Below, piece by piece: positions 1 through 63,969 of a DNA stretch of 63,969 nt (position 1 is its first letter; the number at the start of each line of letters is the position of its first letter). Source of the DNA: a virus. A model generated the notes under the pieces. The model was not told where the DNA came from, ran no database searches, and was given only the letters and a program-made list of their open reading frames with translations. The stretch is taken from positions 1 through 63,969 of the IMG/VR virus record IMGVR_UViG_3300034111_001063; one strand, written 5' to 3'. The translations under genes and the position numbers were made by a program.

Positions 1-111
1 TTCTAGATCATCAGCAAATTCGTTGTCTTCGCTCACACTGCCATGCCCTAGCAAGCTGGGATCATCAGTCCAGTGACCATCATGAAAAGTTTCGATGCGG
101 TAATAAGCCAT
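1..111 (-). CDS. Partial gene, N-terminal 37 residues
   Basis: An ORF starts at ATG 111 and runs off the left edge without a stop. Its 37 visible residues begin MAYYRIETFHDGHW and become acidic. No family recognised. The missing C-terminus may be the fragment at 63821-63969 if the molecule is circular. That join needs 3n+1 extra bases between the window ends to keep frame. Confidence 0.55.
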   Translation of the reverse strand, partial: MAYYRIETFHDGHWTDDPSLLGHGSVSEDNEFADDLE

Positions 112-138
112 GGTTGTTGATGCGATGAGAGATTAGTC

Positions 139-170
139 GCCGGGATAAGCCCCGGCGGGCTGGGGGATCA
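139..170 (-). terminator. GC-rich hairpin after the gene at 168-452
   Basis: On the minus strand the stop codon of the upstream gene runs straight into a C-rich tract and a perfect 7-bp stem CGCCGGG/CCCGGCG with a 6-nt loop. There is no T-run. A near-identical element follows the next gene upstream (478-506), so this is a duplicated transcript-end or RNA-stability element. Confidence 0.5.
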
Positions 171-452
171 GGCCCCGATCCTGCGAGTAGCTTGATAGAA
201 CAAGCACACCAGCAGGTAGGCCGGCCACAGCACACCGGCAGCAGCGGCAATAAGGCGCAAAATGTCAGTGGGCTTTAGCTGCAAGTGCCAGCCACCAGAT
301 GGATTCATTATTTTGATGCGATTAACCAGGTGGTTGGGCAACAGGTAGGGATGTCCAGTGCCTTGCGTTTTTGACCAATAACCTGTTGCTACGCCAATGG
401 CGGCGCCTGCGTAGGCGAGGGCGGCAAAGACAAAGGTGGTTGTTGAATCCAT
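168..452 (-). CDS. Small two-helix membrane protein
   Basis: 94 residues. A hydrophobic segment near residues 7-25 (FVFAALAYAGAAIGVATGY) and a second near 66-87 (LIAAAAGVLWPAYLLVCLFY) suggest a two-pass inner- or thylakoid-membrane protein with a soluble loop between. Holin-like or superinfection-related roles are possible, but no family is recognised. It ends in a GC hairpin like its upstream neighbour. Confidence 0.55.
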   Translation of the reverse strand: MDSTTTFVFAALAYAGAAIGVATGYWSKTQGTGHPYLLPNHLVNRIKIMNPSGGWHLQLKPTDILRLIAAAAGVLWPAYLLVCLFYQATRRIGA

Positions 453-477
453 GGCGGAAAAGTAAAGGTGAATTGTT

Positions 478-506
478 GCCGGGAAGCCCCGGCGGGCTGG
501 GGGTCA
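478..506 (-). terminator. GC-rich hairpin after the DUF932 gene
   Basis: Stem GCCGGG/CCCGGC with loop GCTT, preceded by the same C-rich tract as at 139-170 and starting at the TGA of the gene at 504. No U-run follows. Close similarity to the element at 139-170 shows duplication of the intergenic unit. Confidence 0.5.
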
Positions 507-1631
507 AACCAAAGCAAGGCACGCTTCGCGAGCACGCTCGATGCGCTGGGAGCCGGCTCCGCCGTAGAGAGCCTCCAGGCGGCCACGGGCCCGATCGAGA
601 GGGTCCTTCGCCCGCCCGGTGTCCCAGGTGGTGTACTGGGTGATGGCGTTGTAGAGCCCCCAAAGGGAACCACGCATGCCAGGGAAGTCGAAGCCGATCC
701 CAGTGTCGCCATAGGCGTGGCTGCGGATTGCATCCACCTCGTCGTTGAGATCTAGCAGTGTGCGCTTGCGCATTATCGAACGGTCGGTGCTGGTGCGGTC
801 ACGGATGGGGACTGCGAGGCGATCCGCGAAGGCAGCGCTCAATACCTGTGCGGCATGTTCAGTGGTCACCTGGACATCCGCCATGGCGCGGAAGCCTTCG
901 ATTGTGGTGTGGAATTGCTGGATCTCTGCGTCGATAAGACCGGGGAGACGACGGATGAATTCCGTGATTCCACGGCTATGTCGGTGCTTAAGCGCATCTC
1001 CTTTCTTATTGGCTTGGTTGAACACCGTGCCATCGAAGTATGATAGTTGATTGGCACAGAACAGTCGTTTATCTGTGAAGTAGGCGCGGAGGGAGCTACC
1101 CTTGTGGCCGTTACTTAGATGGAGGTAGCGGCGGACTACGTCGCCGGGGAGGACATCATTCTGAGCGTTGATTGTAGCCGTGATGTAGACACGCTCGCCT
1201 CCGTTGATGGAGAGGATGTCCTCTATTTGGGCGCGGCCTTCTAGAGCATCGAAGATGCCTCTAAGTTCGTGGTTCTGGACAGGGGTATAGCCAGGGCCGT
1301 GGATGGCCAGGAGCCCACCTGTGTCGGAGCGGACGATGGATTTATAGGCTGCGGTTGGGTGATATGCACCACCTGGGAGGTTGTTGGTGTGGTCAAGCGC
1401 GGGTGCGCGGAAGCCCACATCGGTGGTGTCTGCAGTCCAGGTGAGCCCAGCCTGGGAGAAAGCGGCCTCGGGGGTGGCGTCGGGGGAGACGAGAATGCCG
1501 CCCGCTACCTCGCTGAGGGGGTTGACGGCGTAACCGGCGGCGCGGTAGTTGCCGTAGACCATGAGACCCTTGCCGTCACGAGCAAAGGCTTGATCGACAG
1601 TGGTGCTGGTCTGGTTGAAGGAGTTCTGCAT
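504..1631 (-). CDS. DUF932 / phage-plasmid-like protein (TIGR03299 type)
   Basis: 375 residues. The middle (LAIHGPGYTPVQNHELRGIF, then the FCANQL region) and C-terminus (GTLWGLYNAITQYTTWDT-type segment) match the DUF932 family common on plasmids and phages. The molecular role of that family is not established; it is usually an early, abundant host-takeover-era gene. Start at 1631 lies about 30 nt downstream of a clear sigma70-like promoter with an overlapping inverted repeat, so it is probably transcribed separately. A GC hairpin follows the stop. The leader is pyrimidine-rich and lacks a Shine-Dalgarno. Confidence 0.8.
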   Translation of the reverse strand: MQNSFNQTSTTVDQAFARDGKGLMVYGNYRAAGYAVNPLSEVAGGILVSPDATPEAAFSQAGLTWTADTTDVGFRAPALDHTNNLPGGAYHPTAAYKSIVRSDTGGLLAIHGPGYTPVQNHELRGIFDALEGRAQIEDILSINGGERVYITATINAQNDVLPGDVVRRYLHLSNGHKGSSLRAYFTDKRLFCANQLSYFDGTVFNQANKKGDALKHRHSRGITEFIRRLPGLIDAEIQQFHTTIEGFRAMADVQVTTEHAAQVLSAAFADRLAVPIRDRTSTDRSIMRKRTLLDLNDEVDAIRSHAYGDTGIGFDFPGMRGSLWGLYNAITQYTTWDTGRAKDPLDRARGRLEALYGGAGSQRIERAREACLALV

Positions 1632-1669
1632 GAAGGTGGGGGGGGGGCCGCGATTGCGGGTATGAGGTC

Positions 1670-1701
1670 AACCTATCAAGAACAGGAGAGGTTGTCAACC
1701 T
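1670..1701 (-). promoter_or_regulatory. Promoter with overlapping operator for the DUF932 gene
   Basis: Minus strand: -35 TTGACA (1698-1693), 17-nt spacer, -10 TAGGTT (1675-1670). The -35 lies inside a perfect inverted repeat AGGTTG-A-CAACCT (689-701 of the first 2 kb, i.e. 1689-1701), and a related AGGTTGACC copy follows. The palindrome over the -35 suggests repression. Confidence 0.6.
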
Positions 1702-1782
1702 GTTGATAGGGGGCAGGTCAGAAAGCCTGCTGCGACTGGGCTTACGTCAACGTGGTTGACAGCCAGGCGGATGGGGCGAAGC

Positions 1783-2391
1783 CTAGGAGGGTTCCCTTAT
1801 GGCGTCCAGATGGGCAACGAGGTAGCTCTCGATGGCGCGGAGGTGGTCAAAGATCTCGTTGCGGGATTTTCGAGCAGCTTCAAAGCTCCCGTCCGGTAGG
1901 TCTTGGTAATTGCGCCCGTGGAAGTCGATCTTTAGGAACAGGGCCGATGCTGCATTCTGAGCATCAAGAGCCTCGGTATAATCTTTTACCAGTGATTCAC
2001 GGCTGTTGCCGTTTAGATTGATCCTAGGGAGGACAAGCTCGGGGGGCTGTGGGGCGGAAGATTGAGTCATTGGAGGAGGGGTTGGATTAGACTGAAGATC
2101 GAGTTGTAATTGAGTGGTCTTAGCTAGCCGCTGCAGTTCTACAGCGGTAGCTAGCCCTGCATTGGTGAGGCGCAGGTTGAAGTAAGGAGGGTCAGTGTGT
2201 TGGTGCTCGACAATTACGATTAGATGTAATCGTTGGAGAACGTAGGCAGTTTTTCTAAAGCGTTGGGAGTTTATGGCTATAGCTGTAGCCCCTGCGTTTA
2301 GGAGGTTTAGGAGTAGCCGCTGTTGAGCTATGGAGAGCCTAAAGCTATAGCTGCCGTCAGGCTTGAGTTTAAGGGCGTTCGGGGATTTCAT
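1783..2391 (-). CDS. Hypothetical protein, wHTH-like N-terminus
   Basis: 202 residues. The first 90 or so residues alternate helices and a beta pair in a way that resembles a winged-helix fold (no search run). A Pro-rich linker (PTPPPM) separates this from a charged helical C-terminus. Its start overlaps the stop of the 59-residue gene upstream by ATGA, so the two are translationally coupled. Function unknown; a small DNA-binding regulator is a guess. Confidence 0.6.
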   Translation of the reverse strand: MKSPNALKLKPDGSYSFRLSIAQQRLLLNLLNAGATAIAINSQRFRKTAYVLQRLHLIVIVEHQHTDPPYFNLRLTNAGLATAVELQRLAKTTQLQLDLQSNPTPPPMTQSSAPQPPELVLPRINLNGNSRESLVKDYTEALDAQNAASALFLKIDFHGRNYQDLPDGSFEAARKSRNEIFDHLRAIESYLVAHLDAIREPS

Positions 2392-2567
2392 GGCTCATTC
2401 TCATCAATAACGGGTGGTTCGGCTTCGTGTTTGGTGATAGCTCTTGTCCATCTACCGATGTACTCCTTGAGCATTTCACGGCGGTCGTCGTCATAGAGTA
2501 AATCACCGGAAAAGATTGAAGCGTCGATGCCTTCGCAGGCGTCTTCTAGATACTTGAGCATGTTCAT
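2388..2567 (-). CDS. Hypothetical 59-residue protein
   Basis: Reads MNMLKYLEDACEGIDASIFS onward, acidic and helical, ending ENEP. It overlaps both neighbours by ATGA (stop/start at 2388-2391 and start at 2567), the arrangement used throughout this arm, which supports it as real despite its size. No family recognised. Confidence 0.6.
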   Translation of the reverse strand: MNMLKYLEDACEGIDASIFSGDLLYDDDRREMLKEYIGRWTRAITKHEAEPPVIDENEP

Positions 2568-2617
2568 GGATCCGGCTCATAAATGGGATCTCGATACTTG
2601 CCGTGGTAAAGGCTCAT
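2564..2617 (-). CDS. Possible 17-residue micro-protein
   Basis: ATG at 2617 overlaps the stop of the upstream gene by ATGA and the ORF (MSLYHGKYRDPIYEPDP) ends in another ATGA overlap at 2564-2567. The double overlap keeps the ribosome path unbroken between two accepted genes. That is the only support; it may be merely a translational bridge. Confidence 0.3.
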   Translation of the reverse strand: MSLYHGKYRDPIYEPDP

Positions 2618-2829
2618 GACTCTACTAAGAAATATCGACTGGTTCCCCCATTGATGCGTTCCGACTTAGATACGCCTACGACTGTTCCGTCTCTCTTCTT
2701 CCAGTCAGAGGTGTATGGATAAGGAGTTCTGCGCAAAGAAGGATGAACGTCAATGCCTTTTTTAGACAGTTCGTTGATTCTTGCATAGAATTGTTCTTGT
2801 GTAACTGGAGTGAGGTTGTTAGTGCTCAT
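2614..2829 (-). CDS. Hypothetical 71-residue protein
   Basis: Basic, soluble protein with aromatic residues, rich in Ser/Thr/Arg, no membrane segment. Sits in the run of small accessory genes. No family recognised. Confidence 0.5.
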   Translation of the reverse strand: MSTNNLTPVTQEQFYARINELSKKGIDVHPSLRRTPYPYTSDWKKRDGTVVGVSKSERINGGTSRYFLVES

Positions 2830-2873
2830 GGGTCAATCGGCATTAGCCGAGGTGCGGGGAAGAAGATTAGTCA

Positions 2874-3308
2874 TTAGGAGACTTTTAACAATTGACGGAC
2901 TTTAGCTGGATGGGTCTGTAGCCAGTTGACTAGATCGTCAAATGGTACTTTTAGGCCAAAGTCGTATGTGAGTGGGCTGTCGTTGTACCACAAGTTGAGG
3001 TCTAGGCGGTCCTGATGGGAATTAGCCTCAACCGGGTCCTCAAAGAGAAGCCCGTCAGTTGTAGCAAAGCGCTCAACTTTTTTAACAATCAGTTGTAGCC
3101 ACCGCATAATAATGATCCCCTCAGGAGTGAAACGAACACGTTTTTGTTCGTGGTCAAGCTCAACCAGATCTGGGGGGCTTTGGTCTACAACATGTCGCCA
3201 AAGAGGGATGCTGGATTGACGCCAGCCATCCCCAATGTCAGGGCTACGCTCGATTAGGCGAAGCATGATTTTTTGATTGTCTGTAATTGATGGTTTAGCG
3301 GTGCTCAT
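2874..3308 (-). CDS. Hypothetical 144-residue protein
   Basis: Helical N-terminus (NQKIMLRLIERSP) then a short strand pair (RVRFTPEGIIIMRWL) look like a winged-helix; the C-terminus is a helical tail. Start overlaps the upstream stop by ATGA (3305-3308). Function unknown. Confidence 0.55.
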   Translation of the reverse strand: MSTAKPSITDNQKIMLRLIERSPDIGDGWRQSSIPLWRHVVDQSPPDLVELDHEQKRVRFTPEGIIIMRWLQLIVKKVERFATTDGLLFEDPVEANSHQDRLDLNLWYNDSPLTYDFGLKVPFDDLVNWLQTHPAKVRQLLKVS

Positions 3309-3568
3309 TGGGCGGGCTCGGGGATGTAAATTGGGACAAAGTAGGCACGGCGGATGTCCTGCGGTCTACCTAACTCCGAGTTGTTTTCAACAATAAATGT
3401 GTGGCTTTCGCCAATAAACCGTGGTAAGCTGAGATCGTCGCGTATGCAGCCGGCGTTCCATTTGATCCCAGGATCATGGACATGGTAGGTCTTACCTACG
3501 GTGAACATACGACTACTCGTAGGTTCTTGTGCGATGCACTTGAATGCAGCAAGGATGGGGCGGGTCAT
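3305..3568 (-). CDS. Hypothetical 87-residue protein
   Basis: Compact mixed alpha/beta protein with a beta-rich centre (MFTVGKTYHVHDPGIKW) that may be a small SH3-like barrel. It is ATGA-coupled to the next gene. No family recognised. Confidence 0.5.
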   Translation of the reverse strand: MTRPILAAFKCIAQEPTSSRMFTVGKTYHVHDPGIKWNAGCIRDDLSLPRFIGESHTFIVENNSELGRPQDIRRAYFVPIYIPEPAQ

Positions 3569-3591
3569 GTTTGAGGCTCAGTGTGATGGGG

Positions 3592-3906
3592 TTACAACAA
3601 AGATACTAACAATTTATCATCATAAGTGCCGTTTGCTTCTATCTCCTCTTTAACAAAAGCTATAAAGAATCTATCAGGATTACATTCGGCTGAACTGTTA
3701 CACAGGTGCCAGCGCAGGAATAATATCTGGTAAATTACATGGCCTCTAAGTCTCTCCAAGGTCCAGCCTTCACGGATCTTTAGCATTAGATCTTCAGTAG
3801 CGCTAAGTCTGAATTGGTCATCACTGACAAGGTATCGCTCAACGCTTTCTACAGCATTGCTGATCTCTTGTCTAACTTCTTGCTCTGTAACTATTTGATG
3901 ACTCAT
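3592..3906 (-). CDS. Hypothetical 104-residue helical protein
   Basis: Mostly helical and acidic (EQEVRQEISNAVESVERYL). Two Cys lie close together in the middle (HLCNSSAEC). Base composition is more AT-rich than its neighbours. No family recognised. Confidence 0.5.
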   Translation of the reverse strand: MSHQIVTEQEVRQEISNAVESVERYLVSDDQFRLSATEDLMLKIREGWTLERLRGHVIYQILFLRWHLCNSSAECNPDRFFIAFVKEEIEANGTYDDKLLVSLL

Positions 3907-3909
3907 GGC

Positions 3910-4320
3910 TCAACCCTGCGAAGCAGCTTTGCTGCTAACAGCCAGCGCAGCGTAGATTGCTGGAGTATTCTTTGCTTTATTATTAAGTTGCTCTAGCTTC
4001 TGCTCTTGCTCAATCTTAAGCATTTTCGCCTGCAGCGCTACGCTGTATTCCCACTTCGCTCTGCTCTTGATCTGCACTTGGAACTCCCCAACATCAATCC
4101 GGCTGATGTTATTCTTAACAGCGTGCGCTTTTAGCGCTGCGACATGACCGTCTAGCTGCGCTTTCAGCCGGTCCATTTCTAATTTGATGGCGAACGCCTT
4201 GGCCACCCTGCCGCCAATCTCCCCAGTAGGGGAGTAAGTCTTTGGCTGAGGGGGGACTTTGATCTGTGAACGAGGCTTTGTGGCAGTTGTGGAAGTGGCT
4301 GGAGCAGTGGAGGTAGGCAT
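3910..4320 (-). CDS. Coiled-coil hypothetical protein
   Basis: 136 residues: a Thr/Ala/Pro-rich, likely disordered N-terminus (1-35), then long helices (residues about 40-70 and 90-115). Helix pairs of this sort occur in phage host-nuclease inhibitors, but no diagnostic residues are seen, so no function is assigned. Confidence 0.55.
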   Translation of the reverse strand: MPTSTAPATSTTATKPRSQIKVPPQPKTYSPTGEIGGRVAKAFAIKLEMDRLKAQLDGHVAALKAHAVKNNISRIDVGEFQVQIKSRAKWEYSVALQAKMLKIEQEQKLEQLNNKAKNTPAIYAALAVSSKAASQG

Positions 4321-4364
4321 GGATGGTACGGCAGAAGCCGGGGTGAGTGGGACCAGGGCGCAGA

Positions 4365-4410
4365 GGGCGCCAGGAAGCCCCCTGCCGGGGGAGACAGGAG
4401 GCTTCGGGGC
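4365..4410 (-). terminator. GC-rich hairpin in a 99-bp gap
   Basis: Between the genes at 3910-4320 and 4420-4659 the minus strand can fold GAAGCC...GGCTTC around an inner CCCCC-GGCA-GGGGG stem. No U-run. Nothing else is seen in this gap. Confidence 0.35.
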
Positions 4411-4419
4411 GTCGTCTGA

Positions 4420-4659
4420 TTAGTATAGAACCGTTTGTGTAAGAGTAAACCAGACTTGTTCGTCATTGATGCGTCCTCCACCCTTTTGGAGGTGTAGGAG
4501 GAACTTGAGCAGATCTGTGACGTTACTGTAATCGACTTCGTCTTTAGTAAAGTCGAGTAGCTGCTCTACTGTAGGTAGTTGTTTGAAGGGGGCTACGAAG
4601 TAGTGTCCGTGTTGGTTGTGGTCATTGTGAGATCGGGTTAAGACCCAGATTTTATCCAT
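4420..4659 (-). CDS. Hypothetical 79-residue protein
   Basis: Soluble, begins MDKIWVLTRSHNDHNQHGHY with a His-rich turn, followed by an amphipathic helix. The beta-hairpin then helix order resembles other small phage accessory proteins, but no family is recognised. Confidence 0.5.
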   Translation of the reverse strand: MDKIWVLTRSHNDHNQHGHYFVAPFKQLPTVEQLLDFTKDEVDYSNVTDLLKFLLHLQKGGGRINDEQVWFTLTQTVLY

Positions 4660-4677
4660 GATGGTTAGTGGAAGAGG

Positions 4678-4959
4678 TTACTCTTGTAGAGGTGTGATGA
4701 ATCTTATTTTATCAACATGGACGGCTTCTACCTTACCGTCTACATATTCAACGATGGCCACGGGTTGTAACCCCGGCCCGTTTTCGTACTCCTCGTGGTC
4801 GGTAGAGAAACAGTGGAACTCTGCTCGTTTGTCAAACGGGGCGCTCCAAGCACCATTTACCCATAACTTACAAGTTACGATGCAGGTACGGGTGGTCTTC
4901 TGTTTGCGGAAAAAGCGGGAGAGGAGGGACATGGGGAGAACGGTTAGGATGGGTTGCAT
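4678..4959 (-). CDS. Hypothetical 93-residue protein
   Basis: Basic N-terminus (SRFFRKQKTTR), then a beta-rich domain with three Cys and an acidic turn. ATG 4959 or an internal ATG at 4932 could be the start; the coding strand overlaps a separate 55-residue frame at 4868-5035. No family recognised. Confidence 0.5.
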   Translation of the reverse strand: MQPILTVLPMSLLSRFFRKQKTTRTCIVTCKLWVNGAWSAPFDKRAEFHCFSTDHEEYENGPGLQPVAIVEYVDGKVEAVHVDKIRFITPLQE

Positions 4960-5035
4960 GGAATACCGCAGATGCGGCGAAAGCTAGGCCCATAGTCACG
5001 CCGAAGGCGTATTGGGAGAGATGGGCTAGTTTCAT
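4868..5035 (-). CDS. Small predicted membrane protein, overlapping the next gene
   Basis: 55 residues starting MKLAHLSQYAFGVTMGLAFA, one hydrophobic segment (about 9-27), then a His/Pro-rich tail. ATG 5035 overlaps the upstream stop by ATGA. About 65-92 nt of its 3' end overlap the gene at 4678 in another frame. Overlapping membrane/soluble pairs are typical of spanins, but no lipobox is visible in either partner. Confidence 0.45.
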   Translation of the reverse strand: MKLAHLSQYAFGVTMGLAFAASAVFHATHPNRSPHVPPLPLFPQTEDHPYLHRNL

Positions 5036-5295
5036 GGAGTTTCCGCTAGCCCTGCTTGCTCGATCACCCAGTCTTTTAGATCCAGAGTGGTTGACCCCTC
5101 ATTAGTAGCTGCTCCCCAGGCGGAACAAATCCATCTGTGTTCCTGTGCTGGTATGTAATTAGCAAGAGCTTTTTCATTAGCAAGCGGATCTCTGCTCATG
5201 GCATCTACGGCGATCTTCATGATAGGCCGTAGCCTATTTAGAACCAATCGCTTAGCTACTTGCTCTTCAGAAAGTGGTGGGGTTGACACGTTCAT
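5032..5295 (-). CDS. Hypothetical 87-residue helical protein
   Basis: I choose the ATG at 5295 (MNVSTPPLSEEQVAKRL); an upstream in-frame ATG at 5364 would add residues translated from the neighbouring frame. Helical throughout with WICSAWGAATNEG near the C-terminus. It overlaps the end of the 53-residue acidic gene by 29 nt and is ATGA-coupled to the 55-residue gene downstream. Confidence 0.55.
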   Translation of the reverse strand: MNVSTPPLSEEQVAKRLVLNRLRPIMKIAVDAMSRDPLANEKALANYIPAQEHRWICSAWGAATNEGSTTLDLKDWVIEQAGLAETP

Positions 5296-5428
5296 CGGAA
5301 TCAGGATTGGGGTAGTAGGAAAGAAAATCGTCAAGCCAGTCCCCCGGAGGGGACTCGTTATCATCCCCCTCCGGGGGGTCGGGTGGGTCCATGGGAGGAT
5401 CCATGGACCGGACAGAGCGGGGATACAT
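5267..5428 (-). CDS. Small acidic Pro-rich protein
   Basis: 53 residues from ATG 5428, which overlaps the stop of the upstream gene (TGATG). It carries a Pro-rich stretch then an acidic tract (PEGDDNESPPGDWLDDFLSY). Small acidic phage proteins can be DNA mimics or sigma/RNAP inhibitors; nothing here proves that. Confidence 0.45.
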   Translation of the reverse strand: MYPRSVRSMDPPMDPPDPPEGDDNESPPGDWLDDFLSYYPNPDSDERVNPTTF

Positions 5429-6126
5429 CAGAGATCCCCGGAGTTATTACCACGGGCGATAGCCGCTGCTTTTTTGCGACCAGTCCCGTGGGCCCAGAAC
5501 GCGACAATAACTGTGCGAGCGGGGCGAGCACAGATAGGGCCCTGCTTTCCTCCGCAGTTAGAGCAGGTAATATGCTCTGCTGTGTTAGCGGGACATTGAA
5601 TGACGGGGATCCCGTCGATATTGAAGTGGGTGGGGGATTCTGGAGGAACCACTAGGACAGTTGGGAGGCCCTGGCGGAAGGAGGAGGCGGCGTCCTCGGG
5701 GGTCTCCGTGGAGATGTTTATGCAGAATCCCCGGCTGATTGCTTCTCGAATTACGAGGAGATTGGCGGGAGATAGGACGTGATGCGTGTATGTCCAGGCT
5801 TTGAGATGGGCAGCGGCAGCGGCCAGGCCAAGGACAAGCCGGGGGATGAGCTGGCCGGTATTGTGCCAGAGATCGCCAGCCACATTGTGGCGGAAATAGG
5901 CGCCGGGGCGTAACTCTCGGAGCTTGGCGAATAGGGATTCTGGGGAGATCCCGGTAGTGGGGACTTTTGACCAGTGTAACAGGACCATGCCGTAGGAGGC
6001 ATAGCAGCCGTGGCCCTTGAGCGGGCAGGTTGTGGGACAGGAGGACTCCTCGGTTAGAGTCAAAGAGATCGGCCCGGTTTTGGCATTGCCGGAGCGGGCA
6101 ATGAAGTGGGAAAGGGGGTCTTTCAT
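5428..6126 (-). CDS. Cys-rich phage protein, GP88/DUF7227-like
   Basis: 232 residues. N-terminus has SSCPTTCPLKGHGCYASYG (residues about 28-46), the CxxxCPxxxxxCYA pattern of the phage GP88-like family. There follow LWHNTGQLIPRL, a TIM-barrel-like middle, and near the C-terminus CSNCGGKQGPICARP, which looks like a second metal site. The role of these proteins is not known; the Cys triad recalls a metal or Fe-S cluster. Assignment rests on motif memory. Confidence 0.6.
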   Translation of the reverse strand: MKDPLSHFIARSGNAKTGPISLTLTEESSCPTTCPLKGHGCYASYGMVLLHWSKVPTTGISPESLFAKLRELRPGAYFRHNVAGDLWHNTGQLIPRLVLGLAAAAAHLKAWTYTHHVLSPANLLVIREAISRGFCINISTETPEDAASSFRQGLPTVLVVPPESPTHFNIDGIPVIQCPANTAEHITCSNCGGKQGPICARPARTVIVAFWAHGTGRKKAAAIARGNNSGDL

Positions 6127-6147
6127 AGGGATGACGGGGTGCGTTGG

Positions 6148-6801
6148 TTAATGCTCCAGCTTGATAAGCTTATCTAGCAACCCGCAAGGGTTGAATGTGG
6201 TCCAAGCAGCATCAGCAGCAGCAGCACGAGCAGCAGCATCAGCAGCAGCAGCAGCAACATAAGCAGCAGCAGCATAAGCAGCAGCAGCATAAGCAGCATC
6301 AGCAGCATAAGCAGCAGCACGAGCAGCAGCACGAGCAGCACGAGCAGCAGCAGCAGCACGAGCAGCAGCATCAGCAGCAGCACGAGCAGCAGCAGCAGCA
6401 GTTCTTTGCCGCAGCATCTCCTTCCACTGCTCCCCATAGCCTCCTGAGTCGGCTGCTGGTTGAACAGTAGGTAGAACGGATTCCCATAGCCAATTCATGA
6501 TAATAGTTAGGCGTTCTTGCTCTCTCTCACGGCCAGTCCCGGCGGCTAACGGTAATAGGCGCTTCCACTCTGTGCTATTTCGCATTGTATCAGGCATGGC
6601 ATCCTGCATTGGAATTATCCATTTTCCGATAACTTCTGACATGCACAGTGGAATTGTGTCAGATAATTCCCCAGAAAGGGTTAGATTGATTGCAGCGATG
6701 CTGCAGGCGTTGTGTTCATCGCCTAAGCCTGCAGGTAGGTGCATGGTAGCCAGCTTGAGAGCAATGGCTTGTTGTTGCTGCTCGGTAATGGTTGGTTGCA
6801 T
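6148..6801 (-). CDS. Alanine-repeat phage protein (antifreeze-like helix)
   Basis: 217 residues from ATG 6801, which avoids overlap with the upstream gene; two earlier in-frame ATGs exist. Residues 1-130 form a conserved-looking helical domain (NACSIAAINLTLSGELSDTI, WLWESVLPTVQP). Residues about 135-200 are almost only Ala with R, D or Y every 3-5 residues, predicted as one long helix. Ala-rich tails of this kind follow this domain in other phages as far as I recall. The tail is encoded by an interrupted GCA microsatellite, so its length should vary. Confidence 0.65.
   Translation of the reverse strand: MQPTITEQQQQAIALKLATMHLPAGLGDEHNACSIAAINLTLSGELSDTIPLCMSEVIGKWIIPMQDAMPDTMRNSTEWKRLLPLAAGTGREREQERLTIIMNWLWESVLPTVQPAADSGGYGEQWKEMLRQRTAAAAARAAADAAARAAAAARAARAAARAAAYAADAAYAAAAYAAAAYVAAAAADAAARAAAADAAWTTFNPCGLLDKLIKLEH
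6205..6402. repeat. Interrupted AGC/GCT trinucleotide microsatellite
   Basis: About 200 bp of AGC triplets on the plus strand, broken by CAT, CAC and TAA variants that become D, R/V and Y codons on the minus-strand gene. The interruptions keep only Ala, Asp, Arg, Tyr and one Val, and no stop, which implies selection on the minus-strand reading frame. Confidence 0.85.
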
Positions 6802-6815
6802 TGGATCAGCCGGTG

Positions 6816-7205
6816 TTAGCCGGGGAGGGGTGAACGGGTGTCGGTCATAGTCCATAGGAAGCCGTCCCAGTAATGCCAAGTGATTAGCTCAGCATTTCTG
6901 AGGAAGGATTTGACTTGGCCGAATGTTTTGAAGTGTAGACACATCTCACTACGATGGTAGTGGTAAGATGGCCCTTCGGTAGAGGATTCTATATCCTCTC
7001 CCTTACTGTTATATCGACCTGTTAGTCTTTTGATTTTGTCGTTGATACCTGTCATGCCTCCAGGCGATACCAACATAGCGGCCAAGGGGCCGCTGTTGTA
7101 GGATTCGACTAGGGTTTTTTGGAGAGATTCTCCGTAAGACCCGTGGCAGCGGGACACGAGGAATAGCTCGTCAGCTACTTTAGCGACGAGATAAGAGCGG
7201 TTCAT
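6816..7205 (-). CDS. Hypothetical 129-residue protein
   Basis: ATG 7205 is chosen because the longer ORF would run through the gene at 7228-7455. Mixed alpha/beta: MNRSYLVAKVADELFLVSRC at the start, HYHRSEMCLHFK and a Trp-rich C-terminus (ITWHYWDGFLW). No family recognised. Confidence 0.5.
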   Translation of the reverse strand: MNRSYLVAKVADELFLVSRCHGSYGESLQKTLVESYNSGPLAAMLVSPGGMTGINDKIKRLTGRYNSKGEDIESSTEGPSYHYHRSEMCLHFKTFGQVKSFLRNAELITWHYWDGFLWTMTDTRSPLPG

Positions 7206-7227
7206 GGGAAAATTGGGGTAGATGGAT

Positions 7228-7455
7228 TTAACGTTTATTAAGTCGTCTACATCGCTCCTCCAAACTAACAATATCTCCAGATGGCACCATGCGGTGAGTG
7301 CCGTCACCTAACGGATCCGCCCCGTAGTCGGGATCACCCGGTTTCCAGGGTAGGATTGACTTTGGCGGTTCGTAGTGTATCCCGGCTGATTCGTACATCA
7401 GACGCTTTTGGCCTTCACCAGTGGTGTAGTCATAGCCGTAGTTGGGTTTAGGCAT
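7228..7455 (-). CDS. Hypothetical 75-residue protein
   Basis: Tyr/Gly/Pro-rich, probably with little fixed structure (YGYDYTTGEGQ, GDPDYGADPLGDG), ending in a basic helix. Its start overlaps the end of the zinc-ribbon gene at 7448-7609. Confidence 0.45.
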   Translation of the reverse strand: MPKPNYGYDYTTGEGQKRLMYESAGIHYEPPKSILPWKPGDPDYGADPLGDGTHRMVPSGDIVSLEERCRRLNKR

Positions 7456-7609
7456 GAGACTTTGACCTCCCGTCGCGTAGCTCTAGCTGACAAGTAGCGT
7501 GCATAGTGAACAATCTGGTGTAATCAGATGGCTTACCTCCGTACTTACTAGCTCTTTCGGCTGCAGAAGGTACGAGGATAATCGGCTTGCCACAATGAGT
7601 ACAATTCAT
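7448..7609 (-). CDS. Small zinc-ribbon-like protein
   Basis: 53 residues from ATG 7609, ATGA-coupled to the upstream gene. It begins MNCTHCGKPIILVP and has HATC near residue 37-40, giving a CxxC...HxxC set that could bind zinc. Small zinc-ribbon proteins in phages often bind RNA polymerase or nucleic acid; none is identified here. Confidence 0.55.
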   Translation of the reverse strand: MNCTHCGKPIILVPSAAERASKYGGKPSDYTRLFTMHATCQLELRDGRSKSHA

Positions 7610-7899
7610 GGGGAATTAAAGGCCACGGAATAAGTGGTATTATCAATATGATGGACTGATGCTACAGCCCAATGAGGGCTGCCAGACTTGGCCGCTACTG
7701 CTAGAGCAGCAACTAAAGGCCCGTCGCTGAAAGGTACAGCGAGGCGAACTACAAGCCCCTCACCACGGGTAAGCGTTGCTATCCATTTTGGTGGACGGCG
7801 ACTTGTGGGTCCATGGTATTTGACTATGGCGGCAGGAAGGGCCCCGCGTATATACTCCCCGGTCCATACCGGGGTTTGGTCGGTTTTGGATTTAGACAT
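7606..7899 (-). CDS. Hypothetical 97-residue protein
   Basis: Basic, beta-rich (PPKWIATLTRGEGLVVRLAVPF), then an Ala-rich helix. ATGA-coupled to the zinc-ribbon gene. No family recognised. Confidence 0.5.
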   Translation of the reverse strand: MSKSKTDQTPVWTGEYIRGALPAAIVKYHGPTSRRPPKWIATLTRGEGLVVRLAVPFSDGPLVAALAVAAKSGSPHWAVASVHHIDNTTYSVAFNSP

Positions 7900-7902
7900 G
7901 GT

Positions 7903-8106
7903 TTAAGCCTCTGGGTTTGGAGTAAGTCCTAGAACCTTAATAATGGCCCCCGTGGTGTGGTAAGGATAGCGGACACAGGTGTGGCCGCAGAACTGCCAAG
8001 ACGAGAAAGTCTGTGAGAACCAGAGATCTGCGGGGTTGATTCCTACAGAGGTAAGCTGCGCCGCAGTTACGAGAGGAATTGAAGGGTTGCTGAAGTGTGT
8101 TTTCAT
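7903..8106 (-). CDS. Hypothetical 67-residue protein
   Basis: ATG 8106 is used because it overlaps the upstream stop by ATGA, as in neighbouring genes. It carries a Trp/Cys/His cluster (WQFCGHTC) in the middle. No family recognised. Confidence 0.5.
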   Translation of the reverse strand: MKTHFSNPSIPLVTAAQLTSVGINPADLWFSQTFSSWQFCGHTCVRYPYHTTGAIIKVLGLTPNPEA

Positions 8107-8318
8107 GAGAAAAGGGTTACCTCTGCAAGATGAGAGAATCTTCCCCAAATCGAGTGCATGTGCTCATCGGAGATTAGACGAGAGTGGAGCATTCGACCTG
8201 TTTGGTCGGAAGCTTCTACTCTCCACCAGCCTTGATGGAAAGTAGATCGGACGAAGTGCATCCAGACTCTGTTCTCTGGAGCGAAGATGTTAAAGGAATA
8301 GACGCGAGAGAGCATCAT
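8103..8318 (-). CDS. Hypothetical 71-residue protein
   Basis: Aromatic- and His-rich small protein (HQGWWRVEA), ATGA-coupled at both ends. One of five consecutive genes linked this way (8103-9493), which probably form one translational unit. Confidence 0.5.
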   Translation of the reverse strand: MMLSRVYSFNIFAPENRVWMHFVRSTFHQGWWRVEASDQTGRMLHSRLISDEHMHSIWGRFSHLAEVTLFS

Positions 8319-8704
8319 TCGTACCCCGCGATGTAGACTTTGCCGTCGTCGCCGACGTAGACATCTAGCTGGCTATATTGACTAGCTAGAGTATCCACCC
8401 GTTTGGCCAATTTGGCTTCCACAGTATCTCCCCAGAAGTCATCTGTGAAAGAGCTGCCGTGGTGATTGCGCACACAGAAGAATAAGTGTGCGATCCGGCC
8501 TTCGCAGGTCTCGAAATAATCCTCTAGAGAGTTGTCTCCTAGACCTAGATCTAGGAGGATTTGATCAGCTTTCTCACGGAAGTCTCGGTATTCCTCAATG
8601 ACAGTTTCAGTGATAGATGGTGGGAAATCATTGAATGTTTTATCGCTGAAGTCTTCTAATTCTGAAGATTCCAGCTCCAACAGGTGACCCAGAAGGTCTT
8701 TCAT
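8315..8704 (-). CDS. Hypothetical acidic 129-residue protein
   Basis: Acidic and helical (LELESSELEDFSDKTF), C-terminus a short beta hairpin (DVYVGDDGKVYIAGY). ATGA overlaps with both neighbours. Function unknown. Confidence 0.55.
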   Translation of the reverse strand: MKDLLGHLLELESSELEDFSDKTFNDFPPSITETVIEEYRDFREKADQILLDLGLGDNSLEDYFETCEGRIAHLFFCVRNHHGSSFTDDFWGDTVEAKLAKRVDTLASQYSQLDVYVGDDGKVYIAGYE

Positions 8705-8982
8705 GGGTAGAAAGTGGCGTAGGAACAGATTGGGGCAGTACGTTCGTAGTATGTGACTTTTATATCAAGGTCTACACCTCTTGCCTCACAAGCTTTTTTA
8801 AACAGCTTTGCATCACTATCCTCTTCTAGATAGATAGTCGCCCCTCGCTGATAAGAGCATTGCGATATGCGGCTGTAGTCATCACCCATGATCATCTTTG
8901 CTACGTCACGATTGACATGAAGCCAGCCATGACTAGGATCAGATGTAAAGCGGAGTGTGACAGATTTGATGGGCTTGGTCAT
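8701..8982 (-). CDS. Hypothetical 93-residue protein
   Basis: Alpha/beta protein starting MTKPIKSVTLRFTSDPSHGW; ATGA-coupled at both ends. No family recognised. Confidence 0.5.
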   Translation of the reverse strand: MTKPIKSVTLRFTSDPSHGWLHVNRDVAKMIMGDDYSRISQCSYQRGATIYLEEDSDAKLFKKACEARGVDLDIKVTYYERTAPICSYATFYP

Positions 8983-9185
8983 CTTGAAAGCCTCCGGCGA
9001 TATTCATCGCCATAAGTGAATGCCTGATCAGCGTAGAATCCTTCTCTGGCGGGGTTCCAGCCACGCATGGCAGATTCTGCCTGACGGCAGTCTTTGACAA
9101 CATGGCGCAAAGCACCAAGATCAAGAGTTTCTGCATGGCGCCGCCATTTGGCGAAGTCTTCTGCTGTCGCGTGTTCTGCGATCAT
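8979..9185 (-). CDS. Small conserved-type phage protein
   Basis: 68 residues; the C-terminal half (MRGWNPAREGFYADQAFTYG) follows a pattern I recall from small accessory proteins of many tailed phages. Helical, no metal site. Role unknown. ATGA-coupled. Confidence 0.6.
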   Translation of the reverse strand: MIAEHATAEDFAKWRRHAETLDLGALRHVVKDCRQAESAMRGWNPAREGFYADQAFTYGDEYRRRLSR

Positions 9186-9493
9186 GGTAGCCTCTCAAAG
9201 ACAATGACACCACGGCCATCAGTAATGCGGATGTCTGCCAACTTGTGCATAAATATAGAGGAGTATTCTGCTAGGGCTTCTAATGCCACTGCCACATGGT
9301 TTTCACATTCAGTAAGGGTGTAGTCTCGCTGGTGTCGATAAACAGCAATCCCGGTACTGGCTGTGAAAACAGTATTACCGTTAGTGTCCCGGCGTCGTTC
9401 GGTTAGAACAACATCAAGAACAGGGCGTGGCGTAGTTGTACGCCAAAGATCCATCGCGGCCTTAGCCGGATGGATAGAGGTTGTGGCTGACAT
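9182..9493 (-). CDS. Hypothetical 103-residue protein
   Basis: First gene of the ATGA-linked run. Beta-rich centre (NTVFTASTGIAVYRHQRD) then an Ala-rich helix and a last strand (DGRGVIVFERLP). No family recognised. Tandem hairpins upstream (9530-9631) separate it from the previous gene. Confidence 0.5.
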   Translation of the reverse strand: MSATTSIHPAKAAMDLWRTTTPRPVLDVVLTERRRDTNGNTVFTASTGIAVYRHQRDYTLTECENHVAVALEALAEYSSIFMHKLADIRITDGRGVIVFERLP

Positions 9494-9529
9494 AGGAAGT
9501 CAGACGGCTAGAAAGCCGGGGTAAGAGGA

Positions 9530-9631
9530 AAGAGGGACAATCCCTCATCAAAAGTACCCCTAGACGCAGTGCGCTTAGGGGAAACTCTTGAGGAGAGTAT
9601 GCCAGCCTAGCGCTAGCTTGCTAGGCTGGCC
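9530..9631 (-). terminator. Three tandem hairpins between genes
   Basis: On the minus strand, in order: an 11-bp stem GCCAGCCTAGC/GCTAGGCTGGC over the stop of the gene at 9613; a CCCCTA/TAGGGG stem with an inner CGC/GCG followed by TACTTTT; and GAGGGA/TCCCTC followed by a T-rich tract. Together they look like a strong transcription stop or processing site. Confidence 0.6.
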
Positions 9632-10188
9632 TCTAAATCCTTAATCTGGATGATCTGGTATTCGTCGGAAAAGTCTTGAGCAGCGACAGCGGCAGCGGCA
9701 GCGGCGAGTTCTCTCGTGAAGAACACATTAGAACTTTGATAATTAGGGTCTATTCCTCTTATGCCTTGCTTTACCTGCTCAGGATGGGTCCAATTATCGG
9801 ACGCTCTAAAAATAATTGTAAACATTTTACCCATCGCTTCATCCTCTCTCTTCGTCGTCAACCAGATTCCTAGGCCGTCTTTCCTGAATTTTTGCGCTCT
9901 GACTTTGCAGGCGTTAACACAACTCATAAAAGTTCTATACGTCTCCATTTCCCTTTGATATACGCTTATAGCGTATGTGTTTATACGCCTCTTGTGTACT
10001 TTTGGGTGGGGTACGCTACTGACTAGCGTTCTAATTAAACTATCTGGATCGGCGTCTTCTTCAACACATACCTGCAACAACGGTGGTGCTTGTTGGTGCA
10101 GCATTGCTGCTTTCCATGCGGCAGCCGCATGTGCGATGTTTTCGGAGACGCATAGGCGCCTCATTTGACTTTGAGTGAGTTTAGTCAT
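9613..10188 (-). CDS. Hypothetical 191-residue protein
   Basis: Helical N-terminus (MTKLTQSQMRRLCVSENIAH), mixed middle, and a short poly-Ala helix (AAAAAAVAAQDF) near the C-terminus, reminiscent of the alanine tail at 6148-6801. Base composition changes along the gene. No family recognised. ATGA-coupled to the 48-residue gene upstream. Confidence 0.5.
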   Translation of the reverse strand: MTKLTQSQMRRLCVSENIAHAAAAWKAAMLHQQAPPLLQVCVEEDADPDSLIRTLVSSVPHPKVHKRRINTYAISVYQREMETYRTFMSCVNACKVRAQKFRKDGLGIWLTTKREDEAMGKMFTIIFRASDNWTHPEQVKQGIRGIDPNYQSSNVFFTRELAAAAAAVAAQDFSDEYQIIQIKDLEASLAS

Positions 10189-10331
10189 TTTTCAATACGG
10201 ACGAAAGTGCCCGCAGCTTTTAGCTTACGCTGCTGTTTAGCAGCTAATTTAGCCGCACGGCGGCCAGGCGCAGTGGTAGCGTCTGGAAGAGGGAAAACGA
10301 GGATCTTTGGTGCTGGACGAAAGAACAACAT
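10185..10331 (-). CDS. Small basic protein
   Basis: 48 residues from ATG 10331, with AGGA about 6 nt upstream. Hydrophobic start (MLFFRPAPKILVFPLP), then a Lys/Arg/Ala helix (RRAAKLAAKQQRKLKAAG). Likely nucleic-acid-binding. It is the first protein gene after the RNA locus, so it may be translated from read-through of that transcript. Confidence 0.5.
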   Translation of the reverse strand: MLFFRPAPKILVFPLPDATTAPGRRAAKLAAKQQRKLKAAGTFVRIEK

Positions 10332-10347
10332 GGCATCCTAAGATGGT

Positions 10348-10361
10348 GCTCCCGTAGGAGC
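10348..10361 (-). terminator. UACG-tetraloop hairpin after the tRNA-like element
   Basis: Minus strand GCTCC-TACG-GGAGC: a 5-bp stem closed by a C(UACG)G tetraloop, a very stable loop class. It sits 4 nt past the acceptor end of the tRNA-like structure and before the gene at 10331. No U-run; it may protect the RNA 3' end. Confidence 0.45.
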
Positions 10362-10364
10362 GAT

Positions 10365-10460
10365 ACAACATAGGGGGATTTGAACCCCCATACGAAAGGC
10401 CCATCCTGTAAAAACAGGATGGGCGAATCGCGCCTTGCCTAGCTTGCGCTAGGTATGTTG
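10365..10460 (-). ncRNA. tRNA-like structure with non-canonical body
   Basis: The minus strand has a perfect 7-bp acceptor stem (CAACATA at 10460-10454 with TATGTTG at 10372-10366) and a canonical T-arm, GGGGG-TTCAAAT-CCCCC (10389-10373). CCA is not encoded. The body is not a normal cloverleaf: where the D-arm belongs there is a 6-bp hairpin with a 4-nt GCAA loop, then a GCG-ATT-CGC hairpin, then a 10-bp hairpin (10400-10423) with loop TTTT, and no 7-nt anticodon loop with U33. A diverged tRNA, a tRNA mimic, or the 3' domain of the larger RNA upstream are all possible. Confidence 0.6.
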
Positions 10461-11100
10461 TAGTAGAGAAAAATCTTTTGCTGCAGCCATGCTAGCCCTG
10501 CAGCGGGCGTGGACCGGGTCGCATTATTAGTGCGGTGCTCCGGGCTTATTTCCATACGAGACAGATCGTTAATGCGTCCCAGTTCGCCAGGGTTGCATTA
10601 TCGAGACTCCACTTCACCGCACTCAGCTAGCTTGATGCTTAGGTCCAAGGACCGCACAGACAATCAAGCCCCAGATGGCTCCGGGTAGCCTACTTGCGTC
10701 AGGTGGCTGTTCGTATTTCCCCATGCTCCCAGGTCGGTCAGGGTTCAACTTGACGGATCCCTCCGCGTCCGGTCTCCCGGCATGCAGCAGCGCTGCATGA
10801 GAACTTGTCCCTCTGGTGTGGCGAGCGTTAGGCCCCTTCCCGTACACGAACCCCTCACGCAGCGAAGCTGCCCCTGGGATACGCCCGTGCCCTCGGTACT
10901 TGTGTGATAGAAACACACGTTCTCTAGACATCATTGTCCGGTCATTCCGCAGGCAATCACCGCCGTTGGAAATCTGACTTACCGCCCTGCTGTGGTACGT
11001 CTGGTTATGCCAGACAACCCCGCACGGTTGAGTAGTAGGTGTAGCCGCGCTATACTGGCTGCGCTTTGGAAGGGGGATTACATAGGGTCGTCTGCGGTTG
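10461..11100 (-). ncRNA. Candidate large structured non-coding RNA (GOLLD/ROOL-like setting)
   Basis: About 640 nt dense in paired elements. There is a 9-bp helix 10529-10537/10615-10623 enclosing 10570-10575/10595-10600; a 7-bp helix 10630-10636/10663-10669 enclosing 10642-10646/10649-10653; and hairpins at 10781-10799 (8 bp), 10859-10871, 10902-10918 and 10999-11015. A sigma70-type promoter points into it (-10 at 11113-11108) and a tRNA-like element lies at its 3' end. One long ORF crosses it but its peptide has no protein character. Size, ornate folding, phage origin and tRNA adjacency recall GOLLD and ROOL RNAs; I cannot match their consensus by eye. Confidence 0.55.
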
Positions 11101-11107
11101 TGCAATT

Positions 11108-11136
11108 AACTTAGTCGGTTTTGGGCTGTTTGTCAA
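11108..11136 (-). promoter_or_regulatory. Sigma70-type promoter P1 of the RNA locus
   Basis: Minus strand TTGACA (11136-11131), 17-nt spacer, TAAGTT (11113-11108). Predicted start near 11100, at the edge of the structured region. Confidence 0.6.
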
Positions 11137-11166
11137 CCCTTGGCGCAATCCCCAAAGGGATCACTA

Positions 11167-11212
11167 GCAAGAAAGAAAGAACGAACCACGACGGGTGCCG
11201 GTTCTTTCTTGC
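11167..11212 (-). terminator. Long hairpin between tandem promoters
   Basis: GCAAGAAAG on one side pairs with CTTTCTTGC on the other, extended inwards to a stem of about 13 bp with one bulge, T/A-rich at its base. It could end a short leader RNA started from the upstream promoters. Confidence 0.4.
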
Positions 11213-11221
11213 TTGGATCCA

Positions 11222-11250
11222 ACATAAGCCCTACGTCGGCAGGTTGTCAA
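11222..11250 (-). promoter_or_regulatory. Promoter-like element P2
   Basis: Minus strand TTGACA (11250-11245), 17-nt spacer, TTATGT (11227-11222). The -35 is perfect, the -10 weak. It points toward the structured RNA. Confidence 0.4.
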
Positions 11251-11321
11251 GCGGTCCCGCCTAAGGTTCCACAACATCGGCGCAGTAAGATGAAACGCGC
11301 GCGTGCGCGGGAACCATCGTC

Positions 11322-11350
11322 AGTCTAGCACCAATCGGCCCCAGTGTCAA
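11322..11350 (-). promoter_or_regulatory. Strong sigma70-type promoter P3
   Basis: Minus strand TTGACA (11350-11345), 17-nt spacer, TAGACT (11327-11322). The word ATTGGTGCTAGA just before and in the -10 is repeated at the plus-strand promoter at 22043-22072, so this looks like a shared phage promoter class. Confidence 0.65.
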
Positions 11351-11387
11351 CCCCTTGGAGTCTCGCTGAGTCTCAGAGTGAGATTGA

Positions 11388-11413
11388 CATGTATGCTATA
11401 TCACACATACATG
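11388..11413. promoter_or_regulatory. AT-rich inverted repeat downstream of the sigma gene
   Basis: CATGTATG (11388-11395) and CATACATG (11406-11413) form a perfect 8-bp inverted repeat, followed by ATGCTATATAAA and a TATATATA tract to about 11445. This is the most AT-rich intergenic spot in the arm. It could be an operator, a DNA-unwinding element, or the sigma-gene terminator. Confidence 0.4.
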
Positions 11414-11450
11414 CTATATAAAAATGTATATATATGTATTGTGTAAGAAG

Positions 11451-12347
11451 TTACTCTCTCTCCGATAGTTCATTCATTTTGACGAGCAGTTTGGACTTCC
11501 CGGACTTAAGCAACTGTGAGATTCTAGACTTACTTAAATATATATCATCTGCAACTTCCTGCAAAGACTTACCATGGATCACCACCTGTTCTACCACATA
11601 GTGTTCTCTGGAAGGTAAGCTTCGCAGCGCGGCCATGACCTGGCGATGCTCGCTGGAGGGGAGGGCTAGCTGGGGGAAAAGGGAGGGAGAGGGGTCGTCC
11701 TCGGGGGGAGTGTCCGCCACCAGTAACTCGATGAGTTCGCTGCCACCTTCTACTGCTGGGCAAGAGAGGCTTCTGACTGTGGTGGTTGAGTAATCCTCCA
11801 TGATTAGTTTAAGTCTCTCTACTGTCACCTTTGCGAACAGTGCTAAGTATTCAATAGAAGGTTTTACTCCAGTAGTTGCTTCTACTCGCATGCTTTCGCG
11901 CTGCACTTTACACAGTATTTCGTGGTAGTTTAGCGGTACGCGCACGGCACGTCCTTGATTGTGGAGTGCTCGCGTGATAGATTGTCTAATCCAGTTATAG
12001 CAGTAAGTCGATAGTCTGTAACCTCTAGATGGGTCGTATTTTTCTAACCCTCTTATTAAGCCCATGTTACCTTCTTGTATAAGATCTGGAAATTCCAATC
12101 CTCGGCCCCGATATATTTTTGCAATGGTGATCACCATGCGCAAGTTCGATTCGACCATTATCTTCATAGAATGCTGCCCGCGCCGCTTTATTTTTGATAT
12201 ATATGATTCTGGTAAATCACTGTTATCGGCTTTAGTCGCCTGCCATAGTGCGATATTACGGCAATGGCGTATTTGAGCTTCTTCACTTAAGACTATGTGT
12301 CTACCCACATCTTGCATATAGCCTTGAAGTTCAGAGTTACTAGCCAT
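11451..12347 (-). CDS. Sigma-70 family RNA polymerase sigma factor
   Basis: 298 residues with regions 1.2 to 4. Region 2 includes LRMVITIAKIYRGRGLEFPDLIQEG, and region 2.4 reads YDPSRGYRLSTYCYNWIRQS, close to group 1/2 cyanobacterial sigmas. Region 3 follows (VRVPLNYHEI), and region 4 ends in a HTH (LQEVADDIYLSKSRISQLL). It should redirect host RNA polymerase, probably to middle or late promoters. Region 2.4 keeps a housekeeping-like sequence, so recognised -10 sites may be near-consensus. Stop and start overlap the upstream gene (TAATG at 12347). A sigma of this size is unusual for a siphovirus. Confidence 0.9.
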   Translation of the reverse strand: MASNSELQGYMQDVGRHIVLSEEAQIRHCRNIALWQATKADNSDLPESYISKIKRRGQHSMKIMVESNLRMVITIAKIYRGRGLEFPDLIQEGNMGLIRGLEKYDPSRGYRLSTYCYNWIRQSITRALHNQGRAVRVPLNYHEILCKVQRESMRVEATTGVKPSIEYLALFAKVTVERLKLIMEDYSTTTVRSLSCPAVEGGSELIELLVADTPPEDDPSPSLFPQLALPSSEHRQVMAALRSLPSREHYVVEQVVIHGKSLQEVADDIYLSKSRISQLLKSGKSKLLVKMNELSERE

Positions 12348-12646
12348 TATGGTTGCTCTAGTTGATCGGGTTCAGAATAGAACTCATGATATACGACCAC
12401 TTCCCCAGAGGTATCCTCAGGTTCTGAGCATATTGTGTCAATCTGCGCGTGTATTAAAACACCAGGATGGAAATCTGCGACTCTAAGCTCTTCAGCTACC
12501 CACCATCCGCAGGTAATAGCCGAGCTTCCATCTTCATATCCATTTTTCTCGTAATCCATGACCGTCATCACCGGCCCGCCGGCAAATCGGACACGATGTC
12601 CCCGTAAGAAGCCGGCAGGGTCTGGTTGCCAGATACTAACGGTCAT
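12347..12646 (-). CDS. Hypothetical protein, DUF2158-like core
   Basis: 99 residues. GHRVRFAGGPVMTV followed by TCGWWV matches the short DUF2158/YodC pattern (GxxVxLxxGGPxMTV ... CxWF), a small beta-rich fold of unknown role. An acidic C-terminus is added. It overlaps the kinase gene by 11 nt and abuts the sigma gene, so it is probably co-transcribed with both. Confidence 0.6.
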   Translation of the reverse strand: MTVSIWQPDPAGFLRGHRVRFAGGPVMTVMDYEKNGYEDGSSAITCGWWVAEELRVADFHPGVLIHAQIDTICSEPEDTSGEVVVYHEFYSEPDQLEQP

Positions 12647-13256
12647 ATTTTAGAACTGCAGAAGAGTCTGTGAGTTTAACATCGTAGCGGCAGTTGTGCA
12701 AAAACTTTTGTAGGTTATCTACCCATACACCCATGTCCGCCTCTGGCCCGTTATTGTCACATCGAAGATCTGCGCAACTTGGAGTTAGCTCCATGGAGCT
12801 TCTACTTTCTGGTGGCAGGCGCTTAATAGCATCAACCCATATAACATGATCGAATAACCTGGCGTTCCGACAAGCCACCAATTCATCTAACCGTCGCATA
12901 CCTACATACATATCAAAACCACGATCAAGCATAGTTTTTGCCGTTCGTGTTTTGTCGGGAGTATTATAGGCAGAGATCAAGTTTGCCCATGTTTCGCGAT
13001 TATTAACTCTATCCGCAAACATGTCATCAAAATTAGAGTAACGTCCTCGAAACCATTTATGCCAAACACGTCTTCGGCCCCATTGATGCCAAATACATTC
13101 CTGCCCGACAAAAACTGAAGAGGACATAAACGCGAGGCCCATTTTGTCTCTTATTTTCTCAGCAAGGGTGTCTTTGCCATGACGAGCATGACCGATGATC
13201 AGCAACTTAGGCTTTCTGTATTCGATGTTCACAGGGGAAAGAGTAGGCATTGTCAT
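12636..13256 (-). CDS. P-loop (deoxy)nucleotide kinase-like protein
   Basis: 206 residues. Strand-then-Walker A KLLIIGHARHGKDTLAEKI (about residues 17-35) is of the Gly-x(4)-GKD type used by phage deoxynucleoside monophosphate kinases. LFDHVIWVDAIKRLPPES provides the late strand and base-binding region. It would phosphorylate dNMPs for phage DNA synthesis. Substrate cannot be read from the sequence. Confidence 0.75.
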   Translation of the reverse strand: MTMPTLSPVNIEYRKPKLLIIGHARHGKDTLAEKIRDKMGLAFMSSSVFVGQECIWHQWGRRRVWHKWFRGRYSNFDDMFADRVNNRETWANLISAYNTPDKTRTAKTMLDRGFDMYVGMRRLDELVACRNARLFDHVIWVDAIKRLPPESRSSMELTPSCADLRCDNNGPEADMGVWVDNLQKFLHNCRYDVKLTDSSAVLKYDR

Positions 13257-13945
13257 TACTTTGAGTTTGCGTAACGGTTGCGGGCTTGGAAATGAATAAA
13301 GAGTTGTTTAAGCTCATCCGCCTCTAGCGTAAATACCTGGGGAGCAGCGTCGGGAATGGCTAGGACGATGCGGGCTCGGGGAATGAACAGCTCGTAATCC
13401 CTATAAACATACTCCGCTGCAGCTTTGTACGCGGCTACTTGTAGTTTGTAATCGTAGAGTTTCTGCTGCCCTGCTACTTTGCTTTCATCAATGTATTTCT
13501 CGGCTGACTTCCAGTCACTTAAGCTTATCTCTCCTCGATCTTCTATTATGTAACCTAGATGATCTAAAGATCCAGCAAACCCATCAGGGTGCCAGACTGC
13601 GCCTTCCATTAGAACAGTATGTTCAATCTTGACTAAGAACTCTTTAATGCTGTTCCAGTACGGAGTCCGTAGCATGCAGAACTTAGGTTCCACGCCTGTT
13701 AACAGAAACTGCTCTACGTTATTGTGTGTGCCTGTTCCCCTAAACCCGGCTACTTTTAGAATCTCATCAGCTTTTTCTTTACCTTTCCATTCCCTCCATT
13801 CATTGATACCAGTCATGTCTTTAGACTGTCCTATTTTATTTGTAACACTTCCGGCCCACCCAAGCTCTGTATTATAGTGGCGTCCCCCTAGTGGATGATT
13901 ATCATCGCGTTCCAGTGTGTGTTTAGGGAGTGTTAGGAAGCTCAT
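13256..13945 (-). CDS. PD-(D/E)XK exonuclease (Cas4/RecB-like)
   Basis: 229 residues. The catalytic order is visible: GTHNNVEQFLL, then GFAGSLDHLGY (Asp), SLSDWKSAEK (DWK, the D-x-K motif) and QLQVAAYKAAAE-type helix with Gln/Tyr. This is the RecB/Cas4 nuclease layout in phage recombination modules. It lies just downstream of an SSB-like gene, which fits a recombination or end-processing pair. Confidence 0.8.
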   Translation of the reverse strand: MSFLTLPKHTLERDDNHPLGGRHYNTELGWAGSVTNKIGQSKDMTGINEWREWKGKEKADEILKVAGFRGTGTHNNVEQFLLTGVEPKFCMLRTPYWNSIKEFLVKIEHTVLMEGAVWHPDGFAGSLDHLGYIIEDRGEISLSDWKSAEKYIDESKVAGQQKLYDYKLQVAAYKAAAEYVYRDYELFIPRARIVLAIPDAAPQVFTLEADELKQLFIHFQARNRYANSK

Positions 13946-14187
13946 AAGTATGTAACCCCCTCGATACGATGTAGCAGCTCGTCAGCAGTAGAATCTAAAA
14001 CACGAGCACAGCCTAGGAGTAACTCCACGTCGATGAACCTAGTAGCCTTACGAGCGCGAGATAACGCACCGCCTGTTATTTGAAGATCTGCTGCAAGGGC
14101 TTTGAGGGTGATGCCCTTACGGGCGGCCAGAAATTCAACGTTTCGCCCGAAAACTCGGAGGATCTGATCGGCGGTCGGGTGATCCAT
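13942..14187 (-). CDS. HTH (XRE/Cro-like) regulator
   Basis: 81 residues. FGRNVEFLAARKGITLKALA and LQITGGALSRARK give the two helices of a Cro/CI-type HTH. Overlaps the nuclease gene by ATGA. Probably a small repressor of this operon. Confidence 0.7.
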   Translation of the reverse strand: MDHPTADQILRVFGRNVEFLAARKGITLKALAADLQITGGALSRARKATRFIDVELLLGCARVLDSTADELLHRIEGVTYL

Positions 14188-14219
14188 CTGAAACGGCGTC
14201 GTCGAGGATAGCTTACATG

Positions 14220-14245
14220 AAAAAGGGGCAGGAAGGGCCTGCCCC
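14220..14245 (-). terminator. Rho-independent terminator after the SSB-like gene
   Basis: Minus strand stem GGGGCAGG/CCTGCCCC with a 5-nt loop followed by TTTTT. It sits between the SSB-like gene and the HTH gene, so downstream genes may depend on read-through. Confidence 0.85.
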
Positions 14246-14274
14246 GGTCGTTATTGCGAGAGTACTCGCTGGAA

Positions 14275-14958
14275 TCAGAGGTCTTCTCCTCCTTCTCCTT
14301 CTTCTGCGGTCTCCTCTTTATCGTCCGCGTCCGGTTCTTTAGACGCTTCGGGGTTAAAGGGGTCGCCGTTCTCAAATAGAACGGTTAGATCTGCACCACC
14401 TTCCATAAGGGCTTCAAATGCAGCGTCAATTTCTGCAGATACAGCCTTGGGTGGCGAAGCGGATAGAGTGTATTTGGTGAAACCTTTCTCCACCTTCCGT
14501 GTGATCTTAATGTCGTATCCTTGCGGATCTCCGTAGTCTTCCTCATCAGCGATGTAAGCATTAAGCTGGCTGAGGATACTAGACTGGTCAATGTTTAGTA
14601 CGCGGATGCGCTCCTTAAGGTAATCCCAGACGAAACCAGCGACAAATCTTTTGATCTCACTAGGTTTGCCGGAATCCTTGTTAATCTGAATATTACTTGG
14701 GATATCCTCACCCACTGGTTTCCGTGCCCAACGAATAGGGCGTGATTTACCGTCAACATCTAGCCAGGTGCTATAGCCAGTAACTGCTGAACCGAGATAA
14801 CGAAAACGATGAGGTTTACCTTCATCTAACTTGGACAAGCCGACAAAACTATCGTTCCCTTGAGTATCTTTAGCTACTTCTTCGATCTGTTCATCCGTGA
14901 GAAAGGCAGAAGTTGGTCGTTTGGCTCTAGTCGTAGCAGCGGCTTTGGTAGCGGGCAT
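14275..14958 (-). CDS. Single-stranded DNA-binding-like protein with acidic tail
   Basis: 227 residues: beta-rich central region (residues about 45-165, e.g. PHRFRYLGSAVTGYSTWLDV) compatible with an OB fold, then a strongly acidic C-terminus (KEETAEEGEGGEDL). An acidic tail that recruits partners is the hallmark of T7 gp2.5-, gp32- and SSB-type proteins. Located beside the PD-(D/E)XK nuclease and opposite the primase gene. The fold call is inferred from composition, not from a motif. Confidence 0.55.
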   Translation of the reverse strand: MPATKAAATTRAKRPTSAFLTDEQIEEVAKDTQGNDSFVGLSKLDEGKPHRFRYLGSAVTGYSTWLDVDGKSRPIRWARKPVGEDIPSNIQINKDSGKPSEIKRFVAGFVWDYLKERIRVLNIDQSSILSQLNAYIADEEDYGDPQGYDIKITRKVEKGFTKYTLSASPPKAVSAEIDAAFEALMEGGADLTVLFENGDPFNPEASKEPDADDKEETAEEGEGGEDL

Positions 14959-15009
14959 GGTATTGAAAGGAAAGAAAGGAAAGAGGGAAAGTAGCTGGTA
15001 ACGGGACTT

Positions 15010-15023
15010 GCCCCTTACGGGGC
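15010..15023 (-). terminator. Hairpin overlapping the RHH gene stop codon
   Basis: GCCCC-GTAA-GGGGC on the minus strand, with the TAA stop inside the loop. No U-run. May attenuate transcription or slow decay. Confidence 0.4.
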
Positions 15024-15248
15024 GGTGGGGATCGAGACAGCCTGCTGGTGGGCCCGGATGATCTGCTCCGCCACCTCCGAAGGGGAGGAATTACGGAGAC
15101 TAGCCAGGGATGCTAGGTGACCATGCGCCGCGTCCGTCAGATACAGATGGCGTTTCCTTTTGGGGACGCCGTATCGCCGGTAGTTGGTTTTGGCGGGTCC
15201 GCCTGCAGGCTCTGTCGATTCGCTCAATGGTAGGGCATGAGAGGACAT
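15015..15248 (-). CDS. Ribbon-helix-helix repressor candidate
   Basis: 77 residues. A disordered N-terminus leads to RKRHLYLTDAAHGHLASLA (strand plus helix A) and SSPSEVAEQIIRAH (helix B), the CopG/Arc pattern. It is the first minus gene of the divergent region and an ATAGGT/ACCTAT inverted repeat covers its start codon, so autoregulation and control of the plus-strand replication operon are likely. Confidence 0.65.
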   Translation of the reverse strand: MSSHALPLSESTEPAGGPAKTNYRRYGVPKRKRHLYLTDAAHGHLASLASLRNSSPSEVAEQIIRAHQQAVSIPTAP

Positions 15249-15260
15249 AGGTCAACCTAT
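15247..15260. promoter_or_regulatory. Inverted-repeat operator at the RHH start codon
   Basis: ATAGGT-CA-ACCTAT, a 6-bp inverted repeat with a 2-bp centre, overlaps the start codon (15248). The related AGGTTGACC word occurs in the promoter region near 1665. Confidence 0.5.
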
Positions 15261-15357
15261 CGCAGGGGTGGAGGCCGGGACGCGGGAGGCGGATGTCCAC
15301 AAAATGCCTAGGTCAGGCAGGTATGCCGTAAACTGGGGGCGGCGACCCAGCGCCAGT

Positions 15358-15387
15358 AAAAAGGCCCACCCCCGCAAGGGTGAGCCC
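15358..15387 (-). terminator. Minus-strand terminator in the divergent region
   Basis: Read on the minus strand, GGCTCACCC pairs with GGGTGGGCC (one G-U) and TTTTT follows. It would stop antisense transcription coming out of the replication operon. The rest of 15261-15433 shows no clear promoter to me. Confidence 0.55.
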
Positions 15388-15433
15388 GGATTCTGACACT
15401 GGGTCAGCCACTCATCACCAACGACTTTACACC

Positions 15434-18142
15434 ATGACGGTTGATCCAATCGGTGCTTCAGGGCCGAAACCTACATCTGCTACACCTAAAGGTACTGCCC
15501 GTGAGATGTTTGATAAAAAAGTATTTCCTGATGATTGGGCATTGATCCCAGTTGCGGGTAAAGACACGTTCCATAGAGGTTGGGCTAGTAAGAAAATAGA
15601 ACATAAGGACATGTTATCGGCATTGGTGTCGGATTCTCGATACCGAGGTATTGGTGTAGTAACTGGTGCGTTATCCGGCGGATTGATTGCTTTAGATATT
15701 GATGGGCCCGAAGCGGATGCTAGGTACAAAACGGTCTCGGGGGAGGAGTACCAGCCATTTGGGTGTGAAACCACTATGGCATGGACATCCGGTAAACCAG
15801 GACGTAGGCAGTTGCTGTGGAGAGTGCCAGAGGCAATGATTTCCCAACTGAACCATGTTATATCGTTGATCCTACTGGATGATGGCGTGTGGTGGAGCGG
15901 TAAAGGTCGTCCTAATGAAGACGACACTATGAATCGTGCTCCTAAAGAAGAGTTGGTGCTGAGATTCAATAAGTGCATGTCAGTATTGCCTGGTAGTCCT
16001 CATCCCGATACTAAGAAGCGATTTAGGTTTCTGCAATACAATAATGGTGTGCCAGAGGATGCTCCTACATGGGTGTTAGAAATACTGAAAGAGCGGGTTA
16101 AGCCTAGTGAATGGTTAGCTGAAGACGATGTTCGTGAACTGCAGTCGGAAGTAGGTCGCACTCAAGTACCTCCGAGGCAATTAAGAGGTTGGTTCTTTAA
16201 GGAGGAAGTTCAGAAAAAGTTACAGCCTAGGTTGACTGAACTAGTGTTTAGACATTCAGTATTTGACCAGTATGGTTGGGAGACAAGAGGAGGTAGCAAA
16301 CCGCAGTTGATGAATGGTTGTCCTTGGCACGACAGCAGTAGTGGCACGTCGTTTCAAGTTAATGAAGAGAACGGCTGTTGGGATTGTAAGAGCTGTAAGG
16401 TATATGGAGATCCTTTGGACTTTATTCATAAGATAGAGACTAATGATATGTACGCACCGCGTCCTGTTGGTTCTGAATTGGAGCGATACATAAAACCTAT
16501 TGCAGAGGCACTTGGATACAGATACCCAGAAGATTTGCTGGTAGTGCAGAAGACTACTGATGTACCTAGAGAAGTTATATCAGGGATAGAACTACTGGCT
16601 AGGGCTGAGAAAATCATTAAAGAGGTGAGGGATCCTTCAGAGCAGTTTATCGCTTTAACCGATTTGGCGGAGAATACGGGGCGAATGCGCTTAACTCCTA
16701 CAAAATTAAAGGAGTTGGTTACTCGGCATAAGCAATTTACTAAGAATGCAGAGATAGGTTTGTTAAGGGATAAAGACTGGAGAAAGGACGTTGCGCCAGA
16801 AGAACACATTATACCGGGTTTGATCCGGCGCCCGTCACAGATACTTCTACATGCTCGGGGCGGTGTCGGGAAGACTGAAACTGCTATAGCTCTAGCCAAA
16901 GCTATTGGTACTGGAGCGTGTATTAAGATTAGAGGGATCGACGTACAGTGTCGGCAGGGTAATGTTTTGTGGATCTCTAGTGACCAGAATAAGTCTCGGC
17001 TAGATGCTCAGCTAAGCGCCCAAGACATTACAGAGGCTAATTCAGACTGGTTCCACTTTGTAGAAAACTGGAAAACTGACCTTCCGCGTGAATTAGCGGA
17101 TATTATCAGAAAGGTAGAGCCGGTCATTGTTGTCATTGACTCTCTCGCTTCATCGCAAGATGAAACGGGGGTTAAAGAGAATGAAGCTGAGTACGCAGCT
17201 CCTTTGTACGCCTTGTCTGTTAATAACGGTGATATGAGTTCTGAGTTTGGGTTCCCCGCTTGTTCTCTGTTATGGATTCACCATAACACCAAAGATGGGA
17301 CGAAGTTTAGAGGAACAGACCGTATTAACAATGCGGTTGATGAGACATGGGAGTTACAGAATTTATCTGTTGAGCAAGAAGTCACTTTTGGTGTTAACTC
17401 CAGATTCTTATGTATCGGTAAATCTCGCTTTGATCGTAGTGGGGATAGAATGCTGATAAAAAGAGATGTAGAACTTAATTACAGCATTGAGGATCTCACT
17501 CCCCTACTTGAGCGGGAGGGGGTGATGCGGAGCGGAGACATTAGCCCCAGGAGCCTTGTGCTGGCCGCTGTGACGGACTCGGGGGAAGAGGGGGCCACTC
17601 CCAAGGCCATCCGGGAATTTGTGCTCCACCGGATGGAGGGGGCCGGCCAGGAGGTGTTCCCGTCCCGCCAGGCCATCGGGAAGCACCTGGCGGCCTGGGA
17701 GAAGGCTGGGATGGTGGAGAAGGTTGGGATGGTCGCGGTGGAGGGGAGAGGGAGGCCCACTCTCCTCTTCAGAGTGCCTCGCGGGGAGAGATCGAAAGAG
17801 GGGGGTGCGAAATTCGATGTAGATGACCAAACCACTTGGTGTGAGGGGTTTTTGGAATTTGCAACTATTTTGCAACCAAGGGGGTTAAAGGGGGGTGTGG
17901 TTGCAAAATCAGAGCTTCCCCCCGAGGCCGAAGAGGGTGACCTGGAAGGAAGCCCTGATTTTGCAACCGGAGGGGCTGCAGAAGGCGAAATAGAGGAGGT
18001 GGTTGCAAAATCAAACCCTGTCCCCGAGGGCGATTTGCCCCTGTCAGGGACTTTGCAACCACCTCCTTCGGCCCACCCCCGCGAGGGCCTATCTGATTGG
18101 TTGGATGCGTTTGGTGGTCAGGTGACTGGTTCGGAGCCTTAG
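15434..18142 (+). CDS. Primase-helicase (prim-pol plus zinc finger plus RepA-like ATPase)
   Basis: 902 residues from ATG 15434 (an upstream in-frame ATG adds 18). Prim-pol domain with GLIALDIDGPEAD (about residue 88). Zinc site CPWHD...CWDCKSC (about 295-320). RecA/RepA-type ATPase with HARGGVGKTE (Walker A, about 472), VIVVIDSLASS (Walker B) and LLWIHHNTKDGTKFRG. A winged-helix region (700-790) and an acidic low-complexity tail follow. It would prime and unwind at the fork. Residues about 685-795 are encoded by much GC-richer DNA than the rest, and the tail carries inverted 12-mers. Confidence 0.9.
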   Translation: MTVDPIGASGPKPTSATPKGTAREMFDKKVFPDDWALIPVAGKDTFHRGWASKKIEHKDMLSALVSDSRYRGIGVVTGALSGGLIALDIDGPEADARYKTVSGEEYQPFGCETTMAWTSGKPGRRQLLWRVPEAMISQLNHVISLILLDDGVWWSGKGRPNEDDTMNRAPKEELVLRFNKCMSVLPGSPHPDTKKRFRFLQYNNGVPEDAPTWVLEILKERVKPSEWLAEDDVRELQSEVGRTQVPPRQLRGWFFKEEVQKKLQPRLTELVFRHSVFDQYGWETRGGSKPQLMNGCPWHDSSSGTSFQVNEENGCWDCKSCKVYGDPLDFIHKIETNDMYAPRPVGSELERYIKPIAEALGYRYPEDLLVVQKTTDVPREVISGIELLARAEKIIKEVRDPSEQFIALTDLAENTGRMRLTPTKLKELVTRHKQFTKNAEIGLLRDKDWRKDVAPEEHIIPGLIRRPSQILLHARGGVGKTETAIALAKAIGTGACIKIRGIDVQCRQGNVLWISSDQNKSRLDAQLSAQDITEANSDWFHFVENWKTDLPRELADIIRKVEPVIVVIDSLASSQDETGVKENEAEYAAPLYALSVNNGDMSSEFGFPACSLLWIHHNTKDGTKFRGTDRINNAVDETWELQNLSVEQEVTFGVNSRFLCIGKSRFDRSGDRMLIKRDVELNYSIEDLTPLLEREGVMRSGDISPRSLVLAAVTDSGEEGATPKAIREFVLHRMEGAGQEVFPSRQAIGKHLAAWEKAGMVEKVGMVAVEGRGRPTLLFRVPRGERSKEGGAKFDVDDQTTWCEGFLEFATILQPRGLKGGVVAKSELPPEAEEGDLEGSPDFATGGAAEGEIEEVVAKSNPVPEGDLPLSGTLQPPPSAHPREGLSDWLDAFGGQVTGSEP
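17859..18060. repeat. Iteron-like inverted 12-mers in the 3' end of the primase gene
   Basis: GGTTGCAAAATC at 17899-17910 and 18001-18012, its exact complement GATTTTGCAACC at 17957-17968, and shorter TTGCAAC cores at 17859, 17868-17877 and 18051-18060. Six copies in 200 bp in both orientations, next to a replication gene, look like a candidate origin or operator. They encode Val-Ala-Lys-Ser and Phe-Ala-Thr, so peptide repeats are the alternative. Confidence 0.6.
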
Positions 18143-18182
18143 GGGGTTGCGCATATCGACGTAATGTGGTTAGGATGGGGGT

Positions 18183-18437
18183 ATGCTGATTAGTGATTTC
18201 AGCATTCCCTTAACCATGCCTGTAATGAGTGCTAATTCCAAGGTAGTGCCGATGACAGTGTATGTTCGTCAAGATCAGAAGGATTATGTGGAGTCATTAA
18301 GTAATGGCCGCATTTATTCTATGAGTGACGTTGTTAGGGCAATGATTGACAATCACCAAGAGGCACAGGCTCGTTCAGTAGCTTTGTTTAACCAGATAGC
18401 TGCTGAATGTGCAACTTCATCAACAACCGATTCTTAG
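18183..18437 (+). CDS. Ribbon-helix-helix protein
   Basis: 84 residues from ATG 18183 (AGGA about 9 nt upstream). KVVPMTVYVRQDQKDYVESL and IYSMSDVVRAMIDNH give the strand-helix-helix of an RHH/CopG DNA binder. It overlaps the long form of the helicase ORF. Probably regulates the replication operon, perhaps at the nearby inverted 12-mers. Confidence 0.65.
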   Translation: MLISDFSIPLTMPVMSANSKVVPMTVYVRQDQKDYVESLSNGRIYSMSDVVRAMIDNHQEAQARSVALFNQIAAECATSSTTDS

Positions 18438-18471
18438 ACCAGTGACTGCCACTCAAATCAGGGACACAACA

Positions 18472-19869
18472 ATGGATCTAGCATTGACTAGGACTATGGA
18501 ACGAGTTGCTAGTATCTTAGCTAGTGCTGGGTATCCATCGCTGACTGCAGATCAAGTTAAGATTATCACTGATATTATTGTTAAAGTTAATGAAGAGGGT
18601 AAACCTCTAGAAGCGAGTCTTAAAGGACCAGCAGGCACTGGGAAGACAATGCTATTAGTGGGATTGATCATTGCTTTAGACGCGATGAAGTATAAGGTCG
18701 TAGTCACTAGCTTTACTCACAAAGCTTGTTCAGTTATTGCTACACACATGCAGACTCTAGAGCAGCATTTGAGGCATAATATTGTTCCGCTTACACTGCA
18801 CAGCTTATTAAATTTGAAACCTGCGCGAGCAGAATATGGTAAGCCTGAGACATTTACTCAGACAAGAGCACCAGAGCTAGACGCTGTTGATTTTGTCATT
18901 GTCGATGAGTGCTCAATGGTAGGTGCTGACTTGACTACGCACATACAAGCAGGTATTGTCGAGCAAGGTATTCCTATTCTGTATGCTGGGGATCCGGCTC
19001 AGTTAATGCCTGTTAATGAGAAGAGCCTGTCAACAACATTTAAGACTCCTACTAAGTACAAGTTAACGGAGATACTTCGTCATGATGGTGCTATATTGAA
19101 TTTGGCTACTAAGATTCGAACTCTGCCTTATCTACCTCAAGTCGCTGCAGCTTCAGGCGGCGGTACTGATGTGATCGTGTACAAAAATGATGATGCTTTG
19201 GTAGCAGCGTGGTTAAATTCTTTATTGGATAGTGACAAGGGAAATGATTCTACTGTGATGCTCACTTATATGAACAAGCATCGTAGAGAATTTAATAGAC
19301 AGGCACGGGTTGCTTTAATGGGAGCTGATGCCCCTAGGTTCATTGAGGGTGATGTGTTGTTAGCACTATCACCTATAATTCAAGAGGAAAAGTTAATTTA
19401 TAGCAATAATGAGGATGTTCATATTATAGCACCTCCTGTGCTAATAGAAGATTACACTCCTGTGGATACTTTAGATTTCACTTGTGCTGCTTGGCAGATA
19501 AGATCTGATAAAGGAGCACTACTCTATGTATTAGCGGACCAGGAAGCTATTGATAAATACGCTAAGTATCTTAAGGCTTTAGGCATGGAAATTGCCAAAG
19601 AAGACAAAGCCGCTAAATCTGGTACTCACCATGACTCACGCGCAGTCAAGCGCAGATGGGCTTCACAATATTTCCCGTTAAAAGCTAGCTTTGCTGATCT
19701 TGATTTTCGCCATTCGTTGACTGTCCATAAATCACAAGGCAGTACGTTCAAATACGTGTACGTTAACAGTGACTATCGTAAAGCACGGGATCAACAGAAG
19801 CAGTTGATGTATGTTGCTGTGACGAGAGCTTCACGGGAAGTCCATCACTTAGACACTACTGTTTCTTGA
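18472..19869 (+). CDS. SF1 DNA helicase (RecD/Dda-like)
   Basis: 465 residues from ATG 18472; the longer ORF overlaps the RHH gene. Walker A LKGPAGTGKTML (about residue 52), Walker B FVIVDECSMVG (about 142), motif III YAGDPAQLMPV, and C-terminal motifs LTVHKSQGSTFKYVYV (about 415) and MYVAVTRAS (about 447). This is the Dda/RecD group of 5'-3' helicases, used for fork restart and recombination. Part of the plus-strand replication operon. Confidence 0.9.
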   Translation: MDLALTRTMERVASILASAGYPSLTADQVKIITDIIVKVNEEGKPLEASLKGPAGTGKTMLLVGLIIALDAMKYKVVVTSFTHKACSVIATHMQTLEQHLRHNIVPLTLHSLLNLKPARAEYGKPETFTQTRAPELDAVDFVIVDECSMVGADLTTHIQAGIVEQGIPILYAGDPAQLMPVNEKSLSTTFKTPTKYKLTEILRHDGAILNLATKIRTLPYLPQVAAASGGGTDVIVYKNDDALVAAWLNSLLDSDKGNDSTVMLTYMNKHRREFNRQARVALMGADAPRFIEGDVLLALSPIIQEEKLIYSNNEDVHIIAPPVLIEDYTPVDTLDFTCAAWQIRSDKGALLYVLADQEAIDKYAKYLKALGMEIAKEDKAAKSGTHHDSRAVKRRWASQYFPLKASFADLDFRHSLTVHKSQGSTFKYVYVNSDYRKARDQQKQLMYVAVTRASREVHHLDTTVS

Positions 19870-19878
19870 GGTGTAATC

Positions 19879-20058
19879 ATGTCTGGTAGTAATTTACGCT
19901 GGTTTATTTTTAGGTATTCCAGCATTGTTGGTAAGATTGAACTTGCTTCTATCCAAGCGGTCTCGGGGGAGGCTGCTGAGAGAGAACTCCGAGAAATAGT
20001 TCCATATCCTAGAAATTTGACTCTGCTTTATTCAGCAGATCACTATCGCCCTTTGTAG
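19879..20058 (+). CDS. Small hypothetical protein between helicase and polymerase
   Basis: 59 residues from ATG 19879 with GAGGTG about 8 nt upstream. Begins MSGSNLRWFIFRYSSIVGKI and ends ADHYRPL. Soluble, mixed. It carries one CTCGGGGG motif. No family recognised. Confidence 0.65.
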   Translation: MSGSNLRWFIFRYSSIVGKIELASIQAVSGEAAERELREIVPYPRNLTLLYSADHYRPL

Positions 20059-20078
20059 ACCTCAACTACTCTAATTCC

Positions 20079-22043
20079 ATGATTAGCAGACTTTTTGACA
20101 GTCACTCTTTTTTCAATTCACCAAGTCAAGGTAAACAGTTAGCTGACTGTCTATGGGATTTTTCCCTTTACAACGGGGCGGTAGGGGTGGATACAGAAAC
20201 CACCGGATTGAACCCATTTAAAGATCGAGTTAGACTTATTCAATTAGGTTCCCCTGGAGATTGTATTATTGTAGATCTTGATGGTTGGCGTTCCAGAGAC
20301 CCTGATGGGAATTTAATTAGGGCAGTCCCTTGGGGAAAGCCGGGACTTAGAGAGCTGAAGGTGCTGTTAGAAGCGGGGCAACCTAAGGTTTTACAGAACG
20401 CCGCGTTTGATTTGAATTTTTTAAGGGCAGAGTCTGTGTTGATCAAGAGTCCTATATTTGATACTATGATAGCGTCTAAAATAATTACTAACGGTACTGA
20501 CCATAAAAACGACTTAGGTTCTATAGTAGCTCGCTACTTAAAAGTACACATGCCTAAAGAGTTACAGAAAGCTGACTGGGGTGGTGGTATTACAACAGAG
20601 ATGTTGAGTTATGCAGCTAAAGATGCTAGGGCTCTGCCACTGTTAGTAGAACCTCTAACCAGCAAACTACAAGAAAGCAAAATTCTAAATTCGTCATCTA
20701 CATCTCTGTTTGACGTGTTTACGCTAGAAATGCAGGCTTTACGGCCCATAGCGTATATGCAATGGTATGGGTTTAAGTTTGATAAGGCCCAAGCGTCAAG
20801 ACTTAAAGCAGATCTTGAAGTAAAAGCCGATGAACTAAAAGCTACTTTTTTGACCGCTTTGGATGAGGAACTAAAACAGCGGCACCCCGAGGACGAGTCC
20901 AAATGGCTACCTAGGGATCCTGACGGATCTTTGAACTTGCGCAAAACTAATGTTGGTAGAGGTGCAAATAAAATGCTTGCTGGGTTTAATCCTGGAAGCA
21001 CTCAGCAGATGGCTAGAGCATTTACAGATGCTGGGATTATTTTGCCTCCGCCTAAACCGGTAGTGGGTAAACCTTCAGTGCCTGGAAAAGTATCTCTAGA
21101 TCAGACTCTTTTAGCTTTCCTTCGTAGTGAGTATCCGCTGATTGATCAATACATGACATGGAGCACGGCTAATACTCGTGTTTCTTGTGTAGAGACTTTG
21201 CTAAAAGCTGCCAAAATTCATGGGGATCGAATACATTGCAGATATTTGCAGATGGGTACTAATACTGGGAGGTTAAGTGCTAGTGAGCCTAACTTACAGC
21301 AAGTACCTAAAGAAAAAACGTTTCGTGCGCTGTTTATCGCAGAACCTGGGTATCAACTGATATGCGCAGATTTTAGTCAGATAGAACTGCGGGTAGCAGC
21401 GGAGCTTAGTGGTGACGAACGCATGTTACAGGCGTATGCCGATGGTAGAGATTTACATACTGAGACTGCTTCTCTAATAGCACAGGTGGCTTTAGAGGAT
21501 GTCACTAAAGAGATGAGGACTTCAGCTAAAATTGCTAATTTTGGGTTGTTGTATGGAGCTGGAGCTAAGACTTTCCAGCGCCAAGCGTTAGCACAATATG
21601 GCATCTTATATGCTATGACGGAATGTCAAGAGATTGTGACTGGTTTCCGTAGAGCTTATCCCAGATTGTATGAGTGGCAGCAAGAGCAAGGTCAAGGTAC
21701 TTCAAAAGCCGTATTTACTAGGTATGGCCGCAGGCGTGTGCTTATAGGGTTTAACGACAAATACACAACTAGAGTGAATACTCCTGTTCAAGGCACTGCT
21801 GGCGACATCTGCAAGATCTCTATGGCTATGCTTTGGGAGACTTTAGCAATAACCTCTGACTTAGACGCTCGCTTACTCAGTCAGGTCCATGACGAATTGA
21901 TTATGGAGGTGAGGGATGAACTGGTCAATGAGTGGCGGCACAGGCTGAAATCCACCATGGAGGCTGCCGGAGCTGTCGTTTGTAAGCGTGTCCCAATCTT
22001 GGCTGAGGTCGGAGTTGGAAGCACATGGGCGGATGCCAAATAG
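20079..22043 (+). CDS. Family A DNA polymerase with 3'-5' exonuclease
   Basis: 654 residues. Exo motif DTETTGL (about residue 38) with later NAAFDLNFL and the third motif near YAAKDA. Polymerase motif A DFSQIELRVAAELS (about 430), motif B KIANFGLLYGAG (about 488) and motif C QVHDELIMEV (about 602). The residue equal to E. coli Pol I 762 is Phe, the state reported as common in virulent phages. No 5'-nuclease domain. This is the phage replicative polymerase, next to primase and helicase. Confidence 0.95.
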   Translation: MISRLFDSHSFFNSPSQGKQLADCLWDFSLYNGAVGVDTETTGLNPFKDRVRLIQLGSPGDCIIVDLDGWRSRDPDGNLIRAVPWGKPGLRELKVLLEAGQPKVLQNAAFDLNFLRAESVLIKSPIFDTMIASKIITNGTDHKNDLGSIVARYLKVHMPKELQKADWGGGITTEMLSYAAKDARALPLLVEPLTSKLQESKILNSSSTSLFDVFTLEMQALRPIAYMQWYGFKFDKAQASRLKADLEVKADELKATFLTALDEELKQRHPEDESKWLPRDPDGSLNLRKTNVGRGANKMLAGFNPGSTQQMARAFTDAGIILPPPKPVVGKPSVPGKVSLDQTLLAFLRSEYPLIDQYMTWSTANTRVSCVETLLKAAKIHGDRIHCRYLQMGTNTGRLSASEPNLQQVPKEKTFRALFIAEPGYQLICADFSQIELRVAAELSGDERMLQAYADGRDLHTETASLIAQVALEDVTKEMRTSAKIANFGLLYGAGAKTFQRQALAQYGILYAMTECQEIVTGFRRAYPRLYEWQQEQGQGTSKAVFTRYGRRRVLIGFNDKYTTRVNTPVQGTAGDICKISMAMLWETLAITSDLDARLLSQVHDELIMEVRDELVNEWRHRLKSTMEAAGAVVCKRVPILAEVGVGSTWADAK

Positions 22044-22072
22044 TGACAAAGTGTGGTAATTGGTGCTAGAGT
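22043..22072 (+). promoter_or_regulatory. Promoter sharing a 12-mer with P3 of the RNA locus
   Basis: GTGACA (22043-22048), 18-nt spacer, TAGAGT (22067-22072). The upstream part of the -10 region, ATTGGTGCTAGA, equals that of the promoter at 11322-11350. It precedes the 70-residue gene. Confidence 0.55.
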
Positions 22073-22093
22073 GATAATAGCCGCACTACTGCA

Positions 22094-22306
22094 GTGGCTT
22101 CCAGCCAAAACTCTCAGCTACGTCGTGAAATAGCTTGCGCCCTCGGGGAAGCTCAGTCAGAAAGCTCCTGGGTGGAGGCGGGTATCGCGTTGGAGGTCAC
22201 TAAACAGAGCTTGAAGCGCCGGCTGCAGCACATTACGCTCTTCGCTGCTGACGGGGCTGCGGTCGCTGGTGACCAGCTTATCCAGGATCTGCTGACAGCA
22301 AGTTGA
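22094..22306 (+). CDS. Hypothetical 70-residue helical protein
   Basis: GTG start at 22094, 20 nt after a putative promoter. Helical: LRREIACALGEAQSESSWVE then IALEVTKQSLKRRLQHITLF, which may be a HTH. Placed directly before the cyAbrB gene. Possibly an early regulator. Confidence 0.55.
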   Translation: MASSQNSQLRREIACALGEAQSESSWVEAGIALEVTKQSLKRRLQHITLFAADGAAVAGDQLIQDLLTAS

Positions 22307-22325
22307 GTTTTGCGTCTTCCAGGGG

Positions 22326-22354
22326 TTGTGTTAAGGCCCACCAGGGCGTACAAT
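22326..22354 (+). promoter_or_regulatory. Promoter for the cyAbrB gene
   Basis: TTGTGT (22326-22331), 17-nt spacer, TACAAT (22349-22354); the GTG start lies 27 nt further on. Confidence 0.55.
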
Positions 22355-22380
22355 ACTAAGGTCTGAACCAATCTGAATCT

Positions 22381-22845
22381 GTGACTCTTCTTACTGGCCG
22401 TGAACTCCTGGCCCTAGTCAAGGACAACCCTGAAATCAAGAACCGCTCGGTGCTGGCTCGCATGGCCGGTTACGAACGCAAGACCCGTAAAGGCGATATT
22501 GTCGCTGATCTTGGTCGGTTCACCGACGCTGTGCTTGAAGCCAAAGGTGTGAAGTTCGATTCTGAGACCCGAGGTCGTGCTGCTGCCAATGAGACAACTG
22601 TCCATAAAAATGGCTCGGTGCTGATTGGTGCGATCTACTCCAAACAGGCCGGTATCGGCCCTAGCGACACTCTGAGTATTACTGTCGATCCCGCTTCTGG
22701 GCAGATGGTCCTTGATGTGGCACAGCGGGTGGAGGGCAGTCCGTTGCCGTTCAAGGTGTACGAGAAGAAGCCGAAGGCTGTTGCCGAAGCGCCGGAGGCT
22801 ACTGAGGCTACTGAGGCGGCTGGAGGGGAAACCACCGAAATCTAA
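22381..22845 (+). CDS. Cyanobacterial AbrB-type regulator (cyAbrB)
   Basis: 154 residues from GTG 22381. LTGRELLALVKDNPEIKNRS and the C-terminal swapped-hairpin region (VHKNGSVLIGAIYSKQAGIG, then LSITVDPASGQMVLDV) match cyAbrB, the regulator family found across cyanobacteria that controls carbon/nitrogen balance and cell differentiation. The DNA-binding AbrB domain is at the C-terminus as in that family, followed by a Glu/Ala/Thr-rich tail. It has its own promoter and ends in two terminators, so it is an independent unit, probably used to reprogram the host. Confidence 0.85.
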   Translation: MTLLTGRELLALVKDNPEIKNRSVLARMAGYERKTRKGDIVADLGRFTDAVLEAKGVKFDSETRGRAAANETTVHKNGSVLIGAIYSKQAGIGPSDTLSITVDPASGQMVLDVAQRVEGSPLPFKVYEKKPKAVAEAPEATEATEAAGGETTEI

Positions 22846-22857
22846 TTCGGTAATATC

Positions 22858-22881
22858 GGGCGGTCGTGAGCTGCCCTTTTT
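22858..22881 (+). terminator. Weak terminator after cyAbrB
   Basis: GGGC...GCCC stem with an inner AGC/GCT-like pairing and TTTTT after it. Confidence 0.5.
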
Positions 22882-22891
22882 CTAAGTGATG

Positions 22892-22926
22892 AGCCTAGGG
22901 ACGTAAAAGCCCTAGGCTTTTTTTTT
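22892..22926 (+). terminator. Strong Rho-independent terminator
   Basis: AGCCTAGGG and CCCTAGGCT form a 9-bp stem with a 9-nt loop, followed by nine T. Confidence 0.9.
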
Positions 22927-22931
22927 GTCTG

Positions 22932-22961
22932 TTGACAGATGCACGCGAGATAAGATAGAAT
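22932..22961 (+). promoter_or_regulatory. Sigma70-type promoter for the M15-like gene
   Basis: TTGACA (22932-22937), 18-nt spacer, TAGAAT (22956-22961), right after the terminator. The start codon follows 27 nt later. Confidence 0.75.
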
Positions 22962-22987
22962 AGTGTAAGTCACATCAACGGTTTACT

Positions 22988-23707
22988 ATGGCTGCCCAGA
23001 ACGCTTCGACTCCTGGAGACAAGGCAGTGCAAAAGATGGATAAGAAAGTACCTGTGGTGCAAGAAACTGTTAAGCCTACGGTGCTGTTTACTATAATTGC
23101 GCTGCATCCAACATTGTTGATGGAGATGGCGGATCCTGAGGAGGAAGGGCTTACGGATAAAACTGCATTAGTAGAAACGGGAGAGTGTTATGATGTGGTT
23201 AAAGTAGGTAATGTGGTGAAGTGCGGAGAACAAAATGTCGTACTCGGGGGGTACGGGGGTAGCCGCGTAATCAGATCTTCAGCCTGGAGGCGGACTTTTC
23301 CAGGAGCATTACCGTTTGAGCCAGGTATTACTATAGATTGGACTAACTTTATGTGCAGAGTGTCTCCTAATCTAACAGTAGGGGAGGTAGTACAATGGAA
23401 TACAGAAGAAAGGCCAGTAAACGGCTCTTGGGAAGAGGGCGCAATTATGCGGATGGTGGATCTTTACGAAACCATAAGAGCTGCTTGGGGTGGATCTATT
23501 GGTGTAAGCTTGGTGCATCCTAGTAAGATATACATGTATCCTACAAATGGTGCCGGCTTTTATGAGTTTTACAACTGGATTCGTACCAGATGGACTGGCG
23601 AACTCTGTGATGGGTCTAAAGCAGGATTCATCGGTTTGTCAATTCTGACTGGTGGTCACTTCGTGCCCGGTGCTGGGCGCACCCCTTCAGCGGAATGGGT
23701 CTACTAG
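22988..23707 (+). CDS. Putative lysis or wall-binding protein, degenerate peptidase M15-like
   Basis: 239 residues with its own strong promoter. The C-terminal half (NLTVGEVVQWNT, then IRAAWGGSIGVSLVHPSKIYMYPTNG and FIGLSILTGG) follows the strand order of cyanobacterial-type M15 peptidases, but the zinc ligands (HxxGxAxD and the late His) are not present. So it is either an inactive, wall-binding derivative or something else. It is convergent with a membrane/coiled-coil gene, as in a lysis cassette. N-terminal 90 residues are unrecognised. Confidence 0.4.
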   Translation: MAAQNASTPGDKAVQKMDKKVPVVQETVKPTVLFTIIALHPTLLMEMADPEEEGLTDKTALVETGECYDVVKVGNVVKCGEQNVVLGGYGGSRVIRSSAWRRTFPGALPFEPGITIDWTNFMCRVSPNLTVGEVVQWNTEERPVNGSWEEGAIMRMVDLYETIRAAWGGSIGVSLVHPSKIYMYPTNGAGFYEFYNWIRTRWTGELCDGSKAGFIGLSILTGGHFVPGAGRTPSAEWVY

Positions 23708-23720
23708 AATATTCTTGATC

Positions 23721-24104
23721 TCAACTCTCTTCATGATGGTTCCTTAGTAGCCCATCGTGGAGAGACGTTTTTTTCTCCAGGTCTTCTATCCTGTTAAACA
23801 CACTCACACGGTATTCCCTATTTTCTTCTTTCATATCTTTAAGCTCATCACCAATGCGAGTTATACTTTTATGTATTCCCTCAAAGGCTACTGCAGCGTT
23901 CTGCCGCTCTTCAATGAATGCTTCAAATAGTTTGGTGTATTTTAGCTCATTAGTTTGTCTAAAGGCTAACTCTTCTCGGCGCTCTACTGCCTTAGCCTCA
24001 TTTTCTTTCTTCTTTACCTCTTCTCTACGTTTCACCCCCTCCTCTACACGTTTACCAAGCAGCAAAAAAACTCCACCGATAAGTGCTACTGCAATTTCGC
24101 CCAC
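23721..24104 (-). CDS. Membrane-anchored coiled-coil protein (holin/spanin candidate)
   Basis: 127 residues. One N-terminal hydrophobic segment (EIAVALIGGVFLLLG, 3-17) then a highly charged, continuous coiled coil (VKRREEVKKKENEAKAVERR onward). This layout fits an i-spanin-like or type III holin protein. It ends the tail operon, next to the M15-like gene. Confidence 0.55.
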   Translation of the reverse strand: MGEIAVALIGGVFLLLGKRVEEGVKRREEVKKKENEAKAVERREELAFRQTNELKYTKLFEAFIEERQNAAVAFEGIHKSITRIGDELKDMKEENREYRVSVFNRIEDLEKKTSLHDGLLRNHHEES

Positions 24105-24165
24105 AGTGGTAACGCGGTGTGCTCAGGTCAAAGCATAGCTGAGGGGGTAAAGCTGCCTTCAAGCC

Positions 24166-25026
24166 TCATTCGCGGAATAGACGCACTGGGCCGGTTGTCA
24201 CAAAATTTACAGAACCTTTAATAAAATCATCAGGGTTTGTATCTAGACTCGTATCTACTAAAAGCATTGAAGTTTGATAATACACACTTCCAGGTAGATA
24301 TGCTACAGTGGTGTCCTGGATATTAACAGTTTTAACTGCTGTGCGTTTTTTTAAGTATAGTTTCGCTTGAGCTATAGCATCATTTTCTACCATTAGAGCC
24401 ATCCTAAGGATAATGTCTATGTCATTTGTGTTGTTACTGTTTTCTAAAAAATCGACTAAAAAATCAAAAGTGCCAGAGCCTGATATAGTAGCTTTAATGG
24501 AATCTCCGAATTTTTCTCCTAACGATCCTGTATCGGTGGTGTTGCTACCTAACTTAAGGCTCCATTTTTTTATGTGCCCTTGAATATTCCATAGAGTTGT
24601 CCCTGTATTAGCTGCTATGTAGCTACTATTGGCTGTAGGATATGCTAGTAGTGTTACTTCTGTGGTGATGTTGGTTAAGCTAGGATGTAATGCGGTTAAT
24701 ACCGATGTAGCGTTGGTTGTACCTTTTAAGCATAAAATAGTAGCTGTGGACGGTATTCCACTTAAACTTATTCTGGTAGATATAGTATTATCTTGGGCAC
24801 CCACGGCTGTAGAATGCAAAGTTATTCTGTCCAGAGTGTCTCTCCAGACAAACCCGGTCTTAGTGCCTCCAGAGTGTATAAGTATAACTTCATCTCCAGG
24901 CCAAAATGCTGTAGAGTTAATAGTAAATCGGCTATTAGCAATGTCTAGCGCACTCGGGGGGAGCACTATGGGATCTGGGTAGGATCGGGCTAGTTGAATA
25001 ATACCGTCTTTGCCGATAAGTGACAT
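24166..25026 (-). CDS. Putative tail protein
   Basis: 286 residues, Thr/Ser/Asn/Ile-rich and beta-rich, N-terminal LIGKDGIIQLARSYPDPIVL. Its composition and place downstream of the tail-tip genes indicate a virion protein, perhaps a distal tail or tube-like component. Its start overlaps the upstream stop. Confidence 0.5.
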   Translation of the reverse strand: MSLIGKDGIIQLARSYPDPIVLPPSALDIANSRFTINSTAFWPGDEVILIHSGGTKTGFVWRDTLDRITLHSTAVGAQDNTISTRISLSGIPSTATILCLKGTTNATSVLTALHPSLTNITTEVTLLAYPTANSSYIAANTGTTLWNIQGHIKKWSLKLGSNTTDTGSLGEKFGDSIKATISGSGTFDFLVDFLENSNNTNDIDIILRMALMVENDAIAQAKLYLKKRTAVKTVNIQDTTVAYLPGSVYYQTSMLLVDTSLDTNPDDFIKGSVNFVTTGPVRLFRE

Positions 25027-25424
25027 TAGAATGATTTAGCAGTAGGTTTACCAGATAGTTGAACTGAGAGTTTACACACTTGAGCTTCCCCATAAGTAGC
25101 TGACAATCCAATATTAGTTATAACTGCATCTGATGTTAATGATCTATTCGTGTTGATGTCCCATACAAATTTGAAGTTTGGTAGAATTTCTGGGGTATCT
25201 GCATATATAGTGTCAAGGATGCTGACTACTGTAGGATCTTGAGGATCGTAAAATAATAAAGCTGAAGCCTTAGTATCACGTAACCCAGCAATATAGGTAT
25301 GATCAAAAAGATCAATAGTAGTTGTACGCATGGCTTCTCGACTTATGTCTAAGTTGATATTTTTGACTTTGCCAACCCGCACGTTATTAAAGTATAGACC
25401 TGCGGTGGTGCTAGTAAGAATCAT
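25026..25424 (-). CDS. Putative tail tube-like protein
   Basis: 132 residues, beta-rich: GLYFNNVRVGKVKNINLDIS at the start and the C-terminal pattern ITNIGLSATYGEAQVCKLSVQLSG resemble small tail-tube folds. It overlaps its neighbours by 1 and 4 nt. The larger protein at 39444-40472 is the better main tube candidate, so this may be a paralogous tip ring protein. Confidence 0.45.
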   Translation of the reverse strand: MILTSTTAGLYFNNVRVGKVKNINLDISREAMRTTTIDLFDHTYIAGLRDTKASALLFYDPQDPTVVSILDTIYADTPEILPNFKFVWDINTNRSLTSDAVITNIGLSATYGEAQVCKLSVQLSGKPTAKSF

Positions 25425-25849
25425 GCGGCGAAACTGGCCCTAAGCCCCCCAAGTGTACCGTCGAAGTCAAATAGGAAGGTGTCCCCGGAGACTAGATTTT
25501 GGGCTACGCCGTAATCCCACCAGCAGATGACTTTGTTGCCTACTGAAGAGTTGTATAGGACAGGATATTGGAAAGTATTGACGGTGCCAGTTGGGGAGAA
25601 TGTAAGATCGTTGATCAGGGCTTTATAGACACCAGAACTCTGTGTCGAGGAGGCTACTGTAAGGGTAAACCCTCCTAAAGTGTAGCCTCCCCCGGCAGTT
25701 ATCTGGGTGATCCCCCCGAGGTCGGTTATTGTAGCAACAGGGAGCGTGTTGGATAGGGCCAGTTTTAGCGTATTAGAGCCGATGTTATGAATACCATTGT
25801 GAAGATCGGCTATGTAGGAATTGAAGAAATACTGGGGAGCGGTTGTCAT
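25421..25849 (-). CDS. Beta-rich structural protein
   Basis: 142 residues (FFNSYIADLHNGIHNIGSNT; ITQITAGGGYTLGGFTL). The ITxGxGYxxGG pattern occurs in small phage virion proteins near tail fibres. Function unknown. Confidence 0.5.
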   Translation of the reverse strand: MTTAPQYFFNSYIADLHNGIHNIGSNTLKLALSNTLPVATITDLGGITQITAGGGYTLGGFTLTVASSTQSSGVYKALINDLTFSPTGTVNTFQYPVLYNSSVGNKVICWWDYGVAQNLVSGDTFLFDFDGTLGGLRASFAA

Positions 25850-25908
25850 AATAGTGGATGCACGATGGACTGGTGTAATGATAGCATAGCGTAGAGGCTT
25901 AAATAATA

Positions 25909-27039
25909 CTATATATTAACTGTTATAGTAATAGTCCCACTATTTAGACTGTAATAAGGAGATTGTTGGGTAATTGTGGAAGCGTAGAATTGTAGTGTAC
26001 CGGTTATACCTGAAGCCCCAAATACTATATTATATGTAGAACTATTTATAGAGTTTTGGCTACCTGCTAGGCCCAAGGGTGATGTACTTATTGATTGTGC
26101 GGAAGCGGTGTTATTGACACTAAGTAAATTAACAGTGTTGGCTGATCCGCATATAGGGTAAGGACCTACAAGATAGAAAGCACCAAATATTAAATTGAGT
26201 GTGTTTGTCCATATTATAGTATTAGCCCCTGCAGAATTACCAGTACCGAAATAATAATCAAATCGTTGAGAATTTATAGTGTTAGCCGCAATTGGATTGT
26301 TGTCATTAAAAGCACTTTCATTTATATTTCCGGCTACTTCTTGCCCTACTGGCTGCCAGGATACCAAAGGGGCATCACACACTAATCCGGTGTATATACA
26401 ATTTCTTAGGTTAGGTGTTGCTCCGGTATTCATTGCCGATCCAGTATTGTTTAATTGTATAGCTCTTGTGTTACCGCTGCTATTAGGTACTGGTACATAC
26501 CTTAAATTAGGATTATTAGACGTAAACACCATTGTGTTCGGTGTGGGATTATCTACAAATATGCCTTCATGGGGTACTCTAGCTAGTGCAAGGGAGCGCG
26601 AAGTAAGTAATGCGGGTGTATTTAATAAAACTGTGCTGCTGTTGTTTATTTGGTAAAATTCTCCTTCTAATTCTACTGATATACTACCTACTCCAGCTAT
26701 TAAATTATTTAATTTAGGTTCTGCTAAAAAACGCCAACCTGTTGATTTAGGTCCAACTATCCGCCCTGCAAAATCCGTAGATTTAATGCCAGCTACGATC
26801 TCGGGGGGCAGTGCCAGGGGAAAGAACCCAGAGTATGAAGAGTCCCAGGCGGAGAAGATAGACAGTATTTTGGCGGCTGATATGTTTGTGTAGTTTAATG
26901 TTAAAACAGCAGCGTTAGGTTTAGACGAGTTTAGGCGAGGCGAGAAGGTAGAATTAAGGAATTTCGGGGCAGTGACGTTGTAAACGGCTGGAGTAAAGCT
27001 GTAACTGGATGGTTTGTAAGCCGGGTAGAGGATAGCCAT
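25909..27039 (-). CDS. Tail protein B, paralogue of the gene at 27045
   Basis: 376 residues from ATG 27039, chosen because homology with the neighbour starts at AILYPAYKP; an ATG at 27084 would overlap it. Residues 1-125 (LYP...LTLNYTNIS...FAGRIVG...WRFLAEPKLNN) match residues about 95-230 of the next protein. It carries one SRSLALARVPHEG unit of the repeat found there, then a Ser/Asn-rich receptor-like C-terminus. Probably distal tail. Confidence 0.6.
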   Translation of the reverse strand: MAILYPAYKPSSYSFTPAVYNVTAPKFLNSTFSPRLNSSKPNAAVLTLNYTNISAAKILSIFSAWDSSYSGFFPLALPPEIVAGIKSTDFAGRIVGPKSTGWRFLAEPKLNNLIAGVGSISVELEGEFYQINNSSTVLLNTPALLTSRSLALARVPHEGIFVDNPTPNTMVFTSNNPNLRYVPVPNSSGNTRAIQLNNTGSAMNTGATPNLRNCIYTGLVCDAPLVSWQPVGQEVAGNINESAFNDNNPIAANTINSQRFDYYFGTGNSAGANTIIWTNTLNLIFGAFYLVGPYPICGSANTVNLLSVNNTASAQSISTSPLGLAGSQNSINSSTYNIVFGASGITGTLQFYASTITQQSPYYSLNSGTITITVNI

Positions 27040-27044
27040 ATAAT

Positions 27045-28310
27045 TTATGTGGAGCCTCTCCGCAAGCGAGAGTAGCCACTCCATGTTGTTAGGACTGTAT
27101 AGGAGGCATCAGCGAACTCCCATCGACCTCTAGATCTAGCTAAATCAAATGTGTCCGGGGTACTGAAGTTAATACCCATACCATAGTTAGTGTTTTCACT
27201 TGTTATGGGCTGTCCTTGTATCTTACTATATAGGTAAAATACGTCCGCACTTCCGCCTATACCGACATTTTGATAATATGATTCTACATAAACATCTATG
27301 TTAGAATACCAAGGCCCTAAGTAATACTGGGCGCTGTACTTTAGGTACGGAGAGCCGTCTAATTGTATGCCCCCTAACCCATAAGTTACTGGCACTCCCA
27401 ATGAGGTGCGTAGTGGTAACCATCTGCTAACAACGTCGAATGTGGTCGGAGGTCCGCCGCCGCCAATTCCCCCGTAACCACTTCTTTGATACTGTGTTCC
27501 AACCCATCTAACATAGGTGTAATCTGACATATCTGGAGACTGCCCTTCGTAATCGCAATCAGAGAAAGTAGACAAAGCTTCATCGTTACTAATAGGATTT
27601 ATAGGTATAAAGGGAAAGTTTCCTCCTATCTCACTGGCCACAACTACAGGCTGTGAAACTAATATGACGTTAAGATCGCCATATCCTTTAATCTTACCGA
27701 CCCATTTAGGGACTTCAGCAAAAAACCATTGTGAATTTTTACCTCCAGTTAACATATATACAGCTAGCTGTTGGTTTACTCCAGTTAACGTAGCTATAGG
27801 AATACGCAGCGATTTATATGTACCATATAAAGCATCCCATAGAGCTAAAATTTGTTCAGCTACTGTGTCCGATAAATTTGTATAGTCAAGGGTCAACGTA
27901 GCGTTAGTATTTGAATCTGACCATAACTGTACTTCTATCTCACCTGACTGCGCTGGGTGTTCAGTTACAGGGTATTTAGGTGGTTTGAACTGTACTTGTG
28001 TGGGAATCGCAGAAGGGTAGAGTAAAGTCCCGGACAAAGTCCCCCCGAGTACGACTCTATCTATAACAAGGTTACGAGAAGTATGTCTTTGGGTTTTACT
28101 TGTAAATCGTCCTATGTGTGCGATTCTTTCTAGAGTAAGCACTCTGGAGCTTAGTGGGTACGCTCTTGAGACTATTAACCCATCAGAGGAATTTCTTGAT
28201 ATTATAAGATTTCTGCTATTTAGAGAGCTTTCGTTAGTGTAAGTAAGCGATAGTCCAGTTCTACCTATCAGTAGATTACGACTTACAAGATCAGCGGGAG
28301 TACCTGGCAT
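27045..28310 (-). CDS. Tail protein A with SRxL repeats
   Basis: 421 residues. Residues 1-90 hold four copies of SRxLxxxR (SRNLLIGR, SRNLIISR, SRVLTLER, SRNLVIDR) about 20-28 residues apart. Residues 95-230 match the downstream paralogue (GTLLYPSAIP, LTLDYTNLS, SQWFFAEVPKW). The C-terminus is Tyr/Gly/Ser-rich and beta-rich, like a receptor-binding head. Located right after the tail-tip protein. Confidence 0.6.
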   Translation of the reverse strand: MPGTPADLVSRNLLIGRTGLSLTYTNESSLNSRNLIISRNSSDGLIVSRAYPLSSRVLTLERIAHIGRFTSKTQRHTSRNLVIDRVVLGGTLSGTLLYPSAIPTQVQFKPPKYPVTEHPAQSGEIEVQLWSDSNTNATLTLDYTNLSDTVAEQILALWDALYGTYKSLRIPIATLTGVNQQLAVYMLTGGKNSQWFFAEVPKWVGKIKGYGDLNVILVSQPVVVASEIGGNFPFIPINPISNDEALSTFSDCDYEGQSPDMSDYTYVRWVGTQYQRSGYGGIGGGGPPTTFDVVSRWLPLRTSLGVPVTYGLGGIQLDGSPYLKYSAQYYLGPWYSNIDVYVESYYQNVGIGGSADVFYLYSKIQGQPITSENTNYGMGINFSTPDTFDLARSRGRWEFADASYTVLTTWSGYSRLRRGST

Positions 28311-28313
28311 TAT

Positions 28314-31300
28314 CTAACCTCTTTGTATGATCCAATTAGTGTCAGTTACATAAGTGGTCCAGTTTTTGGTTATTAAAGAGTATCCATCATTATCAGTAGG
28401 ATGATGTGTAGCTTTGACATCAATATCTCTATTGCTATTTATAGATACCTCATCGACTTTGTAAGTACGCACTTGAGAGGTGATTGTTTTCTTCATAAAA
28501 ATAATTCCAGCAGGGCTCGCTTTACCGTAAGTCCCTACGGTAATAGTTCCTTCCGACAAGGCTGAGCTTAATCCATCCCAGTATGTAACTGTGTGGTTAC
28601 CTGCAGGTAGAAGGTCTGGACGAGTAGTGACAAGAGTACCATCATTCAAAACAATACCATTAGCGAACTCATCATAATATGTATAATCAAGAGCTAAACG
28701 AATATAAGCTCCTGGGTATAAGCCTCCAAGTATCCCTGAAGGACGGGTACTAAACTGCACGGAATGGGTAATGAGCCGGCGAAGCCGTACAATATAGCAA
28801 AGCGCATCGACACATTGTTCAAAATTGGTACAATATTCGGATAGATCGAAAACCTCTATGGGGTCAGATTCTGGCCGGTCGGCCTCCCGCAATCGTACCT
28901 CCCGCTCAACTGGAAATACACCATTTCTCGTGTATGACGCTCGCGAACGCTCTTCTCGCCATTTACCTGATGCCTGGATAGGTTGTCTATCTTCTTCTGG
29001 TATAAATGTTAGCGAAAACGAGTTGGGTAATATGTTGCCTGCAGTGTAAAGCCCGGATATTGGAGGTTTTCCGGTCCCGTCCTCGGGGAAGACTACCGCC
29101 GGCTCCATTGCTAACTTACCGTTTTTCTCTGTAATATCTACTAACATAGTCCCGCCAATGTCCGCTAGCCATTGGCGTATATTAACTTTTTCTGTTAGTA
29201 CACCATCAAAAAAGTATCGTCTCTTCTTTAGCCATAAGCCTGTATTGTAGAATGATACTAGATCTAGCTGTTTGTCGCTTACAGATTGACCAAGTCCTAA
29301 ACGTGAGCTACGAGATAGGTCATAACCTATGTCTGGTAGCAAATTACTGGGACCTGGACTATTGCTATGTAAAACTCGCCTTACCATACGTCCCCCGGTA
29401 ACCCTAACCGAGAATTGGGCAAACTGGCTCCATTCAGTCGCTGCACGGAATACACCACCGACTATGGCTAAAAAATCATATTTAGGTGTTGTTTCATTGG
29501 CGGTTATGACGTTAATATAGGTTATTTCATGTTCTGGACCCTGAGCAGCGGTAGTCTGCACCTCTTCGTACACAAAAGCTTCAGCTACTTTACCCCAACA
29601 ATCGAGCATAGAGTCTCTACCTGCAGTGTCTGTCCACTTATACCCTAAATCTTCGTTAGGTTCCCAAGAATGGAGTCTAAATGTATCGGATGTATTCTCT
29701 ACTACTGTCCCAGACCATGTTATTAAATAGCCCCCTAAGTTAAGTGTATTAGATGAAGATATGTTACCGTCTAATACAATAAAAGGGGCTACAGCCAGCC
29801 CATTGCGTATTTCCCAGCCGGTCAGTGGCTCAAGCTCAATTTGTGGTGTAGCTGCTACTGGCTGCTCTACACGTATGTAATTATATATTGCTTGCTGGCT
29901 TTGACTACGAATACCAATAGACGCCGGCAGCACAACACGATTACCATCTTCAGTGACTATACTCATCCTCCAAAATGAGTATCTCTCTGCGGTGTCATTT
30001 AACTGACCTGATTGGAAATTTTGGGTATCTATGTTTTCGTCTGGATCATGCAGAGTTTCATGGTATTTGTAGCCGGCTATATAGTTGACCTCATCCAATC
30101 TTTTAGCATCTTTGAAATTACAAAGACCTGAAGCTCTAATGCCTACTGCAGATTTTATTCCTATTTCAAAGCATTTTACTCTCTGGTTTAGCTGAATGTT
30201 TGCTATAGCGCAGCGGAATATCTGTGCAGTGCTCGTAGCGGTATCATAGTCAGTGCCGTTGGGATAACTAGCTAGGTTCTGCTGTCTAGTATTTGTGGCT
30301 TTTGCCCACTGTGGAGGATATATTATTTTGTCAGTATCATCATTGTCTACTCTAGACAAAGGTATTATAGTAATAACTCCGCTACGGACTACTGTAAAGG
30401 TGTAGTATATAGATTGCCCCCCTCTAACCGGGTAGTTGTCCACTTCGCTACTAAACACTTTGTCTGATGGTGATATTTCCGTAACAACAGCTAGACAAGA
30501 ACCTACCTTATATAACTCACCTATGGATAGCGCATTAGCAGCACTCATTTGACGCGATGCTATGGTATTAGCTATATCTGCGCATTTTGCAATTCCAGGT
30601 TCGGCCTCAGATGGATTATTTGTGTTAGAAGCCTCAAATTTTATCTGTGTAGTCGCTGCAGATGTTTTCGACAACATATACACAAATGTATCTCCAACGT
30701 TTAGCACGGAGCTGCCAGTGCTTGTAGATATAATTCCGCTGCGCCCTGACCACCAGTATCTAGATTTCCACATATCAGCTAGTGCTGCGGCATCGTCATT
30801 TACACGAACCTCATATTTTTTCTTACTTTCTCTATTTTTAGTCCATAGATTTATTGTTGGACGAATACGAGGATTTATTCTCAACCCTAAGTTGTTAGGT
30901 ATTATGTTGTAGACTCCAAATGTGGTTTGAGTAGATGGCTTGGCCGTAAAGCAAGAATCTTGCCTCCATGCGTTTCCTTCAGATCTAATTGAAAATACAT
31001 CGGCTCCTCCAGTATTTTCGGCGTTACCTATATCAGTGCTTGGGGATCTACCAGCTAAATAATCAGTGCTTCTTAATCTACCTCCATTACCAGCGTAGTA
31101 GAGCGTTAGCCTCCCTGCAGCTTGGGCGGCTGCGGTGTCTAAATCATAAGTGCCTAAAGTGTTATCCCCTATGGCGAAACTCTTTGGATCTATACAGCAA
31201 ATCCTGCCTTCCCCGAGCATGAAAATAGCTTTTAATATCTGGCTACCACTGGAGCTAAGCATCTGGCTCCAGAGTAATTGCATGTTGACCCTCACTCCTC

Positions 31301-31709
31301 CATAGCGACCTTCCGGCCTCGGGGGTGAAGCCTGCGCCAGCATATAAAGCTGGTTGGCATAGATTACTGGGGTAGTAGTACCAAGAATCGCTGGCTGTTG
31401 TATGCTGTCGAAACCTCTTTTAGGGGCAAATTTCTGGTTTCTTGTGATGTTTACAGGATCTGGCGATTGTGTTTTAATACCTCCATTTCTACCTCCACCT
31501 TGTTTTGGCTTAAAAAAGCTTGCAGCTATGTTAAATCCTATGCTCAGCCCAGCAGATACTATTGCTAAAGTCTCAAGACCTGCTTGCGGTACACCAGGGT
31601 CTATTTTAACTTTGCTATCAATTTCTTGCTGAAACCATTCCATTTGAGCTGGAGTAAGTCCCAGCATTTCTGCTAGGTACTCGTCGCTAGGTAAAGGTTT
31701 GTACCCCAT
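28314..31709 (-). CDS. Tail tip / host-specificity protein (gpJ-like)
   Basis: 1131 residues, second-largest protein here. A hydrophobic segment near the N-terminus (LAIVSAGLSIGFNIAASFF), then KRGFDSIQQPAILGTTTPVIYANQL and later W-rich hub segments (FDGVLTEKVNIRQWLADIGG) resemble gpJ-type hubs that cap the tail and contact the host. Place between the K/L-like genes and the tail fibres matches lambda order. It should determine adsorption. Assignment by size, order and hub-like motifs. Confidence 0.75.
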   Translation of the reverse strand: MGYKPLPSDEYLAEMLGLTPAQMEWFQQEIDSKVKIDPGVPQAGLETLAIVSAGLSIGFNIAASFFKPKQGGGRNGGIKTQSPDPVNITRNQKFAPKRGFDSIQQPAILGTTTPVIYANQLYMLAQASPPRPEGRYGGVRVNMQLLWSQMLSSSGSQILKAIFMLGEGRICCIDPKSFAIGDNTLGTYDLDTAAAQAAGRLTLYYAGNGGRLRSTDYLAGRSPSTDIGNAENTGGADVFSIRSEGNAWRQDSCFTAKPSTQTTFGVYNIIPNNLGLRINPRIRPTINLWTKNRESKKKYEVRVNDDAAALADMWKSRYWWSGRSGIISTSTGSSVLNVGDTFVYMLSKTSAATTQIKFEASNTNNPSEAEPGIAKCADIANTIASRQMSAANALSIGELYKVGSCLAVVTEISPSDKVFSSEVDNYPVRGGQSIYYTFTVVRSGVITIIPLSRVDNDDTDKIIYPPQWAKATNTRQQNLASYPNGTDYDTATSTAQIFRCAIANIQLNQRVKCFEIGIKSAVGIRASGLCNFKDAKRLDEVNYIAGYKYHETLHDPDENIDTQNFQSGQLNDTAERYSFWRMSIVTEDGNRVVLPASIGIRSQSQQAIYNYIRVEQPVAATPQIELEPLTGWEIRNGLAVAPFIVLDGNISSSNTLNLGGYLITWSGTVVENTSDTFRLHSWEPNEDLGYKWTDTAGRDSMLDCWGKVAEAFVYEEVQTTAAQGPEHEITYINVITANETTPKYDFLAIVGGVFRAATEWSQFAQFSVRVTGGRMVRRVLHSNSPGPSNLLPDIGYDLSRSSRLGLGQSVSDKQLDLVSFYNTGLWLKKRRYFFDGVLTEKVNIRQWLADIGGTMLVDITEKNGKLAMEPAVVFPEDGTGKPPISGLYTAGNILPNSFSLTFIPEEDRQPIQASGKWREERSRASYTRNGVFPVEREVRLREADRPESDPIEVFDLSEYCTNFEQCVDALCYIVRLRRLITHSVQFSTRPSGILGGLYPGAYIRLALDYTYYDEFANGIVLNDGTLVTTRPDLLPAGNHTVTYWDGLSSALSEGTITVGTYGKASPAGIIFMKKTITSQVRTYKVDEVSINSNRDIDVKATHHPTDNDGYSLITKNWTTYVTDTNWIIQRG

Positions 31710-32104
31710 TACCGCAAATTATAGTAAAGCGGACTTTTTAACTGTAGTAGAGGTACTGTCGTGAGCCCTTGGCGGTGATGTACGGCTAGCAATAACTTAT
31801 CAGGAACTACAACCCCAATGCCGAAAGACACTGGAGTTAGTAATGGGACTAGAGACCATAGCTCTTCATCTACAGCGGCTTTAATCGCAATGAGCTGGAA
31901 CTCTTCGTATAGATCAGTCCAGCGGCGTTCTCGGGCCAAATTCTCCCATCGGGGGTCGATCTCGGGGGGATCCCTCCCAATCTCCTCCATGATGATCTGG
32001 GCCATCCTCAGGCAGCAACAGGCTTCACCGTTGCGGGGGTCGGCACCAATGCGGTGAGGTAGTCCTAGCCAGGGGTGCCAGCCGGTGTAACTCGGATAAG
32101 TCAT
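31709..32104 (-). CDS. Tail assembly protein, NlpC/P60-like (gpK position)
   Basis: 131 residues. GWHPWLGLPHRIGADPRNGE then ACCCLRMAQII provides the Cys-bearing helix, and LLAVHHRQGLTTVPLLQL the His strand, of a cell-wall peptidase-like fold. Lambda gpK lies in the same place and has this fold. Catalytic Cys choice among CCC is unclear. Confidence 0.55.
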   Translation of the reverse strand: MTYPSYTGWHPWLGLPHRIGADPRNGEACCCLRMAQIIMEEIGRDPPEIDPRWENLARERRWTDLYEEFQLIAIKAAVDEELWSLVPLLTPVSFGIGVVVPDKLLLAVHHRQGLTTVPLLQLKSPLYYNLR

Positions 32105-32125
32105 GAATCAGTCTAAGGCTCTAGC

Positions 32126-32611
32126 TTAGGACGACAAAATATTACCAGTTGGGGGTAGATTACCCACGCGGTAGGACGATAGAATACCTTTAGGTACTTG
32201 TTGTACAACAGCATCAAAGGGGTTCCGTAGATTTATTGAACACTTTTGATCATTCTGGGGACCTCCGCTACAAGCCCATATCTGTGTTAATGCTGTGGTG
32301 CCTTCGGTGGGCTCTACACCTTCGGCGGTAGTGATTATTACAGTTTGTATTTCTACTAACCAACCAGATAGGATGGCTTCGGTAAATAAAGATACTGTTA
32401 GCTCGTTAGGTACAGTAACTAATCCGCCGGATGATGTGGCACCACCTCGTTTGGATGATGATCCTGAAACCCCAAAGGGGGCGAATGTGTAGTAAGTACC
32501 TTCATACAGTCTGGCTTTGTTGATAAAATAATTTTGAAATGCTCTAGCCGGGATATAGTTGCCAGCTTTATCCACGAAGCGTATGTATTCAGCAAAACTG
32601 GATCTACGCAT
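32126..32611 (-). CDS. Minor tail protein (gpL-like position)
   Basis: 161 residues, beta-rich. The C-terminus CSINLRNPFDAVVQQVPKGI, ending in a NLPP turn, resembles minor tail proteins that join the tape measure to the tip. Overlaps the tape measure stop. Call rests on gene order. Confidence 0.5.
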   Translation of the reverse strand: MRRSSFAEYIRFVDKAGNYIPARAFQNYFINKARLYEGTYYTFAPFGVSGSSSKRGGATSSGGLVTVPNELTVSLFTEAILSGWLVEIQTVIITTAEGVEPTEGTTALTQIWACSGGPQNDQKCSINLRNPFDAVVQQVPKGILSSYRVGNLPPTGNILSS

Positions 32612-35600
32612 TAGGTTAGACCTAGGGCTCTGCGGACATTGGGGTCGAGCTGCATACCACTATAGGCAAGGTCGCGCCCCTGGTTGGCGGCTTCTTGCAC
32701 GCCCTGCCGGAACTCCTTCACGGTGACATACTCGACACCATTGATTGGCTGCGGTTCGTAGCGGATGTCTATGGCACCTCCGGGCAGGGACATCGGCCTC
32801 GGGGGAGCGGGGGGAGCCAGTGGGGTCAGGGCCGCACGGGTGTTGCTGAACATCCCAGCGGTGGCGTCGGCAGGCAGGATCGAGCCGGGGCCCGAGGGGC
32901 TGAATAGTTCAGGGCCCCGTTCACCGACGATGTAGGAACTGGAGGGGAGGACGGGGCCGCCAGAAGCGCGGAAGCCTCCGAAGGTCTTGCCGAAGATGCC
33001 CAGCCCGCCGCCACCGAGCAGCCCCCCGAACCCGCCAAAAACACCACCCAGGCCCGCGAGGACATTCTGGGTGCCACCTTTGCCGATCTGGGAAAGGCCA
33101 CCGAAGATAGTAGCCGCACCGGTCGCGAGAGTAACCATCCCCCCGAGTACGGTCTGCAGACCAGTTGCTGCTTGGGTGGTAGCGGGGGCGAAGTCTTTGA
33201 TAGTGTCGCCCAGGCCGGTTAGATCCGTATTGAGGGTTGTGATTGTAGAGCCTGCGCTCGTGGGGGCGAAGGCGTCGAAATAGCCGGCCTCGGGGGAGAA
33301 GCCTTTAGGGTCTAGGCCACCGAAGGTGGAGTTTGGTCCGGGGACAATGTTGTTTGTAGGATTTGCTGCAATCGCCAAAAGTGCTGCGGTATTCTCACGG
33401 GTAGCTATAGTGTTGTCTACTGTAGGGTTGGAAACATCAGCACCAAAGAACTTAGCAAACATTTTGGTCATATTGTCTTCCATCGGCTTTAAGGACATAT
33501 CCATAAACTGCTCCATGACACGCTCAGTCAGAGATTGACTAAAGGAGCTGGTAGCTTCTTTTATATCACCTCCAGATATAATAGATTTGAATACACTACG
33601 GAACCCTCCGCTAAATTCTTTGGCTAGCTCAGTACCTTTAGCCCAAGCCTCATTTTGTTTTTTCAGGGCTTTATCAAGAATAGCCAGTTCTAATGCAGCG
33701 GCGCGGGTAGCTGCAGCAAAAGCTGCAATCTCTTTCTCTACTTGACTATCAGACATACCTGGATTATTTTTCTTATAGTCCAAGCGATAGGTGGCTATGG
33801 ATTCTTCTGCGCTATTAAGCCGTTGCCCTTGAAGATCGTCTGGGTTTATACGAAGCCCTCTGAGACGGCCAGATATAGAGATCTTCGCTTTCTCTATGTT
33901 ATACCCAATATCGCGCACATCAGCTTGCACTTTTTCTATGCGAGTAGTTTCAGATGTAACTGCAAGAATTTCTTGACGTGTCTTTAAGTTAGTGCTTAGT
34001 ATTTTTTCTTGTTCCGCGTAATAAGTATTTGTCTTTTTAATAAGTTCAGCTTTTTGTGTTTCAGTTAACACACCTCCTTCTGTAGTACGTTTTTCGTTGA
34101 TAGATAAAAGTGTATCTTTTCTAACTTTTTCCAGAGCTACTAGTTTCTGAGCATTATCAATAGTTAAGTCTAGCTCTTTAGGGTTATAGACTTGACTAGC
34201 AGCTTTTTTAATATTTTCTAGTGCAATCTTAGCATTATTGAGTTCTATTGTGTACTGTTCAGTGCTTTGTATAGGCAGTGCATTTTTTAGGATTGCCTCA
34301 AACGCATCTTTTGTTTCAGCTTTGATTAACTGTGCTTTAAGGTCTTCTATTTTACCCATTTGAGCTTCCAAGCTTCTAGTGATCTTCTCCTGCTCGGAAG
34401 CTTGAGTATTCTGTATTTTAGCTAAATCTGGTATTACCGGGGCGGTAGGGGGTGCAAGGTTTGGCTTTGCCGAGGGAGTGTCTCTGACTTTCCCATCAGT
34501 CCCTACCCACGCCTGGCCGTTCCAAGTGACGGGCTTGCCATTGAGGGTACTTTTTTCGCCAGGAGCCCTCCCACTGACCATGGTTGGCCCCATGCTTGTC
34601 CCTGTGGCTGTAGAACTGGCTAATCCATGTAAGAATTGATTCCCAGTAGTAAGGGATTGAGCGACATAACCCCCACCTCCATCTGTCCACCTCGGGGCAC
34701 TAGCAGGCATTGGGATCAATGTCCCTGCTGGTAACGATATGTCAATAGCATTACGACTTTGTCCGGGTCTACGATTTCTTGTTGAATCGTGAGCACCTTG
34801 TTCAACGGCTAACCGCCTCCTTAGTTCCCGTTGATCAGTAAGATTGAGTATGTTTTTATTACCGGGCTCTAGTTTAGCAAGATTCGGCAGTTCTATGTAC
34901 TCTACCCCTGACTTTTGCAGGGATAAGACTATGGCTAGTGCTTCCTCAATTACTTTCTGCTTGTTAGGTCCGCGTATATCAAGATGGGGTCCAGAAGAAT
35001 TACCGGAAGATCCAACGCGGAAGCCAGAACTGACACCTGGGGCGGTCATTGGGCTGGCCCCACCACCTGTAAAATTTCCGGTTTCTCTGGCTTTCTGCTC
35101 CAACGCAGCCTGCTTCACTCTGTAATCTGAGACTTGCTTCTCGTAATCTCCGATTTTTAGACGTAAAGCTGCGATGTTTTTCTCCGTCTCATAACGATAG
35201 TCAGCTATAGATTTCTCCATGCTATTGATTTCGATCTGCATCTGCCGGCGATTATCTTCAATCGTTTTCTCTCCCCTCATCTTAGTTGCAAGATATTCGT
35301 TAATACCTTGAGTTACACTGCGGCGCACCCCTTCTTGGCCTTCTAAGAGTTTGGTGTTAAGCCGCTCCGCAGCTTTAATTCTAATGTCACCCTCTAAGCT
35401 GATAATATTTGCAGTCTTTTGTAACGCCTGTTGACGCAGTTGGAACATATTATTCTCGTGTGCGCGTTCAAGGTCGCGTAATTGTTTACTAATATCAATT
35501 TTCTTTTGGCTAAGGATTTGGATGTTAGACTCTTGCTGTTCTAAATCTTTTTGATTAGCAATGCGAGTCTGCTCTGCTTCTAACTTGCCTTTCTCTTCTA

Positions 35601-38091
35601 CAAGCTCTTTCATTTTCTCCGCCTGCATCGTTGTCCAGTCTGCATTAGGAGTAAAAGAGTTTAGAATAGCCATGCCTAATTCTTGCCAGGAGTTAACACC
35701 TCTAGTGGCTATGTCATAGTTAAGATCATTTATGGCTTTGTTAGTTTCTTGGATTTTCTTTGTTAATTCATCCCATCTGCCATTTACCGTAGCCTCATCC
35801 AGCTCTTTTGCTTTTTTAGCTGCGTATGAACTACTATCTCCAACATCTTTATAGACAGTAGCTAAGCGCTTAAGCGCGAGTTCTGTTTTTGTCTGAGATG
35901 CAATTTCGTCATTTCGCCGCTGGAAGCGCCCAAAAAGGTCTACTGCAATGGTAACCGCTACTTGAACAAGTGTCATTATAGCTAAAAACTTGAAAAAGCC
36001 TAGTAGTTGAGTTCCTATAAAACCGCCTATTGAACTGCCTAGAATTTTTATACCATTACCGACGTTCTCTGCTCCTTTCTTTGCCGCGTTTCCGACATCA
36101 ATAGCACTAAATTTAAGTTTTTCTAAAGCAATAGCCATTCTAATAGATTCTATTTCTACATCAGTAGCTGCTTGGTTTGCACCTCGTCCTATATTTCTAA
36201 AAGTAGCAGCTACTTCAAGAATAATTATCTGCAGTTTAGCGAATTGTGGGAATATCCTTGCAAAAAACGAGGATATGCTAATCAACACTGTGCTTATAGT
36301 TTGAGATACTAAAGCTCCTATCCTGATCGCAGTGGCTATTACTAAAGTCCCTAACTCTAGTATTTTAGTAAGCGTGAATCCAAGTCCTTGGGCTATAGCT
36401 GCTATAGCTGAACTGACCCAAGTGCCAACTTTTGCTAGACCTGCCCCTATGGCTACTATAACACTGTCAAACCCTCGCTTAAAGGCTACAAGGCTCTGGA
36501 TTACTGATGGGACAGTCATCCCAATTCTAATCATACCATTTACACCTATCTTTTCCAGTACCGCGAACTGTGCGGTTAGCTGACTAAGATACTGAAATAG
36601 AGGCTGTTCTATTAGCTTCCCATAAAGAGTTAGCAGCGTAGAAACTGCAGGAATTACTGTGGCGTTAAGCACAGTAGCCAAGTTAGTGAACGAGTTTACA
36701 AGAATTTTTAATTGCTCGAATCTAAAGCTTGCGAATCCTTCAAACAGTTCTTTCAGTCCTGAACCAACCATTACAAACGCCTTAATCATCTCATCTGTAA
36801 ACTTGGCAATAGTAGGCCGTAGTTTTTCAATCTCTTGTTGAACTCGCAGAAACAAATCCGTTGTAGCTTTATTAACATCATCGAATACCTTCTTTTGTGA
36901 GTTGTCATCGAATTTCTGCAGGCTCGGGGCGGCCATTGCTCCCCCGACCAGCCCTTGGCCAAGGGCGGCCCCAGCGCGGCCCAGACCATCTGCGATCTGC
37001 ATAGTCGGTTTGACAACCAGAGACATGCGCCGGTAGACCTCCCCCAGTCCATCGAGCAAGGGCTGCAACATGGGTGCCCCGAGTGCGCGGCCCATTTCCT
37101 GCTGGATTTCTTGGATGTTGGAGGTGATCCCAGCAAAGCCCTGCGCTTGAATCTTTTGGCCGGCGGTGAACGCCGCTAGTTTCTTTGTAATAAACTCTAC
37201 TAAATCCCCTGTCTGCTTCGCTTTTTGGATGTCTTTGTTTGTAATTCCTAGAGAACGGGCCAGAATTGAGTTGTTGTCAATGTCCCCACGGAGCATCGAA
37301 CCGACTTCTTGGACTGCTAGTCCAGGATCACTCATGCCAATAGTCCCTAGAGCTGCGCTAAAGCTAAGGGCAAGTTTTTTAGCATCTTCGATGGAACCGC
37401 CTACCTGACCAATCTGGCTAGATACTGTGCCGAATACTTGAATAATTGCTTCAGAGGTGGTCCCTGCTATGTCTAGTGATTCTCTACGAATATCTTCAAT
37501 AGCTTTCTGAATAGGCCCTTTAAGCGCAAGCACGCTATCTAGTGGATTCGTTAGCTCAACCCCATTCCGAAGAACCTTATTTGTAGCAGCTATGGTAGTC
37601 TGAGTTTGCAGCATTACTTGCTGTAATCTAACCTCTCTACCTATGGTTTCCGTGAACATCCCGCCGTAAGCGGATTTTAATATGTTGACACTTTGAGTAA
37701 TACCGAATATAGTAAAGCCTAGGCGGGCTAGACTACTAATAAGAGTGTCAGATGCTAGTAATGCTCCTTGGAGACTAACTGCTAAGGTTTTGCCTGGAGT
37801 AGCCTGGCTGAGCAAAAGCGCGGCTTTTGCGGTTGTTTTGAAAGTGTTACCTAGAGAGATCCCAATGGATTCAATATCCATTAGAGCCGGAACTACGTTC
37901 CGAGCAATGCCGTAGGTTATTTGTAGAGCTTTACCTACATCTTGGATACCCTTGACTGTTTCGCTTAAACTCGGAAACTGGATATTGACTTTAACCGGGG
38001 TTTGTAAATTTTTTAACTTTCTATCTATACTATCAATGTCCTTATGCGTTGCGCTTGATTCACTCTCGATTCTAATTGTATAATCAGCCAC
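32611..38091 (-). CDS. Tape measure protein with M23-like insert
   Basis: 1826 residues; at about 1.5 angstrom per residue a long tail, over 200 nm, is expected. Long helices and several hydrophobic segments (around residues 150-260 and 540-720) are typical. Residues about 1015-1160 contain SSGNSSGPHLDIRG and NAIDISLPAGTLIPM with a later FLHG, the turn sequences of a M23-type peptidase in permuted order, perhaps a wall-piercing domain. The last 250 residues are encoded by much GC-richer DNA. It follows the G/GT chaperones. Confidence 0.9.
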   Translation of the reverse strand: MADYTIRIESESSATHKDIDSIDRKLKNLQTPVKVNIQFPSLSETVKGIQDVGKALQITYGIARNVVPALMDIESIGISLGNTFKTTAKAALLLSQATPGKTLAVSLQGALLASDTLISSLARLGFTIFGITQSVNILKSAYGGMFTETIGREVRLQQVMLQTQTTIAATNKVLRNGVELTNPLDSVLALKGPIQKAIEDIRRESLDIAGTTSEAIIQVFGTVSSQIGQVGGSIEDAKKLALSFSAALGTIGMSDPGLAVQEVGSMLRGDIDNNSILARSLGITNKDIQKAKQTGDLVEFITKKLAAFTAGQKIQAQGFAGITSNIQEIQQEMGRALGAPMLQPLLDGLGEVYRRMSLVVKPTMQIADGLGRAGAALGQGLVGGAMAAPSLQKFDDNSQKKVFDDVNKATTDLFLRVQQEIEKLRPTIAKFTDEMIKAFVMVGSGLKELFEGFASFRFEQLKILVNSFTNLATVLNATVIPAVSTLLTLYGKLIEQPLFQYLSQLTAQFAVLEKIGVNGMIRIGMTVPSVIQSLVAFKRGFDSVIVAIGAGLAKVGTWVSSAIAAIAQGLGFTLTKILELGTLVIATAIRIGALVSQTISTVLISISSFFARIFPQFAKLQIIILEVAATFRNIGRGANQAATDVEIESIRMAIALEKLKFSAIDVGNAAKKGAENVGNGIKILGSSIGGFIGTQLLGFFKFLAIMTLVQVAVTIAVDLFGRFQRRNDEIASQTKTELALKRLATVYKDVGDSSSYAAKKAKELDEATVNGRWDELTKKIQETNKAINDLNYDIATRGVNSWQELGMAILNSFTPNADWTTMQAEKMKELVEEKGKLEAEQTRIANQKDLEQQESNIQILSQKKIDISKQLRDLERAHENNMFQLRQQALQKTANIISLEGDIRIKAAERLNTKLLEGQEGVRRSVTQGINEYLATKMRGEKTIEDNRRQMQIEINSMEKSIADYRYETEKNIAALRLKIGDYEKQVSDYRVKQAALEQKARETGNFTGGGASPMTAPGVSSGFRVGSSGNSSGPHLDIRGPNKQKVIEEALAIVLSLQKSGVEYIELPNLAKLEPGNKNILNLTDQRELRRRLAVEQGAHDSTRNRRPGQSRNAIDISLPAGTLIPMPASAPRWTDGGGGYVAQSLTTGNQFLHGLASSTATGTSMGPTMVSGRAPGEKSTLNGKPVTWNGQAWVGTDGKVRDTPSAKPNLAPPTAPVIPDLAKIQNTQASEQEKITRSLEAQMGKIEDLKAQLIKAETKDAFEAILKNALPIQSTEQYTIELNNAKIALENIKKAASQVYNPKELDLTIDNAQKLVALEKVRKDTLLSINEKRTTEGGVLTETQKAELIKKTNTYYAEQEKILSTNLKTRQEILAVTSETTRIEKVQADVRDIGYNIEKAKISISGRLRGLRINPDDLQGQRLNSAEESIATYRLDYKKNNPGMSDSQVEKEIAAFAAATRAAALELAILDKALKKQNEAWAKGTELAKEFSGGFRSVFKSIISGGDIKEATSSFSQSLTERVMEQFMDMSLKPMEDNMTKMFAKFFGADVSNPTVDNTIATRENTAALLAIAANPTNNIVPGPNSTFGGLDPKGFSPEAGYFDAFAPTSAGSTITTLNTDLTGLGDTIKDFAPATTQAATGLQTVLGGMVTLATGAATIFGGLSQIGKGGTQNVLAGLGGVFGGFGGLLGGGGLGIFGKTFGGFRASGGPVLPSSSYIVGERGPELFSPSGPGSILPADATAGMFSNTRAALTPLAPPAPPRPMSLPGGAIDIRYEPQPINGVEYVTVKEFRQGVQEAANQGRDLAYSGMQLDPNVRRALGLT

Positions 38092-38121
38092 AGCTTTTGT
38101 CGGTAGACCTCATAAACGAGT

Positions 38122-39176
38122 TTATCGCGGGGGCCCAGACGGGCTCGGGGGGCGGCTCATCCTCATGTACACATGTACTGGTATGCGACGTTCTTGTACT
38201 AGGCGGTTTAACACATGTTTAGTCTTTTCGGTTATCTGGAGTTTGCTTTCTTCGGCAGACACCCCGGAAGAACTAATGGCATCAGGGAAAGGCAAGAATA
38301 AATTAGGGTTCTTGAACTCTGTCTTCGCTTTAGGGTTAATGCTTCGCATGCCTATAAAATGAACGATACTAGCTAGCTGTGCCGTGGTAGCCGCTGCTAT
38401 GTTAGCTTCTCGATGTTCTATCTCATCTAATTTCTTCATCAAAGCTTCAATAAGCTTTATCGGGGTTCTGATAAAGCGGTGCGCAGGGAAATCATCCGCT
38501 AAGCAGGAATTGCGGAAGCGGATGTATATCTCCCCCCAGTCGAACTCTGGCTCACTCCAGAGTTTCTCGTAAGAACGCAGGACGGCGTCTATGTCTAGGT
38601 CGCCTTCGGCTGTGCGCGGGTTTTCGTTGTTTTTTCGTTTCCCTCAGTACCTTCGGATTTAGGCCAGCCATCACGCTCCCATAGTACAAATTCCAGCATG
38701 CTAGTAAGAACTTTGATTGGGATAATATTTGTTTCCTCCAGTTCCCATTTTTCTGTCGATTCCCATTCGGCAGTGTCTGGATTCTTAACTTCTCCCCGGT
38801 ATTGGAGTAACATTAGAGCATAGGCTTGTAGCTTAGCGGTCGTGTTTTCCTGTGAGTTATTAAGCTCTTCGATTTCGTCAATGTAATCAAAAACAATACT
38901 GCTGTCGTCTGCAGTATTGAGGTTCTGTAGTAGATCGACCGCTTCCTGATTAGTGATATTGCGAGCTATTGCGATTTTCTTAGCTAATCGCATCGAATCA
39001 TAACTACCCTTCGAGTATTCTTTTTCGATAGCTAAAATCTTAGTAGCTTCTGCTGGAGTTAAATCATTATGAATAGGGAACCTGAAAGGGCCGATTTCAT
39101 GATAGGTGTCAGCCGGAAACAGTAGTCCTTTGTTGAAGTTGAGCATGATGGTGGGGAAGCTCAACCGACCAGGCAA
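38122..39176 (-). CDS. Tail assembly chaperone GT fusion (programmed -1 frameshift)
   Basis: The upstream frame (G) reaches GAA-AAA-ACA at 38636-38628. A -1 slip on six A continues in an open frame (NNENPRTAEGDLDIDAV...) that runs without a stop into the ORF read as MKKLDEIEHREANIAAA and ends at 38122. So a G-T fusion of about 350 residues is predicted, as in lambda and most siphoviruses. The T part (38122-38594) has no good start of its own. Confidence 0.8.
38595..39176 (-). CDS. Tail assembly chaperone G
   Basis: 193 residues or 183 if ATG 39146 is used (MLNFNKGLLFPADTYHEIGP); the first 30 nt overlap the gene upstream. Mostly helical and acidic, ending in a basic Lys/Thr tail encoded after the slippery site. 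Expected to bind the tape measure and guide tube assembly. Confidence 0.75.
   Translation of the reverse strand: MPGRLSFPTIMLNFNKGLLFPADTYHEIGPFRFPIHNDLTPAEATKILAIEKEYSKGSYDSMRLAKKIAIARNITNQEAVDLLQNLNTADDSSIVFDYIDEIEELNNSQENTTAKLQAYALMLLQYRGEVKNPDTAEWESTEKWELEETNIIPIKVLTSMLEFVLWERDGWPKSEGTEGNEKTTKTRAQPKAT
38629..38636 (-). promoter_or_regulatory. Slippery site for -1 ribosomal frameshifting
   Basis: Minus strand G-AAAAAA-C. In frame it is GAA-AAA-ACA; slip by one re-pairs Lys on AAA and reads AAC next. Not the full X-XXY-YYZ heptamer for both tRNAs, so efficiency is uncertain. Confidence 0.7.
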
Positions 39177-39378
39177 CCAAGGCGTTCTGGCAGTTGAGCC
39201 ATTCGAGGGGTAGATCGACTACCACAGTAGCATCTTCAGAGGATAGGTGTACAGTCTGGTCTACACAATGAGGTTCTAAGTAGATAGCTCCGACCTTGAC
39301 GGCCTCGGGGAGGATCTCGCAGTTAGCTGCGAAGATTGTGCAGATCGGATCTAGTAGCAAATCGACTGCTTTCGACAT
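39109..39378 (-). CDS. Hypothetical tail-region protein
   Basis: 89 residues from ATG 39378 (MSKAVDLLLDPICTIFAANC); a longer ORF from 39447 has an Arg/Pro-rich start. Beta-rich, with His/Gln-rich end (PHHHAQLQQR) that overlaps gene G. Sits between the tail tube and chaperone genes. Confidence 0.5.
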   Translation of the reverse strand: MSKAVDLLLDPICTIFAANCEILPEAVKVGAIYLEPHCVDQTVHLSSEDATVVVDLPLEWLNCQNALVAWSVELPHHHAQLQQRTTVSG

Positions 39379-39443
39379 TGGCAGAGGGAAAGCAAAGGAA
39401 AACCCCCGAGGTCGGGGGCGGAGAAGCGGCGGGGCCGCCTCGA

Positions 39444-40472
39444 TCAAGCCGTGCGGAAGCTGGTGGAGAACCCACCCAAGGCCCGCCTGGTGCCGGTAGC
39501 ACTGGCAGCACCGTTGCTGTCCACAGCCTGGGTCACGGCGCCGTCGCGCATGATGAATTTGAAATTTGTGGCGGCAGGCAGGGATGTAGTGGGCGTGATG
39601 GTGGCCACTGCCGTGGTGGAGTTGAAGGCCACGGTGGCTGGGATCTGGACACCCGTAGAGGCCAGCTCCAGGCGGAACCCGGATCCATCGGCCCGCCCCA
39701 GGCTGGTTTGGGTCAGGGCCAGGGTGCCGTTGGAGGTGAACGTCACCGTCAGTGGAGCTGAGACCACAATGGCCGTGGCATTGTCGGCAGGGACCGGGGC
39801 ATACCTACGAGTGCCAGTTGACAAAGTGGCGTTAAATGTCTGCAGCAGGCCGGTCTGCAGCGACCCGTAGTTCAACCGAGTAGAGCCCGCATCATAAAGG
39901 CCGCTAATGACTTCGCCTCGACCAATAAGGTCGTATGCGAGGTTCGTCAGGTTCTGCGGATCTACCCCTGGTTTGAGGTTCTGGACAGAACAATTAACCC
40001 CAGTAAAGCTGTAGATGTAGTTTCCGGTAGTACCATTGGCTTGGCCGAGATCTTGCAAAATCTCCAGGTAGATTTCACTGTCGGCTGTCTGAGAGGCTAG
40101 TTCGATAATCCGGTAGCCTTCTTCGTAGGCACCACGGAAGGATGGGACATTAGAACCTGCGGAGAACTCCATGTCCTTCATAAGGAAGGACGTGATGGAG
40201 GCTTGCCAGCCAGCACCGGTTTTCCGGCTGTCTTCCCACCCACCGTCGCCAATCAGGCGGAATTTTTGGTCTTTATCGGATTTTGCCCAGTTGAGGTTCT
40301 GGATCCCCTGAAGCTCTGTGTAAGAGACACCAGTATCTAGGGTTGGCAGGGTTACAAAGCCGGCACTGTCACGAGTACCGAAATAACGTGCGCCTGGTGC
40401 TAGAGCGACACACCGAACAATAGTTTCATTTGCATTGTGAAAGCTCTGGCCCACGGCGTAGGTGAATGGCAT
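39444..40472 (-). CDS. Major tail protein with Ig-like domain
   Basis: 342 residues. N-terminal two-thirds is a beta-rich tube domain (MPFTYAVGQSFHNANETIVR; YTELQGIQNLNWAKSDKDQK). Residues about 225-325 (PVPADNATAIVVSAPLTVTF then SNGTLALTQ, ...FKFIMRDGAV) match the bacterial Ig-like Big_5 fold, which decorates tail tubes. High Ala/Thr content and good codon use fit an abundant virion protein. Located just before the chaperones as usual. Confidence 0.8.
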   Translation of the reverse strand: MPFTYAVGQSFHNANETIVRCVALAPGARYFGTRDSAGFVTLPTLDTGVSYTELQGIQNLNWAKSDKDQKFRLIGDGGWEDSRKTGAGWQASITSFLMKDMEFSAGSNVPSFRGAYEEGYRIIELASQTADSEIYLEILQDLGQANGTTGNYIYSFTGVNCSVQNLKPGVDPQNLTNLAYDLIGRGEVISGLYDAGSTRLNYGSLQTGLLQTFNATLSTGTRRYAPVPADNATAIVVSAPLTVTFTSNGTLALTQTSLGRADGSGFRLELASTGVQIPATVAFNSTTAVATITPTTSLPAATNFKFIMRDGAVTQAVDSNGAASATGTRRALGGFSTSFRTA

Positions 40473-40483
40473 GACTTAAACCT

Positions 40484-40969
40484 TTAGAAAGGGCGGAGGA
40501 TCGAATTGAGGGAAGTGCCGCGAAAACGGACGGTCAGAGCTTCCAGGGCCACGTCAGACCCGGAGTTATACCGAAGGTTAGCTGTGGGAAAAAGCCTTGC
40601 CATACGGGATTGGACTTCTTTAAGGGTCACTGTTTGTCTAGTGGTGTCGTCGAATCCGTAATTGGTGAAGATGACTTTCCAGGTAGATACTAGAATTATC
40701 TGACCTATACCTGGGGTAACGGTCTGTTCAGGGACTTCTTCAATAATACATTGAATGCCTGAGGGCTTCCAGGATGATGGTACTTGATCCTTCCCTTCAG
40801 AGAAGATACATGGAATCTTCTGCCCGGTCTTCAGCGTGTAATAGCCAGGCCATTGGCTGTCAGGTTTAAGCGTAATACTGTCTGTTAGAAAATACTCTAA
40901 TACAACTCTTTCTATCGGGTAGCGTATGTCAGAGGCTTGGGGCTCATAAGTGCTGGTGGGTAGCGTCAT
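40484..40969 (-). CDS. Putative tail terminator
   Basis: 161 residues, alpha/beta with PIERVVLEYFLTDSITLKP and VTLKEVQSRMARLFP. Order (gp10-like, terminator, tube) and size match tail terminators. Overlaps its upstream neighbour by ATGA. Confidence 0.55.
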   Translation of the reverse strand: MTLPTSTYEPQASDIRYPIERVVLEYFLTDSITLKPDSQWPGYYTLKTGQKIPCIFSEGKDQVPSSWKPSGIQCIIEEVPEQTVTPGIGQIILVSTWKVIFTNYGFDDTTRQTVTLKEVQSRMARLFPTANLRYNSGSDVALEALTVRFRGTSLNSILRPF

Positions 40970-41349
40970 AAGGATTTCCCAGCTTTTAGATTTTTAGCCA
41001 ATAACTGAGCGTACATGGTGGGAAGTTCCGCGATAGGGTCTCGGGTCCAAGGGCGTCCGGGGAAACGAACGCCCTCCAGTGAAGTTCCACCTTCGTGAAC
41101 TTCACTGGAGTAGTCAGCTTCCCAAGTTATCTCAAACCCTCCGGTAGGTAATAGGCGTAGTACCGCACTGTCTCGTAGCTTTCCTGTAGAGATTATATCT
41201 CTAATTTTTGGGTTAGTCGGATAAGCCCATTCAGGGGACTCGATTTCTTGACGACACCTTTCGTTGAACCACTCCCCGAGTTCGACTATTGTTTTTGCTT
41301 GTGCTGCTTCAAAATCATTGGCAATGGACCGGTGGTTATTGGTTACCAT
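40966..41349 (-). CDS. HK97 gp10-like tail completion protein
   Basis: 127 residues. FNERCRQEIESPEWAYPTNP, then DIISTGKLRDSAVLRLLPTG and YSSEVHEGG, the gp10-type layout of an amphipathic helix, a Ser-rich turn and a beta core that joins head and tail. Confidence 0.65.
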   Translation of the reverse strand: MVTNNHRSIANDFEAAQAKTIVELGEWFNERCRQEIESPEWAYPTNPKIRDIISTGKLRDSAVLRLLPTGGFEITWEADYSSEVHEGGTSLEGVRFPGRPWTRDPIAELPTMYAQLLAKNLKAGKSL

Positions 41350-41744
41350 TATCCACCTCCGGTTACTCTGAATATGCCAGATATGGGCTGCTTAAGATAG
41401 GGGAATGAAGCTGCAGGCATGCTAAGATCAATAACGAGTTCAAAACGACCTTTTACCCCGTTGTGGGTAGCTAATGCTTGTGATCCATTTACAATACGGG
41501 GATCTAGCGTGCTCGGGGAGAGCAGCCGCCCAGATACGTTGTAAGTGGTTTGATCCGTACCTGAAGATGTCTTCCAATTAGGCTGTTGAATTTTAAGATA
41601 AGCTAGATATTCTATTGTAATTTCGCCGTAGGTATAGTTACCTGTGGCCTGGTCTATGTTAAGTGTAGTGTTTGGGACTTTGAATATAAGTTCAGTATTG
41701 CCCCATGGAGCGAAAGCTGATATTAGCGCGGGAGCTATACTCAT
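41349..41744 (-). CDS. Putative head-closure protein
   Basis: 131 residues, beta-barrel-like (GNTELIFKVPNTTLNIDQAT, GEITIEYLAYLKIQ). The place between the decoration gene and gp10-like gene suits a head-closure (gp16/FII-like) protein. No diagnostic motif. Confidence 0.45.
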   Translation of the reverse strand: MSIAPALISAFAPWGNTELIFKVPNTTLNIDQATGNYTYGEITIEYLAYLKIQQPNWKTSSGTDQTTYNVSGRLLSPSTLDPRIVNGSQALATHNGVKGRFELVIDLSMPAASFPYLKQPISGIFRVTGGG

Positions 41745-41748
41745 TACT

Positions 41749-44304
41749 TTACTGTTTAAGGGCGTTTGCTAATGCGGCTGCGGTTGTGTCCATAGTGCTA
41801 CAATTGCGTAAGCGCTCTAGTTCTGGATTGAGTTCTGCCCGTACTGCTGCAGCAACTTCCCCAGCCGCTATAGTAGTTTGTGAAGCGTTGTCAATAGTAC
41901 CACCAGTGATAGTACGACTGGTGTGGGTCCATACTTGGGCCGCTGTGAGTGTCGAACGCCCTGATAGCATACCTCCCGCACGTTCCATATCTGCACGGAT
42001 AGCTGCTACTAGAGCGACTTGATCGACACTGCTATTACCTATAGCTCCGACGATTGCGTTCAATATAGCTTGTCCATCACTCTCGTTTAGGATGCTTTGT
42101 TCCACTGCCGTAGCTATAGCTTGACGCTCAGCAGAGGTTAAGGAGTATCCGGTTTTATCTACACTACCTCCAGTTATAGTGCGGCTAGGGGTGTTCCACA
42201 CTGCGGAGGCTATTTCTGAAGTAGCAGGGAATGAAGGTTGGCTTGTAAGCGTTGTAGTGGTGTCCGTCAGGGTAACGCGAGCCAGGGTGCCCGAAGGGGC
42301 CAGTCTGGACGATACGGGAGTGTCGAGCCGTGCCAGTTCGACACTCAGCTCAGTGCGAATTGCAGCGGTTGTTGGTGCCGCTGAGTAGCTGACAGAGGCC
42401 AGCCGGGTGGAAGTAGCAACATCAAGCCTGCTCAGCTCCGTTGTTAGCTCCGTTCGCACCTGGGATGCAATCGTGGCAGCGCTGGGAACATTAGGAGCGT
42501 TGGTCAAGGTTGTTACCGTGGACAACGTGCCAGTAGGAGCTAGGCGGGAGGACACGGCCACATCAAGCCGCGCTAATTCAGTGCTCAGCTCCGCACGCAC
42601 ACCTCCAGCAGTGAGTGTGGATCTACCAGCTAACATTCCGCCATTTCGCTCTAGGTCAGCACGGATCGCGGCGATCAACGCTACTTGATCAATATTTGTG
42701 TTACCTATTGCACCTACTATAGCGTTTAAGATGGCTTGTCCATCATTTTCGTTGAGGATACTTTGCTCTACTGCAGTAGCGATGGCTAGGCGTTCTGAAG
42801 AAGTTAGTGAGTACCCCACTTTGTCTAGTATGGTGTTTACTGTACCCCCTGTGATGGTGCGAGCGGTGTTAGCCCACACAGCGGTGGCTACATCAGTAGC
42901 TGTAGGGGCGCTACTACTTGTAAGAGTTCTTGTTACTGCACCCCACACAGCTCCAGCTATGTCTATAGCAGAGGGGATAGTGGTAGTGATGGTTCTAGTT
43001 GCTGCATTCCAGACAGCGGTAGCGATGTCAGTAGCAGTGGGAATTGAGGGGAACGCGGTAGTTAGGGTGCGCGTGGCAGTAGACCAAACTTCGGCAGCTA
43101 TTTCAGTGGCTGTTGGGGAGCTACCGCCACCACCACCGCCGCCACTGGTTAGAGTTCTAGTGCTATTGCTCCAGACTTGCGCAGGAATTTGTGAAAATTT
43201 TGTGTCCATGTTGCCGGTGACCATACCAAGCGCTGACAGCACGTTGGCTCCGGTCAAAATGGCTGTACCGACTGTATTCCCAACTGGCACGCCTTGCGCT
43301 ACAGATGAGGGTGATGGGCTAATGTGGGTTCCTGTAAGTTCGTTATTGGGTCCGTACACAGTAGGGGCCACTACATTACTAGCGACGGGCCAGTTGCCAG
43401 TTGGTATGTTGTCGGCAGAGTATAAATCTCGCCTGGTGCTGCCATCGCTTCTAACAGCTTGCTCGTAAGTCGGGATGAGCGTTGTGGCCCACGTATATCT
43501 TTGACATTGCTTGGGATTGATGTTGCCACTCGAACCCAACTCAAGGGGGCCCGATATTCTTGTGTTTTGGCCAACGCCACCCCGCCCAATCGCTGGCGCC
43601 CCAGTTCCAGACCTGCCCACGCCAATAGCATTAAAGAATCCAGTTGAACTATTTTCTATGCCTGCACCATTAGATCCACCCGTATAGTTGCCAGTTAGAT
43701 TATACGTTCCACTGACAGAAGTGTTAACTGCTCCTACCGCAGCACTATTAGAAGAACCGAAAACATTTCCAGTGTGGTTTATCGTCCCACTGCCGCTTAG
43801 CCTGACGCCAGGCGCGACGCTGCCGCCACTTCCACCGACAGCCGTTACGCTGCCCGTAATGTTTAGTGTTCCTGTTGAAGCATTGTCAATTGTAGCACTT
43901 CCTTGATTGACCCCCAAGTAGGTGCCGTTTAGGTTAAATGTCCCACTCGTACCATGAGTTACCAACACACCGCTTCCACCTACGGACGCACTGGTGGTAG
44001 TCCCAGCACTAAGGCGGGCCGAGTGTCCAACGGACAGGTTTGTCGAGATGAGGCTGCTTCCATATAACAAGCTATTTGCGTTGGTAGCGGTTAAGTCGCC
44101 GCCATCTCGGAAAACAAAACCTCCGCCGGCAACAATACCTGTTCCGACCAAATTAGACAATGCCTGAACAGTGCGAGCATCGCTAATTAGTACAGTATTC
44201 CCATTAGTAAATGCTACATCACCGGGGCCTGGCACAACGCCTCCAAACCATGTTGCCGGCAAAGAGAAATCATTGTTGGTTAGTATGGCGGGAATGTTAG
44301 CCAT
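41749..44304 (-). CDS. Large repeat-rich virion protein (head or neck fibre)
   Basis: 851 residues. Residues 1-270 are a Gly/Ser/Thr beta-helix-like region after a G8-like start (PATWFGGVVPGPGDVAFTNG). Residues about 370-470 hold tandem units of the form EIAxAVWxxxTRTLT. A block of about 70 residues (GYSLTSSERLAIATAVEQS and on) is duplicated near 480-550 and 720-790. Between them are ELARLDxxVSSRLAP units. Such proteins are whiskers or fibres; it lies among head-tail connector genes rather than by the tail tip. Confidence 0.65.
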   Translation of the reverse strand: MANIPAILTNNDFSLPATWFGGVVPGPGDVAFTNGNTVLISDARTVQALSNLVGTGIVAGGGFVFRDGGDLTATNANSLLYGSSLISTNLSVGHSARLSAGTTTSASVGGSGVLVTHGTSGTFNLNGTYLGVNQGSATIDNASTGTLNITGSVTAVGGSGGSVAPGVRLSGSGTINHTGNVFGSSNSAAVGAVNTSVSGTYNLTGNYTGGSNGAGIENSSTGFFNAIGVGRSGTGAPAIGRGGVGQNTRISGPLELGSSGNINPKQCQRYTWATTLIPTYEQAVRSDGSTRRDLYSADNIPTGNWPVASNVVAPTVYGPNNELTGTHISPSPSSVAQGVPVGNTVGTAILTGANVLSALGMVTGNMDTKFSQIPAQVWSNSTRTLTSGGGGGGGSSPTATEIAAEVWSTATRTLTTAFPSIPTATDIATAVWNAATRTITTTIPSAIDIAGAVWGAVTRTLTSSSAPTATDVATAVWANTARTITGGTVNTILDKVGYSLTSSERLAIATAVEQSILNENDGQAILNAIVGAIGNTNIDQVALIAAIRADLERNGGMLAGRSTLTAGGVRAELSTELARLDVAVSSRLAPTGTLSTVTTLTNAPNVPSAATIASQVRTELTTELSRLDVATSTRLASVSYSAAPTTAAIRTELSVELARLDTPVSSRLAPSGTLARVTLTDTTTTLTSQPSFPATSEIASAVWNTPSRTITGGSVDKTGYSLTSAERQAIATAVEQSILNESDGQAILNAIVGAIGNSSVDQVALVAAIRADMERAGGMLSGRSTLTAAQVWTHTSRTITGGTIDNASQTTIAAGEVAAAVRAELNPELERLRNCSTMDTTAAALANALKQ

Positions 44305-44306
44305 TC

Positions 44307-44612
44307 TTACACGTTTGCGTTGATGAATGCTTGAGCCGCGGCTTCCTGTGCTGCCAGGAACCGGGCCAGGCTTAGATTACCTTTTTGAGCCATTTTCCCA
44401 GCAAGGGTTACTGCGTCAGCAAAAACCATGCTTGTTCGGCCTTCCTGCAATATCTCTGGCCCGTTTGGTCCGTCTCGATACGGGAAAAAAGTGACCGATA
44501 TATCTAAGACCATTTCCCCATTCTTTGGGTTTGTTGACTGGGCAATAGATACGCCTAGTTTGTCGTAGACAAGTCCGTCAATTACGGGCGGCTGTGGGTT
44601 GATGATTGCCAT
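44307..44612 (-). CDS. Hypothetical structural protein
   Basis: 101 residues: PPVIDGLVYDKLGVSIAQS, beta strands (GEMVLDISVTFFPYRDG), then an Ala-rich helix. It abuts the connector gene. Function unknown. Confidence 0.5.
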   Translation of the reverse strand: MAIINPQPPVIDGLVYDKLGVSIAQSTNPKNGEMVLDISVTFFPYRDGPNGPEILQEGRTSMVFADAVTLAGKMAQKGNLSLARFLAAQEAAAQAFINANV

Positions 44613-45172
44613 CAGAGATAGATAAGGGAGGAGTAGTTAACCCAAGCCCCAGATGCAGTAGCCCGAGTTTGTAGCACGCCCGCACTATTGAAAACATAAC
44701 GGACAATTGTCCAACCTAAGGAGGACTCATCAGTGCCGCCTGGAGCTGTACCAAAATAACTAGTTGTCGCTGTGTTAGCCGTGCGCGACTCGTTAGGTAA
44801 TAAACTAGGAGGGGGTGGTAGAGTCGGTTCATAGTCCACGACCTCACTGATAGAGTCAAAACTAGCAAAACCTATTACCGCTATCGAGTCTCTAAGTCTT
44901 TTGTACTCTTGTCCGTAATGAGTGGAGTCTAGACCTACAGCAAGAGCGGCCCCCGAGGGCGCTCCTATTTGAGATCCTATTTGAATAATGCGGGTTGCGA
45001 GTAAATGCGCTGATAAATAGGCAATGCCATCTACGCGGAACCCACTGTTACCCCATACAGAAGCTGGAGTTTGACGTTCGGCTTGTAAAATGATTGGATT
45101 TATTACTGCAGACTGTTGTTCAGCGAACTCGGGGAACCTCTGCTGAAGCTCCGCTGCAGTAATCACAGCCAT
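44612..45172 (-). CDS. Head-tail adaptor, DUF4054-like
   Basis: 186 residues. VITAAELQQRFPEFAEQQSA and IILQAERQTP with YLSAHLLATRI follow the DUF4054 helical adaptor family. Residues 125-186 form a beta-rich C-terminal add-on. It would bind the portal. Confidence 0.7.
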   Translation of the reverse strand: MAVITAAELQQRFPEFAEQQSAVINPIILQAERQTPASVWGNSGFRVDGIAYLSAHLLATRIIQIGSQIGAPSGAALAVGLDSTHYGQEYKRLRDSIAVIGFASFDSISEVVDYEPTLPPPPSLLPNESRTANTATTSYFGTAPGGTDESSLGWTIVRYVFNSAGVLQTRATASGAWVNYSSLIYL

Positions 45173-45176
45173 TGGC

Positions 45177-45620
45177 TTAGTTGCCTCCGGTTAGAGTATC
45201 AATGCGTTTTTGAATAGCAGTGCGGACAGGCACGCGCTGGTCTTTCTCCAGCCAGGCTGCTAGACACTGGAGATCATGAGTGGCTGTAATGACTTTCGTT
45301 GCATCTGGTAGTTTGAGATCAGCAATGGAGACCTCATCAGGAACTTTCAGGTCCGTCTCGCTGAGGAGTTCTTTGACCTCATTGCTTTCCATGACGCGGA
45401 GGGCGCCTAACTCCAAAAGACGGAGTGCATGTGGTCCGTGCGTTCCTGTTTTAATACTCTCCCAGTCGTCCTCGGGGATATTATTGATCCCTTCGCGGAT
45501 AGTCACACGAGTGGATTCCCCCGTTTCCTTAGAGATCGTGGTATAGGTAATAGAACACCCATCCATAGGGGGGTTCTCCAGTGCAGGGCTGTAGAAAATG
45601 TTGACTCGATCTTGGCTCAT
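45177..45620 (-). CDS. Hypothetical protein next to the capsid gene
   Basis: 147 residues, acidic, alpha/beta; MDGCSITYTTISKETGES and ESIKTGTHGPHALRLLELGA. May be a head protein. No family recognised. Confidence 0.5.
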   Translation of the reverse strand: MSQDRVNIFYSPALENPPMDGCSITYTTISKETGESTRVTIREGINNIPEDDWESIKTGTHGPHALRLLELGALRVMESNEVKELLSETDLKVPDEVSIADLKLPDATKVITATHDLQCLAAWLEKDQRVPVRTAIQKRIDTLTGGN

Positions 45621-45653
45621 GGGGAGATTTGTGTAGGGGCCGCTGGTAGCTTA

Positions 45654-46568
45654 TCAGGCTTTCTCCATCACCATGACGGAACGGGGGAAGTAGATGGCTA
45701 CCCCACCGTGGCGGGCGTGCGCAGGCACGGTATATTCCAGGCCCTGGAGTTGAGGAGGGAAAAACTCCAGTGGCTGGGGGAGGTGCATCTCCAGCTTGTC
45801 CGGGTTACGCTCATAGGTCATGATCCGGTCTTTAGACAAGAACCCGCCGGATTTAGAGGCAGTAAGCTCATTGATGGGTTCAATGTCCTTAATAACCTCG
45901 TTGGTATTGAGGAAAAACTCCATGACAGTGGTGTCCGAAGCCGTCCCGAGCTTCATTGTGGAGATCTTTCGGAACACATTGTACGGAACCAACATGGTGT
46001 CTGGTTGTTCTTTCATGTTGCTGTTCTCGACGATCCGGGTTACCGGTTCATTGAGGAGTTCGAGAACTTCATCGGCGGTGATGCCGGACGTGTCGAACCA
46101 CTTATCAGGTACGATCTTGTCGAGTTGATCGGAGTTGAAGAAGCCGCGAAGGCCGGCAGCAGGATCTCCGAAGTAGGAAATGCGCTGCATAGTTTCTTCA
46201 TAGACGCGACGCACAGCGTTAGCGCGGCGTTGCTCCAGGTTTGTGTTGGGGACTTCAGCCGCAGCTCGCAGCTCCTGGACGGTGTAGCCAAAGCTGGAAC
46301 CGTAGGATTCAACCTTGTGGGTTACTTCCTTACGGAACACATCAGCGCGGGGGAGATCCTTTGCCTTATCGGCAATTCGCCGCATGGAGCCTTGTTGGTC
46401 GTAGATCCTATATGTGTAGGAATCCTTCCCATTAGACACCTCGCTGTTAATGGGGAGTACACTAGCGTATTTGATGTCGGCATACTCGACTTCAAAAGCC
46501 CTAGTGATGATATGCTCAAGTTCCCTCGCGAGGAAGAAACCGTGGTTGTCGAGGCGTTCATTAGACAT
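45654..46568 (-). CDS. Major capsid protein (DUF2184 family)
   Basis: 304 residues. Helical N-arm (FFLARELEHIITRAFEV), ASVLPINSEVSNGKDSYTYR and the FGYTVQELRAAA core match DUF2184 capsid proteins of HK97-like fold. It follows the cement and protease genes as expected. Residues 163-194 are closely copied in the plus-strand ORF at 49846-50130 (24 of 32 identical). Good codon use and an intergenic hairpin just upstream (CCTC/GAGG at about 46570) fit high expression. Confidence 0.9.
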   Translation of the reverse strand: MSNERLDNHGFFLARELEHIITRAFEVEYADIKYASVLPINSEVSNGKDSYTYRIYDQQGSMRRIADKAKDLPRADVFRKEVTHKVESYGSSFGYTVQELRAAAEVPNTNLEQRRANAVRRVYEETMQRISYFGDPAAGLRGFFNSDQLDKIVPDKWFDTSGITADEVLELLNEPVTRIVENSNMKEQPDTMLVPYNVFRKISTMKLGTASDTTVMEFFLNTNEVIKDIEPINELTASKSGGFLSKDRIMTYERNPDKLEMHLPQPLEFFPPQLQGLEYTVPAHARHGGVAIYFPRSVMVMEKA

Positions 46569-46639
46569 AGTCGGAGCCTCTCGCGAGGGGAAATAGAAGG
46601 AGGGGGAGTAAGTAGTGGGAGACCTGTGATGGTCAGGGA

Positions 46640-47263
46640 TTAGGTGTCGGCGGTAAAGGTGGCGGCGGCCATCTCGACTTCCAAGACAGCCAGGCCAGCC
46701 CCGGTGGTCTTGGTGATCCAGCGGGCACCGTTGGTGAACAGGGTCGTCCGGGTGCCGGAGGCTGTTTTGCAGAACCTTCCCAGGAATGCCCCGGCCACGG
46801 TGCCGGAGTGGTCGGTATCCCAGAACCTGACAGCATCCGTCAGGGCCACGGCCTCGGTGACGTAGACCCAGATTTGGCCCCGGCGGATGACATTGAGAGA
46901 CTTCCGGTTGGGGTAGCCAGGGCGGCCATCGGCGGCCAGGTTGCTCCCTGGGATCCCGCTCGACAGATAGCTGGCATTGCCGGAGGCGACCCCTTCGAAT
47001 GTGAAGGAGTCCGCCAGGATGCCGAAGTTGCCGGTGACCCCGGTGGAGAGGGTCATGGCGTTATCATCTCGACCGCCGGCTGTGTCTACCTGAACCAAGG
47101 CCCCGAAGGGTAGCGCCGCGCTGGTCTGATTGATCCCGGTGAAAGAGTCGTAAGAGTTGAGATTGGCCAGCATCCCTTCATGGGCACCAGCGGAAGTCAG
47201 GGGGTATGAACCTTGAACCCCGATAGGGGAGGTTACTGTGGTTGGGGTGAAAGTTACAGGCAT
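46640..47263 (-). CDS. Head cement/decoration protein
   Basis: 207 residues, beta-rich, Ala/Thr/Gly-rich. PFGALVQVDTAGGRDDNAMT and NVIRRGQIWVYVTEAVALTD match the structural cement type found beside DUF2184 capsids. Encoded by notably GC-rich DNA. Confidence 0.75.
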   Translation of the reverse strand: MPVTFTPTTVTSPIGVQGSYPLTSAGAHEGMLANLNSYDSFTGINQTSAALPFGALVQVDTAGGRDDNAMTLSTGVTGNFGILADSFTFEGVASGNASYLSSGIPGSNLAADGRPGYPNRKSLNVIRRGQIWVYVTEAVALTDAVRFWDTDHSGTVAGAFLGRFCKTASGTRTTLFTNGARWITKTTGAGLAVLEVEMAAATFTADT

Positions 47264-47311
47264 GGCCGGAGGTGTGAGTAGAGGGGATTAGCCTTTAATA
47301 GAAAGAAAGAG

Positions 47312-48622
47312 TCATCGCCTCTTAGAAGCAGTCAGCGGTTTCTGCCAACTATTGTTGGTTTTCTGCTTGTAGCTATCGGAGGATGCTGCAGCATCGCGCC
47401 GTTGGACACCGCGAAGGGCCGTGCGCAGCTTGCCGGTGGAATCAGCCGCATCGGTTCGGGAAGCTGGTTCGGCCTCGGGGGGATCTTCGGCATCAAGCGT
47501 GGCCAGGGCCCCCTCAACCCGGCCCCTCATTTGGGCGACCTCCATCTCCTCATCTGGGGCCTCACCGAAGATGTTTTCGTAGGCTTGGATGTACAACTCA
47601 TTGGCCTCGATGCCGTCGAAGACGAAGTCGTCTTCAAAGGCGGGTGCGAGGAGTTGAAGAGTGTCGAGGCGGGCGGCTACTAGGGTGTCCAACCGGGAGG
47701 CTGGGATTTGAGCGAGAACCGCGTCGATGTTGTCTTCATCGAGGTGAATCTCACTGGGTTCCCCGGTATCAATCGTGGCCTGGAGCCCATCGGCGCGACC
47801 CTCGGCAGCCTCCTTTTCAGCCTCCAGGTCAGAAAAATCACTCTGCAGGGTATCTAGCTTTTCCTGCAGAGTGGAATTAGCAGTGCGCAGTTCAGTGAGG
47901 GCCTTGCTGGAATCCCTCACATAGGCTTGCACCAGCGGAGCATATTCAGGGGCAACCTCAACATCGACTCCATCGAGAGTGATACGGGCCATAACGGGGT
48001 TCGCGGGGGGTACGGGCTCGGGGGAATCGAGGAGTGCTTGATCAAAAGATACCGCTGCCGTAGAATCCATTCGATCTAACAGCAGCCTCACCTCTGGGCC
48101 AGCACGTCCTTTAGGGACAATGGCGATGTGGTTGACGCGGATATTGCGTTGGACACCGTCATAGGACTCGCCTGATGGTGTTTGACCGGGGGTAGGGTCA
48201 TAATCGACCCGGTAGCCGGCGGAGACTTCTACAGCGTGATCGGGAGAATCCTTACGTTGGATGTTGTCGATGGATTTTTGGTCAGTAACAAGAAGCGCTA
48301 CTTCAACAAAACCGTCGCTGAAGTGGACATGCGAGCCGGCATGTCCGATTTGATACATCTTTGTATTCTCTGCATCGAGTAGCTGCGGAGGATGACGCCA
48401 AGTAACTGGCTTCATCCCGAAGGATGCTAGGGTTTCTGGCTTTCCTACTTCCTCTTCCGGGCGGTACTCAGTTTCGACCCTGCCGTCAGCGCGGCGATAT
48501 TTCTGGAGGCCAGTGCGGGCGGTGCGGGCCCGGACCTGGAGGTATCCCGACTCCGGGTCTATCTTGCAGCCGACGATAGGCAGCGAGAGGAAGTCGTAGC
48601 GGGTAGCTGTTGCTAGGCTCAT
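47312..48622 (-). CDS. Capsid maturation protease with scaffold (DUF2213-like)
   Basis: 436 residues. Residues 1-195 fit DUF2213 proteases (VTWRHPPQLLDAENTKMYQI, GFVEVALLVTDQKSIDNIQR, VSAGYRVDYDP, VNHIAIVPKGRAG). Residues about 230-280 are a coiled coil (ALTELRTANSTLQEKLDTLQ and on) and the rest is acidic, as in a fused scaffold. It should assemble the prohead, then cleave itself and other head proteins. Confidence 0.8.
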   Translation of the reverse strand: MSLATATRYDFLSLPIVGCKIDPESGYLQVRARTARTGLQKYRRADGRVETEYRPEEEVGKPETLASFGMKPVTWRHPPQLLDAENTKMYQIGHAGSHVHFSDGFVEVALLVTDQKSIDNIQRKDSPDHAVEVSAGYRVDYDPTPGQTPSGESYDGVQRNIRVNHIAIVPKGRAGPEVRLLLDRMDSTAAVSFDQALLDSPEPVPPANPVMARITLDGVDVEVAPEYAPLVQAYVRDSSKALTELRTANSTLQEKLDTLQSDFSDLEAEKEAAEGRADGLQATIDTGEPSEIHLDEDNIDAVLAQIPASRLDTLVAARLDTLQLLAPAFEDDFVFDGIEANELYIQAYENIFGEAPDEEMEVAQMRGRVEGALATLDAEDPPEAEPASRTDAADSTGKLRTALRGVQRRDAAASSDSYKQKTNNSWQKPLTASKRR

Positions 48623-48658
48623 GCACCAGTTTACGGCTGGCGTTTAGGGGCAATCAGC

Positions 48659-49708
48659 CTAGTAGCTTTTTAATAAAGCGGTCTCTAAACTTCTGTAATA
48701 ACCTCTTACAACTTTGTCTACGTGGTCGGTCTCATAAGTGCGTAAAGCGTTTTCTAGAGGATCCCACTGAGGAGCCCACCGGCTTTCAAATGTCTCTATT
48801 GCGTATTCTGATAAACCTACGCGGCGTGGTACTTGAGTAAGCTCGTTGATGAAATCGCGGGCGCTAGTTCGATTTTCTGTAGCGAACTCAGCTAGGCCGA
48901 AGTCGATGAATTTAAGGCTTCTGGTTTTTGGGTTAAACATTATGTTTTTTAAGTGCCCATCGTTGTGTACGAGACCACTCATGTGTAAAGAGCGATAGAG
49001 GTCTAACATTTGGCGTTTTAACTGTAGTGGTGCGGTGTATTTAAGCGAGAAAATACTAGAACTTACCCCATGCGTAGATAAAGGGGAATAATTGTTCAAG
49101 TGCTCCATGACCAATACCCGGTCAGTAGCTTTGTATAGCTGAGGGGATGGCACATTATTGATGTTAGCGTGCCTTAGTATCTCACCTTCAGGGAGTAAGC
49201 TTTCTGTGGGGCCGCTCAGGAATTTATTAGGCGTCCCCCCGAGGTCGTTGTTCTTTAAGTATTTTATACCGTATTTATTAGACGGGTGGACAACATAATT
49301 ACCGTAAGCACCTTGGCCCCCTAGACATCGTGGAGTCGGAACAAAGTCATCTTCCCTAATCCAGTGATCAATCTTGGATGCTGCACATGCAATTGCGTTG
49401 GCTTTCTTGTTATCTTCAAAGACATCCCACTGTTTGCCGCGCTTCCGCGCCTCAGCTTCGATCCGATCCCAGTCCTCACCAGGGGCGGTGAATCCCTTCC
49501 AATCGGGGTCGCGGCGAACGAAACGGCGGGCGGCGGAGATGCCTAGGACTGCGATCCCGGCCCCAAGGGCGACTTTGCCGATCAGGCTCGGGGTGATTGC
49601 TGGGTTAGAACTGGGTGCAGTGGTCTTTTTGGAGCATTTCTTGTTGTCTGGTATGCCTGACGCACCGCATTTCTTGTCGAATCTTAGTGAAGCGGTGGTT
49701 ATGGGCAT
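48659..49708 (-). CDS. Virion-region protein kinase with Cys-motif leader
   Basis: 349 residues. Residues 8-28 carry the shared leader LRFDKKCGASGI with the second Cys at 25, followed by a hydrophobic segment (41-62). A complete kinase-like core follows: GxGxxG loop GQGAYGNYV (about 131-140), Lys 149, Glu near 177, hinge RVLVMEHL, catalytic HNDGHLKN (248-255) and IDFG (268-271). All ATP and Mg ligands are present, so it is probably active. Placed between protease/scaffold and the moron. Packaging and injection are inferred, not shown. Confidence 0.75.
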   Translation of the reverse strand: MPITTASLRFDKKCGASGIPDNKKCSKKTTAPSSNPAITPSLIGKVALGAGIAVLGISAARRFVRRDPDWKGFTAPGEDWDRIEAEARKRGKQWDVFEDNKKANAIACAASKIDHWIREDDFVPTPRCLGGQGAYGNYVVHPSNKYGIKYLKNNDLGGTPNKFLSGPTESLLPEGEILRHANINNVPSPQLYKATDRVLVMEHLNNYSPLSTHGVSSSIFSLKYTAPLQLKRQMLDLYRSLHMSGLVHNDGHLKNIMFNPKTRSLKFIDFGLAEFATENRTSARDFINELTQVPRRVGLSEYAIETFESRWAPQWDPLENALRTYETDHVDKVVRGYYRSLETALLKSY

Positions 49709-49771
49709 GATTACCGGGGGTATGTATGCTATTCTAGCGAGGCACCTGCGTGGACACTTGTCTTGGGTTTT

Positions 49772-49849
49772 ATGAATAAAGAGCTTAATGCTGCTTGCAC
49801 TACTACAGGCATGACTGCTGATGAAATGCTTGCACTACTACAGGCATGA
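49772..49849 (+). pseudogene. 5' fragment of the capsid-derived gene, cut by a 35-bp duplication
   Basis: ATG 49772 opens MNKELNAACTTTGMTADEML and stops after 25 residues because the tandem copy shifts the frame. Removing one copy restores an ORF from 49772 through 50130, and TTTGMTADE then aligns with DTSGITADE of the capsid protein. Its stop overlaps the next ATG (ATGA), so it may act as a leader for re-initiation. Confidence 0.6.
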
Positions 49850-49867
49850 CTGCTGATGAAATGCTTG
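49798..49867 (+). repeat. 35-bp perfect tandem duplication
   Basis: Two exact copies (49798-49832 and 49833-49867) bounded by TGCTTG at 49792, 49827 and 49862, which suggests slippage through 6-nt microhomology. 35 is not a multiple of 3, so it breaks the reading frame. The copies are identical, so the event is recent. Confidence 0.95.
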
Positions 49868-50130
49868 AACTACTAAACGAGCCGGTTACGCGCATCGTAG
49901 AGAACTGTAACATGAGGGAGAAACTGGACACTATATTGCTTGATTCTAAGCAGTTTGCGTATATACTATCTGAACGCACCAAGGCGGTAATGAATCGCGT
50001 CTATCACAATACGAGACCTAATTATCTACCTATCTTGATTAGCGCCTCCCCCACTATTGGACGTAAACGCCGCAACCGTCGCGCTCGGGGGCGTAAGCTA
50101 GTAGCTACTCGCCAAAAAGCTTGTGCTTAA
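49846..50130 (+). CDS. Capsid-protein-derived peptide with basic tail
   Basis: 94 residues. Residues 1-32 (MTADEMLELLNEPVTRIVEN and on) match capsid residues 163-194 at 24 of 32 positions, with most codon differences synonymous. DTILLDSKQFAYIL continues the alignment with DTMLVPYNVFRKIS; similarity fades by residue 65. The last 25 residues are very basic (GRKRRNRRARGRK). It is on the opposite strand to the capsid gene and overlaps the deaminase gene by 8 nt. A decoy for capsid-sensing defences, an assembly inhibitor of rival phages, or a minor head protein are possible. Confidence 0.75.
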   Translation: MTADEMLELLNEPVTRIVENCNMREKLDTILLDSKQFAYILSERTKAVMNRVYHNTRPNYLPILISASPTIGRKRRNRRARGRKLVATRQKACA

Positions 50131-50764
50131 GAACGACATCTGGATAGGACAGCAAGCTGCCGCTGGGATGATCGAGCCTTATCAGCAGGAGCTAGTGCGG
50201 AAGGTCAAAGTAGCCGAGCGCTTCCAGAGCGAACGTGCCTCGCTCCTGGATCTTGATTGGCCGCCAGCCGAGGTTCCGGTGCTGAGCTTTGGCACAAGTA
50301 GTTATGGCTACGACATTAGGTTGTCAGCCGCCGAATTTAAGATTTTCCGCCATGTCCCCGGCACGGTCATGAACCCCAAGCGGGCCAATCCTGCCAATCT
50401 GGAGCCGGCCCCTCTTCATCAGGATGAGGATGGTCGCTACTTCATTCTGCCGGCGCATACCTACGGTCTCGGGGTAGCGCTGGAGAAACTACTGGTGCCG
50501 CCGAATATCACTGTGATCTGCTTGGGGAAAAGCACTTACGCCCGGTTGGGGATCATTGTGAATACCACGCCGGCAGAAGCGGCATGGGAGGGGCACCTAA
50601 CCCTGGAGTTCAGTAATTCTTCTGGTGCTGATTGCCGTATTTATGCCGAAGAGGGCATCTGCCAGCTGCTTTTCTTTGAGGGGGATCCCTGTGAAACTAC
50701 TTATGCGGATAGGACTGGTAAATATCAATATCAGCCGGAGCTGGTAACATTAGCGAAGGTTTGA
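50123..50764 (+). CDS. dcd: dCTP deaminase
   Basis: 213 residues from GTG 50123; the start is set by homology (DIWIGQQAAAGMIEPY is the usual Dcd N-terminus). SYGYDIRLSA, GKSTYARLGIIVNTTPAEA and the Glu in GHLTLEFSN are the substrate and catalytic elements, and ICQLLFFEG with YADRTGKYQYQ close the fold. It converts dCTP to dUTP for dTMP synthesis. Plus-strand, coupled to the capsid-derived ORF, so both form a moron-like cassette inside the minus-strand head genes. Confidence 0.9.
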   Translation: MLKNDIWIGQQAAAGMIEPYQQELVRKVKVAERFQSERASLLDLDWPPAEVPVLSFGTSSYGYDIRLSAAEFKIFRHVPGTVMNPKRANPANLEPAPLHQDEDGRYFILPAHTYGLGVALEKLLVPPNITVICLGKSTYARLGIIVNTTPAEAAWEGHLTLEFSNSSGADCRIYAEEGICQLLFFEGDPCETTYADRTGKYQYQPELVTLAKV

Positions 50765-50781
50765 TTCTTACTAGAAGCGGA

Positions 50782-51090
50782 TCAGCAGTTCCATTTCCGT
50801 AACGTCTTGTTGATCCGTGAATCTGGGTTATTGGCGGTTTTCGCGCTGGTTAGCTTACGCTTCATTCCCGACATGCGGGCACAGAACCTCCGTCGTCTTT
50901 CTGCTCTCGCTGATCCGGGTTTGAGCTTGGAGGGGTCGGTCGTTACCGCGAGGGAGAGCTTAGAGCCTGGATGCTGCTTGCGGTAGGAGGCGATGCCTGC
51001 GGCGTTAAGGCCGCCCTCGGGGTTTTTGCCTTCCTTGCGCTGCCAGGCGGGGGATTTGTCAAGGCGGATGGTTAGGGGTGTGAGCAGCAT
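50782..51090 (-). CDS. Small basic phage protein (DUF6321-like)
   Basis: 102 residues. LDKSPAWQRKEGKNPEGGLN, FCARMSGMKRKLTSAKTANN and the end SRINKTLRKWNC follow a pattern recalled from small basic proteins of marine and freshwater phages. Its start (TIRLDK) resembles the LRxDK leader of neighbouring genes. GAGG precedes the start. Probably virion-associated or DNA-binding. Confidence 0.65.
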   Translation of the reverse strand: MLLTPLTIRLDKSPAWQRKEGKNPEGGLNAAGIASYRKQHPGSKLSLAVTTDPSKLKPGSARAERRRRFCARMSGMKRKLTSAKTANNPDSRINKTLRKWNC

Positions 51091-51095
51091 CAGCC

Positions 51096-51650
51096 TCAGT
51101 TACCGCCGAAGAGTCGGCGCTTCTGTCTGATTAGCCCGATCTGGGTTTTACGCGCAGCGCGTCGTGTTGAAGCAACCCTAGCTTGAGCTTTAGCCATTGC
51201 GGGAGCTACTGCAGCTTTTGTCGCCTTCCGTGCCCTTGCTCTAGATAAAGGTACAGGGCCTTGAGACAACATCCCCCGAGCTTGTTTGTTATTCATAGAC
51301 CGTGCCATACTGGCTTGTGAGTTGCTAACTTGATTTGTCCATGGGTCTGGAATGCCACCAGCGGAATTGGTAGGACGAGGATTTGACATGCGGCTAGTCG
51401 CACGTAAGTTCTTCGCAACTCTTAGGTTAGACATAGCATTTTTCTGCATTCCTCGATATTTCATAGCACCCACTGTACCTGCAGCAATACCACCAGCAAC
51501 GGCGGCTACTTTAAGGCCGGTCTGGACGTTTTCATTACCCAGGGCGGATTTGACAGTACCGACTAAGCCTTTATTGCACTTCTTGCTCTCAGCGATCCCG
51601 GAGGCACCGCACTTTTTGTCAAAGCGAAGGGTAGATGGTGTGAGTGTCAT
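51096..51650 (-). CDS. Cys-motif membrane-interacting protein 1
   Basis: 184 residues from ATG 51650, which has a perfect GGAGG 8 nt upstream; the longer ORF overlaps the previous gene. Leader LRFDKKCGASGI with the second Cys in AESKKC, then KSALGNENVQTGLK and a Gly/Ala hydrophobic segment (VAAVAGGIAAGTVGAM), then a very basic C-terminus. It is a tandem paralogue of the next protein. Probably packaged in the head. Confidence 0.65.
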   Translation of the reverse strand: MTLTPSTLRFDKKCGASGIAESKKCNKGLVGTVKSALGNENVQTGLKVAAVAGGIAAGTVGAMKYRGMQKNAMSNLRVAKNLRATSRMSNPRPTNSAGGIPDPWTNQVSNSQASMARSMNNKQARGMLSQGPVPLSRARARKATKAAVAPAMAKAQARVASTRRAARKTQIGLIRQKRRLFGGN

Positions 51651-51651
51651 T

Positions 51652-52392
51652 TCAATTGCCTCCTTTATTGGCTCTTCGGCGGCGAGCGGCGGAAATCGGG
51701 GCTTCTTTTTTGAGGTCACCAAGGTATTCCCGAAGGTTATTTCTATACCCTTTAGCCTCTATTTGTGCTGTTTTCACATTTAGTGCTGAACCTGTGCTCC
51801 AGTATGTAGAGTTTGCTTTCTTTGTTGCTCCCAGCTTTGCGCTGATTTTGCCACGAGTCGCCTTAAACTTACCTACCGTGCGACCAATGTCTTTTACTTT
51901 TTGCCTCATTCCTCGGTATTTCATAGCGCCTACTGTACCTGCGGCGATGCCGCCAGCAACGGCGGCTACTTTAAGACCGGTCTGAACATTTTCATTGCCA
52001 AGGGCAGATTTAACAGTACCTAGAACTCCTTTATTACACTTCTTGCCTTCAGCGATGCCTGAGCGTCCACACTTCTTATCCTCCCGCACACTCAACACAC
52101 CACGAATATAACCCCTACTACGTTTGTGGATCCCAAGTTCACAAGCATCGAGATATTCCATAGGAGTAAGTACAGCGTCCATTGCTGCTTTAGCTGCGCA
52201 GCCACAAGAGCCACTCTTCTTACCCTTCTTCATGCAAGCGGCGCAGGGCTTCTTACCTTTCCCGTGGGGGGCATCACCGTACTCGGGGGACTCCCCTTTT
52301 TCCATCTTCGAAGACTCCATTCCTTCCTCCGCAGCACCACCTTCGGCGGGCTTTTTACGACCCTTTTTAAGGAATGCTGCGGGGATCGGCAT
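51652..52392 (-). CDS. Cys-motif membrane-interacting protein 2
   Basis: 246 residues. N-terminus Lys/Glu-rich with two Cys pairs (CAACMKKGKK, SCGCAAKAA), then LTPMEYLDACELGIHKRSRG, a stretch I recall near phage portals. Residues 102-122 carry the leader VREDKKCGRSGI and the second Cys. The segment after it (GTVKSALGNENVQTGLKVAA, GTVGAMKYRGM) is nearly identical to protein 1, at the DNA level too. C-terminus basic. Confidence 0.65.
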   Translation of the reverse strand: MPIPAAFLKKGRKKPAEGGAAEEGMESSKMEKGESPEYGDAPHGKGKKPCAACMKKGKKSGSCGCAAKAAMDAVLTPMEYLDACELGIHKRSRGYIRGVLSVREDKKCGRSGIAEGKKCNKGVLGTVKSALGNENVQTGLKVAAVAGGIAAGTVGAMKYRGMRQKVKDIGRTVGKFKATRGKISAKLGATKKANSTYWSTGSALNVKTAQIEAKGYRNNLREYLGDLKKEAPISAARRRRANKGGN

Positions 52393-52424
52393 GGCCTGGA
52401 TAGATAGGGATTCTCCCCCTCAGG

Positions 52425-53003
52425 TTACCGTTGAGGCACAGCCGGCAAGATTCTATGCACCCAGGCTTTCTTGAGGTTGTAATCAGGGCGGCTATCGTAC
52501 CACTGAGCGGCATCCCAAACACTCACGCTGGGTACGCAGGCCGCGTAGATGATTTTATCGGAGTAGAACCCGTCATAGAATGTGGACTTGGGGTTGTTAT
52601 AGGTCCAGCTAGGGCCGTCGAACTCCGACCAAGGGTCTTTGACATTGAAGGCGTAAGTGGCATCCGCTTTCAGTTTCAAACCATCGAGAGCAATAACATG
52701 CCCAGATCCGGTGAAATAGCCGTGAGTGATGAGAAACTCACCAGCTTTTAGATAACCAACAATGTCATTGAGCGAAGCGGTGTTGTTGTAGATGTACCGG
52801 TCACCGATATAGCCACGAATTACTTTGCCCATGTTAGTAGTATCCCCCGCCGCACCAGGCAGACGATTCAACTTTCGGCGAACCCCTAGCACGTCTTTAT
52901 CACCTACCGCCATTGCAATGCAGGCGGATTGGCAGGTAGAAGCGTCAGGCTGGGAGAGGTTGAGTGCGTGGACTGTTGTTTTCCACTCTTGACTGATGAT
53001 CAT
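52425..53003 (-). CDS. Cysteine peptidase, C39-like (endolysin candidate)
   Basis: 192 residues from ATG 53003; the long ORF start is spurious. STCQSACIAMAVGDKDVL supplies the Cys helix, FTGSGHVIALDGL the His strand and FNVKDPWSEFD the Asp, the papain-like triad of Peptidase_C39-type domains seen in phage lysins. A two-segment membrane protein lies just upstream, so a lysis pair is likely; a head or tail protease is the alternative. Confidence 0.7.
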   Translation of the reverse strand: MIISQEWKTTVHALNLSQPDASTCQSACIAMAVGDKDVLGVRRKLNRLPGAAGDTTNMGKVIRGYIGDRYIYNNTASLNDIVGYLKAGEFLITHGYFTGSGHVIALDGLKLKADATYAFNVKDPWSEFDGPSWTYNNPKSTFYDGFYSDKIIYAACVPSVSVWDAAQWYDSRPDYNLKKAWVHRILPAVPQR

Positions 53004-53043
53004 GACGATACTTGAGGATGGGGAGAGAAAAATGGATGTGTGA

Positions 53044-53295
53044 TTAAGTGACCTCGTCCTCTTCACGAGGTTTACGCAGAGCTGGGTTGTAAGTATTATA
53101 CCCATTCACGAAACCGGCCTTTTCAGCCATACTTTTCATAAAAGGAACTCCCATAATAGAGCCACTGACAATCCAACAGCTAGGCCACCCACCAGGCAGG
53201 GTTGGGGAATGTTCGCAACGGATTAGAAAAGCTACGCCGAACATAGTTGTGGCTACGACAGTAATAGTTAGGGCCTTTGGCCAGTGAATTCGCAT
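53044..53295 (-). CDS. Small membrane protein (holin candidate)
   Basis: 83 residues from ATG 53295. One clear hydrophobic segment (ALTITVVATTMFGVAFLI) and a second weaker one (WIVSGSIMGVPFM). Position immediately before the C39-like gene suggests a holin. No family recognised. Confidence 0.55.
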   Translation of the reverse strand: MRIHWPKALTITVVATTMFGVAFLIRCEHSPTLPGGWPSCWIVSGSIMGVPFMKSMAEKAGFVNGYNTYNPALRKPREEDEVT

Positions 53296-53314
53296 TTTGA
53301 TTGGAGGTGACACT

Positions 53315-56300
53315 TTAGTTAGAGGAGGTAGCGGGCTCGGGGGGAACTGCCTTAGCCTCGGTGGCATTCTGCTGTACTTCAGCTCGTAGGGATTTACTAC
53401 TACGCTTTACCTTGTTAGGATCGTAACCTCCGTACCATACATCAATCATGCGATCTTCGATTTCTGAGCGCAGATCACTTAACGCTTGCGGCTTATTTTT
53501 GTTGAGCGCCTTAGAATAGCGGTTCATGACTTCGTCACTCTTATCCCCAAATAAAATTTTAAGGTCACCTTCCATAGGCTTATTATCCGAGACACGCCAT
53601 AAAACTTCATTAGTCAGCTCTTTAGAGCGTTGCCTATCAACTGTTAAGTAAGTATACGCTTCAGTCCTTAACTGCTTATCGAACATATAGCTATTCCTAC
53701 CGTCTTCTTTAAGCCCATGGGGAATACCCTCATTCTGCAGCATACGGACAGGGCTGCTAGCAAAAGCGCGTTTACCCATAGTTGCGTAAAACATATCTCC
53801 TTTGCTGACCCATGTTCGCATATTCTCATCTGTATGACTAAAGACCCCGAAAGTGGGGCCTGCTACATTAACAACTTTGACATCTCTATAACCCATTTCA
53901 GCTAGAATAGCTAGTGTCTCTGACGCCACATTTCCCCCATTGCTGTAGGCTAGCATGTGGACAGGCTTGCCGGTTAACCGCCGTTGTGCTGCGACAAAAG
54001 CTGCTGCACGTACTGCATCAGGATTAAACCCACGAGTTTCTATATTACCTCGCAAATAATCCATCTGCTTAAACGCATTCTTCATCTCTACAGCCGTAGT
54101 AGCCGGCTTCTGAGCTACTTTAGGGAGCATGCCTATGCGGGCTTTCCGCGTCTTCATGTCTAGATCGTCGGCACCTTGCTTAATAGGTTGGGAGATTTTG
54201 TTAGCAAAAGGGAGTATATCATGCTCGCCCCAGATCTCTCGGAAAGCTCCACCTTCAGCCATCAAATGACTACCCTGACCACGCTTAGTGAAAGTACCAT
54301 CGTCTGCATAGGAGAGCATGACTACTGCGCCTTTGCTATTCTGTGTTTGCCCATAAAATGCTGGGGTATTATCCATACCACTAAACCCAGTATCATATCC
54401 TTTATCTTTGAAGTTGTAGGTAGATGCTTCAAACGGAGTAACGTCTTTGACATCCTTACCTAAGCGCTTCGCCGCTTTCTCGTTAAACTCGCGCACCATA
54501 TCCTTAGCCATAGCCTCGGCGTCTATAGCAGATCTGGACACATTTCTCCTATAGGCGAATACCTGCTGAGACTTCACCCCGAGTGCGAGCCCTACGGCTG
54601 TGGCGGCCACTGCTCCAGCACCGATAGCCACATTACGGAGAGTATTGTCCACCTCTTTTGGGGTTGCTGCAGATTGCCCACCTCCGCCAGAAGAGACCTG
54701 AGCGGCCAATGTTTTCTTAGAACAGTTCCTGTTATCAGGAATACCGGATTTGCCGCAGCGCTTGTCCTGTCTAATAGTCGCAGCGAAAGCCTGGAAATAA
54801 GTATCACCGCGCTCGGGGGGCTTTCTTGCTTCCATGCGGCGGCGCTGGATTACTACACGGGCAGCCGCCTCCGCTGACTTCTGGTTTTTATACAAAGGCT
54901 TGCCATTAGGCAATGTCCTACCCATTAGGGCTTTAAGCACGTCTAGATAAGACTGCTGCTCCTCTACATTAGTGAATTTGAAGCTCTCCCTAGCCCGTCG
55001 AGGACGGTTCATCGGAGGTATTGGCGGAATAGCTCTACCGGTACGTGTGTTTAGCTCATTAGGGGGTCTTATTTGAAGCCCCTCGAATGCACCGGTCCCC
55101 TTGAGTATTATCAAAGCTTCGGAAGGGTCTTTGATCGGCCTACCTGCATGCTCTGAGGCGGCCTTTTGAATAGTCAGGCTCGGGGCGGACCACAATGTAT
55201 TAACACTGGCGGGAGAGCCATTAGTTTGAAAATAATGCTGGTTAACTAGATCCGCAGAGTATGGGCCTTTAACCGCCTGCCTACCTGCTGTAGGGTAGAG
55301 TCGCGTAGCAAAGAACTCCGCATGCCCCTGCATCGCGTTCTGCATTACTGGGTATTGGTCTAGAGGTACGGATTTCCTTAAGCCTGTTGGCCCGTAGACT
55401 TTAGGTAAAGAATTAATGATAGACTCGTAGAAAGTATCATAGCTTGAGATTGTCTTACCATAGATAGTTCTTGCTGTGCCAATTGCTCGGAAATTGGGGT
55501 GCAGCGTACCTAGGAGCTGGCTACGGGCTTGTTCTCTGGCTGCTGGGGTTAGCTGTTGAGCATCGAGCAGCGTGTTAGCTAAGCTATGGCGATCTTCTAA
55601 TTTACCTAGGTTAAAGCCCCGGTCTTTAGCGTAATTAGTCAACGTCTTGTGCTCAGCATCCAATTGATCTGCGATCTGCTGCACCAGCTTCACGCCTGAC
55701 ACTTCAGCCCCGCCAGTCACCTTGTAATGAGTTCTAAGAAAGTCCTCCCCCGAGAGCGTCGCGAATTGATAACCATCACCGACTCTATAGATTTGCTGCT
55801 CTTTCAAGCGTGGCGTGCTCCACATCGCTTTGTATGAGGCTTTATGCCACTCACCAAAGTCTGTGTAGGCGCTAGGACTTACATTTTTAACCCGCTGGCC
55901 TACAGCCGAAAACGGGGAGTAGTCTAAAGGGCTGGTTTTAAGAATATCAGAAGTATCAGGTAATCCGTAGTTTCTACCAGCTACTGCTCCTACGCCATTG
56001 CGACGGCGCACTAATTCAGCGACAGCATTACGAGCTTCAGTTTTGGTACGCGCACGGGCTGGATGTAGATCTAGCACCGAATGCAGTGCATTACTTACAC
56101 TGTCATCAATGTTTTTACCAATACCTTCTCTGTAGCTGCGGATATTGCTTAAGATGCCGTGGGCGCGGACTCCACCCCCGAGTACGGCCAGAGCTACACC
56201 GATGCCTATAGACCCTTGAACTAGAGCAGCTTGTAGTTCTTTTTTCTTCTTAAGATCTTGAGGGGATGCTTTAACAGCACCGCGAATGACGGCTTTTCTA

Positions 56301-56578
56301 CCGCCTTCTAATTCTGAGAAGTTACCAGTAGTTATGCCTTTTCTAAGACGACCGAGCCCTCTTTGTGTGCTGGCGAGTGCAGCTAATGGATCACTACCTC
56401 TTCCCGCAGCTTTTAAATGTCCATCACCGCCTTCCCCCTTTAGCCGGCAGTCCCATTCAGGAGGAATGCAGCGAGATCCACAACGCCGATTAGGCGGCTT
56501 ACACGCAATGGTGTTTCGAGTCTTAGCGTCGATCCTCGATTGAGTAATCAGGAAAGTAACCGTACGAATGTTGGTCAT
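53315..56578 (-). CDS. Large two-part virion protein with alpha/beta-hydrolase-like domain
   Basis: 1087 residues, ATGA-coupled to the portal, the usual place of a head-morphogenesis (MuF-type) or ejection protein. Residues 26-44 hold a leader variant (RRCGSRCIPPEWDC) with hydrophobic stretch near 115-135. A full second leader (IRQDKRCGKSGI...C) lies near residue 604, followed by a Gly/Ala hydrophobic segment (about 646-675). Then comes a hydrolase-like domain with nucleophile elbow MLAYSNGGN (Ser about 876) and KVVNVAGPTFGVF. It looks like two leader-bearing proteins fused. Substrate unknown. Confidence 0.65.
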   Translation of the reverse strand: MTNIRTVTFLITQSRIDAKTRNTIACKPPNRRCGSRCIPPEWDCRLKGEGGDGHLKAAGRGSDPLAALASTQRGLGRLRKGITTGNFSELEGGRKAVIRGAVKASPQDLKKKKELQAALVQGSIGIGVALAVLGGGVRAHGILSNIRSYREGIGKNIDDSVSNALHSVLDLHPARARTKTEARNAVAELVRRRNGVGAVAGRNYGLPDTSDILKTSPLDYSPFSAVGQRVKNVSPSAYTDFGEWHKASYKAMWSTPRLKEQQIYRVGDGYQFATLSGEDFLRTHYKVTGGAEVSGVKLVQQIADQLDAEHKTLTNYAKDRGFNLGKLEDRHSLANTLLDAQQLTPAAREQARSQLLGTLHPNFRAIGTARTIYGKTISSYDTFYESIINSLPKVYGPTGLRKSVPLDQYPVMQNAMQGHAEFFATRLYPTAGRQAVKGPYSADLVNQHYFQTNGSPASVNTLWSAPSLTIQKAASEHAGRPIKDPSEALIILKGTGAFEGLQIRPPNELNTRTGRAIPPIPPMNRPRRARESFKFTNVEEQQSYLDVLKALMGRTLPNGKPLYKNQKSAEAAARVVIQRRRMEARKPPERGDTYFQAFAATIRQDKRCGKSGIPDNRNCSKKTLAAQVSSGGGGQSAATPKEVDNTLRNVAIGAGAVAATAVGLALGVKSQQVFAYRRNVSRSAIDAEAMAKDMVREFNEKAAKRLGKDVKDVTPFEASTYNFKDKGYDTGFSGMDNTPAFYGQTQNSKGAVVMLSYADDGTFTKRGQGSHLMAEGGAFREIWGEHDILPFANKISQPIKQGADDLDMKTRKARIGMLPKVAQKPATTAVEMKNAFKQMDYLRGNIETRGFNPDAVRAAAFVAAQRRLTGKPVHMLAYSNGGNVASETLAILAEMGYRDVKVVNVAGPTFGVFSHTDENMRTWVSKGDMFYATMGKRAFASSPVRMLQNEGIPHGLKEDGRNSYMFDKQLRTEAYTYLTVDRQRSKELTNEVLWRVSDNKPMEGDLKILFGDKSDEVMNRYSKALNKNKPQALSDLRSEIEDRMIDVWYGGYDPNKVKRSSKSLRAEVQQNATEAKAVPPEPATSSN

Positions 56579-58440
56579 TTAACGTCCTCGGGGGCGGGCT
56601 TGAGCGTGAAGATCGTCTGCTCGGGTAGAAAAGCCGCTAAGCCTTTCCTAGCAGCCCGGAGCGAGGCATAGCCAGTAACCTGCGGGCCAGGGAGGATCGC
56701 CCCGTCGAGCTTAATGGTGGAGTTGAGCAGGGCATAGCGCCGGGATCGGCTGGGTCCGAGCAACACCAGGCCGCCAATATCCGGGCCTGGTGCGTCGTTC
56801 CGGGTAGTGGTCCCCACCGGATAGCCCAGGCTGGCGCCGTCTTGATGCTTGATTACGTCGATGGTCAGGCCCAGAGCCTCGTAGCTGTCGGTCTTGGGCG
56901 CGGGCTTCGCCGGTTGAGACTCTTGAGACGCAGGTTGAGACTGGCCAGGGACCTCGCCGCCCTCGGGGGCAATCGGCTGGCCGTCTGGTCCTAGCCCCTG
57001 CGCCTGGAATACTTGTGCTTGTAGCTGATTCATATTGTTTTCAAACATACTATCTGCCTCCATTTGTAACTGGGCAGATACATTCTCGTCCAGCACAGTT
57101 TCAATACTGTATTCCGCTGAGCCGTAGCGGTTATTTCTAATTTCGATAGGACTCAGGACTTTTAGTGCTACATAAATATTGTCTATTTCAGCTCTGGACT
57201 TCTGTACAGCGAGCTTCTCCGTGGCGGTCTCAACGAACACCGAGGGGAACGAAATTTCCCACGATTCTGGTGGGGTGCCCCGCATGGGGCTGTCCTTGGC
57301 CCGCATGAAAAGCTCAAAAATATCGGAAATAGGGTCTTGGCAATAGACAGTCTGCCAGTCTTCTACTAGCGAAGCCCATATCCGCTCTTCAAACCGCCCT
57401 TCTTTCCCGAGGCCGCCAGGACTGGTGCCCATTAGAATTGACGCGGGCCAACCAGTAGTAGCCTGCATGTACTCAGCAAAAGGTGCGGTGGCTTGCGCCA
57501 TGTTACTGAGGGATCTTTCAGCAAAGCCTATCTCTTCATTCGCGTCTATTAAGAATCCTCCATAGGAGGATCTAGACATGTTGTTTATTTCCATGCGTTT
57601 CATCACCTGATTAGCGTTACCGGCTCTCACCATCTCCATTAACCCTGGCACTTTATGCCAGAACAACGAAGAGTCTGTAACATTAGAAGATAATCCTCTA
57701 ATGGACGTTTCATACAGTTTCCATGAATCCCATACTACTTGTAATGGTGCTTGGCCCCAGCCTTGTTGTTGTTGGCGTTGTCGCCAGGGTAGGTATAGTC
57801 CATCAAAGCGGCTAACTCTAGTGTGATGGATACGCATATTTGTTACAGGGCTTTTCTGGTTCTCGTCTAATTTTTGATTAGTAGTAATTCTGTACATCTC
57901 GGGTTTGGAGTAGTCCATAACGGACACGTCCATGGGGAATATTTCGTGGCGCGACAACGCACACAGTCCACGAATACCACGAATGCGGTCGTAGTTTACA
58001 GGTGTTTCCGGGTCTTCGTTGCCATCATCTACAAGAGCGACAATAGCGGCTCCACCATAAAGGCGCTGGAGGCGGACAGCTTCGGCATACACCCGGTGGA
58101 ATTTTAACTGTTTAAGGTAGGCTTCAAAATCTGTGATCTGGTCAATCTCTTGGGAAGCTTTCCGGCCTCCTAGTTTGATTGTGACACGATGTTTAAGGAC
58201 TTCATCGGCAATAGAATCGACAAAACGCCGGGGTAGCCCTACGGAGTAAAGAGCTTCAAGTTCTGGGTGGGAAAGTAAATAGCTAGTCCGTATGCCTGTT
58301 GATTGGGTTCTGTCTTTACCTGCTATTCCCATGCCTGTAAAGGCATTGACTAAAGCTCCATCTGTACGCATGCCATCAGCATCGCTACGATTGCCGATAG
58401 CGACGGAATTATCGGGAGCTTCGGGAGATACTGATTTCAA
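56575..58440 (-). CDS. Portal protein (DUF1073-like)
   Basis: 621 residues. LFWHKVPGLMEMVRAGNANQ, NNMSRSSYGGFLIDANEEIG and FAEYMQATTGWPASILMGTS match DUF1073 portals. After a Gln/Pro/Ser-rich linker (about 490-520) comes a 100-residue C-terminal domain (SYEALGLTIDVIKHQ; GGLVLLGPSRSRRYALLNST) that looks like an added clip-side or internal domain. It sits between TerL and the leader-motif proteins. Confidence 0.85.
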   Translation of the reverse strand: MKSVSPEAPDNSVAIGNRSDADGMRTDGALVNAFTGMGIAGKDRTQSTGIRTSYLLSHPELEALYSVGLPRRFVDSIADEVLKHRVTIKLGGRKASQEIDQITDFEAYLKQLKFHRVYAEAVRLQRLYGGAAIVALVDDGNEDPETPVNYDRIRGIRGLCALSRHEIFPMDVSVMDYSKPEMYRITTNQKLDENQKSPVTNMRIHHTRVSRFDGLYLPWRQRQQQQGWGQAPLQVVWDSWKLYETSIRGLSSNVTDSSLFWHKVPGLMEMVRAGNANQVMKRMEINNMSRSSYGGFLIDANEEIGFAERSLSNMAQATAPFAEYMQATTGWPASILMGTSPGGLGKEGRFEERIWASLVEDWQTVYCQDPISDIFELFMRAKDSPMRGTPPESWEISFPSVFVETATEKLAVQKSRAEIDNIYVALKVLSPIEIRNNRYGSAEYSIETVLDENVSAQLQMEADSMFENNMNQLQAQVFQAQGLGPDGQPIAPEGGEVPGQSQPASQESQPAKPAPKTDSYEALGLTIDVIKHQDGASLGYPVGTTTRNDAPGPDIGGLVLLGPSRSRRYALLNSTIKLDGAILPGPQVTGYASLRAARKGLAAFLPEQTIFTLKPAPEDVK

Positions 58441-58458
58441 GCGCGGTCCTGCCTGCTT

Positions 58459-58645
58459 TCAGTGTAGCGACGGCCTCGGGGGGCGACAAGAGATGAGGGT
58501 CTTTTCATAGAGATGGAGGTTTTTTAATAGAGATGAGGGGTGGTTTTTCATAGAGATGGAGCTTTTTTCATAGAGTCCAGGGGTTTTTAAGAGAGTTGGG
58601 GGTATTTTCATAGAGTCCAGGGTTTTTTAAGAAATCCAGCAATAT
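58459..58645 (-). repeat. Tandem imperfect repeats between TerL and portal
   Basis: About seven units of 20-29 bp with CATAGAGA or CATAGAGT followed by G-rich and T-run tracts on the plus strand (minus: CTCTATGAAAAA units). They fill the only long gap between the two packaging genes. A 50-residue ORF (58459-58611) reads through them as LLKTPGLYEK/LLKNLHLYEK repeats, but repeat units vary in frame. Could be a promoter array, recombination patch or packaging site. Confidence 0.7.
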
Positions 58646-58671
58646 ATGTACATTTTTCGCGTAGCACGCGC

Positions 58672-60168
58672 TCAGGCCGCCTTGAGGAAGCCCAGGAGAT
58701 CGACGGATCCGGGGGCCGCCATGGCTGCCAGAGCCACACCCATCACCGTGTCATCGTGGGCCGACCCCCCTGCCCCCCGCTTTCCGTGGTCATCCCGGCG
58801 GAATGCTCGATGCTCAGCAGCAATGATCCCATCAGGGAATATTAGGTCATCATCCTCCATCATAAAGAGAGTTCTGTCGGTTATTGCGTTTTTGATGGGA
58901 TCAGACATATAGACTAGCTCTATTTCAGTCCCCATGGATTGCAGTGCAAGCGCCTCCGCTATGACAATGCCCATGGAGTTCTTCTCTACTATGATTTTAG
59001 AAGGTAGAAAATTCTCTATCAACTCTTTTACTTTGGCTAAGCTGTACGGGGAGGATTTGTAGTGTTCCCGATACATGGCTGCCACGCGACGTGGTTTAGA
59101 GGTTACGTCAAGCACTACAGCGGTAAAGTAATCATTACCTCCTCCGTTGGGATCCACTCCCATGGAGTAGATGCGGTTTGCCATACCGCATTCATCGAAG
59201 GAACCTTTAGCACATTTTTTGACTAACCGGCTGTCATATATGGCAGATGCGGTAGCACCGAATTTAAGCTCAAATTCCGCCGCCCATTGGTTTAGTGTTA
59301 GCTTCTCTTGTTTTCTATAAGTTGCTGGCCAGGTAGGATCTGCACCATACTGTGGGTGCATTGAGTAATGAAGCGCTACCCGTGCCCATCCGTCCGCTTC
59401 CCCGGCTTTGTCTAGAAGGGTCTGAAGACCTATTAGATCACGACGTTCTACATAGTCATACCAGTCGGAGGGAAGGCCCGTTGTCCACATTTCGCCGAAC
59501 CAGTCTGACTCCATGTCTGGAGTAGAGACTATGATCACTTTCCCGGCTTTACCCAGCTTCATTAGTGAAGGGCTGGCGCCTTGATATAGATCTTTTACTC
59601 CGTCGATAAAGGCGGCTTCATCGAGGAAGAGCACAGAACAGGCTGGGATACCACGGACGCCCCGACCTGTAGGAGCTAAGAAATGTAGAGTGCCTCGCCC
59701 TTTCCAGGATAGCCGCTTAGTACTATCCGATAGCCATGTTAATGACTCACCTTGGAGGGATTCCGCCATGAAGCGGACCCGTATAGCTAGCTCCTCGGAG
59801 TCCTTGCCTGTCTTGGAGACAATTACGGCAGTAAAACCGGGTTCTGTTAATGCCCTGTTTAGTAGATAATTACAGATAACTTCAGATATGCCGATCTGCC
59901 TAGATTTGAGGACTTGGATCCGGCGAGAATTGTGGAGTATGCGTACAAATTCTTTCTGAAACTCATACGGCGCGAAGGGTTCAATCTTGGCACCGTCGTC
60001 GTCACCAGTCTTGATCCAAGTAAGCGGCGCAAACTCCTCCCAGTTCTTTACAGGAGGTAAAGAAGTTAGTAGCTTTGCACTGGCGTGATTAGCTGCTGCA
60101 GCTTCGCGCTGAGCGACCTTCTTCTCCAGTTGAGCCAGACGAGATTTGAGGGACGCCCCGGTTCTCAC
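58672..60168 (-). CDS. terL: Terminase large subunit
   Basis: 498 residues. Walker A region RIQVLKSRQIGISEVICNYL (classic Gln/Arg variant), Walker B VLFLDEAAFI, coupling motif VIIVSTPDM, and nuclease acids in MGVDPNGGGNDYF, KIIVEKNSMG and GSAHDDTVMG. It drives DNA into the prohead and cuts it. Overlaps TerS by 4 nt. Confidence 0.95.
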   Translation of the reverse strand: MRTGASLKSRLAQLEKKVAQREAAAANHASAKLLTSLPPVKNWEEFAPLTWIKTGDDDGAKIEPFAPYEFQKEFVRILHNSRRIQVLKSRQIGISEVICNYLLNRALTEPGFTAVIVSKTGKDSEELAIRVRFMAESLQGESLTWLSDSTKRLSWKGRGTLHFLAPTGRGVRGIPACSVLFLDEAAFIDGVKDLYQGASPSLMKLGKAGKVIIVSTPDMESDWFGEMWTTGLPSDWYDYVERRDLIGLQTLLDKAGEADGWARVALHYSMHPQYGADPTWPATYRKQEKLTLNQWAAEFELKFGATASAIYDSRLVKKCAKGSFDECGMANRIYSMGVDPNGGGNDYFTAVVLDVTSKPRRVAAMYREHYKSSPYSLAKVKELIENFLPSKIIVEKNSMGIVIAEALALQSMGTEIELVYMSDPIKNAITDRTLFMMEDDDLIFPDGIIAAEHRAFRRDDHGKRGAGGSAHDDTVMGVALAAMAAPGSVDLLGFLKAA

Positions 60169-60644
60169 TCGGCCTCGGGGGGCGTAGCTTCCTCGACGGC
60201 TGCCGACTCAAGATCAAGGAACGCCTGGCCTGTAGCACCTGTGGTGGCGCTAGTGAGACGTTCAATGCGCTCTTCGAGTTTTTTGATTATGGCTTCCGTC
60301 TCTCGCTGTTCTCTGTAGACATTAGCGGACGCCATTATGGTCGATGCAGCTCTGATTCTATCGGCTCTTAGCGCTGTGTCATCATTCATAATCGTCTTGA
60401 GCACCTTTAGGCATTCAGGTATTAACCCTACACCTTGTGTTCCGCTAATATCGGTCCTCTCTTGGATCCGGCGGGTCAAGCCGGTCATGAACACAGCGGT
60501 GTTCCGCCAGTTGTGGACCGTTTTGGGGTCCACCTTAGCGATCCGGGCGGCTTCGCCTAGAGAGTGGCCTTCCGCAATGGCCTCCGCGCAGATGATCTGC
60601 TTTGCGGTGAGTCCTTCATTGTTTACTGGGCGTTGAGCAACCAC
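60165..60644 (-). CDS. terS: Terminase small subunit
   Basis: 159 residues, GTG start. HTH GHSLGEAARIAKVDPKTVHN, then a helical oligomerisation region (IIKKLEERIERL) and acidic tail. It recognises the packaging site. A GC hairpin (CCGCC-TCC-GGCGG) is the only item seen in the 113-bp gap upstream. Confidence 0.85.
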   Translation of the reverse strand: MVAQRPVNNEGLTAKQIICAEAIAEGHSLGEAARIAKVDPKTVHNWRNTAVFMTGLTRRIQERTDISGTQGVGLIPECLKVLKTIMNDDTALRADRIRAASTIMASANVYREQRETEAIIKKLEERIERLTSATTGATGQAFLDLESAAVEEATPPEAE

Positions 60645-60757
60645 TGGGGGTATGGGCGAAGCCGTAGAGATAGGCAGAGTCTATCTAAGGGTGCCAGAAA
60701 TTACCGCAGATTGCCGGGTTTTTCCGCCGGAGGCGGAGAAGTGGCGTGGTAGTAAGC

Positions 60758-61138
60758 TCATGTCGATGTCTGCTCGTGGGGATCAGTAGCGAACATCCAC
60801 GGTACAAATTCCTTTAGCAGAGCTTCCGATACATTAGGTTTTATCTGTCGTACCATCCTCTCTATCAACCCTTCTACCAACTCCTCAATAAAAACATCAA
60901 TATCGTCGTTGTATATGGATTCCACCCTATCCATATCTACACGAAGGGCGAACTTTACTTGTTCGTAGATCGGGTGGTCTCGGCCAGACTGGACGATCAC
61001 CATATATGTGTTGTCTATTGGTTGTTTAACATCGCACATTACTAATGGGAAGTTCTGCGTTACTTCATGTGCCACCCGGTAGGGTAGAAAGGCGGGCAGC
61101 GGGGCAGGCTTAGAGAACGGGAAAGCGGTGGCGGACAT
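60758..61138 (-). CDS. Hypothetical 126-residue protein
   Basis: ATG 61138, two bases after the upstream stop. Alpha/beta start (TAFPFSKPAPLPAFLPYRVA), and an amphipathic helix (DVFIEELVEGLIERMVRQ). First gene before the terminase operon. No family recognised. Confidence 0.5.
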   Translation of the reverse strand: MSATAFPFSKPAPLPAFLPYRVAHEVTQNFPLVMCDVKQPIDNTYMVIVQSGRDHPIYEQVKFALRVDMDRVESIYNDDIDVFIEELVEGLIERMVRQIKPNVSEALLKEFVPWMFATDPHEQTST

Positions 61139-61140
61139 GG

Positions 61141-61422
61141 TTAGGATCCAATAAGGTTTGCTCGGCGGTCCCATCTCTTGCGCACGTCACGGGTACGTTT
61201 AGCAAGATCAGTTCCTAGTAGATCTTCATCTGATACCTGTGCTGAACATTTAGTACAATATATCATAACCACGTCAGTAGGGTCATTGAGCTTGATGCTG
61301 ACAAAAAGCTTATCCTTAATGGTTAGACGTTTTCGGATGACGAATTTACCCTTCCCGCCACAGAATGGGCAAGGCTTGACAGCTATCAATGGTTTAGCAC
61401 GGACCCTCGCGTTCGGTGGCAT
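61141..61422 (-). CDS. Lar-like zinc-ribbon protein
   Basis: 93 residues. VKPCPFCGGKGKF, then IYCTKCSAQVS and a late RKRWDRRAN follow the Lar (restriction alleviation) pattern CPFCG...CxxCxA...WNxR. Lar helps phages avoid type I restriction in E. coli; in phages many homologues are unproven. Confidence 0.7.
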   Translation of the reverse strand: MPPNARVRAKPLIAVKPCPFCGGKGKFVIRKRLTIKDKLFVSIKLNDPTDVVMIYCTKCSAQVSDEDLLGTDLAKRTRDVRKRWDRRANLIGS

Positions 61423-61481
61423 GGGATCAAGCGGGCTCGGGGGTCACAGGGGCTGTCTCAGCATGAGTCTCATGGGACTCC

Positions 61482-62048
61482 TCATCGGTTGTCACCGCTC
61501 CCGCCCAGTTGGCCGCGCTTCTGGCGGTCTTGAATCTTTTGGATATTGGCTTTAGCTATTGCATCAAGACTTAGTCCTAGTTCAGTAGCTAATTGAGCTA
61601 TATACCAGAGAACATCGCCTAATTCCAGTTTGATTGCTGCTATGGTATCGGCGTGGAATTGTCCGTTATGATCACGGAGAACTTTTTTAATCTTCTCAGC
61701 AACTTCTCCGGTTTCACCGCATAAGCCTAGTGCGCAGTAGATGATGGAGTTCTTGTCGGGGTAGACCGCAGTCTCTGATGACGTTATTTGGTAGTCTGTG
61801 AAAGTCATTAACTCCATGAGTTGTGGTGATTGCGGTGATGGGGGTTCTGAGATGAGTCCTGAGCGTTGGAGTTGGGCCTGGAGAAGCTCATCACTGCCGG
61901 GTTCGTCATTAGTGACTTGAAACACGCATGAAGACTTATCCTGACATGTTTCGCGCAAGAAGATTTTAGCCGCATGTTCGGGTGAAGCCTCGTGGCGGTG
62001 GTGATACCTTTCACGAGTGACGTCACAGACAACGCATTTAATGGTCAT
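61482..62048 (-). CDS. MazG-like nucleotide pyrophosphohydrolase with zinc-finger N-terminus
   Basis: 188 residues. N-terminal CVVCDVTRERYHHRHEASPE (a C2H2-like site), a linker, then LCGETGEVAEKIKKVLRDH and ELGDVLWYIAQLATELGLSL, the EExxE...ExxD metal site of MazG-type enzymes. Phage MazG is thought to alter (p)ppGpp or clean dNTP pools; cyanophages commonly carry it. Confidence 0.75.
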   Translation of the reverse strand: MTIKCVVCDVTRERYHHRHEASPEHAAKIFLRETCQDKSSCVFQVTNDEPGSDELLQAQLQRSGLISEPPSPQSPQLMELMTFTDYQITSSETAVYPDKNSIIYCALGLCGETGEVAEKIKKVLRDHNGQFHADTIAAIKLELGDVLWYIAQLATELGLSLDAIAKANIQKIQDRQKRGQLGGSGDNR

Positions 62049-62242
62049 GGGAATCTGGGTGGTAATGAATAATGGAGATGTCCGTTCTCAGGATAGCGGG
62101 TGATCTCGTCAGGATCGGCCTGCTGGAGCCAGGCCCACCAGTGAGCACAGTCGGCTAGGAAGGTCACTGGGTCATCTGGGAAGGCCACCCCACCACTGTC
62201 CATGGACAGGGTGTAACAGGCTCGGGGGTAATACATCGTCAT
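62045..62242 (-). CDS. Hypothetical 65-residue protein
   Basis: Trp-rich helix (LADCAHWWAWLQQADPDEIT). ATGA overlaps on both sides. No family recognised. Confidence 0.5.
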   Translation of the reverse strand: MTMYYPRACYTLSMDSGGVAFPDDPVTFLADCAHWWAWLQQADPDEITRYPENGHLHYSLPPRFP

Positions 62243-62934
62243 GGGGCTGTCTCATCTTGAGACTCATGAGACTGAGAATGATTCTCACCCCCCAGGCTGT
62301 GCCGCCGGGTCCGCTTCCTCACAGACTTGGCACTATTTTTGAGCCAGCGCTCTTTGACAACTTCGGGTATATCTTGTTGCTGCTTTACCCACTCTGTCAC
62401 TTCCTCGATAGCGTTAGCATGGGCTGCAGCTTCCATGCGGTTGTAGAGAACATCATCCTGTAGCAATTGCCGAAGTTGGCCACGCAGGATACTATTATAG
62501 GCTAATACTACTTTGTGGGCAATAGTTGTGTATGATTCTGCATTCTCTGGTGTTAGCCGGTTACGTGCTCGTCTGCGGCTTTCATGCTCACGTTTGCGTG
62601 CTCTATCCGCAGCAGCTTTCCTCTCGGTTTCTCTAATATCTAAGATGGCTCTAATCTGAGTCTTGAATCTAATGTAAACTTCTCTAGTGCGATCTAGTTT
62701 CCACATCTTAGTCTCTATGCTCCGTCTATTAGTAATAAGCAGATTATCTCCTTGTAAGCTCGTAACCATAGATCTGTAATCATGCTTGATAGTATCAATA
62801 CTGAAAACTAGATGGGCTAGTAACAGTATAAGTCCGTCGTTATCTAACTTATCTAAGTCGTCAAAATAAAGAGGCTCATCAAGATTTTCACCCCATAAAA
62901 CATAAACTCGTTCTTTACTCGGATCGAAAGGCAT
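62239..62934 (-). CDS. Helical, basic hypothetical protein
   Basis: 231 residues from ATG 62934 (TAATG overlap with the upstream gene). Acidic N-terminus (MPFDPSKERVYVLWGENLDE), long helices rich in Arg/Lys/Ala (ERKAAADRARKREHESRRR), basic Ser/Arg C-terminus. Likely nucleic-acid-binding. No family recognised. Confidence 0.55.
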   Translation of the reverse strand: MPFDPSKERVYVLWGENLDEPLYFDDLDKLDNDGLILLLAHLVFSIDTIKHDYRSMVTSLQGDNLLITNRRSIETKMWKLDRTREVYIRFKTQIRAILDIRETERKAAADRARKREHESRRRARNRLTPENAESYTTIAHKVVLAYNSILRGQLRQLLQDDVLYNRMEAAAHANAIEEVTEWVKQQQDIPEVVKERWLKNSAKSVRKRTRRHSLGGENHSQSHESQDETAP

Positions 62935-63419
62935 TAGGTGGACTCCGTGTGAGTAGTGAAAATCCGGCGGGCCGCCTCGATGACGGTGTTCATGTCGTCC
63001 TCGGGGTAGCCCCACCCGTAGTTCGGGCAGATGGTTTGATCACCATAATGGATCGGCAGTTTGTCGAATAACTCAGCTCCGGTGGGGATTACTCCTTGAA
63101 TGTATTCTCTTAATCGGATGATGAGACTTCGCATGGTCCCGCCTTGGGAGAATCCCCGCCATTCCCCGTTGTAGTGGGTATAGACGAGGCGCTTTGTGTA
63201 ACAGTCGATTAAATTGATTCGGCCTTGACCGTCCAGGCACAGTACGCTTACGCGGTCTTGGTGGGAAAAGAACTTTCGCCCGGTAGTGGCTATGACTCGG
63301 ATGAACTCATTGGCTTTAGCCAGCCTTTCGGCTTTGTCGGGCAGGGCCCGTAGACGATGAGGGTAGCTAAGTCTTAATCTTAGCCTGTCCAGTTGTTCGT
63401 CTGTTAGTTTGACAGTCAT
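62934..63419 (-). CDS. Hypothetical 161-residue protein
   Basis: Helical Arg-rich N-terminus (LTDEQLDRLRLRLSYPHRLR), beta middle (VSVLCLDGQGRINLIDCYTK). Part of its 5' region is duplicated outside the gene at 63535-63577. No family recognised. Confidence 0.55.
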   Translation of the reverse strand: MTVKLTDEQLDRLRLRLSYPHRLRALPDKAERLAKANEFIRVIATTGRKFFSHQDRVSVLCLDGQGRINLIDCYTKRLVYTHYNGEWRGFSQGGTMRSLIIRLREYIQGVIPTGAELFDKLPIHYGDQTICPNYGWGYPEDDMNTVIEAARRIFTTHTEST

Positions 63420-63577
63420 GATGTTGGGTCGATTACTTAGGGATCCCGTTTGGGTAGAGTTGAATGATGATCTGGTAAATAAAGAAACAGATCCAGAATA
63501 TTGACCAGGCGTCCCATTTCATACCTTTACCTCCCCAGCCTTTCGGCTTTGTCGGGCAGGGCCCGTAGACGATGAGG
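63320..63577. repeat. 43-bp direct repeat, gene part copied into the leader
   Basis: 63320-63362 (inside the gene at 62934) and 63535-63577 (upstream of the 29-residue gene) are identical over 43 bp. The second copy covers the untranslated gap 63523-63582, so it is a partial gene duplicate. Confidence 0.85.
63433..63522 (-). CDS. 29-residue membrane peptide
   Basis: MKWDAWSIFWICFFIYQIII is one transmembrane helix, then a short soluble tail. Small single-helix phage peptides are common; AGGTAAAGG upstream offers a ribosome site. Confidence 0.5.
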   Translation of the reverse strand: MKWDAWSIFWICFFIYQIIIQLYPNGIPK

Positions 63578-63582
63578 ATAGG

Positions 63583-63714
63583 TCATAATTGATTCTCCCC
63601 ACAAGCGTAAGCGATTAAAATCCAAGCAAGTATTCCAATAGGTGTAGGATGAAGTGCAGTTGTTATGAAGAGGGTGCCTAAGCCTAACAGTAGAGAAAGT
63701 TGGGATTCCGTCAT
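63583..63714 (-). CDS. 43-residue membrane protein
   Basis: ATG 63714 overlaps the upstream stop by ATGA; a longer ORF reads through other genes. LSLLLGLGTLFITTALHP and IGILAWILIAYAC give two hydrophobic helices. Confidence 0.55.
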   Translation of the reverse strand: MTESQLSLLLGLGTLFITTALHPTPIGILAWILIAYACGENQL

Positions 63715-63824
63715 GGTTTTCCTGTACGTGGGGCGTTTGACTCTTGAGACATTAAGCGGGCTGCGTTGGAGGCGGTCACAGAGGCTCCGATAGCTATTAC
63801 TCCTGATGCCGATGCTCCGATCAT
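63711..63824 (-). CDS. 37-residue hypothetical protein
   Basis: ATGA overlaps at both ends. Gly/Ala/Ser-rich with one short hydrophobic helix (GASASGVIAIGASVTASNAA). Membrane association is possible. Confidence 0.45.
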   Translation of the reverse strand: MIGASASGVIAIGASVTASNAARLMSQESNAPRTGKP

Positions 63825-63969
63825 GGTTGCATCTCCCCGGCTTTAGCCTGGGGCAGCAACTGCCTAGCCGCCCAAGCGCGAACTCTTGACCAGCGCTGGC
63901 GCATGGCGGCCTCGCAATTACTGGCTGACCAGCCTTCGTTTGCTTCGACAACCTCCCATGCGAGCGCCG
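63821..63969 (-). CDS. Partial gene, C-terminal 48 residues
   Basis: Open to the right edge. Visible residues include WEVVEANEGWSASNCEAAMR and a Arg/Trp-rich helix (QRWSRVRAWAARQ). Stop overlaps the next start by ATGA. May be the C-terminus of the gene begun at 111-1. Confidence 0.5.
   Translation of the reverse strand, partial: ALAWEVVEANEGWSASNCEAAMRQRWSRVRAWAARQLLPQAKAGEMQP

Follow-up and report, generated by a model that had tools for sequence, protein, structure and literature searches.

A candidate modular non-coding RNA locus with an exchangeable body in a probable cyanophage

The IMG/VR virus record IMGVR_UViG_3300034111_001063, analyzed here over its full 63,969 bases (the window), probably belongs to a phage infecting a cyanobacterium. 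This host is suggested because the nearest relatives of the terminase are found in phages of Cylindrospermopsis and Nodularia, because the sole match of an 851-aa protein is in a Pseudanabaena phage, and because the better matches of the phage sigma factor include cyanophage S-CBS3 (42% over half its length). The gene of this sigma-70-type factor occupies positions 11451-12347 of the minus strand, and the locus described here lies 3' of it on the same strand, with the primase-helicase and polymerase genes within a few kb. Comparisons involved two near relatives, L006 and L009 (the latter from record G003), and two divergent phages, L007 and L021; the sigma factors of these last two share only 55-56% identity with that of the window.

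Directly downstream of the sigma-factor gene stand three promoter patterns, all on the minus strand: P1 (11322-11350, TTGACA-17-TAGACT), P2 (11221-11250, TTGACA-18-TATGTT), and P3 (11108-11136, TTGACA-17-TAAGTT), the last with a predicted start near 11101. The preliminary description had reported three upstream TTGACA-N17 promoters, and they are indeed present, with spacers of 17, 18, and 17. Where 1.3 hits of the strict TTGACA pattern would be expected, the window has eight, three of which fall in this one 250-bp part of the locus. The three positions are kept in four phage lineages, including the divergent L007 and L021, which have equal spacings. The P1 equivalents read TTGACG-17-TAGACT in L007 and TTGACA-17-TAAACT in L021, those of P2 TTGACG-18-TAGGTT and TTGACG-18-TAGATT, and those of P3 TTGACG-17-CATACT and TTGACA-17-CATACT, respectively. 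Just upstream of P1 (about 11357-11376 in the window), a GAG.CTC...GACTCCA motif is conserved, also in L007 and L021, and is perhaps a regulator site.

Between P2 and P3 lies a leader hairpin, H2 (11158-11220, minus strand), absent from the preliminary description, with a 10-bp stem joining 11203-11212 to 11167-11176 and CGTCG in its loop. Eight of the ten stem pairs are altered on both sides between lineages while retaining complementarity, and 98% of cells are paired, versus 47-76% in slid controls. The covariation of H2 is the strongest at the locus. Downstream of P3, a constant 5' leader of the putative RNA (11043-11101) is common to the window, L006, and L009.

At the other end of the locus, a tRNA-like 3' domain covers positions 10364-10462 of the minus strand. 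A tRNA-like 3' element had been announced at the end of the span 10461-11350; it exists, but the domain begins where that span ends. Its acceptor pairs 10454-10460 with 10366-10372 and extends to 9 bp in the window (10454-10462 with 10364-10372). It is followed by a D-like arm of 6 bp capped by GCAA (10438-10453), a long hairpin whose loop has 4 nt (10399-10424) set on a stem formed by 10428-10431 and 10392-10395, and a T-arm with a UUCAAAU loop (10373-10389). After the tail comes a terminator-like UNCG hairpin, GCTCC-TACG-GGAGC (10348-10361), which in L007 reads GCCCC-TTCG-GGGGC and precedes ATTTTCT. All 38 pairs of the tail and UNCG hairpin (100%) form in the window, L009, L006, and L007, four of them with double compensation. 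As in tRNAs, a 7-bp acceptor is stacked on a 5-bp T-arm bearing a UUCRA T-loop, an arrangement of acceptor and T-arm that the window shows at a single place and that turned up in 1 of 100 shuffled windows. Run over the related records, a covariance model built on the tail reports matches confined to the lineages of the window, L009, L006, and L007; it finds none in the distant exonuclease relatives L022-L030, the domain was not found in L021, and a 20-mer of the tail has no match in bacterial genomes. Two peculiarities of the surroundings are worth recording. In L007 (7160-7312), a 23-nt insert within the T-stem is able to form two small hairpins. In the window, the 141 nt adjoining the tail (10189-10329) contain a possible 48-aa gene and have no match in G003, and L009 holds at this spot about 32 nt resembling window positions 9491-9522.

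The stacking of the acceptor on a canonical T-arm recalls the tRNA-like domain of tmRNA and tRNA-Sec, in the latter of which the D-stem likewise has 6 bp and a loop of 4 nt (a weak 15-bit match). Unlike these molecules, the tail is devoid of a tag frame, an anticodon loop, a D-loop GG, and a CCA. Neither ARAGORN at normal settings nor Rfam calls a tRNA or tmRNA at the tail, and relaxed ARAGORN thresholds return only poor tRNA calls and implausible tmRNA calls. A decoding tRNA was rejected because the long hairpin closes with a 4-nt loop instead of a 7-nt anticodon loop, and a tmRNA because there is neither a tag reading frame nor such a call at normal settings.

The promoters, the hairpins, and the nearby replication genes could also be read at the DNA level, e.g. 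as a transcription-primed replication origin in which tandem promoters and inverted repeats accompany an R-loop-forming region. The primase-helicase and polymerase genes a few kb away and the palindromic nature of the hairpins would suit such an element. However, the arms of H2 and of the tail change by compensation and do not keep their sequence, the GC-skew minimum was not found at the locus, and the wholly unrelated cores described below would be unexpected for elements of similar role, which together make an origin improbable.

The leader and the tail enclose an exchangeable core of 579 nt with sharp borders (type A; 10464-11042, minus strand). Many perfect and nested helices had been claimed for this region, but core A does no better than chance, either in folding energy (MFE z = -0.7 vs shuffled sequence) or in its number of perfect 6- to 9-bp stems (P = 0.09-0.31). 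A 771-nt span folds with z = -3.0, a value that seems due for the most part to the tRNA-like domain and to a helix between the leader and the end of the core. Of the ornate non-coding RNA driven by tandem promoters that had been proposed, the promoters, the non-coding nature, and the tRNA-like end agree with the evidence, and the word ornate is not supported for core A. No homologue of core A was found in the collections searched, including a blastn comparison of the locus with phages and a search of viral and genome contigs by means of its open frame. When further relatives were sought through primase and polymerase, the sole addition was a near-identical fragment, L042, and core A was not found in it. 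Covariation, which had been put forward as a check, is seen in H2 and the tail and is only suggestive in the type-B core of the relatives (see below), core A having no homologue with which to be compared. The case for core A as an RNA rests on its position, which is the site of a conserved non-coding RNA.

The open frame in question (10623-11105, minus strand; 483 nt, 160 aa) is moderately unlikely by chance at the given GC content, and its codon score of -0.21 is the highest among the six frames; this score is below that of nearly all phage genes, in a test that discriminates weakly. The frame begins, however, with a TTG located upstream of the predicted P3 start site, and this codon is TTC in L006 and L009, where the frame stops just past the junction. 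A conserved protein in this frame had been named as the observation that would speak against an RNA; it was looked for in viral and genome contigs, phages, PHROGs, and Pfam, and no relative was found. That the 160-aa frame encodes a protein is thus very improbable.

A further feature of the locus, absent from the preliminary description, is the replacement of the core in near-identical relatives. In L006 and L009, the flanks are 96-98% identical to the window, yet an unrelated core of ~480 nt (type B) stands between the same leader and tail. Over the whole comparison of the window with G003, mean identity is 96.5%, and the core is among nine unmatched stretches of at least 60 nt. The type-B core of L009 recurs in the distant phage L007, and in the comparison of G003 with G001 no HSP is better conserved than that of the type-B region (88.5% over 548 nt, vs a genome mean of ~70%). 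Inside the core, L009 and L007 are 92.3% identical over 418 nt, and their 32 differences exhibit no codon periodicity, with stops in every frame. The consensus fold of these two sequences beats simulated substitution (P = 0.015), and compensatory changes number three against 1.0 expected (P = 0.06), which is suggestive of a structured type-B core but is not proof. Beyond the known loci, a type-B 18-mer returned just chance hits in coding DNA among viral contigs (L010-L012), and part of the type-B locus, compared by blastn with phages and plasmids, had no match there. Phage L021 has the same promoters followed by a third unrelated core (type C, 12807-13300 of L021) and no tail. The fold of this core, with z about -4.6, is the most significant of the core types, and no Rfam match above threshold was obtained for it. 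Compared by sequence, cores A, B, and C display no similarity above shuffles. As a separate observation, the L021 core holds two similar stretches, CCTTGACAACTGAATAG and CCTTGACAATAGAATAG.

Type B is conserved far above any gene, and in the phage of the window type A stands in its stead. Core A might be filler without a working role as RNA, brought in by recombination in place of the type-B RNA; the promoters and tail would then be what is left of a lost RNA gene, or elements serving only downstream genes. Its folding at chance level and its want of a homologue fit such an event, as does the 141-nt piece adjoining the tail, which is likewise unmatched in G003. Against this stand the intact promoters, leader, and tail, 96-98% identical to those of relatives with the conserved core, and the size of the insert, which is near that of type B and fits exactly between leader and tail. 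We regard filler as rather unlikely, and type A as most likely an alternative large RNA body occupying the type-B slot.

Large non-coding RNAs are known from phages, among them GOLLD and ROOL, whose shapes are known and whose roles are not; GOLLD forms a 14-mer RNA cage. The locus may belong to this general kind: its promoters, H2, its tail, and type-B conservation agree with it, and the type-B core structure is suggestive. An identity with GOLLD or ROOL, which had been suggested, is not borne out. At E up to 10, the GOLLD covariance model (RF02032, gathering score 150 bits) matches nothing in the records of the window, L009, L007, and L021. In these four phages and at this limit, the same holds for the HEARO model (RF02033) and for that of ROOL (RF03087); for ROOL, 14 control genomes were equally silent, a weak control. 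Scanned against all Rfam families at gathering and at permissive thresholds, the three cores returned nothing. In GOLLD, the 3' part is constant and the 5' part variable, and the RNA is located near tRNAs (PMC12286853), a likeness to the present locus as a large phage RNA beside a tRNA-like element; however, sequence and structure do not match, the constant 3' part is here a tRNA-like domain of ~100 nt, and close phages have bodies unrelated to one another. ROOL is similar in length (574 model positions), phage setting, and tRNA neighbourhood, and differs in that its model does not match the locus. Despite these resemblances, the empty model searches and permissive scans make a far-diverged GOLLD, ROOL, or HEARO RNA extremely unlikely. 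The locus possibly works, by analogy, like RNAs of the GOLLD/ROOL type, and we do not treat it as a member.

We favor, with a probability of about 0.6, the reading that this probable cyanophage has a non-coding RNA gene built of modules, in which constant promoters and a processing tail serve an exchangeable large RNA body. The body looks exchangeable because near-identical relatives share promoters and tail and differ wholly in what lies between. The three tandem sigma-70-type promoters, adjoining the phage sigma-factor gene, would drive transcription of the minus strand. H2 would be part of the transcripts that begin at P1 and P2, where it may shield the 5' end or undergo cutting by RNase III. 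The RNA would then consist of the constant leader, a body of ~480-580 nt, and the constant tRNA-like domain with its terminator hairpin. A 7+5-bp acceptor/T-arm stack with a T-loop is the minimal shape for RNase P recognition. Since the stack of the tail, with its UUCAAAU loop, fits this shape, the tRNA-like domain is most likely a 3' processing and stability signal, and it would be unable to decode for want of an anticodon loop. RNase P, and possibly RNase Z, may recognize the tail and fix the 3' end, a cut before the acceptor releasing the body with a defined 3' end. In eukaryotes, ends of the MALAT1 mascRNA type provide a precedent, as a tRNA-like fold terminates a long RNA and the cut by RNase P makes the 3' end; the cleavage proposed for the phage tail is an analogy with that system, which is eukaryotic and unrelated in sequence. 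The body would be the working part, acting as RNA. Several points temper this modular reading: the missing CCA and D-loop GG leave recognition of the tail by tRNA enzymes unproven, the tail is not needed in every lineage, as L021 has no tRNA-like domain, core A folds no better than shuffles, and the compensatory changes of core B are few.

More tentatively, the modular gene may be a cassette system, in which unrelated bodies are swapped behind the constant promoter array and ahead of the tRNA-like tail because they confer specificity in an RNA-based contest, whether with the host or with a rival phage, e.g. counter-defence or superinfection exclusion. Selection for a different body is suggested because the exchange occurs between near-identical phages. 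Whatever its role, a body that is the most conserved region in one pair of phages and is wholly replaced in another, ~96% identical pair points to selection on the RNA itself. The close relatives amount to a natural swap experiment, with equal promoters and tail and a different body, which gives a direct handle for testing the roles of large phage RNAs, and the tRNA-like tail suggests how the 3' end of a phage non-coding RNA may be made.

Elsewhere in the window, the largest stretch without a match in G003 (41692-44863) encodes the 851-aa protein, whose one weak match is that in the Pseudanabaena phage and which is possibly the product of a tail-fibre gene. Two stretches of the early region (6135-6826 and 7458-7820) are also unmatched in this near relative. 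Lastly, a predicted protein encoded amid phage structural genes (48659-49708) contains a protein-kinase-like domain.

Follow-up and report, generated by a model that had tools for sequence, protein, structure and literature searches.

Why should a virus carry, in inverted orientation, a diverged piece of its own capsid gene at the start of a small basic protein? The stretch of DNA in which this arrangement lies (the window) is IMG/VR record IMGVR_UViG_3300034111_001063 over positions 1-63,969, its full 63,969 bases. An earlier note on the same DNA described the arrangement and offered, among other readings, a capsid decoy. Judged from its sequence, the plus-strand ORF at 49846 is a real chimera rather than a simple capsid decoy: the capsid piece ends abruptly, and what follows belongs to a family of small virus proteins that have an arginine-rich peptide in common. 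The features discussed are collected in Table 1.

The capsid origin of the N-terminus is supported at several levels. The capsid gene is assigned to PF09950 by profile match (E 7.8e-51), and a tblastn search within the window aligns the chimera to it with E 4.5e-12 and 26 of 40 residues identical. In an ungapped alignment, residues 1-32 share 24 identities with capsid residues 163-194, so that the likeness reported earlier, an inverted and diverged capsid-gene piece inside a small basic protein, is borne out. Profile comparison (A4 versus A3) supports the homology of residues 1-34 with E 3.7e-5 and a probability of 71. These residues are related to the PF09950 / phrog_264 capsid protein, but they cover only 47 of the 251 profile positions (108-154), score 16.9 bits against a family cut-off of 26.8, and are followed by a remainder that is unrelated to that protein. 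The weaker likeness said to reach about residue 65 is ruled out by shuffling: it stops near residue 34, and residues 35-94 match the capsid no better than chance, with 479 of 2000 shuffles scoring equal or better. The homology changes sharply at residue 34/35. The base composition of the ORF is not unusual (GC 0.467, a value equalled or undercut by one third of 360-base windows), and the last 30 residues carry a net charge of +11. Among PDB structures, 8hdt is closest in sequence to the window capsid; the AlphaFold model of this capsid has a mean pLDDT of 32.

Table 1. Coordinates of the chimeric ORF, its parts and its surroundings in the window.
Feature	Position	Strand	Remark
Chimeric ORF, 94 codons	49846..50130	+	Capsid piece joined to basic-peptide family half
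Capsid-derived codons 1-34 of the chimera	49846..49947	+	24 of the first 32 residues equal capsid residues 163-194
Half belonging to the GRKRRxRRARG family	49948..50130	+	Matches L094 protein
Conserved basic peptide SPTIGRKRRNRRARGRK	50047..50097	+
25-codon ORF MNKELNAACTTTGMTADEMLALLQA	49772..49849	+	Start of upstream gene fused in frame to chimera N-terminus; 49772 is its ATG
Perfect 35-bp tandem duplication	49792..49861	+	Units 49792-49826 and 49827-49861
Deletion junction	49786..49787		About 557 bp of L004-L007, with two further small ORFs, missing
dCTP deaminase gene	50123..50764	+	8-bp overlap with chimera; omega 0.09
Kinase-like gene	48659..49708	-	Left cassette border
DUF6321 gene	50782..51090	-	Right cassette border
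Major capsid protein gene	45654..46568	-	PF09950 / phrog_264
Capsid gene segment resembled by the chimera	45981..46082	-	Residues 163-196
Head maturation protease gene	47312..48622	-	PF09979 (DUF2213), family of the L008/L009 piece

Of the 32 codons, 11 are the same in both copies, 13 carry silent differences only and 8 encode a different residue. The silent differences, put at about 14 in the earlier note, are confirmed in number to within one, but the selection on the peptide that had been read from them is unsupported: synonymous sites are saturated, and across four haplotypes the chimera has an omega of 0.73 (likelihood-ratio test against 1, p=0.52; pairwise values 0.38-0.78). A codon model leaves the donor lineage unplaceable, with four attachment trees within 0.52 lnL. 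Given this saturation and the unplaced donor, the silent changes may predate the capture and have arisen while the segment was still part of a capsid gene. The capsid part of the chimera alone gives omega 0.38 (p=0.36) and the non-capsid half 0.93 (p=0.89). Purifying selection is seen in the upstream sibling ORF (omega 0.41, p=0.004, three haplotypes); the middle ORF has an omega of 0.47 (p=0.019) and the dCTP deaminase one of 0.09 (p=8e-14). The 94-codon frame is open and the basic motif kept in all eight records that hold it, with a single R-to-H change in L004.

The chimera and the dCTP deaminase form a cassette whose strand is opposite to that of the head genes. The search of related phages for this pairing, proposed in the earlier note, recovers it in seven related contigs. 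Six of the seven relatives carry a longer chimera, an ORF of 113 residues, preceded by two small ORFs. The first of these has a basic peptide of its own and measures 93 residues in L005 and 154 in L009; the second, middle ORF, of 90 residues, has no match in phages. The idea that the middle ORF (L005 5679-5951) derives from the cement protein, and with it a reading of the cassette as a decayed duplicate of the entire protease-cement-capsid segment, was dropped, since 106 of 500 shuffles were as good. In the window and in L003 this DNA is missing, about 557 bp relative to L004-L007 and more relative to L008 and L009, and across the junction the beginning of the first ORF continues in frame into the chimera. 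The 35-bp duplication, present in L003 as well and absent from L004-L009, breaks the frame after this fusion and leaves the 25-codon ORF, whose stop overlaps the chimera ATG at 49846 (ATGA). In L018 and L020 the DUF6321 and kinase homologues overlap directly with no cassette between them, an arrangement compatible with gain and with loss of the cassette alike. A promoter and terminator scan of 49500-50900 yielded nothing above shuffles.

Several features of the surrounding region are recorded here in their own right. The kinase-like protein on the left border matches Pfam Pkinase with E 3.4e-8 and, weakly, PD-T4-6. A second kinase-like gene, recognized by eye, directly follows the deaminase in L005 (6950-7840) and L009 (6914-7804), at the place occupied by DUF6321 in the window. 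A short cysteine module resembling RxDKKCGxSGIxxxKKCxK recurs in otherwise unlike head-region proteins, the kinase-like ones included; it is found at 48659-49708 (-), 51096-51722 (-) and, near residue 600, 53315-56578 (-), and also in L018, L020 and L005. Such a module could serve as a common tag for targeting or metal binding.

The second half of the chimera finds its counterpart elsewhere. Residues 35-94 match a free-standing small protein, L094, with none of 2000 shuffles as good, and the match survives removal of the motif, residues 35-68 again outscoring all 2000 shuffles. The gene of L094 sits at a different genome position, upstream of the terminase genes, on the contig that also carries L020; the capsid of that virus is 89% identical to the window's. 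The constant part of such proteins is [I/F]GRKRRxRRARG, after which most members have R; in the window it reads IGRKRRNRRARG at 50056. Outside this peptide, the 35 proteins compared are highly variable.

A degenerate motif scan of viral contigs returned 43 stretches, 8 in seven contigs of the window group and 35 elsewhere, the latter including near-identical copies on some contigs. A relaxed pattern raised the number of stretches to 65; of the 22 added, 15 read as members and 7 as chance, and in all the motif occurs in about 50 IMG/VR contigs outside the window group. Among 50 distinct motif DNAs (three taken from loci judged to be chance matches), A occupies the free position in 36 and R follows the motif in 43, and the codons vary. 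Residues kept while codons vary indicate constraint on the basic peptide at the protein level; part of the invariance is built in, since the search patterns demand the fixed residues, and most members come from exact-pattern scans, which miss members with an altered motif. The motif as a pure DNA element is unsupported by the varying codons, though AGG is preferred at two of the arginines.

With a stricter pattern, bacterial and archaeal species genomes gave one stretch, in a Cyanobium assembly, where it lies on a contig of 59.5 kb. The peptide as a host protein was rejected, this assembly being the only one with the motif among 201 sampled genomes of its family. In the phage collection, the closest capsid (52.5%) belongs to Synechococcus phage S-CBS4, and the motif-bearing contigs probably derive from viruses of picocyanobacteria. 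Motif genes lie beside or about 1 kb from integrase or recombinase genes in L113 (3013-4197) and L126 (4752-6035), and the family may therefore also occur in temperate viruses. The dCTP deaminase is no constant companion: none was seen within 2.5 kb at 31 other loci among ORFs of at least 90 residues. The 65,085-bp record G004 bears a perfect 127-bp direct repeat at both ends (L154 1-127 and L157 4959-5085), a sign of a complete genome.

Neither Pfam nor NCBIfam offers a family for the motif half, and at E 0.1 none of their families matches more than 3 of the 35 members. Apart from the capsid, portal and protease families, matches in these collections are weak and touch one or two of the 35 members, the best in NCBIfam being mycobacterial RNase E (one member, E 0.0014). 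In PHROG, three of ten F-type members weakly match phrog_9697, annotated as unknown (E 0.0055 at best). The string GRKRRARRARG was not found in the literature searched, a body that takes in few subscription papers. On these comparisons, the GRKRRxRRARG proteins are an undescribed, strongly conserved family of small virus accessory proteins.

The capsid piece, present in eight records including the window, is one of several head-gene pieces in this family. When the 35 motif proteins were scanned against PHROG, L106 and L119 matched portal phrog_146 (E 1.3e-7 and 6.9e-8), and two members, taken to be the same, matched PF06381 in Pfam (best 1.2e-6). This portal piece of 150 bp (50 codons) has sharp ends, is fused to the basic peptide and occurs in four contigs. 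Compared with the portal gene of the L119 record, G001, its nucleotide identity is 89.3% in L119 and 92.7% in L106, while the portal of L106's own record, G002, is only 85.2% identical to it. Against the G001 portal, the piece has NG86 omega values of 0.60 and 0.78, and 0.22 in a three-taxon maximum-likelihood fit that includes the portal branch.

The third case, a protease piece in the upstream protein of L009, matches phrog_530 with E 1e-5 and PF09979 with E 0.0013 (one member). It shares 39% over 31 residues with the window protease, a score above all 500 shuffles, and is closer (42%) to similar ORFs of other viruses; a phage search brought up head-region or hypothetical proteins from Gordonia and Synechococcus phages, none of them significant (E 4-7). 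The protease match in L008 and L009 is thus a probable one, weaker than the portal case. By our own count, 29 of the 35 motif proteins have no head-protein match at E 0.1, and 10 further members have none at E 0.5. The N-terminus of L186, guessed by eye to be another capsid piece, was rejected: it has no PHROG match and no capsid match in phages, and in ten records it recovers only the gene itself, in three of them. Small proteins carrying head-gene pieces were not described in the titles and abstract beginnings searched, which cover few subscription papers.

In 16 records the motif proteins were compared with the genome that encodes them, and three of these, the window, G001 and G002, gave strong matches (E <1e-10). 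The other 13 gave no self-match, or one of E 1e-6 or weaker in repetitive-looking sequence; several of the 16 are fragments, so that absence of a self-piece or donor proves little. Partial self-copies are commoner in motif ORFs (3/16) than in others (25/859; Fisher p 0.012, or 0.075 with sister viruses merged), where the 25 were counted by hand after setting aside a full-length pair of paralogues and the donor genes in the three motif-gene cases. Another partial self-copy is formed by the adjacent ORFs 51099-51758 and 51655-52419 (-), with 73% identity over 79 shared residues. Distances from the capsid and portal donors to their recipients are 3.4-3.8 kb.

In the AlphaFold model of the 113-residue form, helices span residues 22-75 and 90-112, the second covering the basic motif, with block pLDDT values of 90 and 85 over residues 91-110; the whole-model pTM of 0.23 indicates no global fold. 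We consider the chimera, at a probability of about one half, to be a member of a modular accessory family in which a basic helix binds nucleic acid and a replaceable region takes up head-gene scraps. The capsid and portal pieces would have come from nearby head genes through local illegitimate recombination. The basic peptide would be alpha-helical, bind RNA or DNA and carry the conserved activity, and the N-terminal part would be an exchangeable helical partner, its capsid piece either tolerated or recruited. That the capsid piece itself adds an effect is putative.

An arginine-rich helix with a variable partner is reminiscent of lambda N, HK022 Nun and HIV Tat, which are arginine-rich RNA-binding peptides. 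The chimera has a short arginine-rich predicted helix and a variable remainder as these do, and by this analogy nucleic-acid binding would be the likeliest conserved activity. Its motif presumably is more conserved between viruses than the motifs of N proteins, and a search of 48000-52000 around it gave no Rfam match. Intergenic repeats of similar layout (GTGAC..ATTGT.AAC, then GGGTTACAGT and a GGAGGG-type site) lie near motif genes in L164, L165, L174, L181 and L182 and may represent a class of virus promoters. Their reading as a shared RNA target was rejected: they look promoter-type, and two patterns derived from them are absent from the window.

Capsid fragments are also known from host defence. 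In T4 Gol/Lit, a piece of the capsid protein is the sensed element that triggers the defence. There, as with CapRel, the capsid sets off a response of the host, whereas the piece described here is a separate virus gene. For CapRel, the capsid protein is reported to be the sensed trigger, again unlike the chimera (PMC9712102). Against PADLOC defence models the chimera gave only ThsB (E 0.0099, 13.8 bits, 31 residues), which is not a match, and two sibling proteins, the middle ORF, the deaminase and the L114 and L119 proteins gave none. Tab is a prophage blocker of tail assembly, according to its abstract, and virus-made inhibition of virion assembly is what it would share with an interfering chimera; it acts on the tail, and the abstract does not call it a virion-gene fragment (PMC10884400). 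SaPI rcm (PMC12409344) and PLE (PMC10945586) provide small proteins that redirect capsid assembly of another phage, but these proteins are satellite-encoded.

The modular reading has to be set against an origin without function, in which local copying into a small dispensable gene left a decaying, functionless remnant in the window. This is a serious rival, if on the unlikely side. With donors within 4 kb, local copying accounts for both the origin of the capsid and portal pieces and the bias towards head genes, and other genes of these viruses are partially self-copied too (the 25 of 859 ORFs without the motif). The chimera itself shows no measurable constraint, its omega being indistinguishable from 1, and in the window and L003 it has been shortened by the deletion of about 557 bp and carries the frame-breaking duplication; these facts count against any functional reading. 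Yet the frame has stayed open with its motif in 8 of 8 records, one R-to-H change aside, the upstream sibling ORF is under purifying selection, and self-copies are enriched in motif genes, if less clearly with sister viruses merged.

Interference with assembly, the virus-made counterpart of capsid-derived restriction, would have the head piece dock on the capsid, portal or protease partners of a rival while the basic helix tethers it to nucleic acid or spoils assembly. The family search did find pieces from three head proteins, and the portal piece together with the probable protease piece makes a link to head assembly more plausible than a single case would. The portal piece of G002 fits the portal of G001 better than its own, and two members lie near integrase or recombinase genes, surroundings that are a usual place for exclusion genes. 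Neighbouring donors, however, are a plain cause of the head-gene bias, the portal pieces evolve fast (by NG86; the maximum-likelihood fit gives the lower value), and most motif proteins lack a head match, which together leave interference quite unlikely. A minor internal head component, whose capsid-like part rides into the prohead while the basic tail binds DNA, would combine the head piece with the strong positive charge of the C-terminus; the gene is encoded opposite to the head genes, its capsid piece of 34 residues falls short of a full capsid domain, and this reading is very improbable.

In conclusion, the strong conservation of about 12 residues in small proteins of otherwise unlike viruses points to one strong target of the basic peptide. 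The bolder proposal, that picocyanobacterial viruses carry mobile small proteins in which a constant arginine-rich helix with an exchangeable segment is repeatedly loaded with capsid, portal or protease pieces to inhibit the head assembly of rivals, is improbable at present. If true, it would be a virus-on-virus counterpart of restriction factors built from captured viral structural genes. Head-gene pieces recurring beside one basic peptide provide a rare set of cases for asking whether scraps of structural genes are made into new proteins by viruses, and whether such scraps act on competitors or are merely tolerated.
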